Source of the DNA: Frankiaceae bacterium
Lineage (GTDB): Bacteria; Actinomycetota; Actinomycetes; Mycobacteriales; SCTD01
NCBI GenBank assembly: GCA_016650445.1
Contig: JAENVS010000006.1
Span: forward strand, 124,001 to 188,000
Length of the DNA stretch: 64,000 bases
Direction of reading: 5' to 3'
Shown: positions 1 to 64,000 of the stretch, one piece after another
Numbering within the stretch: position 1 is the stretch's first letter
Layout: each line of letters starts with the position of its first letter
Notes under the pieces: generated by a model
Told to the model about the DNA's origin: nothing
Database searches by the model: none
The model's input: only the letters and a program-made list of their open reading frames with translations
Position numbers and translations under genes: made by a program

Positions 1-1101
1 CGGCTGGTCGCGCTCGCGCTCGTCGGCGTCATGCTCGCGGTCGCCTTCACCGGCCCGGAGGACGTCCCCGCGAACCTCACGCCCTGGGCGTTCTACATCC
101 AGTTCTGGGTCGGGCTGGTGGTGGCGAGCCTGCTGCTCGGGCCGGTGTGGGCACGCGTCAACCCGCTGCGCGGCATCCACTGGGCGATGTCACGGGTGGC
201 CGGCGAGGCACCCGGTGCGGCCTCGCTGTCCCGCCTCGGCTACTGGCCGGCGGCGGTCGCGCTGCTCACGTTCGTGTTCCTGGAACTGGCCTTCCCGGGG
301 CGCTCCCGCCCGGTTGTGGTCGGCACCTTCATCGTCGTCTACTCGATCGTCCAGCTGGCCGCGGCTCTCTGGTACGGCGCGGGGTGGTTCGCGCGCGGTG
401 ACGGCTTCGAGGTCTACAGCACCCTGATGGGCCGGCTCTCACCGTTCGGCCGTCGTGACGACGGCGTGCTCGTCGTGCGCAACCCGCTCGACGGTGCGGC
501 CGGCCTGGCCACAGAACGCGGACTGACGGCGGTGGTCGTCGTCCTGGTGGGCAGCACGGCCTTCGACGGCCTGACTCGCACGACGTGGTGGCAGACCGGT
601 CCGGGTGTCGCCGGCGACGCCGCAACGCGTCCGCAGCTGCTCGGCCTGGTCGCGATGCTCCTGCTCGTGGCGGCGCTGTACGTCGGCGCGACGCGACTGG
701 CCGGCCGCACCGGGGGGATCGACGACGGGCCGGCGCAGTACGCGCACTCCGTCATCCCCATCGCGGCGGGCTACGCCATCGCCCACTACTTCTCGCTGCT
801 GATGCTCGACGGGCAGCTCACCTACATCCTGAGCAGCGACCCGTTCGACCGGGGCTGGGACCTGTTCGGCACCGCCCGCAACGCCATCGACTACACCGCC
901 GTCAGCGCGCGCACGATCAGCCTGGTGCAGGTGGCCGCGATCGTCGGCGGTCACATCCTGGGCGTCGTCCTCGCACACGACCGCGCCGTCAGGCTGGCCG
1001 GCCCGGATCGGCGCGCGCAGGCACGCATCACCCAGTACCCCTTGCTGGCAGTCATGGTCGTGTTCACGTTGGGCGGTCTGTTCCTGCTGCTCGGCGGTTG
1101 A
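1..1101 (+). CDS. Multi-pass membrane protein, 5' end outside window (annotated 'fenitrothion hydrolase' in relatives)
   Basis: The reading frame is open from the first base, so the N-terminus lies outside the window and 366 residues are visible. It is strongly hydrophobic with about eight membrane segments. Motifs such as GPVWARVNPLR, EVYSTLMGRLSP and AHYFSLLMLDGQ match a family of actinobacterial integral membrane proteins often labelled fenitrothion hydrolase. That label comes from a distant relative and says little about the real substrate. It converges on the MobA-like gene, and the last 38 bases of the two genes overlap. The true function is unknown; the call of a real, conserved membrane protein is firm. 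Confidence 0.75.
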   Translation, partial: RLVALALVGVMLAVAFTGPEDVPANLTPWAFYIQFWVGLVVASLLLGPVWARVNPLRGIHWAMSRVAGEAPGAASLSRLGYWPAAVALLTFVFLELAFPGRSRPVVVGTFIVVYSIVQLAAALWYGAGWFARGDGFEVYSTLMGRLSPFGRRDDGVLVVRNPLDGAAGLATERGLTAVVVVLVGSTAFDGLTRTTWWQTGPGVAGDAATRPQLLGLVAMLLLVAALYVGATRLAGRTGGIDDGPAQYAHSVIPIAAGYAIAHYFSLLMLDGQLTYILSSDPFDRGWDLFGTARNAIDYTAVSARTISLVQVAAIVGGHILGVVLAHDRAVRLAGPDRRAQARITQYPLLAVMVVFTLGGLFLLLGG

Positions 1102-1663
1102 GCTCAACGAGATCCTCGGCGGTGTCGACGTCAGCGGCCGAACCGGTGTCGTCGCAGTCGACCCGCAGCACGCGATCCGGGTGCGCCCGCAGCCAGGCCC
1201 GCGCTCCGACGTCGCCGACCGCGAGTCCGGCGACGTCGATCCACACGGCTCGGTCGAGCAGCACGGGGTTGCGCGGCTCACCGGCGTACGTCGCCACGGC
1301 CGCCTCGCACCGACCGCTGACGGCGAGCAGCCGGCGGACCGCCTCGACGCCGACCAGTGGCTGGTCGACGAGCGCCACGACGCATGCCGACGCGGATCCG
1401 GCCGACAGCGCGACCAGTCCCGCCCGCAAGGACGCACCGAGGCCGTTCTCCCAGTCCGCCGCGACGACGACCTGCGCGTCCGCCAGCGGCGGCACGCGCT
1501 CCGCCTGTGCGCCCAGGACGACGACCACCGATGTGCAGCCGCCGTCGCGAAGGAGCGTGACTCCTCGTTCGACGAGAGTGCGGCCACCGAGCTCAACGAG
1601 GGCTTTCGGTCCGCCCAGGCGGCGGCCGGCGCCGGCTGCCAGCAGCAGCCCAGCCGTGGTCAC
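1064..1663 (-). CDS. MobA-like nucleotidyltransferase (molybdenum cofactor cytidylyl/guanylyltransferase family)
   Basis: A 199-residue protein opening with the nucleotide-binding signature LLLAAGAGRRLGGPKAL, typical of the NTP-transferase domain in MobA/MocA proteins, which attach CMP or GMP to molybdopterin. The metal-binding region ALVDQPLVG is also present. The GTG start at 1663 is chosen because it forms a GTGA overlap with the stop of the XdhC gene and sits just before the conserved signature. As last gene of the operon with XdhC and two molybdenum hydroxylase subunits, it most likely makes the cofactor form (probably the cytosine dinucleotide) used by that enzyme. Which nucleotide it uses cannot be read from the sequence. 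Confidence 0.85.
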   Translation of the reverse strand: MTTAGLLLAAGAGRRLGGPKALVELGGRTLVERGVTLLRDGGCTSVVVVLGAQAERVPPLADAQVVVAADWENGLGASLRAGLVALSAGSASACVVALVDQPLVGVEAVRRLLAVSGRCEAAVATYAGEPRNPVLLDRAVWIDVAGLAVGDVGARAWLRAHPDRVLRVDCDDTGSAADVDTAEDLVELNRRAAGTDRPT

Positions 1664-2799
1664 GGGACGAGCGCCGCGCCGTCTCCGACGCCGTTCGACA
1701 CCTTCCAGTGGATCTCGCCGTCGACGCTGCTCAGCGGCTGGCCGCTGCCGCCCCATCGGGTCTGCACCAGCTCAGCCGCGATCGACACCGCGGTCTCCTC
1801 TGCCGTCCGACCACCGATGTCGAGCCCGATCGGCGACCGCAGTCGGGCCAACTGGTGCGCGGGGACGCCGGCCGCGCGAAGCTGGGCGAGTCGGGCCGTG
1901 TGGGTACGCCGGCTGCCCATCGCCCCGACATAACCGGCGTCGGACGCCAGCGCGACCTCGAGGAGCGGGCCGTCGAACTTCGGGTCGTGCGTCAGGACGG
2001 CAACAACGGTCCTGGCGTCGACTCGGCCGGCAGCGACCTCCGCCGCCAGATAGCGGTCGGGCCAGTCGCAGACCACCTGCGCCGCGTCGGGAAAACGCGC
2101 CGCGGTGGCGAACACCGGGCGCGCGTCGCACAGCACGACGCGGTAGCCGAGGAAGGCGCCGATCCGGGTGAGCGCACCCGCGAAGTCGGTCGCCCCGAAC
2201 ACGAGCATCCGCGGGGGCGGCGTGAAGGCTTGCACGAGGACGGTCACGTCGTCGACGCGCCGCTGGCCGGTCGGACCGTAGTGGCGCAGGCCGCTCTGCC
2301 CGGCCGCGAGCATCCCGCGGGCGTCGGCGGAGGCGGCAGCGTCGAGGCCCTCGGTGCCGAGCGATCCCGCCTGCTCCAGCTCCGTGACGAGCAGCTGCGC
2401 CCCCAGGGCAGCCGGCCCGGAGACGACTGTCGCGAGAGCAGACGGCTCGTCCTCGTCGAGCCCGCGGAAGAGGCGCGAGAGCACATCGAGGTCTGGCTCG
2501 GCGACGAAGACGTCGAGGCTGCCGCCGCAGGTGAGCCCGATGGCGAAGGCGTCGTCGTCGGCGATCCCGTAGTGCGCGGCGGCCGGTGACCGTCTGGCGA
2601 GCACGGACTGGGCGACGTCGTAGACCGCCGCCTCCACGCAGCCGCCGGACAGGCTGCCGATGACCTCGCCGGCCTCGGACACCGCCATGACGGTGCCCAC
2701 CGGCCGGGGCGTGCTGCCGGCGGTCGCGGTGACAGTGGCCAGCGCGAATCGAGACCCGCTCTCGCAGAGCTGCCGGAGCTGACCGGCGATGTCGCGCAT
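1660..2799 (-). CDS. XdhC/CoxI family molybdenum hydroxylase maturation factor
   Basis: A 379-residue protein with an N-terminal CoxI-type domain (ATVTATAGSTPRPVGTVMAV and the SGGCVE motif) followed by an XdhC Rossmann domain (residues about 210-370, including YVGAMGSRRTH and RSPIGLDIGGRT). Members of this family bind the molybdenum cofactor, help its sulfuration and insert it into xanthine-dehydrogenase-type enzymes. The ATG at 2799 lies 2 nt after the stop of the iron-sulfur subunit gene, and the 3' end overlaps the MobA-like gene by GTGA. The protein is cytoplasmic and presumably loads the large subunit before Tat export. Confidence 0.88.
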   Translation of the reverse strand: MRDIAGQLRQLCESGSRFALATVTATAGSTPRPVGTVMAVSEAGEVIGSLSGGCVEAAVYDVAQSVLARRSPAAAHYGIADDDAFAIGLTCGGSLDVFVAEPDLDVLSRLFRGLDEDEPSALATVVSGPAALGAQLLVTELEQAGSLGTEGLDAAASADARGMLAAGQSGLRHYGPTGQRRVDDVTVLVQAFTPPPRMLVFGATDFAGALTRIGAFLGYRVVLCDARPVFATAARFPDAAQVVCDWPDRYLAAEVAAGRVDARTVVAVLTHDPKFDGPLLEVALASDAGYVGAMGSRRTHTARLAQLRAAGVPAHQLARLRSPIGLDIGGRTAEETAVSIAAELVQTRWGGSGQPLSSVDGEIHWKVSNGVGDGAALVP

Positions 2800-2801
2800 G
2801 G

Positions 2802-3425
2802 TCAGGCCTCGGTCTCGTCCGCGTCGCGCAGAAGTCGGGTGGCTGCGGCAGCCGCCAGAGCGGCGGCCCCCGCCGCCGCCGTCGCCACGCCGGGTCCGGT
2901 GGCCGGCAGCTGTCCCGGCGCGACGTCGGGGACCGAGGGCCCACCTGCGGCCGGCCCCGCGACCGGGGTCGCCATCTTCGCGGCGGCGGCCTTGATGGCC
3001 TCGCGGATCCGGAAGTAGGAGCCGCACCGGCAGACGTTCTCGATGGCGTCGATGTCCTCGTCGGTCGGGTTGGACGTCCGCTTCAGGAGCGCCACCGCGG
3101 CCATGATCTGGCCCGGCTGGCAGAAACCGCACTGGGCGACGTCCTGCTCCAGCCACGCCTCCTGGACCGGGTGCAGCTGGTCGCCCTTCGCGAGCCCCTC
3201 AATCGTCGTGACGTCCTTGCCAGCGACATCGCGCAGGTCGGTGACGCAGGGGTTGAAGGCCTTGCCGTTCAGGTGGCTGGTGCAGGCCTTGCAGACGTTG
3301 ATGCCGCAGCCGTACTTCGGCCCGGTCACCCCGAGCTTGTCGCGCAGCGCCCACAGCACCGACAGGTCGCCCGGTGCGTCGACCTGAACGGTCTTGCCGT
3401 TCAGGGTGAAGGAGTACTTCGGCAC
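2802..3425 (-). CDS. (2Fe-2S)-binding small subunit of a molybdenum hydroxylase (isoquinoline 1-oxidoreductase alpha type)
   Basis: A 207-residue protein with two 2Fe-2S domains. The plant-ferredoxin-like one has CGINVCKAC followed by a later cysteine; the C-terminal helical one has CGFCQPGQ and CRCGSYFRI. This is the electron-transfer subunit that passes electrons from the molybdenum centre to an outside acceptor. It has an alanine-rich C-terminal tail of about 50 residues, with a hydrophobic stretch (residues 175-195), beyond the usual 150-160 residues; this could be a membrane or cell-wall anchor. It starts 9 nt after the large-subunit gene and belongs to the same operon. Confidence 0.9.
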   Translation of the reverse strand: MPKYSFTLNGKTVQVDAPGDLSVLWALRDKLGVTGPKYGCGINVCKACTSHLNGKAFNPCVTDLRDVAGKDVTTIEGLAKGDQLHPVQEAWLEQDVAQCGFCQPGQIMAAVALLKRTSNPTDEDIDAIENVCRCGSYFRIREAIKAAAAKMATPVAGPAAGGPSVPDVAPGQLPATGPGVATAAAGAAALAAAAATRLLRDADETEA

Positions 3426-3434
3426 GTCCTGCTC

Positions 3435-5726
3435 CTAGCGCGGCTGGACTCGGGTCGACCCCGTGCCCTTGGTGAACGGGGTGAAGTCGACAGGGAAGAT
3501 GATCGGGAAGCGGCGGGGCTTGGTGCCGGTCGCACGGGCGTAGGCGTTGGCAACGGCACCGACGGCCGACGGCAGGCCGAGCTCGCCGGCGCCGCCCGGT
3601 TCACCCGTCGTGGCCGGCATGATGTGGATCTTGACCTCCCGCGGTGCGTCCTTCTGCCTGGCGAAGTGGAACTGCGAGTAGCTGCCCTCGAGGGCGAGTC
3701 CCTTGTCGATGTGCAGACCGGCGCGAAGCGTCGTGGAGATGGCGTCGGTGAGTCCGCCGAGGAGCTGCGACTCCAGTCCGCGGGGGTTGATCGGTAGGCC
3801 GTAGTCACCGACGATCGCGGCCTTCGTCACCCGCGGCTTCTTCGGGTCGCGCGCGTCGATCTCGACCAGGCACGCCGTACAGGACTTGTACTCCGCGTGG
3901 AAGCCGAATCCCTGCGCGAAGCCGCTCGGCAGCTTCGTGCCCCAGGCGCCCAGCTCACCGCACTTCTTGATGACCGCGGCGTAGCGCGGGTCCTTGGCGT
4001 ACTCGATCCGGAAGGCGACCGGGTCCTTGCCGAGGGCCTTCGCGATCTCGTCGACGATGATCTCCTCGGCACCGCGCGTGTTGGCGGAGTAGACCGACCG
4101 GAAGCTGCCGGTGTGCATCGGCAGGTTGGCCTCGTTGAGCATCTGCGTCGTGGGCCCGAAGTTGTACGGCGACTTGATGGTGCTGCCGAACACCGACTGC
4201 GAGAACGTCGCCGCGCCACCCGCGGAGATCGGGATCAGCGCCGGGTCACCGAACGCCGCCCCGTTGGCCGTCATGATCTCGCCGAGCCCGTGCCGGAAGT
4301 CGGTCTCGACGCTGGCGACGTGGTGCTCGAACCGCACGACGTCGCCGCCGGCCAGGGTCGCGCGCACGAGGTGGTGGCTCGCCGCCCGGGCCCGGCCGTG
4401 TCGCATGTCGTCGACCCGCGTCCACATCAGCTTGACCGGCTTGCCGACAGCCTTGGAGATGCGCGCCGCCTCGAGGGCACCGTCGAAGAACAGCCGGCGC
4501 CCGAACGAGCCGCCGCCCTGCGTCACGACCGCTGTCACGGACCCGCGCGGCAGGCCGAGGTCGTCCTCGATGAACTGCGCGGCGACGATCGGGGACTTCA
4601 TCCCGGCCCACACGGTGCCGCCGGTGGCCTTGATGTCGGCGATGGCGGTGTTGGTCTCCATCGGGGCGTGGTTGACGAAGGCGAAGTCGAACTCGCCCTC
4701 CACCGCGTCGCCCAACGCCGGCCCGAGCGGTGCGTTCACCGCCTTGAGCGTGTCCAGGATGCTGGCGTTGTCCTCGGCGTCGACGGTGCCGGCGTTCCAG
4801 GTGACCTCGAGCGCCTCCTTGGCGTCGAGGGCCTGCCCGAACGTGTCGGCGAGCACCGCGACGCCGGTCGGGATGATCGCCAACGCGCGGACACCAGGCA
4901 TCTTCTTGATGGCGGCCTCGTTGACGATCGCCTTCACCGTGCCGTTGATCGTCGGTGGGCGGCGGACCATCGCGCGCAGCAGCCCCGGAACCGGCTCCAG
5001 GTCGTTGGTGTACTTCAGCTGCCCGGTGACCATCGCCCGCGCGTCCTTGCGGTTCTGCGGCCGACCGACCAGCGTGAACGCTGACGGGTCCTTCACCTCA
5101 ACGGCACCCATGGCGAGCGTCGGCGACGCGGCCGCCTGGGTGAGATCCCCGATGGGGATGCTGTGCCCCTCGCCGACGACCAGCCCGGCGCGCAGCTGAA
5201 GACGGCTTATCGGTACGCCGGTGCGCTGGGCGCCTGCAGCGAGCAGGCGTGCCTTCGTCGCCGCGGCGGCGGTGCGCGTCGGCGCGTAGACCGACCGCAT
5301 CGTGTTGGAGCCGCCGGTCAGCTGGTTGTACATGAGCTCCGGGCGACCCGGCGCGAGGGTGACCGTCACGTTGGCGAGCGGGACGTCCATCTCCTCGGCG
5401 ATCAGCATCGCGACGGCCGTCGTGATGCCCTGCCCGACCTCCTCGCGCGGTAGCGCGCAGTGCACCTTGCCGGCCTTGTCGACCTCGATGACGATCAGCT
5501 GATCCTCGGTGGGCTTGCCGGCGAGGATCAGGAAGTCGCCGAGATCGAAGTTTTCGGCCTGCTGCGGCTGGGTGGGGACGACAGCGTCCGCCACGCCGTC
5601 GAGCAGCCCGTACTGGACGGCGACCGCCAGGGTCGGCGCGGCCATGAGGTAGGTGAGGAACCGCCGGCGGCTGGTCCCTGCGGCGTCGGTGCCGGACGTG
5701 TCGTCGTACCCCTGCACGTCAGTCAC
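3435..5726 (-). CDS. Molybdopterin-binding large subunit (isoquinoline 1-oxidoreductase beta / aldehyde oxidase-like), Tat-exported
   Basis: A 763-residue molybdenum hydroxylase catalytic subunit. The N-terminus has a twin-arginine signal (SRRRFLTYLMAAPTLAVA, about residues 19-36), so the folded complex is probably moved across the membrane. Family landmarks are the cofactor loop GGGSFGRRLF and a C-terminal GGAGELGLPSAVGAVANA, which holds the expected catalytic glutamate (GxGE). The IorB type oxidises N-heterocycles or aldehydes; the substrate here is not evident. The GTG start at 5726 has a GGGAG ribosome site about 7 nt upstream. It is first gene of the operon with the 2Fe-2S subunit, XdhC and the MobA-like protein. 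Confidence 0.9.
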   Translation of the reverse strand: MTDVQGYDDTSGTDAAGTSRRRFLTYLMAAPTLAVAVQYGLLDGVADAVVPTQPQQAENFDLGDFLILAGKPTEDQLIVIEVDKAGKVHCALPREEVGQGITTAVAMLIAEEMDVPLANVTVTLAPGRPELMYNQLTGGSNTMRSVYAPTRTAAAATKARLLAAGAQRTGVPISRLQLRAGLVVGEGHSIPIGDLTQAAASPTLAMGAVEVKDPSAFTLVGRPQNRKDARAMVTGQLKYTNDLEPVPGLLRAMVRRPPTINGTVKAIVNEAAIKKMPGVRALAIIPTGVAVLADTFGQALDAKEALEVTWNAGTVDAEDNASILDTLKAVNAPLGPALGDAVEGEFDFAFVNHAPMETNTAIADIKATGGTVWAGMKSPIVAAQFIEDDLGLPRGSVTAVVTQGGGSFGRRLFFDGALEAARISKAVGKPVKLMWTRVDDMRHGRARAASHHLVRATLAGGDVVRFEHHVASVETDFRHGLGEIMTANGAAFGDPALIPISAGGAATFSQSVFGSTIKSPYNFGPTTQMLNEANLPMHTGSFRSVYSANTRGAEEIIVDEIAKALGKDPVAFRIEYAKDPRYAAVIKKCGELGAWGTKLPSGFAQGFGFHAEYKSCTACLVEIDARDPKKPRVTKAAIVGDYGLPINPRGLESQLLGGLTDAISTTLRAGLHIDKGLALEGSYSQFHFARQKDAPREVKIHIMPATTGEPGGAGELGLPSAVGAVANAYARATGTKPRRFPIIFPVDFTPFTKGTGSTRVQPR

Positions 5727-5874
5727 GCGAAACTCCCGGGTCAGTGGCGCCGACGCCTTCAGCGAGGCGTCGGTCGCCTGCAGTGAACACCGACTGACGC
5801 CGTACCGAAAGGGCCCTTACCGGACAAACGTCCCAGCCGGGTGATCCTCGCGCGCTGCAGCGCGCCCAGAGACG

Positions 5875-6297
5875 TCAGCGCCAGCTGGTGTCCAGACAGC
5901 CGTCGAACTCCGCCAGCCGGTTGACCACGCTGCGCCCGGTCTGCGGGTCCCTGAGCAGCGCAGGTTGAACGGTCGGGGGGCCCTCGGCCTTCCAGCAGCC
6001 GTCCGGTTTGGCCTGCACCTCGAAGGACTGGGTGGCCTCGGTATCGCCGTCGACGTACTGCACGGCACAGAGCCAGTCCTCTCCTGGACCCTCCGGCTGC
6101 GGCCCGGACCGCCGGCAGACCGCGCGGGTCTGCAACGACGGTCGGGTCGCGTCCGTACGACCGAGCGCCTGCTGCTGCTCGGCGTACAAGCCGGCGAACG
6201 TCTCCGCGAACGACGCTGACAGCTTCGGCGGCGTCTGGGCGGTGGCGCACGAGGTCGCGAGCACGGCCAGCAGCGCCAGGAGCGGCCGGCGGCTCAT
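5875..6297 (-). CDS. Small lipoprotein coupled to an ABC-2 exporter
   Basis: A 140-residue protein with a lipoprotein signal (LLALLAVLATSC, lipid cysteine about residue 18). The mature part has several cysteines and no family I recognise. The ATG at 6297 overlaps the stop of the ABC permease gene as ATGA, so translation is coupled and the start is well supported; longer versions would run into the permease. It is the last gene of a three-gene operon (ATPase, permease, lipoprotein), so it may be an accessory or sensor of that transporter on the outer face of the membrane. The role is inferred from context only. Confidence 0.75.
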   Translation of the reverse strand: MSRRPLLALLAVLATSCATAQTPPKLSASFAETFAGLYAEQQQALGRTDATRPSLQTRAVCRRSGPQPEGPGEDWLCAVQYVDGDTEATQSFEVQAKPDGCWKAEGPPTVQPALLRDPQTGRSVVNRLAEFDGCLDTSWR

Positions 6298-7091
6298 GTG
6301 ACGTCCCGGGTGAGCAGGACCCGGCGGGCGACCGCAAGGCACACGACGGCCCACCCGAGGCTGACGAGTGCGCCCTGCCACAGCGGGCCGTAGAAGGGCT
6401 GCTCGCGGACCAGGCCGTGCCAGGCCGCGAACGGCGTCGTCAAGAGGGCGTTGGAGGCCGAGCCGAGCGCACCGAGCAGGGAGAGCAGCTGCATGACCAG
6501 GCCGAGCAGGACGGGACCGCCGACCCCCACCACGCTGTTGCGGCTGACGACCGACAGCAGGCAGGCCAGTCCCGTGAAGCCGAGCAGCGGCGGAAGGACG
6601 GTCGCGAAGCTGGCCAGCACGAGCAGCACCGCGCGAACCGGCGGCAGCGCGTCACCGGACAGACCGGTCAGCGGCGAGTGGCCGGCGAGAGCCAGCCCCG
6701 CCAGCACGCTCGTGATGGCAGTCACCGCCAGCAACCCCGTCGCGACGACGCAGGCGGCCAGCACCTTGCCGGTGAAGACCTGCCCCCGGGTGCGGCTTCG
6801 GGTCAGCACCGCGGCCCACGTCCGGTGGCCGTCCTCCGACGAGAAGATGTCGCCGGCGACGAGGCTCGTCAGCAACGGGAAGCCCCACATGCCCGCGAAG
6901 CCGAGGATGACGAGCGGCAGCGCGTAGCCGGAGTCGTGCACGTGGCGTCCGAACAGGGTGTCCTTGGGCAGCCCGGACTGCAGACCCAGTACGACGGCGA
7001 ACAACGACGGCCCGAGCAGGCACACGAGCAGCAGGACGCGCACGCGGGTCTGCGCAGCCAGCTTGCGCAGCTCGGCGCGCAGCACCGTCAC
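6294..7091 (-). CDS. ABC-2 type transporter permease
   Basis: A 265-residue integral membrane protein with about six membrane segments, of the ABC-2 class (CcmB/NatB-like, with PLLTSLVAGDIFSSEDGHRTW and the following LTRSRTRGQVFTGK). Such permeases pair with one ATPase for export or lipid-linked tasks. The GTG start at 7091 overlaps the ATPase stop as GTGA, and the end overlaps the lipoprotein start as ATGA. The substrate is unknown. Confidence 0.88.
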   Translation of the reverse strand: MTVLRAELRKLAAQTRVRVLLLVCLLGPSLFAVVLGLQSGLPKDTLFGRHVHDSGYALPLVILGFAGMWGFPLLTSLVAGDIFSSEDGHRTWAAVLTRSRTRGQVFTGKVLAACVVATGLLAVTAITSVLAGLALAGHSPLTGLSGDALPPVRAVLLVLASFATVLPPLLGFTGLACLLSVVSRNSVVGVGGPVLLGLVMQLLSLLGALGSASNALLTTPFAAWHGLVREQPFYGPLWQGALVSLGWAVVCLAVARRVLLTRDVT

Positions 7092-7933
7092 CGCGTCAAC
7101 TCGAGGAACGCCTCTTCGAGCGGCAGCGACTCCTGCCGAAGGGATCGGACGGCGACCCCGTGCTGGGCCAGGGTGAGCACGTAGGCGTCGACGGCTGCGG
7201 TGTCGCCCAGCACGACCAGGCCGCCATCGGCGTCGTCCGTAGCGGCCATCGCTCTCGGCCGCAGCTGACGGGCGAGCACGTCGTCGCTGGTCGTCAGCAC
7301 GCTGCGGCCGGGACGGGCGCGCAGCTCGCTGACGGTCCCGGTCCAGGCGACCCGGCCCGCGAGCAGGACCGTGATGTCCTCGCACAGCGCGTCGACTTCG
7401 GCGAGGTCGTGGCTGCACAGCAGCACCGTCAGCCCGTCGGCCGTGAGCCCCGCGATGAGCTGCCGCAACGAACGCGCGGCCTGCGGGTCGAGGCCGTTCG
7501 CCGGCTCGTCCAGCACAAGGACGTCGGGCCGCCGCAGCAGCGCCGCCGCGATCCCGAGCCGTTGCCGCATGCCCAGCGACCAGCCCGACACCTTGGTGTC
7601 AGCGCGGTCCATGAGGCCGACCAGGTCGAGGGCCTCCGACACGTCTCCCGGATCGTCGTCGAGAGCCGCGAGGAACTCCAGGTTCTGGCGGCCGGTCAGG
7701 TACGGGTAGGCGCCGGGGACCTCCACGAAACCGGCGACAACCCCCTCGACGTCGATGCGCCCCGCGTCGAGGCGCACCAGGCCCAGCAGAGCCCGGAGCA
7801 GGGTCGTCTTTCCCGCGCCGTTGGGCCCGAGCAGCCCGTGCACGGTCCCGGGCTGCACCTCAAGGTCCACGCCGGCCAACGCGGTGATGGGTCCGAAGCC
7901 CTTGTGCAGGCCTCGAACGACGACGCCCGCCAC
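7088..7933 (-). CDS. ABC transporter ATP-binding protein
   Basis: A 281-residue ATPase with Walker A GPNGAGKTT, signature SGWSLGMRQRL, Walker B VLVLDEPANGLDP and switch histidine in LLCSHDL. It drives the permease encoded immediately downstream. The GTG at 7933 is preferred over a TTG 21 nt further upstream because a TACAGT box lies exactly 7 nt before it, which predicts a leaderless transcript; no ribosome site is visible. It is divergent from the sugar ABC importer operon, with 47 bases between the two start codons. Confidence 0.9.
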   Translation of the reverse strand: MAGVVVRGLHKGFGPITALAGVDLEVQPGTVHGLLGPNGAGKTTLLRALLGLVRLDAGRIDVEGVVAGFVEVPGAYPYLTGRQNLEFLAALDDDPGDVSEALDLVGLMDRADTKVSGWSLGMRQRLGIAAALLRRPDVLVLDEPANGLDPQAARSLRQLIAGLTADGLTVLLCSHDLAEVDALCEDITVLLAGRVAWTGTVSELRARPGRSVLTTSDDVLARQLRPRAMAATDDADGGLVVLGDTAAVDAYVLTLAQHGVAVRSLRQESLPLEEAFLELTR

Positions 7934-7940
7934 GGCGGCG

Positions 7941-7946
7941 ACTGTA
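7941..7946 (-). promoter_or_regulatory. -10 box TACAGT of a leaderless promoter for the ABC ATPase gene
   Basis: TACAGT on the minus strand lies 7 nt before the GTG at 7933, which would put the transcription start on the first base of the gene. It fits the actinobacterial TANNNT rule. No -35 was assigned. Confidence 0.55.
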
Positions 7947-7980
7947 GCGAGCAACGAGACCGCCTGGGCAGAATGAGGCG

Positions 7981-8820
7981 ATGCCCGCGATGAGGACGGC
8001 TCTGCGCCTCACCGTGATCATGGTCTTCCTCGCACCCGTGCTGCTCGTCCTGTCCGGATCCCTGCGGCGGATCGGGCTGCCGCCGCCGGACGGGCTCGAG
8101 CTGCTCCCGGCCTCCCCGGGTCTCGGCGCCTACGAACGGCTCGGTGACGAGATCGACCTCGGCACTGCCTTCCGCAACTCCGCGTGGGTGGTTGCGCTGG
8201 CCGTGCCGATCGGCGTGGTGGTCGCCAGCACGGTGGGCTACGCCATCTCTCAGCTCTCCCCGCGCGCCCGGCGTTGGAGCGTGGGGTTCGTGCTGGTGCT
8301 GCTGGTCGTGCCGCTGCCCATGCTGTGGGTCGCGCGCTTCGTGCTCTTCCTGAAGTTCGGTGTGCTCGACACGCTCGCCCCGTTGGTTCTGCCGGCGTTC
8401 GCGGCCTCGTCGCCAGTGACGGTGCTGCTCGCCTACCAGGCGTTCCGGCGCGTCCCTGCTGAGCACTGGGAGACAGCCAGGGTCGAGGGAGCGTCCGCCC
8501 TTCGCACGTGGTGGTCGGTGGGGTTGCCGCAGGTGAAGGCCACGACGACCGCCATCGCCGCGCTGGTCTTCACGGTGCACTGGGGCGCGTACCTCGACGC
8601 GTTGCTGTACGTCAGGTCGCCCGGCGAGCGGACGCTTCCGCTGGCGGTCGCCCAGCTCCGCAACCTCGACGTGACCGAGACGCCCGTCGCGCTGGCGGGA
8701 GCCCTTATGCTCGCGCTTCCTCCGCTCCTCCTGCTGCTGCTCGCCCAACGGCGATTGCTCTCCACGCTCAACCTCGCGTCGGACAGGTCATGGCGGGCCG
8801 AACACGAACGGGAGCGGTAG
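7981..8820 (+). CDS. Carbohydrate ABC transporter permease (MalG type)
   Basis: A 279-residue inner-membrane permease with six predicted membrane segments and the cytoplasmic EAA loop EHWETARVEGASALRTWWSV, which docks on the ATPase. It is first gene of a compact four-gene importer operon: MalG-like permease, solute-binding lipoprotein, ATPase, MalF-like permease. Its TAG stop shares a base with the GTG start of the binding protein. A CAGAAT box six bases before the ATG suggests leaderless transcription. The substrate is probably a sugar, glycerol-phosphate or other polyol; this is inferred from the family. Confidence 0.88.
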   Translation: MPAMRTALRLTVIMVFLAPVLLVLSGSLRRIGLPPPDGLELLPASPGLGAYERLGDEIDLGTAFRNSAWVVALAVPIGVVVASTVGYAISQLSPRARRWSVGFVLVLLVVPLPMLWVARFVLFLKFGVLDTLAPLVLPAFAASSPVTVLLAYQAFRRVPAEHWETARVEGASALRTWWSVGLPQVKATTTAIAALVFTVHWGAYLDALLYVRSPGERTLPLAVAQLRNLDVTETPVALAGALMLALPPLLLLLLAQRRLLSTLNLASDRSWRAEHERER

Positions 8821-10073
8821 TGCGCACGAAGGTGCTTGCGTTGGTAGCCATGGTCATGCTGGCCACGAGCTGCGCGAACGACAGCACGTTCCCGACGGGG
8901 GCTGCCTCGACCGGCTCGACCACGCTCTCCGGCGCGATCACCGTGGCGGCAGCCGGGGGTGATGGGGAGATCAAGGCATTGCAGGAGGTCGCCGACGCCT
9001 TTGAGGCCGCCCATCCCGGTACGACGGTCACCCTCGACACGGTTGCCGAGGCCGGTGAGCTGATCTCGAAGCTGACGACGGCATTCGTCGCGAACAGCGC
9101 TCCGGACATGTTCCTGATGAACTACCGCCGCCTGGGCGGATTCGCGGCCAAGGGCGTCATCGAGCCGGTCCCGGACGGCGCAACCGAGGGCCTGTACGCG
9201 AAACCGCTGACGGCGTTCACCTTCGACGGCACGCTGCTGTGCCGGCCGTCGAACGCCTCGAGCATGGTCGTCTACCTCAACCCCTCGCTGTTCGAGCAGG
9301 CCGGCGTCACGCCCCCCGCGGGCGACTGGTCGTGGGCTGAGATGCTCGCCACCGCGAAGGCGCTGAAGGCCAAGGGCATCAAGGCGATCGGCTTCGAGAC
9401 CGCGCTGATCCGCCTGGCGCCATTCGTGTGGAGCAACGGCGGCGAGTTCGTCGACTCCATCGACACGCCCACCGCCGTGGACCTGTCCTCCGCGGAGGCC
9501 AAGGGGGCCATCCAGTTCCTGCTCGACCTGCAGAAGGAGGGCATGTCCGCGACCGACCGGGCCGCGCAGGACCCGGAGGAGGCGTTCAGCGCCGGCAAGG
9601 TCGCGATGTACCTCGACAGCCGCCGCGCGGTGCCGGGCTTCCGCAAGACCGAGGGCCTGACCTTCGACGTCGCCCCCGTGCCGACGAACAAGACCTCGAC
9701 CACCGTCCTGCACTCCGACGGCTACTGCGTCACCAAGGCCTCGAAGAACAAGGACCTGGCGCAGGCCTTCTCGGCGTTCGCCGTGTCCGGCGCCGGCGCC
9801 AACATCCTGGCCCAGTCCGGCCGCACGGTCCCGGCGATGCAGTCCGTCGCGTCCAGCCCCGACTTCCTCGCCCCTGACAAGGCCCCCAAGCGGTCACAGG
9901 TGTTCCTCGACCAACTCGAGGACGCCCGGCCGCTGCCCCACTCCCCGACATGGAACGACGCCGAGGGAGCGACCGAGGAGATCCTGGTCCAGCTCTTCGC
10001 CGGCAAGACGACCCTCGACAAGGCCATCGCCGACATCCGCGAAGCCACGAAGGTCGAGCTCGCCAAGGGATGA
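8820..10073 (+). CDS. ABC transporter extracellular solute-binding lipoprotein (sugar family)
   Basis: A 417-residue family 1 solute-binding protein. The signal ends in LATSC (lipid cysteine about residue 18), so it is tethered outside the membrane. Features include the internal PPAGDWSWAEMLATAKALKA segment typical of maltose/oligosaccharide binders and a C-terminal NDAEGATEEILVQLFAGKTT. The GTG start at 8820 overlaps the permease stop (TAGTG), and its TGA overlaps the ATPase ATG (ATGA), so both ends are fixed. It presents the ligand to the two permeases encoded on either side. Confidence 0.9.
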   Translation: MRTKVLALVAMVMLATSCANDSTFPTGAASTGSTTLSGAITVAAAGGDGEIKALQEVADAFEAAHPGTTVTLDTVAEAGELISKLTTAFVANSAPDMFLMNYRRLGGFAAKGVIEPVPDGATEGLYAKPLTAFTFDGTLLCRPSNASSMVVYLNPSLFEQAGVTPPAGDWSWAEMLATAKALKAKGIKAIGFETALIRLAPFVWSNGGEFVDSIDTPTAVDLSSAEAKGAIQFLLDLQKEGMSATDRAAQDPEEAFSAGKVAMYLDSRRAVPGFRKTEGLTFDVAPVPTNKTSTTVLHSDGYCVTKASKNKDLAQAFSAFAVSGAGANILAQSGRTVPAMQSVASSPDFLAPDKAPKRSQVFLDQLEDARPLPHSPTWNDAEGATEEILVQLFAGKTTLDKAIADIREATKVELAKG

Positions 10074-11071
10074 CAGCCGCCGTCGCGCTGGAGGGCTTGT
10101 CGTTCACCTACGTGAAGGACGGCTCTCCAGCGGTGGCGGACGTCGACCTCACCGTCGAACCGGGCGAGGTCCTCGCCGTCGTCGGCTCCTCGGGTTCCGG
10201 CAAGTCCACGCTGCTGCGGCTTGTCAACGGGCTGCTGCGCCCGACGGCTGGGCGCGTGCACGTCGGCGGTCGTGACGTCACGGACGTGCACCCCGAGTCG
10301 CGTCCGGTCGCCATGGTCTTCCAGGGCTATGCCCTCTTCCCGCACCTCGACGTCGCGGCCAACATCGGCTTCGGCCTTGCGGTCCGCAAGGCGGCGAGGT
10401 CCACGCGACGTCAGCGGGTCCATGAGGTGGCGGACAGGCTCGGGCTGGCGGACCTGCTGCACCGCATGCCGGCGGAGCTGTCCGGAGGCGAGCGCCAGCG
10501 AGTCGCGCTTGCGCGTGCGTTGCTCCGGGACCCGGTCGTGTTCTGCCTCGACGAGCCACTCTCCGCCCTCGACCCCGTGCTGCGCACAGCAGCCCGTCGC
10601 GACCTCGACCTGCTGCTGCGCGCCGAGGACCGCTGCGCCCTCTACGTCACCCACGACCAGAGCGAGGCCATGACCCTCGGCGACCGGATCGCGCTGCTGA
10701 AGGACGGGCGGCTCGAGCAGGTGGGCACGTCGCGGGAGCTCTACGACGACCCCGCGACGACGTTCGTCGCGGCGTTCATCGGCACCCATCCGATGTCACT
10801 GCTGCCACCCCGGGCGGCGCGCGTGGATGCCGGGCCAGGAGTGGTGACGATCGGCGTCCGCGCCGAGCACGTCGAGCTCGCGCCCGGCGACGACGCCGTC
10901 GTCACGGCCGTCGACGACCTCGGGCACGAGAAGCTCGTCCACCTCGCGGTGCAGGACCACCGGCTCGTCGTTCAGGTCGGTCCCGGACCGACATTGCGTC
11001 GCGGCGACCAGACGGGCTTCGCCGTACGCCGGCACTCGGGCTTCGACGCCGACGGACGGCGGGTGGCGTGA
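10070..11071 (+). CDS. Sugar ABC importer ATP-binding protein (MalK/UgpC-like)
   Basis: A 333-residue ATPase with Walker [10 protein letters not shown] (about residues 44-52), Q-loop [11 protein letters not shown], signature LSGGERQRV, Walker [14 protein letters not shown] and H-loop [11 protein letters not shown]-terminal region of about 80 residues (from about 245) looks like the OB/TOBE regulatory domain. That domain is shorter than in full MalK proteins (about 370 residues), so sugar-regulation contacts may be reduced. The gene overlaps both neighbours (ATGA and GTGA). With its own ATPase, this operon does not need a shared MsiK. Confidence 0.9.
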
Positions 11072-11958
11072 CGGGGCGCTACCAACGCGGTGTCGCCCTC
11101 ATGGGGCTGCCGTTCCTCGTCGGCTCGGTGCTGCTCGTCGTGGGACCTGTTCTCATCACGGCGGGCTACGCGTTCACGTCGTACGACGGGTTCACGCCGG
11201 CCACCTTCAACGGGCTCGGCACGTTCCGGGACGTGCTCGCCGACCCCGAGCTGCACCGGTCGCTGCGGGCGACGGCGTGGTTCCTGGTGCTCGCCGTTCC
11301 CTTGCGGATCGTCGGCGGCCTCCTGCTGGCGCTGCTCGCCGACGGTCGCGGCCGCATCGCAGGGGCGACCCGGGTCTCGGTCTTCGCTCCGGCCGTCATC
11401 CCCGACCCAGCCACGGCACTGATCTGGCTGTGGGTCGTCAACCCGCTCTACGGACCGCTCGGTGCCGTGATCCGGCTGGGCGGTGGCACGCCGGGACCGG
11501 TGCTCATCGACCCGTGGGGCGCGCGTCTCACGATCGTCGCGCTGTCGGTGTTCGCGCTGGGGGAAGGCTTTCTCGTCACCCTTGCCGCACGTCGCGAGCT
11601 GTCGCCGCAGCTCTACGAGGCCGGCCGCGCCGAAGGCGCGCGCTCGATGGCGCTGTTCCGCCGCATCACGCTTCCGTTGCTGGCACCCGTGCTCCTGCTG
11701 CTCGCGGCGCGGGACGTGCTGGTGAGCATGACGAACGCGCTCGTCCCCACCCTCCTGCTCACGCGCGGCGGACCGCTCGACGCGACCAAGACGTTGCCGC
11801 TGCTGGTCTACGAACGCGGCTTCCGGGAGGGGTTCCTCAGCGAGGGTGCCGCGCTCGCCGTACTGACCCTGCTGTTGGGTGTCGCGGCGTTTGCCCTGGC
11901 GTGGCTCGCCTATCGAGGAGGCCGGGCCTTCGCCCGTGCACGCGACTCACGGTTCTAG
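11068..11958 (+). CDS. Carbohydrate ABC transporter permease (MalF type)
   Basis: A 296-residue permease with six predicted membrane segments and the EAA-type loop YEAGRAEGARSMALFRRITLP. It forms the membrane channel with the MalG-type permease encoded at the front of the operon. The GTG start at 11068 overlaps the ATPase stop as GTGA. Having the MalF-type gene last, after the ATPase, is less common than the usual binding protein-MalF-MalG order. The gene converges on the FAD oxidase gene with 23 bases between them. Confidence 0.88.
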   Translation: MTGRYQRGVALMGLPFLVGSVLLVVGPVLITAGYAFTSYDGFTPATFNGLGTFRDVLADPELHRSLRATAWFLVLAVPLRIVGGLLLALLADGRGRIAGATRVSVFAPAVIPDPATALIWLWVVNPLYGPLGAVIRLGGGTPGPVLIDPWGARLTIVALSVFALGEGFLVTLAARRELSPQLYEAGRAEGARSMALFRRITLPLLAPVLLLLAARDVLVSMTNALVPTLLLTRGGPLDATKTLPLLVYERGFREGFLSEGAALAVLTLLLGVAAFALAWLAYRGGRAFARARDSRF

Positions 11959-11981
11959 CTGGCTCAGGTCCCGAGCGCGGG

Positions 11982-13382
11982 TCACAGCACCTTGCCGGGG
12001 TTGAAGATGCCGAGCGGGTCGAAGGCGTCCTTGACGCCGCGCTGCAGCGCGATGTTGCCCGCGTCGAGCTCGCGCAGCATCCCGCCACGCTTGAGCAGGC
12101 CGACGCCGTGCTCGCCGGTCACCGTGCCACCGAGCGCGATCGCCGCGTCGAGCAGCTCCTCGAACGCGAGCATCGCGCGGTGGCGGGCGTCGTCGTCCCC
12201 GGGCGGCGTGAGCAGCAGCGGGTGCAGGTTGCCGTCGCCCGCATGTGCAACGGTCGCGATCCGGACGTCGTGTCGCGAGGCGATGGCCTCGATCTGGGCG
12301 AACATCGCCGGCACCTTCGACCGCGGGACACACACGTCCTCGGTGAGCACGGGTCCGAGCCGCTCGAGAGCCGGATAGGCAAGGCGTCGCGCCTCGAACA
12401 GCGCTTCCGCCTCCACGTCGTCGGTCGACTCCGTTGCCCAGATGGCGCCCGCGTCGGTGAACTCCGTCACGATCGCCGTGGCCTCCTCCGCACCCGCTGT
12501 GCCGGGGGAGTCGACGCGCGCCAACAGCAACGCTGCCGTCGTCGGATCCACTCCGAGCTGCTTCCACTCCTCGACCGCCTCCAGGCACACCCGGTCGAGC
12601 AGCTCGAGCGCGGCCGGCGTCAGGCCACGTCGCGTGACGCCGGCGACGGCGCGACCGGCGTCGACGAGACTGCTGAAGGCACCGACGACAGTGCGCGGAT
12701 GGCCGACGGGGGCGGGCCGCAACCGCAGCGTGATCTCGGTGACGATCCCGAGCGTGCCCTCGGAACCGACCATCAGGCCGGTCAGGTCGTAGCCCGCGAC
12801 GCCCTTGCTCGTACGCCGCCCGAGCGCGACGGCACTCCCGTATCCCGCGGGCCCACCGACGACCGCGCGAAGCCCCAGCACGTAGTCGCGCGTGACGCCG
12901 TACTTCAGGCAGCACAAGCCGCCGGCGTTGGTGGCGACGTTGCCACCGAGCGTCGCCCAAGGCGCGCTCGCCGGGTCCGGCGGGTACCAGAGGCCGTGCT
13001 CGGCGACGGCCGCCTTGAGATCGTTGTTGACGACTCCGGGCTGCACGACGCAGAGCAGGTTCTCGGTGTCGATCTCGAGGATCTCGCGCATCTGAGACAG
13101 ATCGAGGACGATGCCGCCGTCGACCGCGTTGGCGCCGCCTGAGAGGCCCGTGCCCGCGCCTCGGGCGACGATCGGAACCCGAAGTTCCGCGCAGACCCTG
13201 ACGAGGGCGGCCACTTCGGCCTCGGTGCGGACACGGACGGCTGCGATGGCCGCGCCCACCGGTGCCCACTCCGCCTCGTCGTGCGACAACCCGCGTAGGA
13301 CGTCAGGGTCGAGCGCGACGCGCTCGGGTGGCACCACCCGGCGCAGCCCTTCGACGGCGGAAGCAACCGTGTCGGCAGTCAC
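11982..13382 (-). CDS. FAD-binding oxidase, GlcD / D-lactate dehydrogenase family
   Basis: A 466-residue flavoprotein. The N-terminal FAD domain has ARGAGTGLSGGANAV and LGGNVATNAGGL; the C-terminal domain ends in HAGDGNLHP and the GEHGVGLLK plus IFNPGKVL motifs typical of glycolate oxidase subunit GlcD and D-lactate dehydrogenases. These enzymes oxidise short 2-hydroxyacids to 2-oxoacids. The substrate could be glycolate, D-lactate or D-2-hydroxyglutarate. No GlcE or GlcF genes are nearby, which favours a single-subunit enzyme. The GTG at 13382 was chosen because similarity starts there. Confidence 0.87.
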   Translation of the reverse strand: MTADTVASAVEGLRRVVPPERVALDPDVLRGLSHDEAEWAPVGAAIAAVRVRTEAEVAALVRVCAELRVPIVARGAGTGLSGGANAVDGGIVLDLSQMREILEIDTENLLCVVQPGVVNNDLKAAVAEHGLWYPPDPASAPWATLGGNVATNAGGLCCLKYGVTRDYVLGLRAVVGGPAGYGSAVALGRRTSKGVAGYDLTGLMVGSEGTLGIVTEITLRLRPAPVGHPRTVVGAFSSLVDAGRAVAGVTRRGLTPAALELLDRVCLEAVEEWKQLGVDPTTAALLLARVDSPGTAGAEEATAIVTEFTDAGAIWATESTDDVEAEALFEARRLAYPALERLGPVLTEDVCVPRSKVPAMFAQIEAIASRHDVRIATVAHAGDGNLHPLLLTPPGDDDARHRAMLAFEELLDAAIALGGTVTGEHGVGLLKRGGMLRELDAGNIALQRGVKDAFDPLGIFNPGKVL

Positions 13383-13509
13383 GGCAAGCCAGGCAGGTTG
13401 CGCACAGCAGCTCCTCGATGCCCTGAGTTCACCTACATCCTTTCCGATAGCACCTGAACTGGCTGTGGAAGCCTCGCGGGGACACGAAAGTGACACAGGA
13501 AGAAGGACC

Positions 13510-14505
13510 GTGCGCGCATCGCTGCTCGTCCGCAACGAGCGGGACATCGCTGCGCTGCAGCAGCGGACGCTGCGCGTGCTGCTCGCGGCGCAGGTGCTCG
13601 CCGGTGCCGGGCTCGCTGCGGGCGTCACCGTCGGCGCCCTGCTGGCGGAGGACATGCTCCACTCCACCGGCCTCTCGGGACTACCGGCCGCTCTGCTCAC
13701 GCTCGGCTCTGCCGCAGCGGCCGTGGGTGTCGGCCGGCTCTCGCAGCGCGCCGGGCGCCGACCCGGCCTCGCCGCCGGCTACCTGGTCGGCGCCGTCGGG
13801 GGCACCGGCGTCGTGCTGGCTGCGGCGATCGACAGCGTGCCCCTGCTGGTGTTGTCGCTCGTGCTGTACGGCTCGGGCACTGCCACCAACCTGCAAGCCC
13901 GGTACGCCGGCGCAGACCTCGCCGCACCTGAGCGTCGCGGCCGCGCCGTCAGCACTGTGCTCGTCGCGACCACCCTTGGCGCGGTCGCGGGACCGAACCT
14001 CGTCGAGCCCATGGGATCGGCCGCCGCAACACTGGGCATCCCCAGGCTCGCCGGACCCTTCCTGCTGGCGAGCGCGGCGTACGCGCTCGCCGCCGTCGTG
14101 GTGAGCGTCCAGCTGCGCCCTGACCCTCTGTTGACCGCTCGGACTGTCGCCACCGAGGCGGCGCGCGTCGCCGCAGCTGCCGGCACAGCGGCGGCGTCGC
14201 CCGGTGTCGTCAGCACCGCACTGCTCCGGCTCGGCGCGACCGCCATGATCATTGCTCAGCTGGTCATGGTCGCGATCATGACCATGACACCCGTACACAT
14301 GCGCGAGCACGGGCACGGACTCGGCGCGGCCGGGCTGGTCATCTCCGTGCACATCGCGGCGATGTTCCTGCCGTCGCCCCTCACCGGCGTGCTCGTCGAC
14401 CGCGTCGGACGGCGCGGGCTGATTGCCCTCGCGCTCGTCCCCAGCCTGCTCGTCAGCCGACCCGGACGGATCGCAGACGGCGTGACCGCGGCAGCGAGAA
14501 ACTAA
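13510..14505 (+). pseudogene. MFS transporter, truncated at the C-terminus
   Basis: A 331-residue major facilitator protein with the N-terminal half intact and the motif LVDRVGRRGLIALALVPSL near the end. Normal members are about 400-430 residues with 12 membrane segments; this one stops after about nine and ends in an unrelated polar tail (RPGRIADGVTAAARN). Only 47 bases separate the stop from the HEPN gene and no missing segment is found in other frames, so it is a truncation rather than a simple frameshift. It abuts the decayed tRNA-linked island, whose arrival or partial deletion probably removed the end. The GTG at 13510 follows an AGAAGGA ribosome site. Activity is doubtful. Confidence 0.75.
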
Positions 14506-14552
14506 TGCCGACGCATTACGTGGCTACACGCACCGGGCTGCTGCTGGGGCGG

Positions 14553-15002
14553 TCACCGGACGACGGCAACGGCGGCTGACACAAGCTTGTCAGCGCCCTT
14601 GATGAGCCGCCGAACCTGCGCGGGCCCGAGCAGTGTTGTGCCGTAGTGAGCCTCGTCCTTGAAGTCGAGCACGGTCGCCAACGCCGTACCAAGGTCGCGT
14701 GCACGCTTTGCCTGTACGGCGGGCGTGCCGTCCCCGAACCGCACCGTTGTCAGTAGGTCGACCGCATCCCGATGGTCCTGGCCACGTGAGCGCTCGCCGA
14801 GCAACCGGCAGCACAGCGCATCGCTGGCAGCGATCGCGGCGAGTACGGCCACGCCGGCGGCGACGTGGTTGTAGTCGTATTCGGCGGGGAGCGATCCGTC
14901 ACTGGTGACGAGCTTGGCGGTCTCGAGGTAGGCGACAGCCTGCCGGCGGCGAGCGCGGGCGTCCTCACCCGTACAACGGCGACGCCGCAGGGGCGCGCTC
15001 AT
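14553..15002 (-). CDS. HEPN-domain protein, likely toxin of a type VII (HEPN/MNT) toxin-antitoxin pair
   Basis: A 149-residue, mostly helical protein. The stretch around residues 50-85 contains AIAASDALCCRLLGERSRGQDH, in which R and H are spaced RX5H, fitting the RX4-6H motif of HEPN ribonucleases. The ATG at 15002 overlaps the stop of the nucleotidyltransferase gene as ATGA, so the pair is translationally coupled with the antitoxin first. In studied pairs the MNT partner inactivates the HEPN nuclease by adding nucleotides. The gene lies in a small decayed island next to tRNA-Arg. The fold assignment rests on the motif and the partner gene. Confidence 0.68.
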   Translation of the reverse strand: MSAPLRRRRCTGEDARARRRQAVAYLETAKLVTSDGSLPAEYDYNHVAAGVAVLAAIAASDALCCRLLGERSRGQDHRDAVDLLTTVRFGDGTPAVQAKRARDLGTALATVLDFKDEAHYGTTLLGPAQVRRLIKGADKLVSAAVAVVR

Positions 15003-15625
15003 GCCGACCGTTCCAGCAGAGACGCCAAGCGAGGGCCGGCAACCGATACACCGTCATCAAGAAGCGACGCCACGAGAGGTTCGTCTGACCGCTCATGTCG
15101 CCGGAGGACGAGACTCGACCAGTCCAGAACCTGCAGCCGATTGCCGGTCCATCTGTGAACCGCCGCGCGAAGCTCGTGCACCTGACGGACCCACTCCCGC
15201 TTCCGAGCTTCCGTGCGCAGCGGCGGTCGGATCAGGAGCAGGTCCACGTCGCTGTCGACGTCGCCGTCTCGGCGGGCCGCCGAACCGAAGAGGACAGCCG
15301 ACACAGGCGCCGGGTCCCAGTCGGCGAGCGTGTTCTTCAGACGTCTGGGCAGTTCACGATCCACATCCAGCAAAGCTGCCACAGCGTCGTACAGAAGGTG
15401 GTCGTAGTTGAGCGTGTACACAAGTCGGCCGCCAACGTCCTCAGACCAGCACACGCCGTGTGCCGCGAGGCGTTCGAGGGCACGCCGCACTCCGGCTTCG
15501 GTGCCGACGTCAGCTACCCGGGTCAGCTGCGCCGCGGTGGCAGGGGACGACCGACCGGCGAGCGCGCGCAGGATTGGCATGGTCAGCCCGCCCGCTAGCC
15601 CCCGCCCCGGCTCTGAAAGATCCAT
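14999..15625 (-). CDS. Winged-helix/nucleotidyltransferase (MNT) protein, likely antitoxin of the HEPN pair
   Basis: A 208-residue protein. Residues about 15-95 look like a winged helix-turn-helix (ATAAQLTRVADVGTEAGVRRALERLAAHGV then a wing). Residues about 105-150 carry the minimal nucleotidyltransferase signature LFGSAARRDGDVDSDVDLLL (GSxAR then SDVD). This fold adds nucleotides to HEPN toxins and can also bind DNA. The ATG at 15625 is supported by a TACTGT box 6 nt upstream with TTGTAT 17 nt before that. A 10-bp palindrome lies in the spacer, suggesting autoregulation. Upstream in the same frame is an unrelated integrase remnant, so longer starts are rejected. Confidence 0.78.
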   Translation of the reverse strand: MDLSEPGRGLAGGLTMPILRALAGRSSPATAAQLTRVADVGTEAGVRRALERLAAHGVCWSEDVGGRLVYTLNYDHLLYDAVAALLDVDRELPRRLKNTLADWDPAPVSAVLFGSAARRDGDVDSDVDLLLIRPPLRTEARKREWVRQVHELRAAVHRWTGNRLQVLDWSSLVLRRHERSDEPLVASLLDDGVSVAGPRLASLLERSA

Positions 15626-15631
15626 ACCAGG

Positions 15632-15660
15632 ACAGTACGAGACTTTCGATATCGATACAA
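15632..15660 (-). promoter_or_regulatory. Promoter of the MNT/HEPN pair with an internal palindrome
   Basis: On the minus strand TTGTAT (15655-15660), a 17-nt spacer and TACTGT (15632-15637) form a sigma-70-like promoter 6 nt before the ATG. The perfect palindrome TCGATATCGA (15646-15655) sits in the spacer, where a bound repressor would block polymerase. The winged helix of the encoded protein is the obvious candidate. Confidence 0.6.
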
Positions 15661-15700
15661 GAGTATTGACGCCTGACTCGAAGATGAGTTGGCACCTCCC

Positions 15701-15901
15701 TGCCTCCCCCTTGCGGCGCCCAATGGCCAGTGCGATAGCCAGCGCCGACAACGCGTAGAGCCGATCGTCCTTGGATGCGGCGAGTAGACGACGAGCCTCT
15801 GCCGGACACCAAGCCGATCCACGACGCTCGGAGCGCGCAGCACGCACATCGCCTTCGGCGATGGCCTTCATGACCGTCGCTCTCTGGACTTCGGCTACAT
15901 G
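15701..15901 (-). pseudogene. Remnant of a tyrosine-recombinase integrase
   Basis: About 67 codons (read on the minus strand from 15901 to 15701) match the middle of actinobacterial phage/ICE integrases. They comprise a core-binding tail (EVQRATVMKAIAEGDV) and the start of the catalytic domain (CPAEARRLLAASKDDRLYAL followed by IGRRKGEA, compare LRRGE with its first catalytic arginine). The rest of the catalytic domain (H-x-x-R, Y) is missing and the frame runs on into the MNT gene. It sits 74 bases from the 3' end of tRNA-Arg, the usual place for such an integrase. It cannot be active. Confidence 0.65.
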
Positions 15902-15974
15902 CTTGGCTACATGGCCGTCCGATCCGGCCGCTGTATAAGCGTTCGGAACAGCGCTGACGTGCGGTTTCAGTGAG

Positions 15975-16047
15975 TGCGCCCGAAGGGATTCGAACCCCTA
16001 ACCTCTTGATCCGTAGTCAAGTGCTCTATCCGTTGAGCTACGGGCGC
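15975..16047 (-). tRNA. tRNA-Arg (anticodon ACG)
   Basis: A 73-nt cloverleaf on the minus strand. The acceptor stem is GCGCCCG/CGGGCGC, the anticodon stem CTTGA/TCAAG with loop CTACGGA (anticodon ACG, expected to be modified to ICG), and the T-loop TTCGAAT. No CCA is encoded. Its 3' end faces the decayed island, consistent with use as an integration site. Confidence 0.95.
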
Positions 16048-16186
16048 GTGGGGTGCTCCCCCTGATGGTGCCGGGCCAGCATAGCGGGCAGATCGACGGA
16101 GCCCGCGGCCTCTCACCGGCCCAGGGCGGGCGACGACGACCCCCTCTCGCCTCTAAGATCCGGGCATCAATGCCTCACGCAGCCAC

Positions 16187-17323
16187 GTGCGCCGCGCCGT
16201 GGTACCCCTCTTCGCAGTTGTGGTGTGCACGAACAGCCACGCTGTCGCGCAACGCCCACCTTCGTGGGTGACGGCTGCCGCGCAGCCGATGAGCACCGTC
16301 CACGGCCCGACCGTGCATGACGAGACCTGTCGACAGGTGCTGCGGTCCACGGCCGCCGGGACGCACGTGCGGTTCCGGCTGTCCAACGCGACCAGCGCGA
16401 CACCGATCAGGATCGGTCGGCTGACAGCGGCGATCCGCACGACCGGCGCGGCGACCGGGCCGACCACCGAGGTGCTCACCAAGGGCAAGGTGACGGTGAC
16501 GCTCGCACCCGGAGCGGAGGTCGTCACCGACCAGGTCCTGATCCCCGTGCATGCGGGCGACGACGTCGCCGTCAGCTTCGCCGTGCGCGGTCCGGCCCGA
16601 CTGAGCGCGCACATGGTCGGGGCGGCCACCGGGTGGTGCAGCGGCCGCGGCACCGGCGATCACACGGCCGACAGCCTGGCCACCGCCTTTCTCCACGGCT
16701 CGCGGGACGGACTGGTTGTCGAGTCGCTCGAGGTGCAGGCCCCAGGCACCGGTCGGGGTGTCATCGCCGTCGGTGACTCGCTGACCGACGCACCGCTGTC
16801 GCCCGACACCTACCAGCGGTGGATCGACGTCGCCGCCGCCCGCACCGGTCGACCCGTCGCCAACGCTGCCATTGCGGGCAACCGGGTCCTGCTGGCCGGC
16901 GGTTATGGCCCGACGGTGATCAAGCGCTTCCGCCGCGACGTGCTGGACCGGCCGGGCGCGGACACCGTCATCGTGTTCGCGGGGACGAACGACGTTTCGG
17001 GCGGGATCTCCTCGAGCGCGTTGACCGCCCGGCTACAGGAGCTGTGCCGCCTGGCCAAGACGGCCCATCTACGGGTCGTCCTGGTCACTCTCCCGCCGGC
17101 CTGGCGCCGCCCGGCAGCTCAGGAGGCCGTCCGCCGGCAGGTGAACGCCTGGATCCGGACAACACGGGCGGCCGACGCGCACATCGACGCTGACGAGCTG
17201 CTCCGCGACCCCGCGCGGCCCACACACCTGCTAGCCGAGTACGACCAGGGCGACGGTCTGCACCTGTCCGCCAAGGGACACGCCGTGCTCGGCGAAGCAG
17301 CCGGATCGGCCCTGTCGGCCTAG
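16187..17323 (+). CDS. Secreted SGNH/GDSL hydrolase
   Basis: A 378-residue esterase/lipase-like hydrolase. A short hydrophobic N-terminus (VVPLFAVVVCTNSHAVA) is a likely signal. Residues about 30-180 form a beta-rich region common in two-domain actinobacterial members. The catalytic blocks are VGDSLTD (serine about 197), AGTNDV (about 265) and the D-x-x-H pair in GDGLHLSAKGH (about 353). It probably removes acyl groups from a polysaccharide or lipid outside the cell; the substrate is unknown. The start is a GTG at 16187; no convincing ribosome site distinguishes it from nearby options. Confidence 0.85.
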   Translation: MRRAVVPLFAVVVCTNSHAVAQRPPSWVTAAAQPMSTVHGPTVHDETCRQVLRSTAAGTHVRFRLSNATSATPIRIGRLTAAIRTTGAATGPTTEVLTKGKVTVTLAPGAEVVTDQVLIPVHAGDDVAVSFAVRGPARLSAHMVGAATGWCSGRGTGDHTADSLATAFLHGSRDGLVVESLEVQAPGTGRGVIAVGDSLTDAPLSPDTYQRWIDVAAARTGRPVANAAIAGNRVLLAGGYGPTVIKRFRRDVLDRPGADTVIVFAGTNDVSGGISSSALTARLQELCRLAKTAHLRVVLVTLPPAWRRPAAQEAVRRQVNAWIRTTRAADAHIDADELLRDPARPTHLLAEYDQGDGLHLSAKGHAVLGEAAGSALSA

Positions 17324-17428
17324 CACTTCCAAGGGAACAGCACACGCCCGGACGGAAGGCGATTTGACCTGATAAGGGGCGCAGATGGCCTATGGCCCAG
17401 GAACCGCCCGGACGGCACAGTGATCGGT

Positions 17429-17806
17429 ATGCGCACCCTTATCGTCGACGACCTGCCGGACATGCGCTTCCTCATGCGTGCGTCGCTCTGGACGGACAAC
17501 GTCCTCGACATCACCGACGAGGCTGCCAACGGCGAGGACGCGCTGGCGGTGTGGCGCGAGTCCAAGCCCGACGTCATCGTGCTGGACATGCAGATGCCCG
17601 GGCTGTCGGGCCTCGAGGTGGCCCGCGAGATCCTCGAGGAGGACCCGACGCAGGCCGTCGTCATGTGCTCGGCGTACATGGACAGGGACGACGTCGCGGA
17701 GGCCACCAAGCTGGGCGTTGCCGCGTGCGTCGACAAGTACGCGATCACGACGCTGCCCGACGTCGTCACCAGCGTGCTCGGGTTCCGGCTGCGCGCGCAG
17801 TCCTGA
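17429..17806 (+). CDS. Stand-alone response regulator receiver protein (CheY-like)
   Basis: A 125-residue single receiver domain with the acidic pair D7-D8, phosphoacceptor D53 (VIVLDMQMPG), S81 (VVMCSAYMD) and K103 (CVDKYAI): a complete phosphorylation site. There is no output domain and no kinase next door, so it probably works by protein contact or as a phosphate shuttle. An in-frame GTG at 17420 is an alternative start; the ATG at 17429 places MRTLIVDD as in related proteins. An orphan histidine kinase lies 42 kb away in this window, but no link is shown. Confidence 0.88.
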   Translation: MRTLIVDDLPDMRFLMRASLWTDNVLDITDEAANGEDALAVWRESKPDVIVLDMQMPGLSGLEVAREILEEDPTQAVVMCSAYMDRDDVAEATKLGVAACVDKYAITTLPDVVTSVLGFRLRAQS

Positions 17807-17827
17807 CGACGAGGACCTGCAGGTGAG

Positions 17828-17918
17828 CGGAGGCTCGGGGATTTGAACCCCGGATGGGATTGAAGTCCCAAACCGCATTAGCAGTGCGGCGCCATAGACC
17901 GGGCTAGGCGAAGCCTCC
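17828..17918 (-). tRNA. tRNA-Ser (anticodon GCT)
   Basis: A 91-nt class II tRNA with a long variable arm. The acceptor stem is GGAGGCT/AGCCTCC, discriminator G, and the anticodon stem CCGCA/TGCGG with loop CTGCTAA gives anticodon GCT, reading AGC/AGU. The T-loop is TTCAAAT. No CCA is encoded. Confidence 0.94.
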
Positions 17919-17946
17919 TGGAGCCTTCCGGCTGCCGTCGACGAGC

Positions 17947-18492
17947 CTACCGGCGGGCGTCGTACGACGGCAAAGAGCCGCTCAACGTCAGCGTGAAGAC
18001 CCACTCCAGGCCGTCGATCTCGTCGACCTGCTCGCCGGTCCGCGCAAACCCGAGGCGCCCGATGATCGCCAGCGAGGCGACGTTGTCCGGTCGGACGCTC
18101 GCCAGGCAGACCCTCGCGCCGTGCTCGGCGCCCCACCTGATCAGCCCGACCGCCATCTCCGTGGCGAACCCCTGACGTCGGTACGCCGGCGCCACGCTGT
18201 AGCCGATCTCGACCGTGCCGTGCTCGTCCGGCGGGGCGTGGAAGCCGACCCGCCCCACCACGACGCCGGTCTCCCTGAGCTGCGCGACGCGGTACAGCCA
18301 CGGCTCCTCGGCCGGGTCGGCGGTCAGCTGCGCGTGCCGCAGCGCCAGGACGTGCTCCTCCCCCTCGAACGTCCAGTCCTCGATCGGGAAGGGCGCGAGC
18401 GCCCGGGCCGCTGCCAGGTCCCTGGCGACCAAGGCCGCCACGAGCGGGGGCGCCAGCGGCAGGAGGTCCAGCCGGGGCGTGGAGACGGGCAC
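17947..18492 (-). CDS. GNAT family N-acetyltransferase (RimJ/RimL type)
   Basis: A 181-residue acetyltransferase with the RimJ-like opening TPRLDLLPLAPPLVAAL, the beta-bulge segment VEIGYSVAPAYRRQGFATEM (acetyl-CoA pyrophosphate loop R-x-x-G-x-A) and VRPDNVASLAIIGRLGF. Such enzymes acetylate protein N-termini or small amines; the acceptor is unknown. The GTG at 18492 directly precedes the conserved start of the domain. It lies between tRNA-Ser and a divergent secreted protein gene. Confidence 0.85.
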   Translation of the reverse strand: MPVSTPRLDLLPLAPPLVAALVARDLAAARALAPFPIEDWTFEGEEHVLALRHAQLTADPAEEPWLYRVAQLRETGVVVGRVGFHAPPDEHGTVEIGYSVAPAYRRQGFATEMAVGLIRWGAEHGARVCLASVRPDNVASLAIIGRLGFARTGEQVDEIDGLEWVFTLTLSGSLPSYDARR

Positions 18493-18604
18493 GCGGCCAT
18501 CGTCGCCGAGCCTGGCAACCGAGTAATCGCGCGGCGCAGGCAGGACTCGCGCCACCGAGCGCGAAGAGAGCCCGCAATCAGGTCGTGCCAGCTCAGGAGC
18601 GCTC

Positions 18605-20002
18605 ATGAAGTCTCGTCTGAAGTCCCGCCGCAGCCCGCTCGCCGCGGTGCTGGCGATCGCCCTCGTCGGCACCGTCGCCACCACGCTCGGCGGATCGGCC
18701 TCGGCTGCAGAGCGCACGGCGACCTCGCACCGCGCCGGCGGCAAGGCGATCGCGACCAAGACCTCAGCGAAGCCCCAGATGTTCCGCCTCAACCACGGGG
18801 CGGGCGAGCCCACGATCGGCTTCACGCGCGACGGCAAGCTGTTCTACACCGCGAGCTCCGGCTGCGTGACCTCGTGCGCCGGCCAGCCGCAGATGGCCGA
18901 GACGGTCGGCCCCGGCGGCCGGGCCATCCTCGTCACCGCCGACCAAGGCAAGAGCTGGCAGGACGTCAGCCCCGGTGTCCCGGCCGCCGGCCTCAGCCCG
19001 CACGCCCTCTCGCTGGACCCGTACATCTACGTCGACCGCAACGCCGACACCGACCGCATCTTCGACATCGACCTCAACGCCGCGTGCGCCGAGCTGTCGT
19101 TCAGCGACGACCAGGGCAAGACGTGGATCACCAACCCGCTCGCCTGCGGTGAACCGGTCAACGACCACCAGACGCTCTTCTCCGGCGTACCGACCGAGAG
19201 CCCGTCGCCGCTCTACGGCAAGGTCCTCTACTACTGCTTCAACAAGCTCGCCTACACCAAGTGCACGAAGTCGCTCGATGGCGGCCTGACCTTCATCCCG
19301 ACCACCGGCCTCGAGAACCCCGAGTGCTCCGGCCTCAACGGCCACGGCGTCACGGACAAGAAGGGCGTCATCTACCTGCCCTACACGGGTTGCTCCGCTG
19401 CACCCTCCGTTGCCATCAGCGCCGACGAGGCCGACACCTGGAAGATCGTGAAGGTCCCCGGTGCGCGCGGTGAGAGCGGTGGCGACCCCAGCGTCGCGGT
19501 CGACAAGAACGGCAACATCTACGTCGTGTACGTCGACTCCGAGCGCCAGACGATGCTGTCGGTCTCGAAGAACGGCGGCAAGTCCTGGAGCAAGCCGATC
19601 AACGTCGGCGCGCCCGGCGTGACGATGACCAACCTCGCGACCGTGACCGTCGGCGCCCCCGGCAAGATCGCCATCGCCTACTACGGCACGACGTCCGAGG
19701 AGAAGAACGGCTTCTGGAACGGCTACCTGACGTCCGGCATAGACGTCCTCGGCAGCCGGCCGACCTTCTACAGCGCCTCGATCAACAACCCGAAGAACCC
19801 GCTCAAGGCCAAGGGCTGCGGCCCGGGCCGTTGTGGCCGGGTGCTCGACTTCATCGACGTCGAGATCTCCCCGAGCGGCCAGCCGTGGGCGGCGTACGTC
19901 GACGCCTGCCGCGAGACCTGCGAGAAGACCGGCGTGGAGAGCTACGCCGACAACGAGGGCGTTGCGGGCACGCTCGTCGGCGGCCCCCGCCTCAACAAGT
20001 AG
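18605..20002 (+). CDS. Secreted sialidase-like (BNR/Asp-box) beta-propeller protein
   Basis: A 465-residue exported protein with a clear Sec signal (positive MKSRLKSRRS then a hydrophobic run, cleavage near SASA). The mature part has repeated Asp-box-like elements (SDDQGKTW, SADEADTW, SKNGGKSW) spaced as in sialidase-type propellers. The full set of sialidase catalytic residues was not confirmed, so binding or another glycosidase activity is as likely. An AGGAG ribosome site lies about 6 nt before the ATG. It is related in pattern to the 760-residue protein at 33564-35846 (both share an AYYGT segment after GAPG). Confidence 0.8.
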   Translation: MKSRLKSRRSPLAAVLAIALVGTVATTLGGSASAAERTATSHRAGGKAIATKTSAKPQMFRLNHGAGEPTIGFTRDGKLFYTASSGCVTSCAGQPQMAETVGPGGRAILVTADQGKSWQDVSPGVPAAGLSPHALSLDPYIYVDRNADTDRIFDIDLNAACAELSFSDDQGKTWITNPLACGEPVNDHQTLFSGVPTESPSPLYGKVLYYCFNKLAYTKCTKSLDGGLTFIPTTGLENPECSGLNGHGVTDKKGVIYLPYTGCSAAPSVAISADEADTWKIVKVPGARGESGGDPSVAVDKNGNIYVVYVDSERQTMLSVSKNGGKSWSKPINVGAPGVTMTNLATVTVGAPGKIAIAYYGTTSEEKNGFWNGYLTSGIDVLGSRPTFYSASINNPKNPLKAKGCGPGRCGRVLDFIDVEISPSGQPWAAYVDACRETCEKTGVESYADNEGVAGTLVGGPRLNK

Positions 20003-20005
20003 CGC

Positions 20006-22351
20006 TCAACGCAGGTCGGGCCGCCACCGCTCGTGTCGGGTGGTCGGCTCGCCCTCGCGGAGGAGCTGCAGCCGCGGCTTCGGGTCGTCGTTGCGCCCCG
20101 CCTGCGGGCGCCGACTGCCGGCCGCGAACGGCAACGGCCACTCGGCTCCCGGACCGGCGTACTCCTGCTCAGCCGCTGCGTGCAGCGTCCACTGCGGGTC
20201 GTAGAGGTGCGTGCGCCCGAGCGCGCACAGATCGGCGCGACCGGCCAGCAGGATGCTGTTCACGTCGTCCCATGAGCTGATCGCACCGACCGCGATCGTG
20301 GCGATGCCGACCTCGTTGCGGATCCGGTCGGCGTACGGCGTCTGGTACGACCTGCCGTACGCCGGCCGCTCGCCCTTGACGACCTGACCCGTCGAGACGT
20401 CGAGCGCGTCCACACCGTGGTCGGCAAAGGCGCGCGCGATCTCGACGGCGTCGTCCGCGGTGATGCCGCCGTCGTACCAGTCGGTCGCGGAGATGCGGAC
20501 CGTCATCGGCTTGTCGGCGGGCCAGGTCGCGCGCAGGGCGTCGAACACCTCCAGCGGGTAGCGGAGCCGGTTCTCGAGCGACCCGCCGTACTCGTCCGTG
20601 CGCTGGTTCGACAGCGGCGACAGGAAGCTGGACAGCAGGTAGCCGTGCGCGCAGTGCAGCTCGAGCAGGTCGAAGCCAGCCCGTGCGCCGGCCAGCGCGG
20701 CGGCGACGAACCGGTCGCGGATCTCATCCATGCCCGAGCGGTCGAGCGCACGCGGCGTCTGGTTCGCCGGCGAGTAGGCGACCGCTGACGGACCGACGAC
20801 GTCCCAGTTGCCGTCGTCCAACGGGTCGTCGATGCCCTCCCACATCAGCCGGGTGGAGCCCTTGCGGCCGGAGTGACCCAGCTGCAGGCCGATCGCCGCC
20901 GTGGACCAGGTGTGCACGGCGTCGACGATCCGGGTCCACGCCGGCTCGTGCTCTGGTGCGTACATGCCTGTGCAGCCGGGGGTGATGCGCCCCGCCGCGG
21001 ACACGCACACCATCTCGGTCATCACCAGCGCCGCGCCGCCGAGCGCCTTGCTCCCCAGGTGCATCAGGTGGAAGTCGTTGGGCCGGCCGTCGGTCGCGCC
21101 GTACATGTCCATCGGCGAGACGACGATGCGGTTCTTCAGCTCGAGGCCGCGCAGCCGGAAGGGCTGGAACATCGCCGGTGCGGCACGGCCGCCCGCAGTC
21201 GACTCGGCGAAGTGCACGTCGACGGTGCTGGTGAACTCCGGGTCGCGCAGCCGCAGGTTGTCGGCGGTGATCCGCCGGCTCCGGGTGAGCAGGTTGAACG
21301 CGAACTGCAGCGGCGGCTGATCGACGTACTGGCCCAGGCTCTCGAACCACTCGAGGCTGGCCTGCGCCGCGCGCTGCGTGGACAGGACGACCGGCCGTCG
21401 CTCCGCCTCGTACGCCTTGATGGCGCTGACGGGGTCCGACTGCTCCTGCAGGCAGGCAGCCAGGGCGAGCGCGTCCTCCATCGCGAGCTTGGTGCCGGAG
21501 CCGATCGAGAAGTGCGCCGTGTGCGCAGCATCTCCGATCAGCACGACGTTGCCGTGCTGCCAGGTCGCGTTGCGCACCGTCGTGAAGCTGACCCAGCGCG
21601 AGTTGTTGGCGTGCACGGCGTGGTCACCGAGGACGTCGGCAAAAAGCTCGCGAATCCTCGCGATCGCCTCGTCGTCGCTTTCACCCGGAGCGAACGTGCG
21701 CCCGGTGTCGAAGCCGGCCGCGCGCCACACCGCGGCGTTCATCTCGACGATGAACGTGCTGCCGGTGGCGTCGTACGGGTAGCCGTGGATCTGCATGACG
21801 CCGTCCGCCGTCTCGGCGATGTGGAAGGTGAACGCGTCGAAGACCAGGTCGGTGCCGAGCCACATGTACTTGCAGTCGCGCACGTCGAGCTGCGGCTGGA
21901 ACGTTGCGGCGAACGCCGCGCGGGTCGCGGAGTTGAGCCCGTCGGCCGCGACGACGAGGTCGTGGGTCTCGGAGAGCGACTGGGGGTCGGGCGCCTCGGT
22001 CCGGTGGTGCACGACGACACCGAGGTCGCGGCAGCGGGCCTGCAGGATCTCGAGCAGGCGCTTGCGACCCATCGCAGCAAACCGGTGCCCGCCGGAGGTC
22101 ACGACGCTGCCCTTGTAGTGCACGTCGATGTCGTCCCAGCGGGCGAACTCCCGCGCCATCGCCTCGTGGATGACGGCATCCGCGTGCTCGATCCCGCCGA
22201 GCGTCTCGTCGGAGAACACGACACCGAAGCCGAACGTGTCGTCGGGCGCGTTGCGCTCCCAGACGGTGATCTCACGGCCGGGGTCGAGCGCCTTGGCGAG
22301 GGCCGCGAAGTAGAGCCCGCCCGGCCCGCCGCCGATGACCGCGATGCGCAT
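20006..22351 (-). CDS. Bifunctional salicylyl-CoA 5-hydroxylase / anthraniloyl-CoA monooxygenase-reductase
   Basis: A 781-residue fusion. Residues 1-390 are a flavin hydroxylase (GGGPGGLYFAALAK, ending with LIGDAAHTAHFSIGSG around 275-290). Residues about 400-781 are an old-yellow-enzyme reductase (LKNRIVVSPMDMYG, GLQLGHSGRKG, HCAHGYLLSSFLSPLSNQRT). This exact fusion is known as salicylyl-CoA 5-hydroxylase and as 2-aminobenzoyl-CoA monooxygenase/reductase, which hydroxylates and then reduces the CoA-bound aromatic ring. The ATG at 22351 lies 1 nt after the ligase stop. With the ligase upstream and the divergent hydratase, SDR and RidA genes it forms an aromatic-CoA breakdown locus; RidA favours the amino substrate. 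Confidence 0.88.
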   Translation of the reverse strand: MRIAVIGGGPGGLYFAALAKALDPGREITVWERNAPDDTFGFGVVFSDETLGGIEHADAVIHEAMAREFARWDDIDVHYKGSVVTSGGHRFAAMGRKRLLEILQARCRDLGVVVHHRTEAPDPQSLSETHDLVVAADGLNSATRAAFAATFQPQLDVRDCKYMWLGTDLVFDAFTFHIAETADGVMQIHGYPYDATGSTFIVEMNAAVWRAAGFDTGRTFAPGESDDEAIARIRELFADVLGDHAVHANNSRWVSFTTVRNATWQHGNVVLIGDAAHTAHFSIGSGTKLAMEDALALAACLQEQSDPVSAIKAYEAERRPVVLSTQRAAQASLEWFESLGQYVDQPPLQFAFNLLTRSRRITADNLRLRDPEFTSTVDVHFAESTAGGRAAPAMFQPFRLRGLELKNRIVVSPMDMYGATDGRPNDFHLMHLGSKALGGAALVMTEMVCVSAAGRITPGCTGMYAPEHEPAWTRIVDAVHTWSTAAIGLQLGHSGRKGSTRLMWEGIDDPLDDGNWDVVGPSAVAYSPANQTPRALDRSGMDEIRDRFVAAALAGARAGFDLLELHCAHGYLLSSFLSPLSNQRTDEYGGSLENRLRYPLEVFDALRATWPADKPMTVRISATDWYDGGITADDAVEIARAFADHGVDALDVSTGQVVKGERPAYGRSYQTPYADRIRNEVGIATIAVGAISSWDDVNSILLAGRADLCALGRTHLYDPQWTLHAAAEQEYAGPGAEWPLPFAAGSRRPQAGRNDDPKPRLQLLREGEPTTRHERWRPDLR

Positions 22352-22352
22352 G

Positions 22353-23987
22353 TCAGGCACTCGTCTGCTGCCGCAGTGCGAAGCGCTGGAGCTTGCCCGT
22401 CGCCGTCTTCGGCAGCGCATCCACGAAGTGGATGACGCGGGGGTACTTGTACGGCGCGATCTCGGCCTTCACGAAGTCCTGCAGCGCCGCCACCGTCGCT
22501 GCCGTCGCCGGAACGTCCGGTGCAAGCAAGACGTACGCCGTCACGACCATGCCGCGGTCCTCGTCGGGCAGCCCGACGACCGCGCACTCGGCGACGGCGG
22601 GATGGCGCAGCAGGGCGTTCTCGACCTCCGGGCCGGCGATGTTGTATCCGGCCGAGATGATCATGTCGTCGGACCGCGCCTGGAACCAGAAGTAGCCGTC
22701 GGCGTCGCGGATGTAGGTGTCACCGGTGATGTTCCAGCCGTGCTGCACGTAGACGGCCTGCCGGTCGTCGGCGAGGTAGCGGCAGCCCGTCGGGCCCTTC
22801 ACGGCGAGGCGCCCCGGCTGACCGTCCGAAACCGGCCGGCCCGTGTCGTCGAGCACGCAGGCCCGGTAGCCGGGGACCTCGCGCCCGGTGGAGCCGGGCC
22901 GGATGTCGTCGTCGGCCGCGCTGATGAACACGTGCAGCATCTCGGTGGCGCCGATACCGTCGATGATGCGCAGGCCGGTCGCCTCGTGGAACGCGTCCCA
23001 CGTCGCACGCGGCAACGCCTCTCCCGCCGACACGCACCGCCGCAGCGAGGACAGGTCATATTCGTCGACGTGGCGCAGTGCGGCGCGGTAGCCGGTTGGC
23101 GCGGTGAACAGCACCGACACGCGATGGCGGCCCACGGCGGCGAACAGCTCCTCGGGTGGTGCCTTCTCCAGTAGCAGCGACGACGCGCCCGCGCGCATCG
23201 GGAAGACGACGAGGCCGCCCAGACCGAAGGTAAACGCGAGCGGCGGGCTGCCGGCGAACACGTCGGTGGGCACCGGCTTCACGACGTGGGCGGAGAACGT
23301 GTCGGCGATCGCGAGCACGTCACGGTGCACGTGCATCGTCGCCTTGGGCTTGCCGGTGGTGCCCGACGTGAAGGCCAGCAGCGCCACGTCGTCGGCCGCG
23401 GTGTCGACATCGTCGTACGACGCCGGCTTGTCCTGCATCAGCGTCAGCAGGTCGCCCGCATCTTCCCCGCCGTACGACGTGACTGAGAGCCCTGGGATGT
23501 CGGCCGCGACGAGGTCGTCGAGGAAGCGCGCGTCGCACAGCGCGATCCCGACCTTGCCCATGTCGCAGACGACCTGGAGCTCGCCGCTGCGCAGCAGCGG
23601 CATGGTCGTGACGACGACGCCGCCCGCTTTGAGCACCGCGAGCCAGCACACAGCCAGCCACGGGTTGTTCGGCCCGCGCAGGAGGACGCGACCCCCTGGG
23701 ACGAGGCCGAGATCGCGCGTGAGGACCTGCGCCACGGCGTTGGCGCGCGCGCGGACCTCGGCGTACGTCCAGGCTGTGCCGTCTCCGGCGACGAAGCAAG
23801 GGCGATCCGGGCCGTGTTGCTCGATGCTCCGGTCGAGCAGCTCGACCGCGCAGTTCAAGCGGGCGGGGTACTGCAGCTCCGGCAGGTCCATCGGCATCTC
23901 GGGCCAGAGCCCCCGAGCGGGAAGCGCATCCCGGGCGAACGTGTCGACGTGGGCGCTGCGCGCGGAGCCGTCGACGGTCACCGGCAC
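22353..23987 (-). CDS. Benzoate-CoA ligase family AMP-forming enzyme (2-aminobenzoate/salicylate-CoA ligase)
   Basis: A 544-residue acyl-adenylating enzyme with the AMP-binding P-loop LLAFTSGTTGKPKATMHVHR, the A5 region IDGIGATEMLHVF, and the C-terminal hinge and lysine RSDDMIISAGYNIAGPEVE ... PKTATGKLQR. These match ligases for benzoate-type acids. It activates the aromatic acid to its CoA ester, the substrate of the hydroxylase/reductase encoded downstream. Two GTG starts 6 nt apart are possible (23987 or 23981). A TACTGT element overlaps them, so the exact start is uncertain by a few codons. Confidence 0.88.
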   Translation of the reverse strand: MPVTVDGSARSAHVDTFARDALPARGLWPEMPMDLPELQYPARLNCAVELLDRSIEQHGPDRPCFVAGDGTAWTYAEVRARANAVAQVLTRDLGLVPGGRVLLRGPNNPWLAVCWLAVLKAGGVVVTTMPLLRSGELQVVCDMGKVGIALCDARFLDDLVAADIPGLSVTSYGGEDAGDLLTLMQDKPASYDDVDTAADDVALLAFTSGTTGKPKATMHVHRDVLAIADTFSAHVVKPVPTDVFAGSPPLAFTFGLGGLVVFPMRAGASSLLLEKAPPEELFAAVGRHRVSVLFTAPTGYRAALRHVDEYDLSSLRRCVSAGEALPRATWDAFHEATGLRIIDGIGATEMLHVFISAADDDIRPGSTGREVPGYRACVLDDTGRPVSDGQPGRLAVKGPTGCRYLADDRQAVYVQHGWNITGDTYIRDADGYFWFQARSDDMIISAGYNIAGPEVENALLRHPAVAECAVVGLPDEDRGMVVTAYVLLAPDVPATAATVAALQDFVKAEIAPYKYPRVIHFVDALPKTATGKLQRFALRQQTSA

Positions 23988-24033
23988 AGTATCGACGCAC
24001 TAGGGTCGGCGCTCCAGAGTCGGAAGGATCGAG
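23988..24033. promoter_or_regulatory. Divergent promoter region of the aromatic-CoA locus
   Basis: This 46-bp gap separates the ligase (minus) and hydratase (plus) genes and must hold both promoters. On plus, TAGGGT (24001-24006) is followed by a GGAAGGA ribosome site before the ATG at 24034. On minus, TACTGT overlaps the ligase start. No regulator gene is adjacent. Confidence 0.5.
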
Positions 24034-24861
24034 ATGAGCCGGTTTCGCGCCTCTGTGCCGATCACCGAGGACTGGCAGCACTTCGACTTCCGGGTCGCCG
24101 ACAGCGTCGCCACCGTGACGCTGAACCGCCCCGGGAAGCTCAACCCGCTCACCTTCGAGTCGTACGCCGACCTGCGCGACCTGCTGCGTGAGCTGCCGCA
24201 CCGCGGTGACACCGATGTGCTGGTGATCCGCGGTGAGGGAAAGGCCTTCTGCGCCGGCGGTGACGTGCAGGAGATCATCGGCGAGCTGATCGCGATGGAG
24301 CCGCGCGACCTGATCCGCTTCACACGGATGACGGGCGAGGTCATCCAGGCGATGCGCGAGTGCCCGATCCCGATCATCGCCGGCATCCAGGGCATCGCGG
24401 CCGGCGCCGGATCGGTGATCGCCCTCGCCGCCGACTTCCGCGTCGTGTCGGCGTCCGGACGCTTCGCCTTCCTGTTCACCCGGGTCGGGCTCTCGGGCGG
24501 CGACATGGGCGCGGCGTGGCTGCTGCCTCGTGTGGTCGGTGTCGGTCGCGCCACGTCGCTGCTGATGCTCGGCGACACGATCGATGCCGAGACGGCCGAC
24601 CGCTACGGGCTGGTGAGCCAACTGGTCACGGATGCAGAGCTCGACGAAGCGGTGGCGGCACTCGCACGGCGGCTGGCCGACGGGCCGACGCTGGCCTTCT
24701 CGCACACGAAGGCGCTCATCACGCGCGAGCTCGACATGTCGTTCCAGGCCGGCCTCGAGCTCGACGCCATGACCCAGGCGCTGCTCATGACGACCGCCGA
24801 CCACAAGGAGTTCCACGCGGCGTTCACGCAGAAGCGGCCGCCGGTCTGGACGGGTCGATGA
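24034..24861 (+). CDS. Enoyl-CoA hydratase/isomerase family protein
   Basis: A 275-residue crotonase-fold protein with the oxyanion-hole segments GEGKAFCAGGDVQEII and IQGIAAGAGSVIALAADFRV, and the glutamate region FTRVGLSGGDMGAAWLLPR. In this locus it probably hydrates or opens the dearomatised ring CoA ester. A GGAAGGA ribosome site precedes the ATG. Its stop overlaps the SDR start as ATGA, giving a coupled hydratase-SDR-RidA operon divergent from the ligase/hydroxylase operon. Confidence 0.88.
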   Translation: MSRFRASVPITEDWQHFDFRVADSVATVTLNRPGKLNPLTFESYADLRDLLRELPHRGDTDVLVIRGEGKAFCAGGDVQEIIGELIAMEPRDLIRFTRMTGEVIQAMRECPIPIIAGIQGIAAGAGSVIALAADFRVVSASGRFAFLFTRVGLSGGDMGAAWLLPRVVGVGRATSLLMLGDTIDAETADRYGLVSQLVTDAELDEAVAALARRLADGPTLAFSHTKALITRELDMSFQAGLELDAMTQALLMTTADHKEFHAAFTQKRPPVWTGR

Positions 24862-25607
24862 GCATCTGCCTTGTCACCGGCGCCGGTCGTGGGATCGGCC
24901 GCGCGGTGGCAGAGCGGCTCGCCGCTGACGGGCACCAGGTGGTCCTTGTCGCGCGCAGCAAGGACCACCTCGACGAGGTGGCCGCGGGACTGTCGACGCA
25001 GAGCCTGGTCATTCCGGCAGACCTGACCATCGACGGTGAGATCGACCGCGTCTTCGCCGAGGTCGCCCGCACCTGGGGCGAGGTCGAGGTGCTGGTGCCC
25101 AACGCCGGCATCGGGCATGCGGCTCTGGTCTCCGACACCACCGACGAGGACTGGGCCCGCGTCCTCGAGCTGAACCTCACCGTGCCGTTCCGCTGCATCC
25201 GCCGTGCGCTGCCACCGATGCTTGACGCCGGGTGGGGTCGCATCGTCGTCATCGCGTCGGTCGTCGCGAAGCGCGGTGAGCCACAGGTCAGTGCCTACGC
25301 CGCGAGCAAGCACGGCGTCCTGGGCCTGGTCAGGTCGGTCGCCGCCGAGGTCGCGCGCAGCGGTGTCACCGTCAACGCCGTCTGCCCCGGCTACGTCGAC
25401 ACCCCGATGACGGACCAGACCGTCGCGGCGATCAGCGCACGCAGCGACCGCTCCGAGGACGAGGCCCGCGCCGCGCTGGCGAGGCGGCAGCCGATCGGCC
25501 GACTGGTCACCCCGGCCGAGGTCGCCGACGTCGTCGCCCTCTGCGTCGGCAACGGTGCGATCAACGGTCAAGGCATCAACGTCGACGGCGGGGCGGTCCA
25601 GTCATGA
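24858..25607 (+). CDS. SDR family oxidoreductase of the aromatic-CoA locus
   Basis: A 249-residue short-chain dehydrogenase with cofactor motif TGAGRGIG, NAGIGHA, the catalytic serine in IASVVAKRGEP, the YAASK catalytic pair and C-terminal GQGINVDGGAVQS. It is likely NAD(P)-dependent and acts on a hydroxy or oxo group of the ring-derived CoA intermediate. It overlaps the hydratase (ATGA) and RidA (ATGA) genes. Confidence 0.88.
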   Translation: MSICLVTGAGRGIGRAVAERLAADGHQVVLVARSKDHLDEVAAGLSTQSLVIPADLTIDGEIDRVFAEVARTWGEVEVLVPNAGIGHAALVSDTTDEDWARVLELNLTVPFRCIRRALPPMLDAGWGRIVVIASVVAKRGEPQVSAYAASKHGVLGLVRSVAAEVARSGVTVNAVCPGYVDTPMTDQTVAAISARSDRSEDEARAALARRQPIGRLVTPAEVADVVALCVGNGAINGQGINVDGGAVQS

Positions 25608-26014
25608 CGGTCGAGCGGTTCAACCCTCCCGAGCTGCCGAAGCCGTCGGGGTTCGCACATGCCGTCCGCAGCACCGGCACCGTGACCGTGCACCTCGCCG
25701 GGCAGACCGCGATGGACGCCGACGGCCGGATCGTCGGTGGCGACGTGGTGGCGCAGTTTGAGCTCGCGCTGGGCAACCTGCTCGCTGCTCTGCACGCCGC
25801 CGGCGGCCTGCCCACCGACCTCGTAAGCCTGACGATCTACATCGTGGACATGGACGACTACAAGGCGCACGCCCGCGACCTCGGTGCGGTGTGGCGCCGG
25901 CTGGTGGGCGGGGAATACCCCGCGATGGCCGGTGTCGGCGTGAACCGGTTGTGGGACAGCGACGCCCTCGTCGAGGTGCAGGGCGTCGCCTCGATCACGG
26001 CGCCAGGCGGCTGA
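25604..26014 (+). CDS. RidA family (YjgF/YER057c) enamine/imine deaminase
   Basis: A 136-residue RidA-fold protein with HLAGQTAMDADGRIVGGDVVAQ, the AAGGLPTDLVSLTIYIVDMDD core and the C-terminal segment ending VEVQGVAS. RidA proteins hydrolyse enamines and imines to release ammonia; some relatives deaminate 2-aminomuconate. Its coupling to the SDR (ATGA overlap) suggests it removes the amino group from an anthranilate-derived intermediate, which would explain its presence in the operon. Its 3' end overlaps the convergent M20 peptidase by 20 bases. Confidence 0.85.
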   Translation: MTVERFNPPELPKPSGFAHAVRSTGTVTVHLAGQTAMDADGRIVGGDVVAQFELALGNLLAALHAAGGLPTDLVSLTIYIVDMDDYKAHARDLGAVWRRLVGGEYPAMAGVGVNRLWDSDALVEVQGVASITAPGG

Positions 26015-27329
26015 GCAGCAGGGCTTCGGCGAGGCAGGCCCGCTCCCACATCCCCACGTGCAGGCTCTCGTCGATCCCGTGCCAGCGCGAGGCCGGGTCG
26101 CCGACGCCGGTCACGAGCACGGTCGCGCCCGGGTAGGTGCGCGCGAACTCGGCGATGAACGGGATGGAACCACCGATCCCCATCTCCACGACCGCGTTGC
26201 CGTACGCGTCGGCGAAAGCGCCCCGGGCGACGTCGTACACGTCGCCGGTCGCCTCGAGTGAGAACGGCTCACCGTTGTTGCCCATGGTCACGACGACCTC
26301 CGCGCCCCACGGGGCGTGCGCCGTGAGGTGGTCGGAGAGCGCCTGTGCCGCGCTCGCGGTGTCGTCACCGGGGGCGATCCGGAGACTGACCTTCGCGCGA
26401 GCGCGGGGCAGGAGGACGTTGGACGCGTCGGCGGAAGCGGGCGCATCGATGCCGAGGACCGACACGGCCGGGTGGTGCCAGAGCCGCTCGGGCAGCGTCC
26501 CGGTGCCGATGAGCTCGGCACCCGGGAGCAGGCCCGCGTCGGAACGGAAGACCTCGGCGTCGCTGTCGGGCGCGTCCGAGCTGCCGATGTGCAGCCCCTT
26601 GACCGCGACGTTGCCGAGGTCGTCGTGCAACGTCGCGAGGACCCGGCACAGACCGCTGAGCGCATCGGCGATCGGCCCGCCGTACACGCCGGAGTGCACC
26701 GGACGCTCGAGCAACCGCACTTCGACGTACAGCTCGACGAGCCCACGCAGGCTCGTGGTGAACGCGGGGATCTCGACGGAGGCGTTGCCGGAGTCGGCGA
26801 TGACGATGACGTCCGAGCGCAGGACGTCGTGGTGCTCGGTCAGCAGCGCGGACAGCGTCGGCGATCCGATCTCCTCCTCACCCTCGATGAAGAGAACGAC
26901 GCCGACCGGTGGCGTCCCCCCGAACGCTCTGAGAACGGCGAGGTGCATCAGCACGCCGGCCTTGTCGTCTGCGGCGCCGCGGCCGTAGAGCCGGCCGCCC
27001 CGCTCGGTCGGCTCGAACGGCGGGCTGGTCCACTCCTCGACCGGTCCGGTCGGCTGTACGTCCAGGTGCGCGTAGTGCAGCACCGTGGGCGCTCCGGGGG
27101 GCGGCGGCCACGTCGCGATGACCGCCGGCTGACCGCCGGCGTCGACGACCTGCACGTTCGCGGCTCCCGCGTCCGTCGCCTGCTGGGCGACCCACCGCGC
27201 CGCGGCGGCGACATCGGCACCGTGGCCCGCGTCGGCCGAGATCGACGGGATGCGGGCAAACGCCTTCAGGTCCTCGTGCGCCGCCGGGAGAACGGCGGTC
27301 AGGGCGGCAGAGACGTCGTCGATGGTCAT
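25995..27329 (-). CDS. M20 family zinc dipeptidase
   Basis: A 444-residue M20 peptidase with metal/active-site segments LHYAHLDVQP (H-x-D), GRGAADDKAGVLMHL, FIEGEEEIGSP (catalytic Glu-Glu), IADSGN and the C-terminal histidine in DESLHVGMWE. This is the dipeptidase (CNDP-like) subgroup that hydrolyses dipeptides or N-acyl amino acids in the cytoplasm. A TACATT box lies 6 nt before the ATG, so the mRNA is probably leaderless. It converges on the RidA gene. Confidence 0.9.
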   Translation of the reverse strand: MTIDDVSAALTAVLPAAHEDLKAFARIPSISADAGHGADVAAAARWVAQQATDAGAANVQVVDAGGQPAVIATWPPPPGAPTVLHYAHLDVQPTGPVEEWTSPPFEPTERGGRLYGRGAADDKAGVLMHLAVLRAFGGTPPVGVVLFIEGEEEIGSPTLSALLTEHHDVLRSDVIVIADSGNASVEIPAFTTSLRGLVELYVEVRLLERPVHSGVYGGPIADALSGLCRVLATLHDDLGNVAVKGLHIGSSDAPDSDAEVFRSDAGLLPGAELIGTGTLPERLWHHPAVSVLGIDAPASADASNVLLPRARAKVSLRIAPGDDTASAAQALSDHLTAHAPWGAEVVVTMGNNGEPFSLEATGDVYDVARGAFADAYGNAVVEMGIGGSIPFIAEFARTYPGATVLVTGVGDPASRWHGIDESLHVGMWERACLAEALLLSRLAP

Positions 27330-27335
27330 TCCGGG

Positions 27336-27341
27336 AATGTA
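27336..27341 (-). promoter_or_regulatory. -10 box TACATT of a leaderless promoter for the M20 peptidase
   Basis: TACATT on the minus strand ends 6 nt before the ATG at 27329, leaving no room for a ribosome site. It lies in the 33-bp gap after the ABC exporter gene. Confidence 0.55.
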
Positions 27342-27362
27342 CGACGGGGAGCCGCCGGTGCC

Positions 27363-30300
27363 TCAGCCGGCGAGGTGGCCCCAGTCGTCCGCGAGCTCCG
27401 ACCACGGCCCGGTCGCGACGACCCGCCCCTCGGCGAGGACGACGACGCGGTCCGCGCGCTTCAGTGCGGCGCGCTTCGACGTCGACCCGAGCACGGTCGT
27501 GCCGCGTCGACGCAAGGCCTCCCACAGCTCGACCTCGGTGCGCGCATCGAGCGCGCTGGAGACGTCGTCGGCAAGCACGAGCTCGGCGTCGGCGGCGAGC
27601 GCGCGGGCCAAGGCGAGGCGCTGCACCTGACCGCCGGAGAGCCGTACACCGCGATGGCCGACGACGGCCTCAAGGCCACCGGCGTCGGCGACGTCATCAG
27701 TGAGTCGCGCGTCGTCGACGGGCAACTCCAGGTCCCTGGCGTGGTCGAGGCGGAGGTTGTCGACGAAGGTGCCGGACAGCACCCGCGGAACCTGTGCGAC
27801 GTAGGCGACCTGCCCCGGCCGCAGGAAGAGCTGCGCGTCCTCGACCTCGACACCGTTCCACCGGATGCTCCCGGTGTGGTCGACGAGACCGGCCAGCGCC
27901 GCCAGCAGGCTCGACTTGCCGGAGCCGATCTGGCCCAGCAGGAGGATGAGCTCGCCGGGTCGCACGGAGAGGTCGACTCCTTCCACACCGAGCGTGCCGT
28001 CGTCATGCACTGCCGTCAGCCCCTCGAGCTCCAACGCGTGCAGGCGCTCTCTCGGAGGCTCGGTCGGCACGGGCGCGACACCGCGGACGAGGTCGACCCC
28101 TGGCGGCAGCTCGACGAGGTCGGCACCACCGGCAAGTCGCGCGGCAGCGTCGGACCACGCGCGTGTGCCGGGGGCTTCGGTGATGACGGCACCGGCGACC
28201 CGGCCGAACCAGTCGAAGCCGGCGACGGCCGTCGTGACGAGCAGCGCGGTGGACAGGTCCCAGCCGCCGAGCAGGAACACGAGCCAGCCGGCAACCACGC
28301 CGCACTGCACGAGCACGATCGGTACGCCGTCGAGCACCGCCTGCACCCGGTGCTCGCGGATCGCGGCGTCGACCCGACCGACGTCGACGCGTTGGAGGTG
28401 GCGGTGGACCGCGGGCGTTGCGGCGGCCAGCTTGACCGTGCGAGCGGACTCGAGGGCCGAGACGAGCGATCGACCGAAGGCCGCGCGCGCCGTGGACGAC
28501 GCCGCGACGGAGCGACCGGCGATCGGAGAGCCCATGGCCGACGCCGCGCCGGACAGCCCCATCACCGCGAACAGCACCGCGCCCGCGAGCACGCTGCGCG
28601 CCACGACGATCGTGACGCACCCGATGATCAGCCCGTTGATGAAGTCGACCCAGCGGTCGGCGTACCGAACGAAGCGGTCTGCATCCATGGCCCGGCCGAC
28701 GACCTCTCCGGGCGGCGTGCGCGGCAGCCGGTGCTGCATCGTCTGCCCGCGCAGGACCGCGAGCCGGACCCGCAGGAGGATCGCCACCCACCACTGCGGG
28801 TAGGCCCGGAAAGCCGCGGCGAGCAACACGGGCGCGGCCAGCAGGCTGAGCACGAGGCCGATGCTGTCGGCGACCGGTCGACCGTCGGCCTGCAACTGCT
28901 CGACGACGCGACCCCAGAAGTAGCCGGTGACCGCGCCGAATGCCCCGAGCATGGACGCGATCAGAAACAGGACGCCGCCGAAGAGGCCCCAGCGAGGGTG
29001 CATGCGCAGCATCGCGACGGTGTTGCGCGTCAGGCTCGGTCCGGTGCCCACGTGCTGCTCGTCGCGAGACTCGCCGGCCCGACGTACGGTGCCCACCGAC
29101 CGGCCGGTGTCGAGGGCGGTGTCGCTGCCCGCGCCGGCGGCGTCGAGCAGCTCGCGGAACCGGCCGGCCTCGCGGGCGAGCTGCGCACGCGGTCCCTGCT
29201 GAACGACGCGCCCGGCGTCGAGCAGAGCGACGTGATCGGCGCGCGTGGTCGTGGCGAGGCGGTGCGCGATGACGATGCCGGTGCGTCCCGCGAGCAGCCG
29301 CTCCGACGCGCGCACGACGCGCGTCTCGGTCACGGGGTCCATGCGCGCGGTCGCCTCGTCGAGCACGACGACCTGGACATCGCGCACGAGCAGGCGGGCG
29401 AACGCGACCAGCTGCTCCTCGCCGGCGGACAGCGTGGTGCCACCCGGACCGAGCACCGTGTCGAGTCCCTGTGGCAGGCCGGCAACCCAGTCGTCGAGGC
29501 CCAGCTCCTCGACGGCGGCGACGACGACTGACCTCGGTACGTCGGTGAACAGCGTGATGTTGTCCTCGACCGTCGCCGCGAGGACGTCAGTCCGCTGCGT
29601 CACGACACCGACGGCCGCACGCAGCTGATGCAGGTCGAGGTCGAGCACGTCCACGGCGCCGAGCAGCACGGTGCCACGGGGCGGATCGATGGCACGTGAC
29701 AGCAGCGCGGCGAGCGTCGACTTCCCGGAGCCGGTCCGCCCGACGAGTGCAAGGGTCTGGCCCGCTGGCAGGTCCAGGTCGATGTCGCGCAACGAGAACG
29801 AGCCCTCGGCGTACGAGAAGTGCAGGCCGCGCACCGACAGTCCGAGGGGGCCGGACGGGACGCACTGCCCGCCGATCGGCTCGGGCTCCGCCTCCAGCAT
29901 GGTCCGCAGCCGGGTGAGGGCACCGAGTCCCGCTTGCAGGTCAGGGAGGTGCCGGGCGATCTGGTCGATCTGCCCGACGAACGTCGTGGTGACGAGGAAC
30001 AACGTGACGAGCTCGGCGGTGGACAGATCGCCCTCGATCACCAGGAGCGTCCCGGCGACCGCAGTGACCGCGAGCAATGCGTGCAGGAGCAGCCCGGCGC
30101 GGCGCGCGATCTGCGCCGCGCTCTCGCAGCTGGCTGCCACCCGCTTGTGCACGACGGACGACAGCTCCGCGCAGCGACGTACGAGGTAGGCCTGGCCGAG
30201 GCTGGAGCGCAGGTCGTCGCGCGCCGCGACACCCTCCTCCATCGCTGCCGCGTGGTCAGTCCACGCGATCTCCTCCGCGAGCTTGCGCTTCGCGATCTCA

Positions 30301-30857
30301 GCAGTAAGGGGACGGACCAGGAGCACGGTGCCGATGCCGACGAGCGGGAACAGCGCCCACGCCGGCCACCACGTCAGCCCCGCGACCACCCACATGGGTC
30401 CGGCCCGGAGCAGCGTGCGCACGAGGTCCCAGATCATCCGCCGGAGCAGGTTTCCCAGCTCATGGGTGTCGTCGTCGACGCGGTCGAGCACCTCGCCGAC
30501 GGCCTGCTCGGAGAGCACCGCGAGCGGCTGGTGCAGGGCGGCGTCGAGCAGGTCGGCCCGCAGCTGACCCTCTGCCCGGTCGATGATGCCCGCCCAGGCG
30601 GCGCGGCCGGCCGTGTCGAGCACGGCTGCGCCGACGAAGCACAGCGCAAGCGCGGTCACGAGCACCCCGGTGGGGTTCTCCGCGAGACGGCCTGCGACGA
30701 CGGTGCCGATCGTCTGCCCCAGAGCCGCGACCGCCGCGGCGGCGAGCGCCCACCGGGTCACAGTCCCGCGCAAGCGGTCCAGCCCGACGGTCCGCGACCG
30801 GTCCGGTGCCGACTGGGCCGCGGGCGCAGCGGGCACGTCGAGGTCGAGGAGAGTCAT
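27363..30857 (-). CDS. Fused double ABC exporter (TMD-NBD-TMD-NBD) with one degenerate ATPase site
   Basis: A 1164-residue protein holding two complete exporter halves. NBD1 has Walker A GRTGSGKST (about 370), signature LSAGEEQ (about 477), Walker B VVVLDEAT and switch histidine IVIAHRLAT. NBD2 has Walker A GQIGSGKSS (about 979), perfect signature LSGGQVQ, Walker B LVLADDVS (Asp in place of the catalytic Glu) and GSTSKRA where the histidine is expected. One composite site (NBD1 Walker, NBD2 signature) is thus canonical and the other degenerate, as in heterodimeric exporters. Most bacterial members are two half-size proteins, so this is an unusual fusion. The substrate is unknown; it probably exports lipids or drugs. 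Confidence 0.9.
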   Translation of the reverse strand: MTLLDLDVPAAPAAQSAPDRSRTVGLDRLRGTVTRWALAAAAVAALGQTIGTVVAGRLAENPTGVLVTALALCFVGAAVLDTAGRAAWAGIIDRAEGQLRADLLDAALHQPLAVLSEQAVGEVLDRVDDDTHELGNLLRRMIWDLVRTLLRAGPMWVVAGLTWWPAWALFPLVGIGTVLLVRPLTAEIAKRKLAEEIAWTDHAAAMEEGVAARDDLRSSLGQAYLVRRCAELSSVVHKRVAASCESAAQIARRAGLLLHALLAVTAVAGTLLVIEGDLSTAELVTLFLVTTTFVGQIDQIARHLPDLQAGLGALTRLRTMLEAEPEPIGGQCVPSGPLGLSVRGLHFSYAEGSFSLRDIDLDLPAGQTLALVGRTGSGKSTLAALLSRAIDPPRGTVLLGAVDVLDLDLHQLRAAVGVVTQRTDVLAATVEDNITLFTDVPRSVVVAAVEELGLDDWVAGLPQGLDTVLGPGGTTLSAGEEQLVAFARLLVRDVQVVVLDEATARMDPVTETRVVRASERLLAGRTGIVIAHRLATTTRADHVALLDAGRVVQQGPRAQLAREAGRFRELLDAAGAGSDTALDTGRSVGTVRRAGESRDEQHVGTGPSLTRNTVAMLRMHPRWGLFGGVLFLIASMLGAFGAVTGYFWGRVVEQLQADGRPVADSIGLVLSLLAAPVLLAAAFRAYPQWWVAILLRVRLAVLRGQTMQHRLPRTPPGEVVGRAMDADRFVRYADRWVDFINGLIIGCVTIVVARSVLAGAVLFAVMGLSGAASAMGSPIAGRSVAASSTARAAFGRSLVSALESARTVKLAAATPAVHRHLQRVDVGRVDAAIREHRVQAVLDGVPIVLVQCGVVAGWLVFLLGGWDLSTALLVTTAVAGFDWFGRVAGAVITEAPGTRAWSDAAARLAGGADLVELPPGVDLVRGVAPVPTEPPRERLHALELEGLTAVHDDGTLGVEGVDLSVRPGELILLLGQIGSGKSSLLAALAGLVDHTGSIRWNGVEVEDAQLFLRPGQVAYVAQVPRVLSGTFVDNLRLDHARDLELPVDDARLTDDVADAGGLEAVVGHRGVRLSGGQVQRLALARALAADAELVLADDVSSALDARTEVELWEALRRRGTTVLGSTSKRAALKRADRVVVLAEGRVVATGPWSELADDWGHLAG

Positions 30858-30929
30858 GGCGGTGCTTCACGCTACGGCGCGAAGCGCCGCTGGTCGCATG
30901 GTTTGTCTGGCTTGACGTCAGCCCATCTG

Positions 30930-31018
30930 CGGAGGGCGTGGGATTCGAACCCACGATGGCGCTTCCGCGCCATAGCGATTTTCAAGACCGCCGCCATAGG
31001 CCACTAGGCGAGCCCTCC
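30930..31018 (-). tRNA. tRNA-Ser (anticodon TGA)
   Basis: An 89-nt class II tRNA with acceptor GGAGGGC/GCCCTCC, discriminator G, anticodon stem GCGGT/ATCGC with loop CTTGAAA (anticodon TGA), a long variable arm and T-loop TTCGAAT. No CCA is encoded. Confidence 0.94.
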
Positions 31019-31125
31019 AGGCGCCAAGTCTGCCGGATGAGTCCGTGGCCATGTGGAAGTCCTCGCTGGAGATCCACGCAAAGTTCCCACTGGCGGCGCG
31101 TCGAGGTCCCACCTCGTGAGCGTGG

Positions 31126-31206
31126 CTAAACCCCGCGGCCCCGCATCATCATGACGACGACGATAACGACAAGGATCAACACGATCATGCCGACTCCGAT
31201 GTACAT
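31126..31206 (-). CDS. 26-residue hydrophobic membrane peptide
   Basis: A tiny gene encoding 26 residues: a short MYIGVG start, one strongly hydrophobic helix of Ile/Leu/Val/Met (GMIVLILVVIVVVMMM) and a basic tail RGRGV. A strong ribosome site (AAGGAAGG) lies 5-8 nt before the ATG at 31206, and the stop is TAG. It follows the CsbD-like gene by 77 bases on the same strand, so the two may share a transcript. The composition is what a single-pass membrane miniprotein would show. I know no named family for it. The ribosome site plus the clean hydrophobic/basic layout makes coding likely. Confidence 0.6.
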   Translation of the reverse strand: MYIGVGMIVLILVVIVVVMMMRGRGV

Positions 31207-31283
31207 GGTGGCCTTCCTTCCCCTTGTTGGCACCGGTGGCTCTGACCCCGCTCGCTGGCCGAGCGGAGTGTGCGCCCGCCCGG

Positions 31284-31508
31284 CTACTTCCGGTGCAGCG
31301 CGTCCTTGGCCTTGTCGACCACCTCGCCGGCCTTGTGCTCGATCTTCTCGAGGAGTCCTTCGGTCTTGTCCTTGACCTGCCGGACCTTCTCTTTGGTCTC
31401 GCCAGCTCGACGATCGGCCTTGCCGTCGGACTCCAGGTCCTTGTTGCCGGTCAGGGCCCCGACTGCCTCTTTGGCTTGACCCTTTGCCTGCTCGACCATT
31501 CCCGCCAT
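31284..31508 (-). CDS. CsbD family stress-response protein
   Basis: A 74-residue, highly charged helical protein starting MAGMVEQAKGQAKEAVGALTGN, the classic CsbD opening, followed by Lys/Glu-rich helices. CsbD proteins are small general-stress proteins of unclear biochemical role. The ATG at 31508 has AGGGAG 6 nt upstream; a longer reading to 31595 lacks such support. The C-terminal half (EKIEHKAGEVVDKAKDALHRK) extends the usual 55-65-residue domain slightly. It may share a transcript with the miniprotein downstream. Confidence 0.85.
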   Translation of the reverse strand: MAGMVEQAKGQAKEAVGALTGNKDLESDGKADRRAGETKEKVRQVKDKTEGLLEKIEHKAGEVVDKAKDALHRK

Positions 31509-31724
31509 AGCGAACTCCCTGCTGGTCAGCCCACCTGCCGCACCGACGACGGATGTCAATGCACTGTCCAGCGTCGTGCCGCCATCACGGTCCAACCAGA
31601 GGACAAAGCCCTCTTTCGCCCAGTCACCAAGCCATGGTGAAACGCGCAGAGGTGTCGATTCCGGGCCGAGCGGTCGCCGACCTCTGCACCGCCGGCCAGC
31701 TGGAGCCGGCTCACTGACACGGTC

Positions 31725-32576
31725 CTATTCGACCTTCTGGAACTGGACGACGGCCACCGCCAGCAGCGCCGCGCCGATGCCCGCGACAAGCAGCAGCTGC
31801 ACGCTGGTAGGGACGATCCAGCCGCCCCACGTGATCGGCGGGTTGAGCCGCTGCCGCACCTCGGGCGACATCGACAGGTGCTCGAAGACGGCCGCGCGCA
31901 CCGGGTGCACCGCGTAGGTGAGCGGGTTCAGCCGCGTCACGACGGACAGCCAGCCGGGCAGGTTCGACAGCGGGTACAGCGCGCCGGACAGGAAGGACAG
32001 CGGCAGGATCAGCACCTGCATCAGCCCCATGACGGTCTGCACCTGCGTGATCCGGGCGACGATCGCCAGCGCGAAGGCGGTCATGGTGAAGGACAGCAGG
32101 AACACCTCGCCCAACAGCGTCAGTGCCAGCGTCGCGTTGAGCGGCACGTCCACGACCGGCGCGAGCACCAGCACCAGCGTCCCCTGCACGGTCGCAACCG
32201 TGGCGCCGGCCAAGGCCTTGCCCACGATGATGCTGCTGCGACGCACCGGCGCCACCAGCATCTCGCGCAGGAAGCCGAACTCCCGGTCCCACACGATCGA
32301 CATCGCCGAGAACACCGCTGTGAACAACGTCGATGTCGCCAGGATGCCGGGGAACATGAACTGCTGAAGGTCGAGCGCTCCCGTCGATCCCTGCGTCAGC
32401 GATGACAAGCCCGCGCCGAGCACGAACAGGAACAGCAACGGCTGCACGAGCGCGGCAACGAACCGGGTGCGGTCCTGCACGGTGCGGATGAGGTCACGCT
32501 GGATCACGATCTTCACGGCGCGTACGTCGAGCGCGATCCCGCGCTGCGGGACGCTGACCGCCGCGACGATCGTCAT
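31725..32576 (-). CDS. ABC-2 exporter permease (DrrB-like)
   Basis: A 283-residue permease with six predicted membrane segments and the DrrB-type features IVWDREFGFLREMLVAPVRR and PLSFLSGALYPLSNLP. It pairs with the ATPase encoded immediately upstream (ATGA overlap). Such exporters remove daunorubicin-like drugs or other hydrophobic compounds, or export lipids. The substrate is unknown and no biosynthetic genes are adjacent. Confidence 0.9.
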   Translation of the reverse strand: MTIVAAVSVPQRGIALDVRAVKIVIQRDLIRTVQDRTRFVAALVQPLLFLFVLGAGLSSLTQGSTGALDLQQFMFPGILATSTLFTAVFSAMSIVWDREFGFLREMLVAPVRRSSIIVGKALAGATVATVQGTLVLVLAPVVDVPLNATLALTLLGEVFLLSFTMTAFALAIVARITQVQTVMGLMQVLILPLSFLSGALYPLSNLPGWLSVVTRLNPLTYAVHPVRAAVFEHLSMSPEVRQRLNPPITWGGWIVPTSVQLLLVAGIGAALLAVAVVQFQKVE

Positions 32577-33526
32577 CGCCGGACCATCGCTGAGATGAAG
32601 GCCGGCATGCCGGCCGCCTGCTCGGAGTCACGGATGGTCCGGCCGGTGTAGGCCAGGAACACGTCGTCGAGGGACGGGCGTCGGACGCTGACACTGAGGA
32701 TCGGCACGTCGAGTGTGGCGAACAGCCGCGGCAGGTACGACGCCCCGTCCTCCGTCGAGATGACGATCCCGTCCGCTGTCCGGACTGCGTCGGGAAGCGC
32801 CTGCGCCGCCAGGTCGTCGTCCGCGGTCCTGATGGTCACCCGGTCATGGCCGACCGACGCCTTCAACGCGGCCGGTGTGTCGAGCGCCACCAGCTTGCCG
32901 ACGTCCATGATGGCGATCCGGTCGCAGTGCTCCGCCTCATCCATGTAGTGGGTGGTCAGGAAGATCGTGATGTCCTCCTGCTCGCGCAGCTGGGCGATGT
33001 ACTCCCAGATGGAGTTGCGGGTCTGCGGGTCGAGGCCAACGGTCGGCTCGTCGAGGAACAGCACCCTCGGCGAGTGCATCAGCCCGCGCGCGATCTCGAG
33101 ACGCCGCTTCATCCCCCCGGAGAACGTCAGGACCTTCGACCCGCGTCGCTCCCACAGGCCAACCATCTCGAGGACCTGCCGCATCCGGGGCTGCACCGAC
33201 TGCCGCGGCATCCCGTACAGCTCAGCGTGGAAGCGCAGGTTCTGCTCGGCCGTCAGGTAGCCGTCGAGCGTGGTGTCCTGGAAGACCAGGCCGATGTGCC
33301 GCCGGACGTCGTCGCGCTGCGTCCTGACGTCGAACCCGGCGACTCGCGCAGTCCCGGCGTCGGCAGACGCGAGTGTGCACAGGATCTTGATCGTCGTCGA
33401 CTTCCCCGCGCCGTTCGGGCCGAGGAAGCCGAACGCCTCGCCGCGCGCGACCGTGAAGTCGACGCCGTCGACCGCGACGACCTCGCCGTACGACTTGCGC
33501 AGCCCTTCGACCTCGACCGCTGTCAC
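32573..33526 (-). CDS. ABC-2 exporter ATPase (DrrA-like)
   Basis: A 317-residue ATPase with Walker A GPNGAGKST, Q-loop VFQDTTLDGYLTAEQNL, signature FSGGMKRRLEIARGL, Walker B VLFLDEPTVGLDP and H-loop LTTHYMDEAE. A DrrA-type C-terminal domain follows (RRPSLDDVFLAYTGRTIRD). The GTG at 33526 has AGGGGGG about 4 nt upstream and begins just before the conserved VEVEGLRKSYG. It forms a two-gene operon with the permease. Confidence 0.92.
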   Translation of the reverse strand: MTAVEVEGLRKSYGEVVAVDGVDFTVARGEAFGFLGPNGAGKSTTIKILCTLASADAGTARVAGFDVRTQRDDVRRHIGLVFQDTTLDGYLTAEQNLRFHAELYGMPRQSVQPRMRQVLEMVGLWERRGSKVLTFSGGMKRRLEIARGLMHSPRVLFLDEPTVGLDPQTRNSIWEYIAQLREQEDITIFLTTHYMDEAEHCDRIAIMDVGKLVALDTPAALKASVGHDRVTIRTADDDLAAQALPDAVRTADGIVISTEDGASYLPRLFATLDVPILSVSVRRPSLDDVFLAYTGRTIRDSEQAAGMPAFISAMVRR

Positions 33527-33563
33527 GCGCCCCCCTGTCGGTCGGGGGGAAGGATAGGCGGGC

Positions 33564-35846
33564 TCAGAGCGCGCGCCCCCGGCGCGCGCGGCGCAGCAGA
33601 AAAGCACCCGCCAGCACGGCGAACGCGAGCAGCGGTGCACCGAGCCCGCCGGTCGTCGGGATCGTGCCCGGACCGCTGCCGGTCCCGCCGCCGCTGCCGG
33701 GCGCGGCACCCGGTCCGGGAACGGTCACGGGCGGTGCAGCAGCATTCGCCCCGAGCCGGAAGTCCATCGCCGGGGCGTTGTCGACCGGGTAGAGGTAGGA
33801 CTGCACGGTGGCCTCTATCGGGACGTTCACCAAGGAGTAGGCAACGGCGTCAGGCAGCAGGGACCCATTCGTCGCGGGCACCTCCGTCGGGCGGCCGTTC
33901 GCGTCGAGCGGTCCCTGCGCCTTGATCAGGTTGCGCGGAACACTCATCTTGATGACGCCGCCGTCCTGGTCGGCAGTGCCGGGGATCGTCACCGCGCCCG
34001 GGAAGACGATGATCTTCTCGGAGGTCGGGTCGGCCTGCCCGGACTGCGTGCTGGCCGTCGTGTAGTTGTCGAACCCGAACGTCCAGCCGGTGGCGGGGGA
34101 CCACCGCGCGGTCGCCCCGGCCGGCTGGAAGCCGTTCAGCCAGCGGAACAGGTAGATCATCGACGTGCCACCGGCGGTGTTCGCCGCGGTCAGCTTCGCG
34201 GTGTCACCGAGATCGGCGACCCGCATGGTCACGGTGAAGCCGCCGTCCGGCACCGGTGCACCGGTCTTGAGGTCCACCTCGGGAGTGACCTCGACAGCCG
34301 GGCCGCGGCCCTTGTCGACGAAGTCGGCACCAGCCTGGTTGACCGTTGCCGGCGCCGGGCACGGCGCGGAAGGCGGCAGCGGGCACAGGTTGCCGTACGG
34401 CGACAGGGCGTCGTTCGCCGGGTCCGAGCTGGTCGAGCGGATACGCGGGCGCTTCGGGGTGAGGGTCGTCCCCAGCAGGCTGGGTCCCGACGCCTGCGTG
34501 ACGACGACCGGGCTCGCGACGTGTCCGGTGAGCTCACCGGGCTTCTTCGCGGCGTTGTTGTAGACGATGTTCAGCCGGCCGTCGGCCGGGTTGAGGTCCA
34601 TCGCGAAGTAGTCGGCGAGGGAGCGGTCGCCCTCAGGGACCGACGTGTCGCAGCCGAGCCCGCCCAGGCAGATGGAGTCGTAGTGGGTCGGGTGCGACGT
34701 CGCTCGGATCTGTGCGACCACGGGGTTGGCCGCGAAGGCGTCGAGCGTCATCCCGACGTGGACGTACCAGGCAGCCTTGAACGCGCCGAGGTCCGGGTTG
34801 CCTTCCTGATCCGTGCCGTAGTACGCGACGGCGAACCGGCCGGGCGCTCCGCTCGCCACGACCCACGGCATGACGGTGGCCTTCGTCGTACCGCGGTTGA
34901 TCAGGATCTTGTTCCCCGTGCCGACGACGGTGGAGTCGCCCTTGCAGGACGAGACCTTGTCCGCGCGGACCGGCATGACGTAGGTGTCGTGATCGCCGCC
35001 CTTCTCGGAGTAGGTCACGTAGATGTTCCCGGCCTTGTCGTGGTCGGCGACGATGAAGCCAGCCAGCGGGCTGACCTCGGCGTCACCCACGATGCAGTTG
35101 CCCCACGTCGTGCCACCGTCGTGCGACATCGCGAGCGCGATCTTGTTGCCGAAGTCGTAGGGGAAGTAGACGACCGCCTTGGCCGGGTCGGCGTTGAGGA
35201 TCGCCCGCAGCGGCCCGATGCGGCCACCACGCCCGGTGATGGCCTGCTCCGGGCCGTAGGAGTAGCCGCCGTCGGTGGACTTCTGCACCACGAACCCGTT
35301 GACCAGCTGGTTGTAGTTGAGGAAGACGGTCTTGGCGTCGGTGAACACCAGCCACTGCCGGTCGACACCGGGGACGGACTGGCTGATCGGCCCGGCGTGC
35401 AGCGTCTGACCGGTGTCCTCGGCGGTGCCGGTGCTGAAGTTGGTCAGCGGGCCGAGCCCGGTGTACGCCCAGGTGTACTGCCCCTTCGCGTTCTTCACCG
35501 GCGCGGAGGCCAACCCGCAGTCGCCGCCGCCCTCGCCTGCGGAGATCTGGCCACGGGGCGGGGTGCCGAGCAGGTGGAACTGATCGCCGCCGTCGCGGGA
35601 GACCTGCGCGTAGTCGGCGATGTTGGAAAAGCCCGACGGTCCGCAGGTGTAGACGTTGCCCGCGGGGTCGACCGAGACCTCGGGCTCGCCCTCATCGCGT
35701 TGCGGGTCGGACGGGACGCTGGCGCTGAACTCGACGCCGAGCGTCGGCTCGGTGGTCGCGGCGGGCGCGGACGTCGGCAGCGTCAGGGTGACCCCGGCGA
35801 CGGCAGCCGCGGCGATGAGGACGAAGGGCAGAGGGCGACGGCGCAT
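33564..35846 (-). CDS. Large secreted sialidase-like propeller protein with C-terminal membrane/wall anchor
   Basis: A 760-residue exported protein. An N-terminal signal (MRRRPLPFVLIAAAAVAGV) precedes a BNR/Asp-box propeller (SRDGGDQFHLLG, STDGGYSYGPE, SHDGGTTWGN), roughly residues 40-460. A beta-rich module of about 230 residues follows, then a Gly/Pro linker and a tail with IPTTGG, a hydrophobic stretch and RRARRGR. The tail has the layout of a sortase signal, though the motif is not a strict LPxTG; a plain membrane anchor is the alternative. Glycan binding or cleavage at the cell surface is likely, with the ligand unknown. It resembles the protein at 18605-20002 in its propeller repeats. 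Confidence 0.82.
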   Translation of the reverse strand: MRRRPLPFVLIAAAAVAGVTLTLPTSAPAATTEPTLGVEFSASVPSDPQRDEGEPEVSVDPAGNVYTCGPSGFSNIADYAQVSRDGGDQFHLLGTPPRGQISAGEGGGDCGLASAPVKNAKGQYTWAYTGLGPLTNFSTGTAEDTGQTLHAGPISQSVPGVDRQWLVFTDAKTVFLNYNQLVNGFVVQKSTDGGYSYGPEQAITGRGGRIGPLRAILNADPAKAVVYFPYDFGNKIALAMSHDGGTTWGNCIVGDAEVSPLAGFIVADHDKAGNIYVTYSEKGGDHDTYVMPVRADKVSSCKGDSTVVGTGNKILINRGTTKATVMPWVVASGAPGRFAVAYYGTDQEGNPDLGAFKAAWYVHVGMTLDAFAANPVVAQIRATSHPTHYDSICLGGLGCDTSVPEGDRSLADYFAMDLNPADGRLNIVYNNAAKKPGELTGHVASPVVVTQASGPSLLGTTLTPKRPRIRSTSSDPANDALSPYGNLCPLPPSAPCPAPATVNQAGADFVDKGRGPAVEVTPEVDLKTGAPVPDGGFTVTMRVADLGDTAKLTAANTAGGTSMIYLFRWLNGFQPAGATARWSPATGWTFGFDNYTTASTQSGQADPTSEKIIVFPGAVTIPGTADQDGGVIKMSVPRNLIKAQGPLDANGRPTEVPATNGSLLPDAVAYSLVNVPIEATVQSYLYPVDNAPAMDFRLGANAAAPPVTVPGPGAAPGSGGGTGSGPGTIPTTGGLGAPLLAFAVLAGAFLLRRARRGRAL

Positions 35847-35891
35847 CCCCCCACAGTGCCTCAGAAAGCCCCAAAGCGAAACGACGTCGCG

Positions 35892-37145
35892 TCAGCGGCG
35901 CACGGCGTCGAGCGAGCCGGTGCCGCGGCCCCACCGATACGAAGGCGTCAGCCGCGGCGCGGCCAGCATCGACTTGAGCAGGTAGTAATCGGCGTACGGG
36001 AACGACGTCTCCTCCTGCATCGCGACGCCCTTCTGCCCGTGCGCCGCGTGGGTCAGCACGGCGGGGTGGGAGGCAGGAGCGAGGTACGGCGGCTTCAGCA
36101 GCGCGAGCACCGTCCGCGATGCGGCGGCCCGCCACGCCATCGCGAGGTCGGGTGAGGGATCGGTCTGTGCCAGCAGTCGGAGCCCGTACGCCGCAACGGC
36201 ACCGGCCGCCGTGTCGCGCGGGGTGGCTGTGCCGGCCGGCGCGCTGAGGTCCCAGTAGGGGACGCCGTCGGCCGGCAGGTGATCGATGTAGTAGCGGGCG
36301 GCGGCCCGGGCCGCGTCGAGCAGCGCCCGGTCGTGCGTGTGCGCGTAGGCCTGGATCAAGCCCGTGACGAACCACGCCTGCCCGCGCGCCCAGGCACTGT
36401 CGTCGCTGAAGCCCTGCGCGGTGTGCGTGCCGAGCAGCTGCCCCGACACCTCGTCGTAGTCGAGGACGTGCACGGTCGATCCGTCCGGGCGCATCGCGTC
36501 CCGCGCGAGTCGCAGCACGTGGCTGCGTGCATGCGCTCTGAGGGTCGCGCTGCCACCGTGCTCGGCGGCCCAGAACAGCAGCTCCATGTTCATCAGCGAG
36601 TCGACGACGACCTGCACGCGGCCGGGTGCGGCCGGCCACGACCACAGCACGCCTGGGCCGGCCCGCCAGTGCGTGTCGAGCGACCGCGCGCCGGTGCGGA
36701 GCAGGTCGGCGTACATGACGTCGCCCGTGCTCGCGTAGGCCGGGACGTACGGCGACGCGAGCATGAAGCCGAGGTCGTGCGGCCGGGTGTCGCGGGCTTC
36801 CCGAGGCAGCGTGGTGTCGATCGTCTCGGCGAGCCGCCGCCACTGCGGGTCGCGCGTGCTGCGGTACATCTCCCACAGCTGGCCCGGGACGAAGCCGGCC
36901 GCCCAGTGCCACGCGCCAGCCGTCGTCCATGTCGTCGCGCCCGGCCGTGCCTCGACCGGGAAGGTCCCGGCCGACGTCGTCGCCGCCGCGTGCCGGAGCT
37001 TGTCGCCGAACACCGCCTCGGTCGGCGGCAGGACACGGACGAGCCCGGCGGCAGGTGCCGCGTCCGCGGCCACAGATGCGAGGACAGGGAGCCCGAGGAG
37101 GACCAGACCGAGTGCGCCGGCCGGGAGACGTCTCGACCGGGTCAC
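35892..37145 (-). CDS. Secreted glycoside hydrolase family 88-like (unsaturated glucuronyl hydrolase)
   Basis: A 417-residue (alpha/alpha) barrel enzyme with a signal peptide (LGLVLLGLPVLASVAADA). GH88 landmarks are HWAAGFVPGQLWEMY, PHDLGFM (equivalent of one catalytic Asp), VVVDSLMNMELLFWA (second Asp) and QGFSDDSAWARGQAW with LPADGVPYWD. These enzymes hydrate the unsaturated uronate at the end of oligosaccharides released by polysaccharide lyases. GTG 37145 is chosen because it starts a normal signal peptide and has GACACT 7 nt upstream; an ATG at 37175 would add 10 residues. It is divergent from a BNR_4-like propeller protein. Confidence 0.82.
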   Translation of the reverse strand: MTRSRRLPAGALGLVLLGLPVLASVAADAAPAAGLVRVLPPTEAVFGDKLRHAAATTSAGTFPVEARPGATTWTTAGAWHWAAGFVPGQLWEMYRSTRDPQWRRLAETIDTTLPREARDTRPHDLGFMLASPYVPAYASTGDVMYADLLRTGARSLDTHWRAGPGVLWSWPAAPGRVQVVVDSLMNMELLFWAAEHGGSATLRAHARSHVLRLARDAMRPDGSTVHVLDYDEVSGQLLGTHTAQGFSDDSAWARGQAWFVTGLIQAYAHTHDRALLDAARAAARYYIDHLPADGVPYWDLSAPAGTATPRDTAAGAVAAYGLRLLAQTDPSPDLAMAWRAAASRTVLALLKPPYLAPASHPAVLTHAAHGQKGVAMQEETSFPYADYYLLKSMLAAPRLTPSYRWGRGTGSLDAVRR

Positions 37146-37203
37146 GACGTCCAGTGTCGTACACAAACCGCCCATGCGCGGCGTTCTGCTCGACTAACCT
37201 GCG
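37146..37203. promoter_or_regulatory. Divergent promoter region between GH88 and BNR_4-like genes
   Basis: A 58-bp gap. On plus, TAACCT (37195-37200) is 6 nt before a GTG at 37207, so transcription would start at that GTG rather than the ATG at 37204. On minus, GACACT is 7 nt before the GTG at 37145. Sharing this region suggests the two genes are expressed together. Confidence 0.45.
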
Positions 37204-38874
37204 ATGGTGAGAAGGGAGGGCGCGGCAAGGCTGTCGGCTGCTGCCGTCACGTTCGCCGTCGCCCTCTGCCTGGCCGCGAGCCCGGCCCGTGCCGAGGACC
37301 CACCGAGTCCCGCACCCACCCCCGCGCCCACCCCCGCACCCACCCCCGCACCCAGCGCCGCAGCCATGGGCGCGGGCGGTGCCTGGTCCTACTTCTCGGA
37401 CCCCCGCGCCGTGCAGGTCACGACACCTCGCACGCTGCTCTACTCCGGCTGGGTCACGAGCCTCGGCCACATCGTCGCGGGCGTCTACGACCCGGCGACG
37501 AAGCGGGTGTCGTCCATGGTCCTGCAGAACCGGTTGCAGAACGACGACCACGACAACCCGTCGGTGCTCGCGCTTCCCGACGGCCGCGTGACCTACTTCT
37601 GGAACGCGCACAACGGGGCGTTCATGTACTACCGGACGACGACGCGGCCCGGCGACATCCACTCGTTCGGACCGCTGAACACCTTGCAGGTGAAGCCCTC
37701 GGGCGACCGCCTGTTCACCTACAGCAACCCGATGCTGCTGCCGGCCGAGGGCAACCGCCTGTACCTGTTCTGGCGCTCCCAGTTCACCCACCAGGCCTTC
37801 GCGACGTCCGACGACCTCGGCAAGACGTGGTCCCCGGCGCGGATCCTGCTCGAAGAGCCGAACCAGCGGCCCTACGTGAAGTACGCCGCGAGCAACGACA
37901 CGATCGCGATGGCCTTCACCCGCAGCCACCCGGACGAGAGCTCGACCGGGATCTACTACATGTCCTACTGGAACAACGCGTTCTTCCGCGCCGACGGCAC
38001 AGCGATCGGCGGCATGGAGGAGCTGCCCTTCGCGCCCGCGCAGACCGAGCTCGTCGTCGACCCGGCCGTCCTCGGCGGCTCCGCGTGGGTGCTGGACGTC
38101 GCGCTCGGCGCCGATGGCAACCCCGTCATCGCGTACGTCGCCACCGGCGAGACGCACCGCTACCACTACGTCCGCTTCGACGGGATGCAGTGGCACGACA
38201 CCGTGCTGACCGACGCAGGTCCGGGCATCGCCGGCGACGCACGGGAGCCGTCGTACTCCGGCGGCATGGCACTGGACCACTCCGACCCGACGACGGCGTA
38301 CCTCTCCCGCCGGGTCGGCGACCACAACGTCGTCGAGCGGTGGCGGACCACCGACGGCGGCGCGACGTTCACGTCGGAGGCGATCGCGCAGGACACCTCG
38401 GTCGACAACCTGCGGCCGGTCGTCCCGCTCGGCCTCGGACCCGACGACCCGGTGCGCACGCTCTGGATGTCGGGGACCTACCGATACTTCACCGACTTCG
38501 CGACGTCGATCGTCGGGCCGCCGGCGGTCCCTCCGACGCCCGAGAGCACCTTCGTGCGGATCAGCTTCCCGACGCCGCGGGTGGTCGAGCGGCAGGCGGC
38601 CAGGCTGAGCGCCAGGTTCTTCGCGGTCGACTCAGGTCACCCGGCAGTCGATATCGAGGTCACGCTGTTCGAGCGGCGCGCAGGCGGGCTCGTGTGGTCG
38701 CGCGCAGGGACCGCACACACCGACACGACCGGTCTGGTGTCGTTCCGCCACACGATCGCGCGCGACACCGAGCTGATGATCGACTGGCCCGGCGACGAGC
38801 GCTGGACGCCGGTTCAGACCTCGCCGGTGCGCGTCACCGCGCTGGCGCCGGCCTTCAACCCGTTGAGGCGCTGA
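37204..38874 (+). CDS. Secreted BNR_4-type propeller protein (possible polysaccharide lyase or glycan-binding)
   Basis: A 556-residue exported protein with signal peptide (FAVALCLAASPARA), a PAPTPAPTPAPTPAP linker, then a seven-bladed-propeller-like region with SYFSDPRAV, NDDHDNPSVLALPDGRVTYF, TYSNPM and RPYVKYAAS. These match the BNR repeat-containing family that includes ulvan-type lyases (PL24/PL25). A beta-sandwich of about 100 residues closes the C-terminus. Next to a divergent GH88 enzyme, a lyase producing unsaturated uronates is a reasonable role, but catalytic residues were not verified. The start may be the GTG at 37207 if the mRNA is leaderless. Confidence 0.78.
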   Translation: MVRREGAARLSAAAVTFAVALCLAASPARAEDPPSPAPTPAPTPAPTPAPSAAAMGAGGAWSYFSDPRAVQVTTPRTLLYSGWVTSLGHIVAGVYDPATKRVSSMVLQNRLQNDDHDNPSVLALPDGRVTYFWNAHNGAFMYYRTTTRPGDIHSFGPLNTLQVKPSGDRLFTYSNPMLLPAEGNRLYLFWRSQFTHQAFATSDDLGKTWSPARILLEEPNQRPYVKYAASNDTIAMAFTRSHPDESSTGIYYMSYWNNAFFRADGTAIGGMEELPFAPAQTELVVDPAVLGGSAWVLDVALGADGNPVIAYVATGETHRYHYVRFDGMQWHDTVLTDAGPGIAGDAREPSYSGGMALDHSDPTTAYLSRRVGDHNVVERWRTTDGGATFTSEAIAQDTSVDNLRPVVPLGLGPDDPVRTLWMSGTYRYFTDFATSIVGPPAVPPTPESTFVRISFPTPRVVERQAARLSARFFAVDSGHPAVDIEVTLFERRAGGLVWSRAGTAHTDTTGLVSFRHTIARDTELMIDWPGDERWTPVQTSPVRVTALAPAFNPLRR

Positions 38875-39037
38875 GCTCGTCCGCAGGTCCGGCCTGACGC
38901 AGCTGACCCAGCACCCGCGCACGCCACGCGGCGTTCTGCGCCCGCCAGAGGTCCTGCACGCTGCGGTGCACCACACCGTCCTCGCCCGCGTCCAGGAGCC
39001 CGTCGATGAGGTACGTGTCGCCGCGCTTCTCGACCAT
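38855..39037 (-). CDS. Small conserved-looking hypothetical protein (60 residues)
   Basis: A 60-residue protein starting MVEKRGDTYLIDGLLDAGED and containing a Trp/Arg-rich helix (VQDLWRAQNAAWRARVLGQ). Its amino-acid make-up is balanced, unlike the Arg/Ala/Pro-rich shadow frames in this DNA, which argues for a real gene. It overlaps the end of the BNR_4-like gene by 20 bases in convergent orientation, and CACACT lies 6 nt before the ATG. No function can be assigned. Confidence 0.5.
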   Translation of the reverse strand: MVEKRGDTYLIDGLLDAGEDGVVHRSVQDLWRAQNAAWRARVLGQLRQAGPADELSASTG

Positions 39038-39139
39038 GTGCCGAGTGTGCGTCCGCGCGCGCCGTACACCCCGCGGACACGCCGCGGTCATGCAGATCTC
39101 ACTCCTGCGGGTTGCGGTCTGCCCGGCGAAACCCGCGGA

Positions 39140-39145
39140 TAGCCT
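39140..39145 (+). promoter_or_regulatory. -10 box TAGCCT of a leaderless promoter for the MFS gene
   Basis: TAGCCT ends 7 nt before the GTG at 39153, predicting transcription start on the first base of the coding region. Confidence 0.55.
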
Positions 39146-39152
39146 CGCTCCG

Positions 39153-40343
39153 GTGACCTGGCTGGCCCGCTACCGAGCCGTCGTCCGGGACGGCGGCGTG
39201 GCCTCGGCCTTCCTGGCGAGCCTGTTCGGCCGGATCTCCCTGGCGATGACCGGGCTCGCGATCCTGCTCGTCGTCCAGGACGCAACGGGCTCGTACGGCG
39301 CCGCTGGGCTCGTCTCCGCCGCGTACGCCCTCGCCTTCGCGGTGAGCGCCCCGGCCCGCGCGCGCAGTGCCGACCGGCGCGGCCCCGTGCCCGTCATGAT
39401 CCACTGCTCGGTGATCGGCGCCGCTGCGCTCGTCGTGCTCGCCGGCCTCGCCGCAAAGGACGCTCCCGTCGTCGTCCTCGCCCTTGCCGCGGTCGTCGGC
39501 GGGGCGTTCGTGCCGCCGCTGGGGTCTGTCATGCGCGCACTGTGGGCGGCGCGGCTGCCGGCCTCCTCACTGCCGACGGCCTACTCGCTCGAGTCGGTGC
39601 TCGTCGAGCTGTGCTTCGTCGTCGGGCCGGGGCTGGTCGCCGGGATCGCGGTGTGGACCGCACCTGCTGGCGCCCTCGTCGCCAGCGCACTCATCAGCCT
39701 GGCGGGCGGTCTCGGCATGGCCGCTACCCCCGGACTGCGCGCCGTCCGGCCGGACGCCGAGGCGATGCACCTTCGCGGTGGTCCGCTGACGTCCCCGGCC
39801 GTGCGCAGCCTGCTGCTGACGATCGTCTGGGTCGGCACCAGCTTCGGCGCGACCGAGGTCGCGATGCCGGCCTTCGTCGAGGACGCCGGTGCGCGGCCGG
39901 CGGCCGCGGGACTCCTGCTCGTCGTGTGGTCGATCGGATCGGTGATCGGCGGGATCATGTACGGCGCGCTGCCGTCGGCCCGGCCGCAGTCCGCGCAGAT
40001 GCCGGTGCTCGTGACCATGCTCGCGGCTGCCTCCGTGCTGCCGCTCGTCGCGCCCGGCCCGATCGTCATGGGCATCGCCCTGCTGGTCTACGGCACGACC
40101 ATCGCGCCGTTCATGGCGTGCAACGCGGTGCTGCTGGGCTCGGCCGCGCCGCGGGGCACGACGACGGAGGCGTTCGCCTGGAGCAGCAGCATGATCTTCG
40201 CGGGGATCGCGCTGGGCTCGGCGACGGCCGGAGCGCTGATCGACCGTGGCGGCCCGACCGCCGGTCTCGCCGTCACGGCCGTCGCGGGCGCGCTGACCCT
40301 GACGGTGTCGCTGCTCAGCCGGCGCCGGCTGCCGGTCTCCTAG
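39153..40343 (+). CDS. MFS transporter
   Basis: A 396-residue major facilitator protein with 12 predicted membrane segments. It starts VTWLARYRAVVRDGGVASAF and contains LFGRISLAMTGLAILLVV, and the loop ARARSADRRGPVPVMI sits where motif A is expected. It resembles the exporter subgroup often found in actinobacteria; the substrate is unknown. The GTG at 39153 is supported by a leaderless promoter. Its TAG stop and the TAG stop of the convergent thioesterase share a CTAG, so the genes overlap by 4 bases. Confidence 0.85.
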   Translation: MTWLARYRAVVRDGGVASAFLASLFGRISLAMTGLAILLVVQDATGSYGAAGLVSAAYALAFAVSAPARARSADRRGPVPVMIHCSVIGAAALVVLAGLAAKDAPVVVLALAAVVGGAFVPPLGSVMRALWAARLPASSLPTAYSLESVLVELCFVVGPGLVAGIAVWTAPAGALVASALISLAGGLGMAATPGLRAVRPDAEAMHLRGGPLTSPAVRSLLLTIVWVGTSFGATEVAMPAFVEDAGARPAAAGLLLVVWSIGSVIGGIMYGALPSARPQSAQMPVLVTMLAAASVLPLVAPGPIVMGIALLVYGTTIAPFMACNAVLLGSAAPRGTTTEAFAWSSSMIFAGIALGSATAGALIDRGGPTAGLAVTAVAGALTLTVSLLSRRRLPVS

Positions 40344-41113
40344 CGGCGAGCGACGAGCAGGGTCTGCGCCCCTACGCCGACCGGTCCCTCGACATCGGAC
40401 AGGACCGAGGTCGCCAACCCGACCCCGCCCGGCGAGATCGTCGTCGACGCGTCGACGCAGATCCACTCCCCGACCGGCTCGCGGTGCAGGTGGACGGTGA
40501 GCTCCGGGTTGATGAAGAGCCATCGCCGCAGGTCGAGCTCACTCGAGATGCCACTGCCGCTGTCGGCAACGACCAGCACCCGCTGCAACGGGCTCAGGGG
40601 CTCGTCGGGCACGACCGTGACACGGGTCCTGGCCCAGGCAGCGGCCGGCCCGCGCTCGGTGAAGTGACCGCGATCGAACCGCCACTCGATGGCCGACAGG
40701 TAGCCGTCGATCCACCCGCCCGCCTCGACGCCGCGAGCCCGCTCGGGCAGCGGCGGTGCCTGCCTGTGCTGCGACGGCACGGGCGAGGCGTCGGTGCGTA
40801 GCACCCGCCAGGCACGGGCTCGGGCGACAGCGCGTCCGTCGGCCGACAACACGGCCTCGACCAGCTCGACCCTGCGGCCCGGGCGAACGACGTCGGCCTT
40901 CACCTCGAGGTCGCCGACCGGGATCGGGCCGAGGATCTCGACCGTCATCCGGGCGACCATGACGTCGTCACGCGGCCTGAGCTTCTCGACGACGCCACCG
41001 AGCAGCGCGCTCGGCGGGCCGCCGTGCTGGAACCGCTCGTCCCACGGTCCGGTGGTGTGCTGAGTCGCTCGCCACCGACCGTCGCCGAGCGGGAGGAAGA
41101 ACGACTCGGTCAC
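40340..41113 (-). CDS. Acyl-CoA thioesterase-like (double hotdog, TesB-like/4HBT_3)
   Basis: A 257-residue protein with two hotdog-like halves: an N-terminal GPWDERFQHGGPPSALLGGV helix region and a C-terminal ADSGSGISSELDLRRWLFIN / DASTTISPGGVGLATSVLSD. This matches the TesB-like thioesterase family in actinobacteria, which hydrolyses acyl-CoA esters of unknown type. The GTG start at 41113 has TAGGTT 6 nt upstream (leaderless). The divergent gene is a lipoprotein, 33 bases away. Confidence 0.82.
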   Translation of the reverse strand: MTESFFLPLGDGRWRATQHTTGPWDERFQHGGPPSALLGGVVEKLRPRDDVMVARMTVEILGPIPVGDLEVKADVVRPGRRVELVEAVLSADGRAVARARAWRVLRTDASPVPSQHRQAPPLPERARGVEAGGWIDGYLSAIEWRFDRGHFTERGPAAAWARTRVTVVPDEPLSPLQRVLVVADSGSGISSELDLRRWLFINPELTVHLHREPVGEWICVDASTTISPGGVGLATSVLSDVEGPVGVGAQTLLVARR

Positions 41114-41119
41114 GCACCG

Positions 41120-41125
41120 AACCTA
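41120..41125 (-). promoter_or_regulatory. -10 box TAGGTT of a leaderless promoter for the thioesterase
   Basis: TAGGTT on the minus strand ends 6 nt before the GTG at 41113. It lies in the 33-bp gap shared with the divergent lipoprotein gene, which has a CAGGAT box 6 nt before its own GTG. Confidence 0.5.
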
Positions 41126-41146
41126 CGACCGAGGCAGGATGGTGCC

Positions 41147-41998
41147 GTGATGTTTCGCCTGCTGATCCCTGTCACCGCCGCGACGCTGCTCCTCGCCGGT
41201 TGCGGCGGCTCCTCGTCCCCGTCGGCCTCGTCCCCGTCGTCGCCACCGACCGACCCGCCGGCCGCGGCGACCAGCTCGAGCACCCCCGGGCCGGGCGGGT
41301 CGGCGCCGGCCAACACCTCGGGTGCCGCTCCCCTGGCCACGGCCGACGCGGCCGGTCCCGCAGCGAGCGCCGGTCCCGGTGCCACCACCGGAGCCGCCGC
41401 CAGCAACGGCTCCGCCGAGGCCGCCTTCACCGAGGCCGGCAGCTACACCTACGACTCGTCAGGGACCGTCACCGCCGGGACGACGCGAGACGCATCCGGG
41501 ACGGCCACGCTGACCGTCGACGAGCCGGCAGCCGGGCAGCAGCACTCGGTCCTCGGGACCGACCAGGGCCGCACCGAGCAGGTCGTCGTCGTACGGCCCG
41601 ATGGCACCTACCTGGTGCGCCTCGTCATCACCAACCCGGCCTTCGACAAGGACTTCCGGCCTTCGACACCGGTGCTGCTGGTGCCGGAGCCGGCGGCGGC
41701 CGGCCGCTCGTGGTCCTGGCAGGCGACATCGACGGACGGCAAGACGACGGCAGCCGTGACGGCCAAGGTCGTCGGCCGCGAGACGCTGACCGTCGGCGGG
41801 GAGAGCACCCAGACGATCGTCATCGACAGCACGCTGCACATCACGGGTGACGTGACCTACACCGGTCAGATGCGCACCTGGTACGACGCGGCACACCGCC
41901 TCGCGGCGAAGGAGCACACGAAGGGCAGCGGGACGTTCGCGGGTGCGCAGTTCACGACCGACATCACCAGCGTCCTGCGCTCGACGAAGCCGAGCTAA
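41147..41998 (+). CDS. Lipoprotein of unknown function
   Basis: A 283-residue lipoprotein (LLLAGC, lipid cysteine about residue 18-19) with a low-complexity Ser/Pro/Ala/Gly linker of about 85 residues. A folded domain of about 180 residues follows, containing YTYDSSGTVTAG, LVPEPAAAGRSWSWQATSTDG and VTYTGQMRTWYDAAHRLAAKE. The pattern of a conserved beta-rich domain with a Tyr/Trp-rich end resembles surface proteins of unassigned role. GTG 41147 is used because a CAGGAT box lies 6 nt before it; an ATG follows at once at 41150. Its stop overlaps the PucR gene stop. Confidence 0.75.
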   Translation: MMFRLLIPVTAATLLLAGCGGSSSPSASSPSSPPTDPPAAATSSSTPGPGGSAPANTSGAAPLATADAAGPAASAGPGATTGAAASNGSAEAAFTEAGSYTYDSSGTVTAGTTRDASGTATLTVDEPAAGQQHSVLGTDQGRTEQVVVVRPDGTYLVRLVITNPAFDKDFRPSTPVLLVPEPAAAGRSWSWQATSTDGKTTAAVTAKVVGRETLTVGGESTQTIVIDSTLHITGDVTYTGQMRTWYDAAHRLAAKEHTKGSGTFAGAQFTTDITSVLRSTKPS

Positions 41999-43179
41999 CC
42001 CGGCGAGAGCCGGCGGGCCATCGCGGCCGCCGCGAGCAGCTGCAGGCCCGTGGTGCTCGCGGGTTCGAGACCGGTCAGCCCGACGATCCGCTTGAGGCGG
42101 TAGTCGAGCGTGTTCGGGTGGACGTGCAGTGCCGCAGCCGTACGCCGACGGTCGAGGTTCTCGGCCAGGTAGGTGTCGAGGGTCAGCAGCAGGTCGGGGT
42201 TGCGCTCCAACGGCTCGAGCAGCGCGACCAGCCCACGCAGGGCCTCACTCGGGCGGGTCAGCTGGTACTCCAGCAGTACGTCGGCCAGGGCGTACAGGCC
42301 GGGCGGACGTCCGAGCCGACCGACGATCCGCAGCACCTCGCGCACCTGCGTGCTCGCGCCGGCAAGGTCGCCCGTGGCGACGCCACAGTCCGCCGCCGCT
42401 CGGACCGTGGTGCCGGCCGCCGCCTGCAGGTCGTCGGCGAGCGTGCCGACGCCGGTCCCTTGGTCGGGCAGGAAGACGGTGCCGCCATGCGCATCGAACA
42501 GACCGAGGACCTGGCCGGACCCGTGCTCGTCGAGGACCGCTTGCACCCGCCGCACCTTGCGCCGACCGGCCACCGCGCCCGCAACCCCAGCCGCCTTCTC
42601 GTCGACGTGCTCGGCGAGCTCCAGAGCCACGACGTTCCACCGGGTGCCGAGATCGACACCCAGCCTGGCCGCGAGCGCGTCGGCAGGCTGACCGGCCATC
42701 AACGCAGCGGCAAGGGCGCGGCGGATGTCGCGCTCCTCGCCCGAGATCGCCTGTTGCTCCTCGAGGTACGCCGTCGCGACCGCGCTGGTGAGGCACTGCA
42801 CGTAGAGCTGCACGCGGTCGCCTGCTGCGATCAGCTCTTCGGTCTCGCTCGGCTTGGCTTCCGCGACCAGCGCCGCCCAGCCGACGCGACCTCCGACGTG
42901 GTACGCCGTGAGAACGGCGTCGAGCGGGATGCGCTCCTGAGCCCTGCGCGCCGCGGACTGGCGGGGCTCGACCAGCTCCTCCTCCGTCGGCAGCCGGCTC
43001 TCCTCCAAGGTCGCGAAGAAGACGCGCAGGTTGTCGGCGCAGATGTCGAGGATCTCGCCCTCGAGCTGCTCCACCGGCAGCTGCCGGTAGAAGGGCACTT
43101 CGTCCAGGAACGTGTCGATCATCCGGCGGGCGAGCAGGGGCAAGCGGCGCGAGACCCGGGTGTACAGCGACGCCGCCAC
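41995..43179 (-). CDS. PucR family transcriptional regulator
   Basis: A 394-residue regulator. The middle has a GGDEF-like sensory region typical of the family, and the C-terminus carries the helix-turn-helix LDTYLAENLDRRRTAAALHV then HPNTLDYRLKRIVGLTGLEP. PucR/CdaR-type proteins usually control catabolic genes in response to small metabolites. The GTG at 43179 is preferred: CACAAT lies 6 nt upstream and overlaps a perfect inverted repeat (TTGTGAC-N2-GTCACAA). An upstream GTG at 43200 would lie inside that repeat. The divergent gene is a quinone oxidoreductase, a possible target. Confidence 0.88.
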   Translation of the reverse strand: MAASLYTRVSRRLPLLARRMIDTFLDEVPFYRQLPVEQLEGEILDICADNLRVFFATLEESRLPTEEELVEPRQSAARRAQERIPLDAVLTAYHVGGRVGWAALVAEAKPSETEELIAAGDRVQLYVQCLTSAVATAYLEEQQAISGEERDIRRALAAALMAGQPADALAARLGVDLGTRWNVVALELAEHVDEKAAGVAGAVAGRRKVRRVQAVLDEHGSGQVLGLFDAHGGTVFLPDQGTGVGTLADDLQAAAGTTVRAAADCGVATGDLAGASTQVREVLRIVGRLGRPPGLYALADVLLEYQLTRPSEALRGLVALLEPLERNPDLLLTLDTYLAENLDRRRTAAALHVHPNTLDYRLKRIVGLTGLEPASTTGLQLLAAAAMARRLSPG

Positions 43180-43186
43180 GCGGGCA

Positions 43187-43202
43187 TTGTGACCTGTCAC
43201 AA
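43187..43202. promoter_or_regulatory. Inverted repeat TTGTGAC-N2-GTCACAA overlapping the PucR promoter (probable operator)
   Basis: A perfect 7+7 bp palindrome with a 2-bp centre lies 7 nt upstream of the PucR gene start and overlaps its -10 box (CACAAT). It is a likely autoregulatory operator. It resembles a CRP half-site pair but the spacing is N4 rather than N6, so PucR itself or another regulator is more likely. Confidence 0.6.
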
Positions 43203-43250
43203 GGTCCGCAGGCGAACTGGGGCTTCTCGGGCGTCTGGCAGGCTCGCCGG

Positions 43251-44228
43251 ATGCGCGCGGTCACGCTCCCTTCGTACGGCGGTCCGGAGGTCCTCACCCT
43301 CGCCGACGTGCCGGACCCGGAGGTCGCCGCCGGCGAGGTGCTCGTCGACGTCACGGCGACCGCGGTCAACCGCGCGGACACCCTGCAACGGATGGGCTTC
43401 TACAACCCGCCGCCCGGAGCATCGCCCTATCCGGGACTCGAGTGCTCGGGCCGGATCTCGGCGCTCGGCGCGGACGTCGCGGGCTGGCAGGTCGGCGAGG
43501 AGGTCTGTGCGCTGCTGTCCGGCGGGGGCTACGCCGAGAAGGTCGCGGTGCCGGCTGGGCAGCTGCTGCCGGTGCCGGCGGGGGTCTCCCTCGTCGAGGC
43601 CGCGGGTCTGCCCGAGGTGGTCTGCACCGTCTGGTCCAACGTCTTCCAGCTCGCCGCGCTCGCGCCCGGCGAGGTGCTGTTGGTGCACGGGGGGACGTCG
43701 GGCATCGGCACGATGGCTGTGCAGCTCGCGGCCCGGCACGGTGCGCGCGTCATGTGCACGGTCGGGTCCGCGGCGAAAGCAGCGCGAGCCGAGGCGCTCG
43801 GCGCGGAACGCGCAATCCGCTACCGCGACGAGGACTTCGTCGAGGTCGTGCGCTCGCTGACCGACGGGCGCGGGGCGGACGTGATCCTGGACAACATGGG
43901 TGCGAAGTACCTCGGCCGCAACGTCGAGGCGCTCGCCGTCAACGGCCGCCTGGTCGTGATCGGCATGCAGGGCGGGACCCGCGGTGAGCTCGACCTCGCC
44001 GCGCTGCTCAGCAAGCGGGCGGCTGTGCACGCGACGTCGCTGCGGGCGCGACCGGCAGCCGAGAAGGCCGCGATCGTGGAGGCGGTGCTCGCCGCTGTGT
44101 GGCCGGCGATCGAGGCCGGTGAGGTACACCCCGTCATCGACCGGGTGCTGCGACTCGACGAGGTCGCCGACGCGCACCGGCTGCTCGAGGAGAGCACCCA
44201 CGTCGGCAAGATCCTGCTGACGACCTGA
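43251..44228 (+). CDS. NAD(P)H quinone oxidoreductase, PIG3/zeta-crystallin type MDR
   Basis: A 325-residue medium-chain reductase without zinc sites. It has AVTLPSYGGPEVLTLADVP at the start, NRADTLQRMGFYNPPPGASP, the cofactor loop LLVHGGTSGIGTMAVQLA and a PIG3-like C-terminus (HPVIDRVLRLDEVADAHRLL). It reduces quinones or alpha,beta-unsaturated carbonyls with NAD(P)H. CAGGCT lies 6 nt before the ATG. It is divergent from the PucR gene across a 71-bp gap containing the palindromic operator. Confidence 0.9.
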   Translation: MRAVTLPSYGGPEVLTLADVPDPEVAAGEVLVDVTATAVNRADTLQRMGFYNPPPGASPYPGLECSGRISALGADVAGWQVGEEVCALLSGGGYAEKVAVPAGQLLPVPAGVSLVEAAGLPEVVCTVWSNVFQLAALAPGEVLLVHGGTSGIGTMAVQLAARHGARVMCTVGSAAKAARAEALGAERAIRYRDEDFVEVVRSLTDGRGADVILDNMGAKYLGRNVEALAVNGRLVVIGMQGGTRGELDLAALLSKRAAVHATSLRARPAAEKAAIVEAVLAAVWPAIEAGEVHPVIDRVLRLDEVADAHRLLEESTHVGKILLTT

Positions 44229-44249
44229 CCTCTGACCCCCGCCATAGAT

Positions 44250-44299
44250 GATCACCACCGTCTGGGCGTCCGGTGCAAGCTCACGATCCGGCGGTGATC
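44250..44299. terminator. Stem-loop between convergent genes (likely bidirectional terminator)
   Basis: GATCACCACCG (44250-44260) pairs with CGGCGGTGATC (44289-44299) with one mismatch across a 28-nt loop. It lies in the 90-bp gap between the convergent quinone oxidoreductase and SCO6745-like genes. It is not followed by a T-run, so efficiency is uncertain. Confidence 0.45.
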
Positions 44300-44318
44300 G
44301 TTTGGGGGATGGGGGGGG

Positions 44319-45191
44319 TTAGCGGCGGCTGACGACGGGGTATCCGCCGCCGTCGATGATCGCGCGCACGAGCGGCATCACCAGCTCGCGCAGCCGGGCG
44401 CACCCGTCGTCCCCGAGCCGCTGCCACATCTGCAGCGCGAGCTCGTCGGTCCGGGCCTCGATGTCCTCGCGTACCTGGCGTCCCTCGTCGGTCAACGCAC
44501 CGTCGGCGTCGACCCAGCCCCGCTCGGCCAGCTGCGCGGCGGCCTGCTGCCACTGCTCCGGTGACCAGGCGCGGCTCTGCTTGAGGAAGTCGGTCATCCC
44601 CTGCCCGGCGAACGCACCGTTCAGGACGAGCGACTGCGGTGCGTTGAGGTCGTGCGCCGTCAGCACGGCGAGATGGCCGTCACCGCGAAACTCCCGGGCC
44701 AGCGTCTGTCCGTGCCAGACCGCGAGGTGCGGCGCCTCCGGCCACGGCAGCGCGGCATGCGCGGCGTACAGCGGCCGGCCTTCACGCGGCAGGTCGACCG
44801 TGGCCGTGCGGTAGAGATCGACGGCCTCCTTCAGCGTCGGGTCGTCGCAGAGCTCGCCGCACAGCCGCCGCAGCGCGCGGTCGACAGCGCGGTGGCGGGC
44901 GGCGAGCAGGTCGGTCGGGCTGACCTTCTCCCACGCGCCTGTCATGCCGTACTCGACCGCGAACGGCGAGAAGCCGAAGAACGTCGCCTGAACGACCTGC
45001 CACGGCACGGCACCGAGCGCAGCGGCCCGGGCCGGGAAGTAGCCGCTCGCCTGGTTGTCGAGCCCGAACGCGGCGTACTCCTCCTGCGCCTCCGGGACGA
45101 AGTAGATCGTCGCGTGGACGGGCTCGAGCTTGTGCATCTGGCGACTGGTCGAGCTGTCCAGCCGAATGGCCGAGCTGTCAGTGCTGTTCAT
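44319..45191 (-). CDS. SCO6745-like family protein (winged-helix-like)
   Basis: A 290-residue protein matching a conserved actinobacterial family typified by SCO6745: HKLEPVHATIYFVPEAQEEY, GYFPARAAALGAVPWQVVQATFF, ALPWPEAPHLAVWH and a C-terminal helix region beginning WSPEQWQQAAAQLAERGWVD, read as a helix-turn-helix. The molecular role is not known; a regulatory or ligand-binding role is usually assumed. The ATG at 45191 directly follows the stop of the cysteine desulfurase-like gene, so the two are an operon. Translation from a second ATG 18 codons further in (MHKLEP) is possible. Confidence 0.8.
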   Translation of the reverse strand: MNSTDSSAIRLDSSTSRQMHKLEPVHATIYFVPEAQEEYAAFGLDNQASGYFPARAAALGAVPWQVVQATFFGFSPFAVEYGMTGAWEKVSPTDLLAARHRAVDRALRRLCGELCDDPTLKEAVDLYRTATVDLPREGRPLYAAHAALPWPEAPHLAVWHGQTLAREFRGDGHLAVLTAHDLNAPQSLVLNGAFAGQGMTDFLKQSRAWSPEQWQQAAAQLAERGWVDADGALTDEGRQVREDIEARTDELALQMWQRLGDDGCARLRELVMPLVRAIIDGGGYPVVSRR

Positions 45192-46376
45192 CTACAGCGC
45201 CCCCAGGAGTCGGTCGACCTCGTCGGTCGTGCTGTAGCAGACCACGCCCGCGCGCACCGCTCCGCCGCTGTCCTCGAGGCCGACCCGGCGCATCAGCTCG
45301 ACGGCGTAGTAGTTGCCGGCCCACACGCAGATCCCCTTGTCCCCCAGCGCCTTCGCGACCTGCTGCGGTGTGCGGCGGTCGACCGTGAAGCCGACGGTCG
45401 GCGTACGCCGGGAAGGGCAGCCGAGGAGGGTCACGTCGTCGCGCGCCGACAGGCCGTCGTACAGACGGGTGAAGACGTCGAGCTCGTGCGCCTCGATCAT
45501 CGACATCGCGTCGACGACGCGCTCGCGCCTGGTGGCTCCGGTGCCGAGCGCGGCGATCCAGTCGACGGCGGCGGCGACCCCCGCCAGCTGCTCGAAGGAC
45601 GACGTGCCCCGCTCGAAGCGGTCCGGTACGTCGTCGCTGCTCGGCACCAGCTTGTCCGGCCGCAGCGTTTCGAGCAGTGCCGGGTCGGCGACGGTGATGC
45701 CGACGTGCGGGCCGTACCACTTGTACGCCGAGCAGCTGTAGAAGTCGGCACCCAGCGCGGGGACGTCGACGGCGCCGTGCGGCGTCGCGTGCACGCCGTC
45801 CACGTGCAGCAGCGCACCGCGGGCATGCGCCGCGTCGGCGATCGCGCGCACGTCCGGCCGGGTGCCGACGGCGTTGCTCGCCGCCGTGACGGCGACCAGC
45901 CGGGTGCGATCGGTGAGCAGGTCGGCGTACTGCTCGATCGGGAGCTCGCAGGTCTTCTCGTCGATGTCGGCCCATCGCACGGTGGCACCTGCGGCGGCGG
46001 CGGCCTGCACCCACGGGCGGACGTTGGCGTCGTGATCGAGCCGGCTGACGACCACCTCGTCGCCGGGAGCCCACGTCTTCGCGAGCGCGCCCGCCAGCAC
46101 GTAGGTGTTGGCGGTCATCGACGGCCCGAGCACGACGCCGCGCGGGTCGACCGCCAGCAGGTCGCCGACCGCGTCGCGCGCGCCCTCGACGATGGCGTCG
46201 GCCCGCGCGCTGCTGGCGAAGTCGCCGTGCCGGTTGCTGACGGCGCTGCGGAGCACATGGGCCACGGCATCGGCGACCGCAGCCGGCACCTGCGTGCCGC
46301 CCGGCCCGTCGAAGTGGGCCAAGCCCTCCACGAGCGCGGGGAACTGCGAGCGGACCGCCTGCACGTCGTACGCCAC
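45192..46376 (-). CDS. Cysteine desulfurase-like PLP-dependent enzyme (class V aminotransferase)
   Basis: A 394-residue fold-type I enzyme with HFDGPGGTQVPAAVADAV, VVSRLDHDANVRPW, the lysine-bearing FYSCSAYKWYGPHVG and FERGTSSFEQLAGVAAAVD. It fits the actinobacterial cysteine desulfurase-like subgroup rather than classical IscS/SufS, because there is no mobile cysteine loop of the usual kind near the C-terminus. Substrate and product are unknown. The GTG at 46376 has AGGGAGGG about 7 nt upstream. It is co-oriented and contiguous with the SCO6745-like gene, suggesting a joint function. Confidence 0.8.
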   Translation of the reverse strand: MAYDVQAVRSQFPALVEGLAHFDGPGGTQVPAAVADAVAHVLRSAVSNRHGDFASSARADAIVEGARDAVGDLLAVDPRGVVLGPSMTANTYVLAGALAKTWAPGDEVVVSRLDHDANVRPWVQAAAAAGATVRWADIDEKTCELPIEQYADLLTDRTRLVAVTAASNAVGTRPDVRAIADAAHARGALLHVDGVHATPHGAVDVPALGADFYSCSAYKWYGPHVGITVADPALLETLRPDKLVPSSDDVPDRFERGTSSFEQLAGVAAAVDWIAALGTGATRRERVVDAMSMIEAHELDVFTRLYDGLSARDDVTLLGCPSRRTPTVGFTVDRRTPQQVAKALGDKGICVWAGNYYAVELMRRVGLEDSGGAVRAGVVCYSTTDEVDRLLGAL

Positions 46377-46431
46377 CAGGCCACCCTCCCTCACAGGAGA
46401 AGCGGCGCCGGGGGTGGGGCAGGATCTACCC

Positions 46432-46971
46432 ATGAGCGAGCCGAAGCCCCAGAGCCACACCGTCACGATCGTCGGGCCCGACGGGCAGCCGATGGGCGAG
46501 GTCGAGGTGCCGCCCGCAGACGGCACGGAGGAGCGCAACCCGGCCGACATGGTGGAGCAGCCGGCCAAGGTGATGCGCATCGGCTCGATGGTCAAGCAGC
46601 TGCTCGAGGAGGTGCGGGCTGCGCCCCTCGACGACGGCGCGCGGACGCGGCTGCGCGAGATCTACGAGAGCTCGATCAAGGAGCTCTGCGAGGGCCTGGC
46701 GCCGGAGCTGCGCGAGGAGCTCGACCGGGTGACGCTGCCGTTCAGCGACGACGCGGTGCCGTCGGACGCCGAGCTGCGCATCGCGCAGGCGCAGCTGGTC
46801 GGCTGGCTGGAGGGGCTGTTCCACGGCATCCAGACGGCGCTGTTCGCGCAGCAGATGGCGGCGCGGGTGCAGCTCGAGCAGATGCGCGGTGGTCAGCCGG
46901 CGCTGCCGCCGGGCCAGCTGCCGCCCATGCCGCATGCCGCCAACCCGACCGGCACCGGCCAGTACCTCTGA
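46432..46971 (+). CDS. Bacterial proteasome activator (PafE/Bpa family)
   Basis: A 179-residue protein with the family core EQPAKVMRIGSMVKQLLEEV, SIKELCEGLAPELREELDRV and AQLVGWLEGLFHGIQTALF, then a Gln/Pro-rich tail ending GQYL. PafE/Bpa forms a ring that opens the 20S proteasome without ATP; the C-terminal GQYL is the docking motif. The presence of this gene implies the organism has a proteasome (prcBA), in line with an actinobacterium. The ATG at 46432 is the natural start. Confidence 0.93.
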   Translation: MSEPKPQSHTVTIVGPDGQPMGEVEVPPADGTEERNPADMVEQPAKVMRIGSMVKQLLEEVRAAPLDDGARTRLREIYESSIKELCEGLAPELREELDRVTLPFSDDAVPSDAELRIAQAQLVGWLEGLFHGIQTALFAQQMAARVQLEQMRGGQPALPPGQLPPMPHAANPTGTGQYL

Positions 46972-47000
46972 CCCCCCAACCCCTTGCCGCTGCGTCCTAG

Positions 47001-47040
47001 CGTCGCCGCGGCGACGTTGCACCCGTCGTCGGATGCAACG
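47001..47040. terminator. Palindrome and stem-loop between convergent PafE and HAD genes
   Basis: CGTCGCCGCGGCGACG (47001-47016) is a perfect 16-bp palindrome. It runs into a stem-loop in which CGTTGCA (47015-47021) pairs with TGCAACG (47034-47040). Both lie in the 79-bp gap between convergent genes, so a bidirectional terminator is likely. Confidence 0.5.
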
Positions 47041-47050
47041 CGAGGGGGCA

Positions 47051-47842
47051 CTAGAACCAGCGGGCGAGCACCTGGGCGACGCCGTCGTCGTCGTTGCTCG
47101 CGGTGACCTCGTCAGACGCCGCGAGCACGTCCGGGTGCGCGTTGGCCACGGCCACGGAGTGGCCGGCCCAGGCCAGCATCGGCAGGTCGTTGGGCATGTC
47201 GCCGAACGCGACGACCTCCGACGCGGCGATCCCGTGCTCCTGCGCCAGCGACGCAAGACCACTGGCCTTGCTGACCCCCGTCGCGCTGATCTCCAGCAGG
47301 CCGTCGCTGGAGGAGTGCGTCAGCGTGCCGAGATCGCCGACCGCGCGCGTCGCGACGGCGAGCAGCTCGTCGGCATCCATCCCGTCGTGCCGGCCCAGGA
47401 GCTTGACGGCGCCGTCGGCGAGCAGCTCGTCGAGCGGGCGTACCGCCTTCGGGTCGCCGCTGTCCCATCGAGGGCGGTACGACGGCTCGTGCGCGAACCC
47501 GGTGTCATGCCGCTCCACCGCGAACGCGATGCCGGGCGCCTCCCGCTGCAGGGCCTCAACGACCGCCCGCATCGCCTCCGCCGTGATCAGCGAGTGACGC
47601 ACCACCTGGGCGGTGTGCAGGTCGTAGACCAGGGCGCCGTTCGCGCAGATCGCGACGCCGCGGTGGCCGGTGGCCTCGACGATCGGCGGCATCCAGCGCG
47701 GCGGCCGTCCGGTGACGAGCACCAGGACGGCGCCGGCTTCCTCGACGGCGGCGAGCCCGCGCCGGGTGCGGTCGCTGATCGTCCCGTCGCTGCGGACCAC
47801 CGTCCCGTCGAGGTCCGTCGCCACCAGCCGCGGTGCGCTCAC
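47051..47842 (-). CDS. HAD superfamily phosphatase (Cof type)
   Basis: A 263-residue HAD hydrolase of the Cof/SPP-like type with motif [11 protein letters not shown], motif [11 protein letters not shown], a cap domain, and motif [16 protein letters not shown] preceded by the conserved lysine in GVSKASGL. It probably dephosphorylates sugar phosphates or nucleotides; the substrate is unknown. The GTG at 47842 overlaps the serS stop as GTGA, and this serS-HAD arrangement is common in actinobacteria. Confidence 0.9.
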
Positions 47843-49092
47843 GCCGGCTTGAGCTCCGACTGGCCGGAGAGGTAGGGGCGCAGTGCGAGCGGAACGTGCA
47901 CCGTGCCATCGGCGCGCTGGTGCACCTCGAGCAGTACGGCGATGGTGCGGCCGATGGCGCAGAGCGTTCCGTTCAACGTCGCTGCCGGCACCGGGCCCTT
48001 CTCACCGCGGATGCGGATGTTCAGCCGCCGGGCCTGGAAGTCGGTGCAGTTGCTCGTCGACGTCAGCTCCAGCCACCGCTCCTGCGACGGCAGCCACGCC
48101 TCGCAGTCGAACTTGCGCGCGGCACTCGACCCGAGGTCGCCCGCGGCGACGTCGATGACGCGGAACGGCAGCTCCAGCTTGCCGAGGAACTCCTTCTCCC
48201 ACTCGAGCAGCCGCTGGTGCTCCGCGGCGGCGTCGGCGAGACCGACGTACGAGAACATCTCCACCTTGTCGAACTGGTGCACGCGGATGATGCCGCGGGT
48301 GTCCTTGCCGTGGCTGCCGGCCTCGCGTCGGAAGCACGACGAGAACCCGGCGTAGCGACGCGGCACCGACTCGAGCACCTCACCCGAGTGGTACGCCGCG
48401 AGCGGCACCTCTGACGTGCCCACCAGGTAGAGGTCGTCGTTCTCGAGCTTGTAGACCTCGGCCGCGTGCGCGCCGAGGAAGCCGGTGCCCTCCATCGCCT
48501 CCGGCCGCACGAGCGCGGGCGCGATGACCGGCGTGAAGCCCGCGTCGACCGCCTGCGCCATCGCCAGGTTGACCAGCGCGAGCTCGAGCAGCGCACCCGG
48601 CCCGGTCAGGAACGCGAACCGCGCCCCGCTGACCTTCGCGCCGCGCTCGGTGTCGATCGCGCCCAGGATCGATCCGACGTCGAGGTGGTCGCGGACCGGG
48701 AAGTCGTACGACGGCACCTCGCCGACCTGCTCGAGCACGATGAAGTCGTCCACGCCACCGGGCGGTGCGCCCGCGATGACGTTGGGCACGGCGAGATGCG
48801 CGGCGCGCAGCCCGGTGTCGGCCTCGGCCTGGGCGCCTTCGGCCTCCTTGACCTGCTCCGCGAGCGCCTTGGCCTTCTCCAGAACGGCCGGGCGCTCCTC
48901 GGGCGTCGCCCCGCGGACCGACTGCGACACGGCCTTCTGCTCCCCGCGCAGGGTGTCGGCCCTGCTCACGACCGCGCGGCGCGCCTCGTCGGCCGCGAGC
49001 AGCGCGTCGACCAGGGCCGGGTCGTCGCCGCGCGCCGTCTGGGACGCGCGCACGACGTCGGGGTCGTCGCGCAGTGCCTTGAGGTCGATCAC
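47839..49092 (-). CDS. serS: Seryl-tRNA synthetase
   Basis: A 417-residue class II synthetase with N-terminal coiled-coil arm (residues about 28-98), motif 2 [20 protein letters not shown], serine-site TSEVPLAAY and motif 3 [16 protein letters not shown]. It charges tRNA-Ser, two genes for which lie in this window (17828 and 30930). It starts with a GTG at 49092 overlapping the MFS stop and ends by overlapping the HAD gene. No T-box leader is visible, as expected for an internal gene in an overlapping operon. Confidence 0.97.
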
Positions 49093-50357
49093 GCTTCGAG
49101 GCTACCGGCGTCGCCCACCGCTTTCTCAGCCTCGTCCGCGTGGGCGATGTGCCGGAGCTGGCCCCAGATGAGGACGACGAAGACGGCGGACCCGACGAAC
49201 GCGAACCAGAACGGCGCCGTGATCCCCCAGCGCTGCGCGATCGATCCACCGAGCGCCGACCCCACCACCAGCGTGCTGTAGACGCCGACCATGTTGACGC
49301 CGCCGACCCGGCCCTGGAGCTCCGCCGGGACGGCCCGCTGTCGCACGCTCTGCGACGTCGTCATCCAGATGAAGGCGTGCGCGCCGAACACGGTGAAGAT
49401 GGCGAGCGCGACAAAGGCATTCGTCGTGAGGGCGAGGGCCAGGTGCGTGAGCGTCTCGATGACGAGCCCGATGCGCATGAGGTCGGCCAGGCTGATGTGC
49501 CGGCTGATCCACCCGTAGCTGACCGTCCCGACGAGGCCGCCGACCGCCGAGCAGGTCGTGATGAGGCCGAAGCCCACGGCACCGAGGTGCAGCCGCTGCT
49601 GGGCGTAGAGGACGAGCACGGACCAGGCCGCGCCGAACGTGAGGTTGAAGATGAAGATGGTGAGCACCAGCGTGCGCACCGCCGCGTGGTGCAGCACCCA
49701 GGAGAACCCCTCGGCGATGTCCTTGCGCATCCTGGTCGTGTCCGACCGCTCGCGCACCTGCGTCAGCACGGCGAGCCTCAGGATGAGCAGCGCGCCGAGC
49801 GCGACGAGCACCGTCTGGCTGGCGAACGCCCACACCGCTCCGACCGCGAACAGCGCCGCACCGATCGGCGCGCCCGCCAGCTGGTTGACGGTGATGAAGC
49901 CGGCCTGCAGGCGGGCGTTGGCGATCGGCAGGTCGTCGCGGTGGACCAGCATCGGCAGCAGCGTCTGTGACGCGCTGTCCGCGAAGACCTCCGTCGTACC
50001 GAGCAGGAAGAGCGCGACGAGCACCACCGGCACGGACACGACGCCGGTGGCGATCGACACGCAGAGCAAGGCCAGTACGCCGGCCCGAACGAGGTCCACC
50101 GTCGCAACGAGGAGCCGACGGTTCAGCCGGTCGGCGAGGGCTCCGGCCTGCAGGCCGAACAGCAGCCACGGAAGCCACTGCAGCAACGAGGCCAAGGCGA
50201 CCAGCCGCGGGTCATGGGTCTGCGACGCCACGAGGAGCGGACCGGCGGCGAGCGCGATGCCGTCACCGAGGTTGCTCACCCACGACGAGGCCAGCAGCCA
50301 ACGGAAACCCGTGCCGAGGCGGGCGGGAACCACGACCTCGACCGCGCGACTCAGCAC
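49089..50357 (-). CDS. MFS transporter (enterobactin-exporter-like/MFS_3)
   Basis: A 422-residue major facilitator protein with 12 predicted membrane segments, opening [20 protein letters not shown] and containing [23 protein letters not shown] (motif A) and [19 protein letters not shown]. This matches the MFS_3 exporter type; the substrate is unknown. GTG 50357 is an inferred start with AGGGGAG upstream; GTG 50333 is an alternative. Its stop overlaps the serS GTG start, so serS translation is coupled to it. Confidence 0.87.
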
Positions 50358-50405
50358 CCGTCGAGGCTCCCCTATGGCCGTGGCCGACGCCAACCGGCCT
50401 TCGTC

Positions 50406-50411
50406 TAGCGT
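50406..50411 (+). promoter_or_regulatory. -10 box TAGCGT of a leaderless promoter for the EamA gene
   Basis: TAGCGT ends 6 nt before the GTG at 50418. It lies in the 60-bp gap divergent from the MFS-serS operon. Confidence 0.55.
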
Positions 50412-50417
50412 TCGACG

Positions 50418-51293
50418 GTGACTCCCGACCGTGGGCTGAGCCGCGTGCCCGCACCGCTGCTGGTACTCGTCGCGATCACGTCGGTGCAGTGCGGCAGCGC
50501 GGTCGCCCGCGGTGTCTTCGACGAGCTCGGCGCGGCCGGCATCACGCTGCTGCGGCTGGCGCTCGCGGCGGCCCTGCTGCTCGTCGTCCTGCGGCCTCGG
50601 CTGCGCGCCTGGTCGGCCGACGCGTGGCGCGCCGCGGCGGTGCTCGGCGTCGTGATGGCGAGCATGAACCTGGTCTTCTACCTGTCCATCCGCACGGTCC
50701 CGCTCGGGGTCGCCGTCACCGTCGAGTTCATCGGGCCGCTGCTGCTCGCGCTGGCGCAGACCCGGCGGCTGCTCGACCTGTTGTGGGCCCTGCTCGCCGG
50801 TGCCGGCGTCGTACTGCTCGGCGCCGACACGACGAGCGACATCCCAATTTCCGGCCTTGCACTCGCGCTGCTCGCGGGCCTGTTCTGGGCCGGGTACATC
50901 CTCGCCAGCGCCCACCTCGGCCGGACGCTGCCGGGTACGGACGGTCTCGCCGTCGCCCTCGCCGTCGGCGCACTGCTCGTGCTGCCGTTCGGCGCAGCGG
51001 GCGCGTCCGAGATCGTCCATCGGCCGTCGTTGCTACTGCCGGCCTTCGCCGTCGCCGTCCTGTCATCGGTGCTCTCGTACGGGTTGGAGCTCACCGCGCT
51101 GCGACGGATCCCCACCCGCGTCTTCGGGATCCTCATGAGCCTTGAGCCGGCCGGGGCCGCCGTCGCCGGGCTGCTGATCCTCGACCAGGCGCTCGCATCC
51201 CGCGAGATCGCTGCGCTCGTCATGGTGAGCGTCGCGAGCGCCGGTGTGACGCTCGCGCGCCGGACGCCGGCGCCGGTCCAACCGCTGGAGTGA
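50418..51293 (+). CDS. EamA family (DMT) transporter, RhtA-like
   Basis: A 291-residue ten-segment drug/metabolite transporter with LVLVAITSVQCGSAVARGVF and two EamA repeats (ending SLEPAGAAVAGLLILDQAL). RhtA-type members export threonine and homoserine; the substrate here is unproven. The start is a GTG with a leaderless promoter. It converges with pheA. Confidence 0.87.
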   Translation: MTPDRGLSRVPAPLLVLVAITSVQCGSAVARGVFDELGAAGITLLRLALAAALLLVVLRPRLRAWSADAWRAAAVLGVVMASMNLVFYLSIRTVPLGVAVTVEFIGPLLLALAQTRRLLDLLWALLAGAGVVLLGADTTSDIPISGLALALLAGLFWAGYILASAHLGRTLPGTDGLAVALAVGALLVLPFGAAGASEIVHRPSLLLPAFAVAVLSSVLSYGLELTALRRIPTRVFGILMSLEPAGAAVAGLLILDQALASREIAALVMVSVASAGVTLARRTPAPVQPLE

Positions 51294-51345
51294 GCGACGT
51301 CAGCTGATCTTTCAGCAGCCGGGGTGGTTCGCGCGGTCAGCCGGG

Positions 51346-52281
51346 TCAGACGGGGCCGCCCCGAAGTCGCGACAGCCAGGCCGCGGCGGAGCGGAAGTCG
51401 TCATCTGCCGTGCCCGGACGCACGACAGGTGCCTCGCCGTCGGCGCGCGGGTACGAGCCGAGGAAGCGCACGTCTGCACACAGCCGGCGGAGGGCGCTGA
51501 GCGCCTCACCGACGCGGGCATCGGAGAGGTGGCCCTCGCAGTCGACGGAGAAGCAGTAGCGGCCGAGCCCGCCGCCGGTCGGGCGCGACTCGATGCGGGT
51601 CAGGTTGACGCCGCGGACGGCGAACTCGGTGAGGATCTCCAGCAGCGCGCCGGCGTGGTCGTCGGCGATGAACGCGACGAGGGTCGTCCGATCGGCGCCG
51701 GTCGGAGCGGGCGAGGGACCCGGGCGACCGACGAGCACGAACCGCGTGACGGCTCCCTCGTTGTCGTGCACGTCCTTGGCCAGCACCGACAGCGCGTAGT
51801 GCTCCGCGGCGATCGGCGCGCTGATGGCGGCGTCGTACACGCCGTCGCGCACCGAGCGCGCGGCATCTGCGGTCGACGGGGCCAGCACCACCGACGCCTG
51901 CGGCAGGACGTCGCGCAGCCAGCGCCGGCACTGCGCCTCGGCGTGCGGGTGCGTCGCGACGGTGCGCACGTCCTCGCGGGCGAGCCCGGGGCGGCCCAGC
52001 AGCGCGAACGACACCGGCAGCAGCACCTCGCGGGTCACCTGCAGCAGGTCGCCGGTCGCCAGCTCGTCGAGGGCGGCCGGCACCGACCCCTCGACGGAGT
52101 TCTCGAACGGCACGAGTGCGGCCTCGACCTCACCGGACCGCACACCGTCGAGCGCTGCCGCGACCGACGCGAACGGCACGAGGTCGGCCTTGTCGGCGGC
52201 CCGCAGCGTCCGCAGGGCGGCCTCGGCGAACGTGCCGGCCGGCCCGAGGTAACCGAGCCGTCCCGGCGGGACCCCCGGCAT
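51346..52281 (-). CDS. pheA: Prephenate dehydratase
   Basis: A 311-residue single-function prephenate dehydratase, converting prephenate to phenylpyruvate in phenylalanine synthesis. The PDT domain has GYLGPAGTFAEAALR, VPFENSVEGSV and TRFVLVGRP; the C-terminal ACT domain has GALLEILTEFAVRGVNLTRI followed by ESRP, the phenylalanine-sensing motif. The ATG at 52281 has GGTGAG 6 nt upstream overlapping the DUF4446 stop, so the two form an operon, as in streptomycetes. Confidence 0.95.
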   Translation of the reverse strand: MPGVPPGRLGYLGPAGTFAEAALRTLRAADKADLVPFASVAAALDGVRSGEVEAALVPFENSVEGSVPAALDELATGDLLQVTREVLLPVSFALLGRPGLAREDVRTVATHPHAEAQCRRWLRDVLPQASVVLAPSTADAARSVRDGVYDAAISAPIAAEHYALSVLAKDVHDNEGAVTRFVLVGRPGPSPAPTGADRTTLVAFIADDHAGALLEILTEFAVRGVNLTRIESRPTGGGLGRYCFSVDCEGHLSDARVGEALSALRRLCADVRFLGSYPRADGEAPVVRPGTADDDFRSAAAWLSRLRGGPV

Positions 52282-52288
52282 CAGCGGC

Positions 52289-52831
52289 TCACCGCCGCGA
52301 TCGCCGGGTCGCGCCGGTCAGGTCGGCATCGGGGTCGCGGCCGTCGGCGGCGCGCGTGGCGTAGGCGATCGCCTGCTCCTCCTCGGGCGACAGCGAGTGA
52401 TCGCTGCTGCCCCCCTTGACGCCCTTTGCGTAGGTGCGCGTCTCCGACCGCCCGTTGATCGACGTCAGCACGAGCCCGTCACCGGCATCGTCGAGCAGCG
52501 CCGCCGAGAACGACATCCGCCCGCCCATGTCGCCGAAGGCGTCGTACCGCACGACCGCGACGTGCCGCAGTGCGTCGGACAGGTCGGTGCGGGCGGCGGC
52601 GAGGTCCTCGCGCAGGACCCGCACGTCGGCGCGGAGCCCGTCGATGCCCGCCGACTGCTTGCGCACGGAGTCGACGAAGCTCGCCCCGCGGTCGCCGTCG
52701 ACGAGGCTGTCGTAGGCAGCGGTGATGCGGCTGATCCGCAGGATCAGCGACAGGCACAGACCCAGGGACAGCACAGCGACGCCGGCCGCGATGAGCGCGA
52801 CCACTTCCAGGGTCTCGGAGTCCAGGAGCAC
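52289..52831 (-). CDS. DUF4446 family membrane protein
   Basis: A 180-residue protein with one N-terminal membrane segment (VVALIAAGVAVLSLGLCLSL), a predicted coiled coil (residues about 65-105, GIDGLRADVRVLREDLAAAR) and the conserved DUF4446 core VAVVRYDAFGDMGGRMSFSA then DGLVLTSINGRSETRTYAK. The function is unknown. It is upstream of pheA with a 7-nt gap. The GTG at 52831 has TACCCT 6 nt upstream, so it is probably leaderless. Confidence 0.9.
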   Translation of the reverse strand: MLLDSETLEVVALIAAGVAVLSLGLCLSLILRISRITAAYDSLVDGDRGASFVDSVRKQSAGIDGLRADVRVLREDLAAARTDLSDALRHVAVVRYDAFGDMGGRMSFSAALLDDAGDGLVLTSINGRSETRTYAKGVKGGSSDHSLSPEEEQAIAYATRAADGRDPDADLTGATRRSRR

Positions 52832-52870
52832 GACCGGAGGGTAGCCCGGAGCCGACGTACGCTCCGGCTC
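52832..52870. promoter_or_regulatory. Back-to-back leaderless promoters (DUF4446-pheA and larBC)
   Basis: Only 39 bp separate the two start codons. TACCCT (minus, 52838-52843) lies 6 nt before one GTG and TACGCT (plus, 52858-52863) lies 7 nt before the other. The -35 regions must overlap, so the two operons compete for polymerase. Confidence 0.6.
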
Positions 52871-53605
52871 GTGGACCGGGACGGGGTGCGCGCGCTGCTC
52901 GAGGCAGTCGCGGCTGGCGACGTGCCGCCGCGCGACGCGCTGGACCGGCTGGCCGTCGCCCCCTACGAGCAGCTTGCCGACGCGCTCGTCGACACCCATC
53001 GGGCGCTGCGCACCGGCGACCCGGAGGTCGTGTACGGCGCGGGCAAGACGACCGGCCAGGTGCTCGACGTCGTCGCGCGGCTCACCGGCGAGCGCGCGGT
53101 CCTCGTCACGCGCGCGGCGCCGGAGACGGTGCAGGCCCTGGAGTCGTCGTACGACGACGTGCTCGTCGACGGACAGACCGTCGCCGTCGGCCGGCTGCCT
53201 GAGCCGCGCGGCTGCGTCGCGGTGCTCGCGGCCGGGACGAGCGACGGGCCGGTGGCAGCGGAGGCGGCGCTGACGGCGCGCGCCTTCGGAGCGGGCGTCG
53301 AGCGGGTCGACGACGTCGGCGTCGCGGGGCTGCACCGGCTCATTGCGGCGCGCTCGGTGCTGGACCGCGCCGACTGCCTCGTCGTCGTCGCCGGTATGGA
53401 GGGCGCCCTGCCGTCGGTGGTCGGCGGCCTCGTCGGGACACCGATGGTCGCGGTCCCGACGTCGATCGGGTACGGCGCTTCCTTTCACGGGCTGGCTGCG
53501 CTGCTGGCGATGCTCAACGCCTGTGCACCCGGCATCGCCGTCGTGAACATCGACAACGGGTTCGGTGCCGGGGTGTTCGCCGCCCGCGTGGCGAGACGGC
53601 AGTGA
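52871..53605 (+). CDS. larB: Nickel pincer cofactor biosynthesis protein LarB
   Basis: A 244-residue LarB with a PurE-like domain: VYGAGKTTGQVLDVVARLTG, LAAGTSDGPVAAEAALTARAFG, VAGMEGALPSVVGGLVGTPM and the C-terminal SIGYGASFHGLAALLAMLNA. LarB carboxylates and hydrolyses nicotinic acid adenine dinucleotide as the first step of the nickel-pincer nucleotide used by lactate racemase and related enzymes. The GTG at 52871 follows TACGCT by 7 nt. The stop overlaps larC as GTGA. Confidence 0.93.
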   Translation: MDRDGVRALLEAVAAGDVPPRDALDRLAVAPYEQLADALVDTHRALRTGDPEVVYGAGKTTGQVLDVVARLTGERAVLVTRAAPETVQALESSYDDVLVDGQTVAVGRLPEPRGCVAVLAAGTSDGPVAAEAALTARAFGAGVERVDDVGVAGLHRLIAARSVLDRADCLVVVAGMEGALPSVVGGLVGTPMVAVPTSIGYGASFHGLAALLAMLNACAPGIAVVNIDNGFGAGVFAARVARRQ

Positions 53606-54783
53606 TCGGCTGGCTCGACTGCTCGGCCGGCGCGAGCGGCGACATGTTCCTCGGTGTGCTCGTCGACGCCGGCGTACCGCTGTCGGTGCTGCAGGAGGCC
53701 GTCGACGCGATCGGCGTGGAGCCGATCGTGTTGCGGACCGAGGACGTGACGCGCGCCGGGCTCGGCGCGACCCGCGTCCATGTCGAGACAGGCCAGACAG
53801 CGGTCACGCGGACGTGGGCCGACGTGCGCGGCCTGGTCGAGGAAGCCGCACTCGACCCGCAGGTCGGCGCGACGGCACTGGCGGTGTTCGCCCGCCTTGC
53901 CCGAGCCGAAGCCGACGTCCATCGGGTCCCGGTCGACGACGTGCACTTCCACGAGGTCGGCGCGCTCGATGCCATCGCCGACGTTGTGGCGACCTGCGCC
54001 GGTTTGGACCGGCTGGGGCTGACCAGGCTGACCGCGTCACCCGTCGCGCTCGGGTCGGGTCGCGCGCGCGGCGCACACGGTCCGCTGCCCGTGCCCGTGC
54101 CGGCGGTGCTCGCGCTGCTCACCGGCGTACCGGTCCGCGCCGGCGCGGCACCGCACGAGATGACGACGCCCACCGGAGCCGCGCTGCTCGCCGAGGCCGT
54201 GACGGACTGGGGTGAGCTGCCGCCGATGACCGTGACGCGCACCGCGACGGGTGCCGGCGGCCGCGACCCGGAGGAGGTGGCCAACGTGCTGCGCCTCGTC
54301 GTCGGCGAACCGCTCGACGGCACCACGTCGGCGCTGCTCGTGGAGACCAACGTCGACGACCTCGACCCGCGGCTGTGGCCGGGCGTGCTGCAAGCGCTGC
54401 TCGACGTCGGCGCGAGCGACGCCTGGCTGACGCCGATCCTGATGAAGAAGGGCCGGCCCGCGCACACGCTGTCGGTGCTGTGCGGCGACGACGTGCTCGA
54501 CGCCGTCCGCCGAGTGGTGTTCACCGAGACCTCCACCATCGGCCTGCGCACGCAGCGCGTCGGCAAGCACGCCCTCGAGCGCACCGATGCCGTCGTCGAC
54601 GTCGGCGGCCAGCGCATCAGGGTGAAGGTCGCGACGTACGACGGCGCGGTGGTCAACGCCAACCCGGAGTACGACGATGTCGTGGCAGCAGCGCAGGCGC
54701 TGGGTCGTCCCGTGAAGGCGGTGCTGGCCGAGGCGGCGGCCGCGGCTCAGACGGCGAGGAAGAACGCGAGCGCGCCCGACTGA
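53602..54783 (+). CDS. larC: Nickel pincer cofactor biosynthesis protein LarC (nickel insertase)
   Basis: A 393-residue LarC as one continuous frame, starting IGWLDCSAGASGDMFLGVLV and containing HFHEVGALDAIADVV, HEMTTPTGAALL and ETNVDDLDPRLWPGVLQALL. LarC inserts nickel into the pincer nucleotide. In some lactobacilli larC needs a programmed frameshift; here none is required. It overlaps larB. LarE (sulfur insertion) and LarA are not in the window. Its 3' end overlaps the convergent PAS protein gene by 37 bases. Confidence 0.93.
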   Translation: MIGWLDCSAGASGDMFLGVLVDAGVPLSVLQEAVDAIGVEPIVLRTEDVTRAGLGATRVHVETGQTAVTRTWADVRGLVEEAALDPQVGATALAVFARLARAEADVHRVPVDDVHFHEVGALDAIADVVATCAGLDRLGLTRLTASPVALGSGRARGAHGPLPVPVPAVLALLTGVPVRAGAAPHEMTTPTGAALLAEAVTDWGELPPMTVTRTATGAGGRDPEEVANVLRLVVGEPLDGTTSALLVETNVDDLDPRLWPGVLQALLDVGASDAWLTPILMKKGRPAHTLSVLCGDDVLDAVRRVVFTETSTIGLRTQRVGKHALERTDAVVDVGGQRIRVKVATYDGAVVNANPEYDDVVAAAQALGRPVKAVLAEAAAAAQTARKNASAPD

Positions 54784-55208
54784 CCCATCAGCGGCACGGC
54801 AACGACGTCGTAGGTCACGAGGCCCGCGGCTGACCGCAGCCGGAGCAGCCCGCGGGCCAGCCCCCCGGTCGACAGCGCCCGCAACGGCGGCATCGACCGC
54901 TCGAGCTCGGCGTCAGGTGCGGCGCCGGAGGTGAAGTCGACCGCCGTCACCAGGTCGACGAACCGCGCACCGACCGCGGAGGCCGCCGTCGTACCGAGAA
55001 CCGCGCCGACCGCCGAGCTCGCGGCGACGACGCGGGCATCGCGGTCGAGCAGCAGGCACGCCTCGTTCGACGCCTGGACCGCGGTGTGCCAGTTGCCGAT
55101 CGGGCCGGTGCCGTGCGCGTCGAGGTCGAGCGTGCGCAGCGGCAACGGTGGGCCCTCGTCGAGGCGGCGCAGGGGCAGGATGAACTGCGCACCCCTGGTC
55201 TGCTCCAT
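54747..55208 (-). CDS. PAS-fold protein
   Basis: A 153-residue protein whose centre (ASNEACLLLDRDARVVAASS, AVLGTTAASAVGARFVDLV) looks like a single PAS domain, followed by a short tail ending FFLAV. There is no kinase or output domain, so it may be a small sensor or a binding partner. The start ATG at 55208 has TACAGT 7 nt upstream, a leaderless promoter. It converges with larC. Confidence 0.7.
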   Translation of the reverse strand: MEQTRGAQFILPLRRLDEGPPLPLRTLDLDAHGTGPIGNWHTAVQASNEACLLLDRDARVVAASSAVGAVLGTTAASAVGARFVDLVTAVDFTSGAAPDAELERSMPPLRALSTGGLARGLLRLRSAAGLVTYDVVAVPLMGQSGALAFFLAV

Positions 55209-55215
55209 ACGGCTG

Positions 55216-55221
55216 ACTGTA
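55216..55221 (-). promoter_or_regulatory. -10 box TACAGT of a leaderless promoter for the PAS protein
   Basis: TACAGT on the minus strand ends 7 nt before the ATG at 55208, identical in sequence and spacing to the box of the ABC ATPase gene at 7933. Confidence 0.55.
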
Positions 55222-55306
55222 GAGACGAAGCCGAGTCACGTCCCGACCCCAAAATGACCGTTCTGCCACGCATTCGGCCTAGTCATCTTCGACCGAACGT
55301 ATGAGG

Positions 55307-56206
55307 TCAGCCACGCTCCGTCATGGTGTATCTCAGGCGTGCCATGCCGTTCTCCGCGGCCGGGTCGATGCCCGTCTCCGCGAACAGCGCGCCCACCTTG
55401 TCCACGAAGTCGGCGGGGTCCCACGCCTGTCCGCCGTTCTCGATCGCCGCCGCGCTCGTGAAGGGGCGGTACAGCTCGACGGCATCCCCTTGTACGCCGA
55501 AGACCTTGCCGCTGATGTGCGCCGAGGCATCGCTGCACAGGAACGCGACGAACGGCGCGACGTTGTCGGGGTGCCAGAAGTCGAAGCCCTCCGCCGCGAC
55601 CTCGAGCCGGTCGCCGTAGGCGCTCTGCGTCATCCGGGTCCGGGCGGCGGGGCAGATCGCGTTGACGGTGATGCCGTGCTTCCACGACTCCTGCGCCACG
55701 ATCTGCGCAAACGCGGCGATCCCGGCCTTTGCGGCGCCGTAGTTGCTCTGACCGAAGTTGCCGAGGATCCCGCTCGTGCTGGCGGTGCACACCACCCGGC
55801 CCGGCTTGCCCTCCTCACGCCAGTGGTTGATCGCCGCGTGCGTGGGGGCGTAGTGCCCGCGCAGGTGCACCTTGATGACGGCGTCCCACTCGTCGGGGGT
55901 CATCTTGGCGAGGGTGCGATCGCGCAGGATCCCAGCGTTGTTCACGAGGGCGTCGAGCCGGCCGAGCTCGTCGATCGCGGTTCGGACGATGCCCTCTGCC
56001 GCGTCGATCTCGGAGCAGTCGCCGACGTACAGGACGGCCGCGCCACCCGCGGCCGTGATCTCGTCGACCACGGCCTGACCGGCATCGGTGTCCACCTCGC
56101 CGATGACGACGCCGGCGCCCTGTGCCGCGAGCTCGATCGCCTCACCGCGGCCGATGCCGCGGCCCGCGCCGGTGACGATCGCGACCTTGCCTTCGAGAAG
56201 TCCCAT
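55307..56206 (-). CDS. SDR family oxidoreductase ((3R)-hydroxyacyl-CoA dehydrogenase-like)
   Basis: A 299-residue short-chain dehydrogenase with TGAGRGIGRGEAIELAAQGA, NNAGILRDRTLAKMTPDEWD, catalytic STSG and YGAAKAGI, and a long C-terminal region (about 60 residues more than usual) as in multifunctional-enzyme-type-2 dehydrogenase domains. It probably oxidises 3-hydroxyacyl-CoA or steroid-like substrates with NAD. The ATG at 56206 has TAGGGT 8 nt upstream. Confidence 0.87.
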   Translation of the reverse strand: MGLLEGKVAIVTGAGRGIGRGEAIELAAQGAGVVIGEVDTDAGQAVVDEITAAGGAAVLYVGDCSEIDAAEGIVRTAIDELGRLDALVNNAGILRDRTLAKMTPDEWDAVIKVHLRGHYAPTHAAINHWREEGKPGRVVCTASTSGILGNFGQSNYGAAKAGIAAFAQIVAQESWKHGITVNAICPAARTRMTQSAYGDRLEVAAEGFDFWHPDNVAPFVAFLCSDASAHISGKVFGVQGDAVELYRPFTSAAAIENGGQAWDPADFVDKVGALFAETGIDPAAENGMARLRYTMTERG

Positions 56207-56325
56207 GACGACGGACCCTAACTGCAGTGCCGTACGCCGCTTCTGCCGGCCGTTACAGCCGTGTCACACGGGGCACAGATCCGGAGAACCTGTCCGCACA
56301 ACGACGTAGGGAGGGCCGCGCCGCC

Positions 56326-57339
56326 ATGACCCCGCCGGTCACCAGCCTGACTCGAACCCACCGGCCGCCGGCCCAGACGCCGGCCCAGACGCTGGCCGCA
56401 GCACTGGCCGCAGCACTGGCCGACGGCGACGGCGCGCTCGACGTCCTGCGCACCCTGGCGCCGGCTGATCGGCGCGACCGGTTCCTCACCCTGCTCGCGA
56501 TCTACGACCTGCACACCGCCCCTCTCCAGGTCGTCGGCGACGCGGCTCGCCTGCAGGGGCATCCGGCCGTCGCCGAGCTGAAGTACCGGCTCGAGGCCGA
56601 CTGGCTGGCCGAGCTGGAGCTCGCCTGGGTCGAGGCCGGAGCGCTCTCGGACGCCGCCGACCCGGACCGGGTCGTGAAAGCGATGCGCGCGGTCGCGGCG
56701 CGCGATCGGCTGCCGGCGGCGTACAGGTGGCTTGCGAGGGAAGCGAGCTGGAGCGAGCTCGTCGACTTCCTCGCCCTGGAAGGCGGTCCCGACGGCGGGT
56801 TCGACGACCTCGTCGCCGTCTGCCAGGTCGGGCTGTCGGGCAGCGCCAAGCTCGAGCTCGGCAAGAACTACTGGGATGAGATGGGCGGCGGTGACCCCGA
56901 CGGCGTGCACACGGTGCTGCACCAGCGGATGGCGGCCGCGCTGCGGATGCCGCACATCCCGCGCGACGAGCAGCCGGTCGAGGCGCTCGAGCGGTCCGCG
57001 CTCGGCGGACTGCTGGCGACGAACCGCTGGCTGCAGCCGGAGATGCTCGGCGCGCTGGGCCTGCTGGAGCTGCAGGCGGGGCCGCGCTGCCGGCTGGTGC
57101 TGCAGGCGTTCGACCGGCTGGGCGCGCCCGCCGACGCCTACCCCTTCTACGCCGAGCACGCCGAGGTCGACCCGGTGCACGGCAAGGACTGGATGGACAA
57201 GGCCGTCGTACCGACCGTCGCCGAGCGGCCGGACTGGGGTCCACGCATCGTCAAGGGCGCGTGGTGGCGCGCGACGGTCAACCTCGCCTTCTTCGAGGCG
57301 GTACGCCGCGACCTCGTCGGCGAGTCGTCGGCAGCCTGA
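56326..57339 (+). CDS. Heme-oxygenase-like iron-containing redox enzyme (HDO-like)
   Basis: A 337-residue helical protein of the iron-containing redox enzyme family. The likely metal ligands are E185 with H195 (DEMGGGDPDGVH) and the final H278-x3-D282-x2-H285 (EHAEVDPVHGKDW), the layout seen in heme-oxygenase-like diiron oxidases such as SznF. These oxidases activate oxygen to modify amino acids or fatty acids; the substrate here is unknown. The ATG at 56326 follows AGGGAGGG by about 12 nt. Arginine deiminase begins 21 bases downstream on the same strand, which invites a link to arginine-type substrates. Confidence 0.8.
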   Translation: MTPPVTSLTRTHRPPAQTPAQTLAAALAAALADGDGALDVLRTLAPADRRDRFLTLLAIYDLHTAPLQVVGDAARLQGHPAVAELKYRLEADWLAELELAWVEAGALSDAADPDRVVKAMRAVAARDRLPAAYRWLAREASWSELVDFLALEGGPDGGFDDLVAVCQVGLSGSAKLELGKNYWDEMGGGDPDGVHTVLHQRMAAALRMPHIPRDEQPVEALERSALGGLLATNRWLQPEMLGALGLLELQAGPRCRLVLQAFDRLGAPADAYPFYAEHAEVDPVHGKDWMDKAVVPTVAERPDWGPRIVKGAWWRATVNLAFFEAVRRDLVGESSAA

Positions 57340-57360
57340 TCCATCTGGAACAGTGACGCG

Positions 57361-58569
57361 ATGCAGCACTCTGCGCACCGCGTCACCAGCGAGGTCGGGC
57401 GGCTGCGCACCGTGCTGCTGCACCGGCCGGGTGCCGAGCTCAAGCGGCTCACTCCCCGCAACAGCGCCGACCTGCTCTTCGACGGCCTGCCGTGGGTGGC
57501 ACGGGCGCAGGAGGAGCACGACGCCTTCGCCGACGCCCTGCGCGACCGCGGCGTCGAGGTCCTCTACCTGGCGCAGCTGCTCGAAGAGGCGCTTGACGAC
57601 GCGGCAGCCCGGGCCGAGGTCGTGCATGCCGTGGTGGCACCGACCGTCGTCGGCCCGTCGCTCGCGGCCGTGCTGCGTCAGGTCCTGCTCGGGCTGGCCA
57701 GCGACGAGCTCGCCCGCGTCGTGGCTGCGGGGCTGACGCACGAGGAGCTGCCGCACCTCGGCCCCGAGGGGGTCGTCGCGCGGATGGCCGGCGCCGGCGA
57801 GTTCGTCGTACCGCCGTTGCCGAACCTGCTGTTCACCCGCGACTCGTCGGTCTGGGTCGACGACCACGTCGCCGTCACCGCGCCGTCGATGCGGGCGAGG
57901 AAACGGGAGACCGCACTCGTCGGCGCGATCTACCGCCACCACCCGCGTTTCGCCGGCACCCCATGGTTGTACGGCGGCAGCCACGAGGAGGCGTGGTTCG
58001 AGGGCGGCGACGTCCTGGTGATGGCGCCCGGTGTCATCGCTGTCGGGGTCGGTCAGCGCACGACGCCGGCCGGTGTCGAGGCCTTCGCGCTGCGTGCCTT
58101 CGCGGCGGGCGTCGCCCGCGCGGTGCTCGCCGTCCCGATCGCGCAGAAGCGCGCCACCATGCACCTCGACACCGTCTGCACCATGGTCGACACCGACGCG
58201 GTCGTGATGTTCCCGGCGGTGGCCGACACCCTCGCGGCGTTCACCGTGACCGCCGACGGCGAGGGACTGCACGTCGCGGACCCGCGGCCGTTCCTCGAAG
58301 CCGCCGCCGACGCGATGGGCATCGACGCGCTGCGCGTCATCGACACCGGACTGGACCCGGTCACCGCCGAACGCGAGCAGTGGGACGACGGCAACAACAC
58401 CCTCGCGCTCCGGCCCGGCCTCGTCGTCGCCTATGAGCGCAACACCGAGACGAACGACCGGCTGGAGAAGGCCGGCATCGAGGTCGTGCGCATCTCCGGC
58501 AGCGAGCTCGGCAGCGGCCGCGGCGGACCACGCTGCATGTCGTGCCCCGTACTGCGCGACCCGCTGTAG
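57361..58569 (+). CDS. arcA: Arginine deiminase
   Basis: A 402-residue guanidine-modifying enzyme hydrolysing arginine to citrulline and ammonia. Catalytic blocks are [34 protein letters not shown] (His) and [11 protein letters not shown] with the nucleophile C392. No ornithine carbamoyltransferase, carbamate kinase or antiporter gene is beside it, so the classic ADI operon is split or absent. AACAGT lies 6 nt before the ATG, so it may have its own leaderless promoter in addition to read-through from the diiron protein gene. Confidence 0.95.
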
Positions 58570-58573
58570 CGCG

Positions 58574-59386
58574 TCAGCGCAGAGTGATCTGCCGGCTCGT
58601 CAGACCGGCACGGGCGCGTCGCTCGTCGGTCGTGAGCGGCTCGGTCCTGGTCAGCGCCTCGTCGAGCCGCGCGCGCAGCTCGAGGATCGGCTGCTCGAGG
58701 TCGGCCGCCGCCCGGTCGATCGGCAGATCCCACACCGGCACGAGCAGGCCGTGTGCACGGAACGCGCCGACGTACCTCGTGTCGGGTCCGATGCCGAGTC
58801 CGCCGTCCGCAGCGACCCGGGCGAGTGCGTTCAGCGCGTCGTCCTCGTCCTCGGGCAGCACCCAGCGCAGGTGCGCGCGCTCCTTCATCCGGCACCAGTA
58901 CGCCGATGGCACACCGGACAACCGAACCGTCGGTACGACGGTCGCGTTGGCGCGCTCCATCGACGCCGCGACGTCGTCGTCCTCGTCCTCGTCGTCGGCG
59001 GCGGGCGCGCCGTCGATCCAGTAGTCGAATCCGTCGTGGACGGTCACCTCGATAGGTGCGTCGTCGAGCAGGTCCTGCAACCGTGGGCCGGGACCGGGTA
59101 GGTCGGTGAGCTGCACCGAGCTGCCAGGTGCGCTGGCCAGTGCGAGCTCGAGAGCCGCCGCGAGATCCCGGCTCACGTCACCGGACCGCGTCGGGACCTG
59201 GAGCCCGAGGAACACCCTGCCATCGGCCCGGACCATCGCCGGCCAGTTCAGCGGCAGCACCGTCGACAGGGTCACCTCGCGATCGGGCTCGTCGCGCAGC
59301 CGCAGCGGTGCCGTCGCCGCCGGCACGACCTCACGCAGCGCGATCCACTCGGTCTCATCGGTCCGGCCCTCGAAGGGCCGGAGCAC
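58574..59386 (-). CDS. DUF5926 family protein
   Basis: A 270-residue protein (from GTG 59386) matching DUF5926: VLRPFEGRTDETEWIALREV, VPAATAPLRL, an acidic loop of consecutive Asp/Glu residues, and YWCRMKERAHLRWVLPEDED. The function is unknown. In relatives a basic N-terminal tail precedes the F-V-x-R-P-F-E-G motif. Here the frame stays open upstream and encodes SSRRKTRPRPPDRAERSF, but contains no ATG, GTG or TTG. An ATC at 59443 with GGGAG 6 nt upstream could be a non-standard start. The gene converges with arcA (4-bp gap). Confidence 0.85.
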   Translation of the reverse strand: MLRPFEGRTDETEWIALREVVPAATAPLRLRDEPDREVTLSTVLPLNWPAMVRADGRVFLGLQVPTRSGDVSRDLAAALELALASAPGSSVQLTDLPGPGPRLQDLLDDAPIEVTVHDGFDYWIDGAPAADDEDEDDDVAASMERANATVVPTVRLSGVPSAYWCRMKERAHLRWVLPEDEDDALNALARVAADGGLGIGPDTRYVGAFRAHGLLVPVWDLPIDRAAADLEQPILELRARLDEALTRTEPLTTDERRARAGLTSRQITLR

Positions 59387-59493
59387 GAAGCTGCGCTCGG
59401 CGCGGTCGGGCGGACGGGGACGGGTCTTCCGGCGGCTGCTGATCGTGGGCTCCCGGGTCGTGGGGGGACGGGCTGAATAAGGGCGTGCGGGAC

Positions 59494-60678
59494 CTATGTG
59501 GCAAGTGGGAGACGCACCTCGATGACCGTGCCGCCGCCCTCGCGGTGGTGGGCGCTGACGCGGCCGTTCTGCGCCTCGACGTACCGCTTGACGATGTACA
59601 GACCGAGGCCGGCGCCGCCGGCGGTCGGGTGGGGGCCGTCGCCCTGCTCGCTGCGCACGAACCGCTCGAAGACGCGATCGAGGTCACCGGCGGGGATGCC
59701 GACACCGATGTCGGCGACGGCGAGCACGGCGTCCCCTCCCTCAGCGTGCAGGGTGACGTCGACCCGGCCGCCGGCCGGGGAGTACTTGACGGCGTTCTCG
59801 ACGAGCTGGCCGAGGATCGCGTCGATGGTGGCCTCGTCGCCGTAGGCGGTCAGCGTGCCCGCCGCCTCGACGACAAGCGGGTGGTCGTCGCTCGAGCCGG
59901 CGATCGCGGCACCGGCGGTGCGCACCGCGGCCGCGAGGTCGAACGGCCTGGGCTTGACGTCGACGCCGATGCCGGCCCGGGACCCGAGCAGGATCTGCTC
60001 GACGAGCCCGGTCATGCCTTCGGTCCTGGCGAGGATGGTCTCGACCAGGGTGCGCCGACCGGTGTCGTCGAGCGAGTCCCAGTGGTTGAGCAGTGTCTCG
60101 GCGAAGCCGCGCAGCACGGTGAGCGGCGTCCGCAGCTCGTGGCTGGCCGTCGCGAGGAACAGGTCCTTGGCGAGCTCGAGCTCCTTGGCCTGCGCGAAGA
60201 CCTCGGCGGTGCGCAGTGCGGCGCCGGCGTGCGCGGCGAGCAGCTCGAGCACCTCGGTCTCGTCGTCGGTCAGCACCTCGTCGCGCACGATGTAGAGGGC
60301 GCCCGCTGCGCCGGGGTCCGACCGGGTCAGCGCCACCCCGATCGGCTTGGGTGGCATCCCGGGGAACAGCTCGGCGTCGAGGTGCGGGTAGACGTGGCCC
60401 GGAGCCGACAGGGAACGGCGGCCGCTGCGCAGGAGCTCCTCGACGGCGCTGCCCGCCAGCGGGAAGTCGCGGCCGACGAGCTCCGGTGTCGCGCCGGCTC
60501 CAGCGATGAGCATCAGCCGCTCGCCGTCGCGGACCGCCATGCCCACGGCGTAGGCCGACATGAGATCGAGCGCGTCCTCGGTGATCCGCTGCAGCAGCTC
60601 CGGGACGTCGACCATCGCCCCGAAGCCGGTCACGACCTCAACGAGGCGCGGCGTCAGGGACGATCGCGATCCCTTCAT
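59494..60678 (-). CDS. GAF-domain sensor histidine kinase
   Basis: A 394-residue soluble kinase with an N-terminal GAF-like sensor domain (residues about 10-160), H-box ATASHELRTPL (histidine about 182), N-box QLVENAVKYSP, G1 DIGVGIP and G2 GAGLGLYIVK: a complete HisKA/HATPase core. No membrane segment and no adjacent response regulator are present, so it is an orphan. The ATG at 60678 overlaps the GDPD stop as ATGA, so its expression follows that gene. Confidence 0.9.
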   Translation of the reverse strand: MKGSRSSLTPRLVEVVTGFGAMVDVPELLQRITEDALDLMSAYAVGMAVRDGERLMLIAGAGATPELVGRDFPLAGSAVEELLRSGRRSLSAPGHVYPHLDAELFPGMPPKPIGVALTRSDPGAAGALYIVRDEVLTDDETEVLELLAAHAGAALRTAEVFAQAKELELAKDLFLATASHELRTPLTVLRGFAETLLNHWDSLDDTGRRTLVETILARTEGMTGLVEQILLGSRAGIGVDVKPRPFDLAAAVRTAGAAIAGSSDDHPLVVEAAGTLTAYGDEATIDAILGQLVENAVKYSPAGGRVDVTLHAEGGDAVLAVADIGVGIPAGDLDRVFERFVRSEQGDGPHPTAGGAGLGLYIVKRYVEAQNGRVSAHHREGGGTVIEVRLPLAT

Positions 60679-61475
60679 ACCCGGCCCAGCCGGCGCAGGA
60701 CCCGTCGCGGGTGGTTGCTGATGACGGCGTCGACACCGAGCGAGAGCACGTAGTCGACATCGGCGGGCTCGTCGACGGTCCACACGTGCACCCGGTGACC
60801 CGCCGCGTGGACCCGGTCGACGTAGCCGGGGTGCGCCTTCAGGATCGCGAGCGACGGGCCGGCGATCGTCACCCGGGGCGGGAGTGACCCGTCGCGGTAG
60901 CGGACCGGCACCCTCTCCATGAGCAGCACAGTAGGCAGTGCGGGCGAGAGCGCGTGGATCCGGCGCAACGAGGTCGGCGCGAAGCTCATCACTGTCACCC
61001 GCGAGACCGACCTGGTCAGGGGCCGCGCGGCGCCGTACCGCTCCAGGAGGTCGATGAGGGCGCGCTCCACCAGACCGCCGTACCTCGTCGGGTGCTTGGT
61101 CTCGACGTGCAGCTCGACCGGCCGGGTGTGGTCGAGGGCCAGCTGCAGCAGCCGCTCGAGGGTGAGCACGCGGGACCGGTCGCGGTCGAGCTCCTCCCAG
61201 TCGGCCTCGAGCAGGCGGTCGCCCTGGGACGCCTTCCACGACGCGAAGTCGAGCTCGGCGAGGTCGGCCAGCTCAAGGGTGGACACGACGCCCCGCCCGT
61301 CGGAGGTGCGGTCGACCTTGCGGTCGTGCACACAGACCAGCACCCCGTCGCGGGTCAGCCGGACGTCGCACTCGAGGGCGTCGACCCCCTCGTCGAGGGC
61401 GAGCTCGTACGCCGCGAGCGTGTGCTCGGCATGTGCGGCCGACGACCCGCGATGGGCGACGACCTGCACCGGCAT
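60675..61475 (-). CDS. Glycerophosphodiester phosphodiesterase (GDPD family)
   Basis: A 266-residue TIM-barrel enzyme with VAHRGSSAAHAEHTLAAYEL, ALECDVRLTRDGVLVCVHD (acid-base and metal ligands), VELHVETKH and VHVWTVDEPADVDYVLSLG. It cleaves glycerophosphodiesters to glycerol 3-phosphate and an alcohol; no signal peptide is seen, so it is cytoplasmic. The ATG at 61475 is preceded directly by an in-frame GTG (61478), which has CACGAT 6 nt upstream and could be the true leaderless start. Confidence 0.9.
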   Translation of the reverse strand: MPVQVVAHRGSSAAHAEHTLAAYELALDEGVDALECDVRLTRDGVLVCVHDRKVDRTSDGRGVVSTLELADLAELDFASWKASQGDRLLEADWEELDRDRSRVLTLERLLQLALDHTRPVELHVETKHPTRYGGLVERALIDLLERYGAARPLTRSVSRVTVMSFAPTSLRRIHALSPALPTVLLMERVPVRYRDGSLPPRVTIAGPSLAILKAHPGYVDRVHAAGHRVHVWTVDEPADVDYVLSLGVDAVISNHPRRVLRRLGRV

Positions 61476-61518
61476 CACGCGCCCATCGTGCCCGGTCGCC
61501 AACTGCTTCGGGTGGACG

Positions 61519-62481
61519 TCAGCCGCGTCGCCGTACGGCGGGGTCGACGCCGTTGACGACGTCGATGACCGGCTCGCCGTCGAAGACCCTGCGCAGGTTC
61601 GCGGCGGTCTGCCCAACGATGCGCATCGCGGCCTGGCCGGTCGAGCCGGCCATGTGCGGCGAGAGCAGCACCGGTAGCTCGCGCAGCGGCGAGTCGGCCG
61701 GCAGCGGCTCCACGGCGAAGACGTCCAGAGCCGCGCCGGCGAGCCGGCCCTCCCGCAACGCGGCGACGAGGGCGTCCTCGTCGACCAGGCCGCCCCGACC
61801 TCCGTTGACGAGCAGCGCGCCGGGTTTGAGCGACGCCAGTCGGCGGGCGTCGACGAGGTGCCGGGTCTGCGGGCCGAGGGCGATGACGAGCACGATGACG
61901 TCACTGGTCGCCATCAGGTCGTCGAGCTCGACGTAGTCGGCAGCCGCGTCGTCGTGCCGGCTACGCGACCAGTACTGCACCCGGCACTCGAACGCCCCGA
62001 ACATCCGGGCCACGGCCGTGCCGATGCCGCCCATGCCGACGATGCCGACGGTGCTGCCGGCGAGCTCACGGCCGCCGACGGTGGTCTGCGGCCACTCACC
62101 GCGACGAACGGCGGCGTCGGCCTCAACCGTCTTGCGCATCAGCGCGAAGGTCGCCGACACGCACCACTCCGCGACGCTGATCGTGTTGGCGCCTGCGCAG
62201 TTGGCGACCGGAACGCCCGCCTCGGTGCACCGGTCGACGGCGATGGTGTCGACCCCGACGCTCGGCATCTGCACGAGCGACACCCGCGGACCGGGGTCGT
62301 TGAGGCGAAGGCTGTGCGTCCAGTCGCCGATGACGACGTCCACGCCGGGTACGAGCGCGTCGACGGCTGCCTGGGTGCGCTCGTCGGGGACGACGAACTC
62401 GGCGCGGTCGTCGGCGAACAGTCCCTCGATGACGGCCTTGGGCAGCGGCGGCAGGGCGAGCACCCGCCAGCGGTCGGTCAC
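61519..62481 (-). CDS. D-isomer-specific 2-hydroxyacid dehydrogenase
   Basis: A 320-residue NAD-dependent dehydrogenase with the cofactor motif VGIVGMGGIGTAVARMFG, catalytic Arg in NGGRGGLVDEDAL, Glu in FAVEPLP and His in LSPHMAGST. It reduces a 2-oxoacid to a D-2-hydroxyacid or the reverse; the substrate is not evident (the glyoxylate/hydroxypyruvate or D-lactate groups are options). The GTG at 62481 overlaps the rhodanese stop as GTGA. Confidence 0.88.
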   Translation of the reverse strand: MTDRWRVLALPPLPKAVIEGLFADDRAEFVVPDERTQAAVDALVPGVDVVIGDWTHSLRLNDPGPRVSLVQMPSVGVDTIAVDRCTEAGVPVANCAGANTISVAEWCVSATFALMRKTVEADAAVRRGEWPQTTVGGRELAGSTVGIVGMGGIGTAVARMFGAFECRVQYWSRSRHDDAAADYVELDDLMATSDVIVLVIALGPQTRHLVDARRLASLKPGALLVNGGRGGLVDEDALVAALREGRLAGAALDVFAVEPLPADSPLRELPVLLSPHMAGSTGQAAMRIVGQTAANLRRVFDGEPVIDVVNGVDPAVRRRG

Positions 62482-62765
62482 GCGGTCCGTCCCTCGACGG
62501 GTAGCCCGGCTGTCGCCCAGGCATCCATCCCGCCCTCGACGTTGTGCGCGTCGTACCCCTGTGCACGCAGCCAGTGCGTGACCTGCGCGGAGCGCGCCCC
62601 GACGTGACAGATGACAGCGATGGGCTGGCCGTGGGGCAGCTCGTCCAGCCGGGCGGGGACGTCGTGCATCGGGATGTGCACCGCCGCTGGCGCGTGGCCG
62701 GTCATCCACTCGTGGTCCTCCCGCACGTCGAGGAGGAACGCGTTGTCGACGTGGGTGGGATGCAC
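62478..62765 (-). CDS. Rhodanese-like domain protein
   Basis: A 95-residue single rhodanese domain with FLLDVREDHEWMTGHAPAAV, HIPMHDVPARLDELP, the active loop CHVGARS and EGGMDAWATAGLPV. The catalytic cysteine is present, so sulfur transfer is possible. The GTG at 62765 has AATGCT 6 nt upstream. The next gene (D-2-hydroxyacid dehydrogenase) overlaps by GTGA. Any longer upstream reading enters the hairpin repeat and was rejected. Confidence 0.85.
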   Translation of the reverse strand: MHPTHVDNAFLLDVREDHEWMTGHAPAAVHIPMHDVPARLDELPHGQPIAVICHVGARSAQVTHWLRAQGYDAHNVEGGMDAWATAGLPVEGRTA

Positions 62766-62847
62766 CGCACGAGCATTCCATCCGGGCGTGGGGCACCTTC
62801 GAACCCACCCCGCCTCCAGCCGCAACCCAACCCGCAGGGACGGAAGT

Positions 62848-63022
62848 GCGTTCAGAAATTGATCCGTACGGCGAGGCGCGGCCGGCGTCGTACGGATCAT
62901 CTTCGGCAGGGCCACGCCGAGGCGTTCAGAAATTGATCCGTACGGCGAGGCGCGGCCGGCGTCGTACGGATCATCTTCGGCAGGGCCACGCCGAGGCGTT
63001 CGGAACATGATCCGTACGGCTA
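62848..63022. repeat. Tandem 74-bp repeat (two identical copies plus one partial) carrying a strong hairpin
   Basis: Units at 62848-62921 and 62922-62995 are identical over 74 bp; a diverged third copy starts at 62996. Each full unit has an 11-bp inverted repeat (TGATCCGTACG and its complement, 62860-62870 with 62889-62899, 18-nt loop, and again 74 bp on). The partial copy keeps one arm (63009-63018). The array fills most of the 276-bp gap between the rhodanese and Fpg/Nei genes. It may terminate or buffer transcription, or be an interspersed repeat. Confidence 0.85.
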
Positions 63023-63041
63023 AGCGTGGGGTCGCGGCGGG

Positions 63042-63902
63042 CTACTTGAGGAGGCGGGACAGGCGGCGGTCGGCGAGCGGCTTGCCGTCGGTCTGGCAGG
63101 TCGGGCAGTACTGCAGCGACGTGTCCGCGAAGGACACCTCGCGGATTGTGTCGCCGCAGCGCGGACACGGCAAACCGGTGCGCGCGTGCACGTTCAGGCC
63201 GACCTTCTTCTCCGCCTTGAGCTCCTTGGCCGCAAGGCCCTCCGCCCGCTGAACAGCGCCGCGCAAGGTGTCGACGATCGCGGCGTGCAGTCGCTCGACG
63301 TCCTCCGGCGACAGGTTGCGGGCCGGCTTGAACGGCGAGAGCCCCACCTCCCACAGCACCTCGTCGCTGTACGCGTTTCCGAGCCCGGCGATCAGTGACT
63401 GGTTCGTGAGGACGCCTTTGACCTGACCCCGCTCCTCCGCGAGGAGCCCTGCCAGCGCCTCCGACGTGAAGCCCTCGGACAGCGGGTCGACGCCGAGCCG
63501 GGCGACACCGGGCACGAGCGCCGGGTCCTTCACCACGTAGACCGCCAGCCGCTTGCGGGTGCCGGCCTCGGTGAGGTCGAAGCCGGTCTCGTCATCGAGG
63601 TGCACGCGCAACCCGAGCGGACCCTTGCCCGGCCGGGGCGGCACGGGCGACAGCTTGTCGCTCCAGCGCAACCAGCCGGCGCGCGCGAGGTGGATGACGA
63701 GATGCAGCCCGGACACGTCGAGGTCGAGGAACTTGCCGTGCCGGCTCACGCCGGTGATCTCCAGGCCGGCGAGCGCCGTCACCGGGGGGTCGTAGGTCTT
63801 GAGCACCTCGATCCCCGCGACGTCGATGCGCGCGACCGTCCGGCCCACGGCGTGCTCACGCAGGAACGCCACCAGGGCCTCGACCTCGGGCAGCTCAGGC
63901 AC
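63042..63902 (-). CDS. Fpg/Nei family DNA glycosylase
   Basis: A 286-residue base-excision repair glycosylase/AP lyase. After the start GTG it reads PELPEVEALVAFL, giving the catalytic N-terminal Pro and Glu; the conserved region GLGNAYSDEVLW (helix-two-turns-helix) and a C-terminal zinc finger (CPRCGDTIREVSFADTSLQY then CPTCQ) follow. GTG 63902 is chosen because the catalytic proline must be residue 2; the longer reading is excluded by this. CAGACT 6 nt upstream suggests a leaderless mRNA. It removes oxidised bases. Confidence 0.92.
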   Translation of the reverse strand: MPELPEVEALVAFLREHAVGRTVARIDVAGIEVLKTYDPPVTALAGLEITGVSRHGKFLDLDVSGLHLVIHLARAGWLRWSDKLSPVPPRPGKGPLGLRVHLDDETGFDLTEAGTRKRLAVYVVKDPALVPGVARLGVDPLSEGFTSEALAGLLAEERGQVKGVLTNQSLIAGLGNAYSDEVLWEVGLSPFKPARNLSPEDVERLHAAIVDTLRGAVQRAEGLAAKELKAEKKVGLNVHARTGLPCPRCGDTIREVSFADTSLQYCPTCQTDGKPLADRRLSRLLK

Positions 63903-63957
63903 GGCACCAGTCTGAGGCCTTCGCCCTGTTAGCGTCGAGCGGACGAGAAGGAGCCGC

Positions 63958-64000
63958 ATGGGCCGCGTGCGCAAGGGCGAGCGCGAGTGGCTCGCGGCCT
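63958..64000 (+). CDS. Start of an unidentified gene (runs off the window)
   Basis: Fourteen codons are visible: MGRVRKGEREWLAA. A GAAGGAG ribosome site lies about 6 nt before the ATG and TAGCGT (63930-63935) about 22 nt upstream, so a real gene start divergent from fpg/nei is likely. Too little is present to name the product. Confidence 0.5.
   Translation, partial: MGRVRKGEREWLAA

Follow-up and report, generated by a model that had tools for sequence, protein, structure and literature searches.

What is a perfectly repeated, hairpin-forming stretch of DNA doing between two genes, and does it stand alone? This is the question raised near the right-hand end of the window, by which we mean the whole stretch of DNA analysed (64,000 nucleotides), where the initial annotation had described a perfect 74-bp tandem duplication whose hairpin resembled REP-like elements or strong terminators. 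REP-like palindromes are common in bacteria, and to our knowledge the RAYTs, which are HUH enzymes, are the sole dedicated enzyme class known for REPs. In this article, we argue that the array is probably a local cluster of REP-like, non-autonomous palindromes, whose cognate enzyme would be an AbiEi-Vsr/DUF559 protein encoded elsewhere between the same palindromes. The features on which the discussion turns are the following, in window positions:

62478..62765, minus strand: rhodanese-like gene, the downstream neighbour of the array (open reading frame; start and name assigned by eye)
62848..62995, no strand assigned: two perfect 74-bp copies in tandem, taking in the orphan arm, unit 1 and, of unit 2, the left part
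62848..62870, plus strand: orphan right arm of a palindrome unit, without a left arm (register from single-copy units)
62889..62944 (= G000:C6:186889-186944), no strand assigned: full palindrome unit 1, C15-type subfamily (covariance model R1, E 4.2e-20, the unit being part of the R1 training set)
62963..63018 (= G000:C6:186963-187018), no strand assigned: full palindrome unit 2, C15-type subfamily (covariance model R1, E 1.8e-19, the unit being part of the R1 training set)
63042..63902, minus strand: Fpg/Nei-type DNA glycosylase gene (open reading frame; start placed by eye at VPELPEVEAL)

The duplication itself is as it had been described: 62848-62921 and 62922-62995 agree at all 74 nt (100%), a partial third copy follows at 62996-63029 with an 82% match to the first 34 nt of the 74-nt unit, and TRF, run on the window, places the array (period 74, 2.3 copies, score 325) at the top of its nine rows. 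The annotated setting is also correct, with the rhodanese-like gene 82 bp from the array, the Fpg/Nei stop codon 23 bp from palindrome unit 2 and both genes on the minus strand, and a recent duplication was the right call for the two identical units. The arm TGATCCGTACG occurs in five exact copies with alternating strands (62860+, 62889-, 62934+, 62963-, 63008+); when up to one mismatch is allowed, the window holds six matches versus 0.78 expected, a number that 0 of 100 shuffles attain, and the strands of the array form much more stable folds than shuffles do (z -3.0 to -4.9). The 29-nt-spaced form of the annotated hairpin is seen only between adjoining units of tandem arrays, and single-copy members elsewhere in the genome have arms that face each other (minus, then plus) at 45 nt from start to start. 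Since these single-copy members give the register, the window is best described as one orphan right arm plus two full palindromes, and the earlier description of a third copy that had lost its second arm depends on the register chosen. The family unit is a palindrome of ~56 bp with arms of about 16-18 bp and a centre of ~20 nt, and its consensus reads CGTACGGATCAACTTCCG, about 20 nt, then GAAGTTGATCCGTACG. A known RNA family was considered for the array and rejected, the sole match being a sub-threshold hya RNA outside it. Elsewhere in the window, at 37309-37366, a 12-bp tandem repeat, CCCGCACCCACC, runs to 4.8 copies.

The palindromes are dispersed through the window's own genome (G000; 3.44 Mb in 50 contigs, about 92% complete), where exact arms number 28 (13+15) versus 0 for a reversed-letter control, and where R1, a covariance model whose 16 training units (alignment A1) all come from this genome, finds 26 units at 18 places, the weakest being C17:108345 with an E of 0.08. 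A single genomic occurrence, which would have spoken for a simple local duplication, is contradicted by these counts, and they bear out the REP-like character that had been proposed, as does the absence of the array from a same-genus relative; the earlier interpretation as a whole is partly supported. The palindrome sequence is essentially private to this species: the count extended to relatives gives matches at E<=1e-4 in 8 of the 150 genomes searched (its own included), the best outside G000 being 3e-7, in G003. Fpg/Nei orthologues are present in 22 of 24 family genomes; in G002, of the same genus and with the same Fpg-rhodanese order, the array is absent and there is no arm at <=2 mismatches, and in G001 and G003 different DNA follows Fpg, with no close arm there. 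The gap between Fpg and the rhodanese-like gene in G003 (L265) is filled by other DNA, and this junction thus varies within the genus.

A motif rule set by hand divides 25 of the units into 17 of C15 type, three of which flank the gene on contig C15 described below, and eight of C17 type, C17:108345 being left out of this subfamily count as its model match is incomplete. Contigs C18 and C24 share a 56-bp C17-type palindrome without a single difference, and C27 has a third copy, which points to a recent spread of copies; the alignable unit in the three is about 120-128 bp, and diverged flanks hide the junctions, so no target-site duplication is readable. Arm covariation over all 25 units is matched by 1 of 10,000 shuffles, but this overall signal is due to the two subfamilies and is absent inside each, where 6335 and 4161 of 10,000 shuffles reach the observed value; the latter result counts against our reading, and covariation was set aside as proof of structure. 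One two-unit array (L034, G000:C11:112022-112151) adjoins a VapBC-type toxin-antitoxin-like pair, with a PIN-domain-like open reading frame recognized by eye.

Which enzyme might serve such a family? Two genes of this genome lie between its palindromes. The C15 gene (3735-4754) is flanked on both sides, by palindromes at 3665-3720 and 4809-4939, of which a single one lies 14 bp beyond the end of the sequence coding for the matched protein and two lie upstream; the C17 gene (107236-108231) similarly lies between a palindrome at 107125-107180 and another at 108345-108394, this right flank being the covariance model match of E 0.08, which was found a second time. The two proteins are 55% identical, and the two gene paralogues go with the two palindrome subfamilies. 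At the C15 locus, the gene is missing from the other genus members G001, G002 and G003, and its site is empty in G003 (where diverged flanks hide the junctions), so it is a lineage-specific gain; when orthologous loci were screened automatically for empty sites, only unrelated indels appeared among the matches listed. The C17 locus of G003 carries an orthologue between another pair of palindromes, and that palindrome type is not expanded in G003, with two flanking copies and short partial matches only, which counts against our reading: not every such gene is accompanied by an expanded palindrome family. A third, distant homologue (33% identity; C22:137000-137737, L067) has another palindrome, GATCTACGTC..GACGTAGATC, on both sides.

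Other partners were considered and rejected. The RAYT domain PF01797 (Y1_Tnp) has 0 matches in G000, which at ~92% completeness may be missing a RAYT, versus matches in 5 of 14 control genomes, and the palindrome-flanked genes match AbiEi_4 instead. PF04480 genes number two in G000 and neither belongs to the palindrome-flanked pair, one (L029) being without a matched pair of palindromes and the other (L030) having a weak 3' hairpin.

The protein of ~340 aa combines an AbiEi-like winged helix at its N-terminus with a Vsr/DUF559-type PD-(D/E)xK nuclease at its C-terminus. AbiEi_4 (PF13338) is found at the N-terminus in 24 of 26 aligned homologues, the PADLOC AbiEi models match the protein, and one homologue bears the NCBI name of a type IV toxin-antitoxin AbiEi-family antitoxin domain protein. 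In the C-terminus, E205, D238, E249-x-D251-G and Y256 are invariant and K255 is present in at least 90% of the sequences (alignment A2, from which L065-L067, L074, L077, L083, L086 and L092 were left out). In the AlphaFold model (pLDDT 91), residues 1-197 match AbiEi 6y8q (Z 10.0) and residues about 200-316 match I-Bth0305I (3r3p, Z 10.8), NGO0050 (3hrl, Z 10.3) and Vsr (1cw0, Z 9.2), structure matches having also been searched with Foldseek; mitoribosomal proteins among them were taken as a shared fold only. Pfam DUF559 itself matches just 2 of 26 members, and hhalign of A2 against the DUF559 profile A4 gives a probability of 90 and an E of 1.7e-6. With both the PD-(D/E)xK residues and the modelled fold in place, the protein is predicted to be a member of the Vsr/DUF559 nuclease superfamily, and its N-terminus is likewise predicted to be an AbiEi winged helix. 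The likeness to the Vsr-like homing endonuclease I-Bth0305I and the DUF559 protein NGO0050 is one of nuclease fold only, and the present protein differs in its AbiEi-like N-terminus and its place between palindromes; similarly, it shares the N-terminal fold with the AbiE type IV toxin-antitoxin systems but differs in its fused C-terminal nuclease, and no AbiEii-like partner was recognized beside the C15 and C17 genes when their neighbours were read by eye.

Furthermore, the arrangement recurs across Actinobacteria. A homologue at E<=1e-20 is present in 62 of 150 genomes (its own included), and of 34 fetched loci, 22 have a 5' flank whose match to the 3' flank of the same gene exceeds the 99th percentile of cross pairs. 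Named genomes, when scanned, yielded 80 loci, mostly from Blastococcus, Geodermatophilus and Modestobacter, with single loci in Jatrophihabitans, Pseudonocardia, Nocardioides, Rhodococcus, Frigoribacterium and others; plasmids are poor in AbiEi-Vsr genes (3 of 72,556 records). Two of the 80 (L153 and L207) were dropped for a distant stop, and matched flanks rise above shuffles in 67 of the 78 usable loci versus 2 of 27 neighbouring genes (Mann-Whitney p 6e-12), counts that, like the 22 of 34, are not independent because several genes entered them twice (e.g., L091 = L131), and that do not represent 78 independent events because many of the loci are orthologous (40 share one locus). The remaining 11 of 78 are not above shuffles, which counts against our reading.

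Where palindromes were detected, there are mostly about 50-130 bp between the upstream copy and the start codon and no more than about 60 bp between the stop codon and the downstream copy, and their sequence differs from gene to gene while being matched within each pair. The 40 orthologous loci at one chromosomal place have a median 5'/3' match of their own of 56.5, and between species with less than 70% protein identity their 5'-5' and 3'-3' matches do not leave the background (24-27), higher values being limited to close pairs; the high match within a gene's own pair and the background match between species suggest, from sequence comparison, that both palindromes of one gene may change together. 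Against joint change, only 17 of these 40 do better than their closest orthologue, and the palindromes of another orthologue group, of nine loci, are conserved between species, which counts against it as well.

Solo palindromes accompany the gene in other genomes too. One arm pattern, counted in 10 genomes, gave 14 to 109 sites versus 0 to 3 control sites each, in 10 of 10 genomes. Eight of these have a gene of the tested palindrome type (63, 18, 47, 109, 49, 88, 39 and 57 sites), and the other two, selected for a known gene with a different type of palindrome, nevertheless contain 20 and 14 sites of the tested type, which counts against our reading. In a closed genome, the palindrome of its own gene is found at 13 places with E<=1e-3, two of which flank the gene. 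Among 30 solo loci, some of which are the same site, 28 are intergenic and 27 palindromic, many lie <=100 bp from a stop codon, and the genes on either side of them are often convergent or co-directional. Direct arrays of arms that repeat every 20 bp were seen as well (G154:C1:438969-439023, G154:C1:946077-946191 and G156:C39:19854-19948), from which it appears that the arm itself can expand in tandem.

How close does this come to the systems already described? RAYTs are IS200/IS605-type Y1 HUH transposases associated with GTAG-tagged REPs and REPINs (PMC2817692, PMC3116915, PMC3733652), and their genes are reported to be always flanked by two REPs, to coevolve with them and to correlate with REP abundance (PMC2817692). 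The present system is alike in having an enzyme gene between two palindrome copies, numerous solo copies in intergenic DNA near gene ends, palindromes that are lineage-specific and vary in type with the enzyme gene, and doublets and arrays. It differs in pairing a Vsr/DUF559 PD-(D/E)xK domain with an AbiEi winged helix instead of an HUH domain, in its longer arms (about 16-18 bp) and ~20-nt centre, and in lacking a conserved GTAG foot, the consensus foot in the 16-unit alignment being CGTACGGATC (a few single units end in CTACGG). REPs usually number more than 100 per genome, and the 26 units in G000 fall below this. By analogy, the best reading is that of a functional counterpart of RAYT/REPIN served by a non-HUH nuclease, in which catalysis and mobilization would fall to the AbiEi-Vsr protein. 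The winged helix would recognize and bind its cognate palindrome, the Vsr-like domain would nick or cut it, either in duplex or as a hairpin extruded at the replication fork, and repair or replication would then copy the palindrome into new intergenic sites; tandem arrays like the one in the window could arise later, by slippage or repeated insertion. RAYTs are thought to copy REPINs in a comparable way.

The same observations could be read in other ways. Pfam describes AbiEi_4 as a transcriptional regulator and the upstream palindromes, about 50-130 bp before the start, would fit an operator, so that the protein could be an AbiEi-like autoregulator with the solo copies as its regulon and a nuclease domain that is degenerate or kept for defence; we consider this unlikely, since a matching palindrome also lies 3' of the stop codon in most loci, solo copies sit near 3' ends and between convergent genes, the catalytic residues are invariant, and in one group the palindrome has been replaced between orthologues of 50-70% identity. 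It is quite unlikely, in our estimation, that REP/MITE-like or terminator palindromes spread independently by another enzyme have simply gathered around these genes, with the array serving as an intergenic terminator or mRNA-stabilizing element. The stable hairpins and the intergenic sites near stop codons would suit such palindromes, but neighbouring genes lack matched flanks (apart from the 2 of 27 given above), the palindrome type follows the gene paralogue, and no Y1 transposase was found in G000. A search of 62400-64000 for a stem followed by a T run gave 0 terminator-like sites, and the strong terminator of the initial annotation is not supported, although an actinobacterial terminator without a U-tract could still be present. 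A plain local tandem duplication or an assembly artefact, for which one might cite the perfect identity of the two units in a 50-contig draft, is scarcely credible given units at 18 places over many contigs.

If dispersed palindromes and an AbiEi-Vsr gene do form one system, how far does the principle extend? We tentatively propose, as a possibility short of probable, that Vsr/DUF559-type nucleases make up a second, HUH-independent class of REP-associated mobilizing enzymes, represented in Actinobacteria by AbiEi fusions whose palindromes change fast and in Proteobacteria, Deinococcota and Cyanobacteria by bare DUF559 proteins accompanied by CTCCCC..GGGGAG palindromes, that both flanking palindromes of one gene change together, and that such enzymes account for many palindromic repeats without a known enzyme. 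Di Nocera et al. left the enzyme of the other REPs open (PMC3733652). No paper linking DUF559 or AbiEi to palindromic repeats was found by title and abstract start in the open-access PMC literature, and as far as that literature shows, a palindrome association with a non-HUH nuclease is undescribed. If true, the proposal would provide a testable role for widespread proteins usually annotated as type IV antitoxin domain or DUF559, explain lineage-specific repeat families of Actinobacteria, and offer small two-part bench systems consisting of one gene and one ~60-bp palindrome.

The extension beyond Actinobacteria widens the claim, with fewer and less controlled loci behind it. Bare DUF559 genes were reached via a plasmid collection with a consensus sequence (47 records; 27 loci fetched), and 17 of the 27 loci are flanked by CTCCCC..GGGGAG palindromes above shuffles versus 0 of 4 control genes; solo CTCCCC palindromes in two 50-kb stretches numbered 9 and 0 versus 6 and 2 for the control. 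The motif of the flanking palindromes, GGGGAGAG, resembles that of the TIRYT elements, in which a nuclease gene also lies between repeats, some self-complementary, that occur alone too; TIRYT terminal repeats are GGGGWSAS and the proteins are HUH transposases (PMC3733652), unlike the Vsr/DUF559-type proteins here. CGTC-tagged REPs, which "apparently lack a dedicated transposase", have 8-9 bp stems, 4-5 nt loops and a CCA tail and are described from five phyla without Actinobacteria (PMC3733652); the present palindromes are likewise dispersed without a RAYT, but their arms of about 16-18 bp and centre of about 20 nt, and the CTCCCC..GGGGAG of those beside DUF559, do not fit that definition, and we therefore make no claim to have found the CGTC REP enzyme. 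A CGTC motif as a mark of DUF559 loci was rejected, since a CGTCAT scan of 10 DUF559 loci and one AbiEi locus gave incidental matches only. The bare DUF559 genes and their palindromes sit inside operons as if inserted there: in Deinococcus (L109, L320, L325), the unit occupies different hpa operon junctions in three species, with the ox/hpaE junction split in one species and intact in another, and in Sphingomonas (L324, L329) it splits sufB-sufC and a transhydrogenase operon. Two Sphingomonas doublets share TTCA/TGAA cores with the DUF559 flanks at sufB-sufC.
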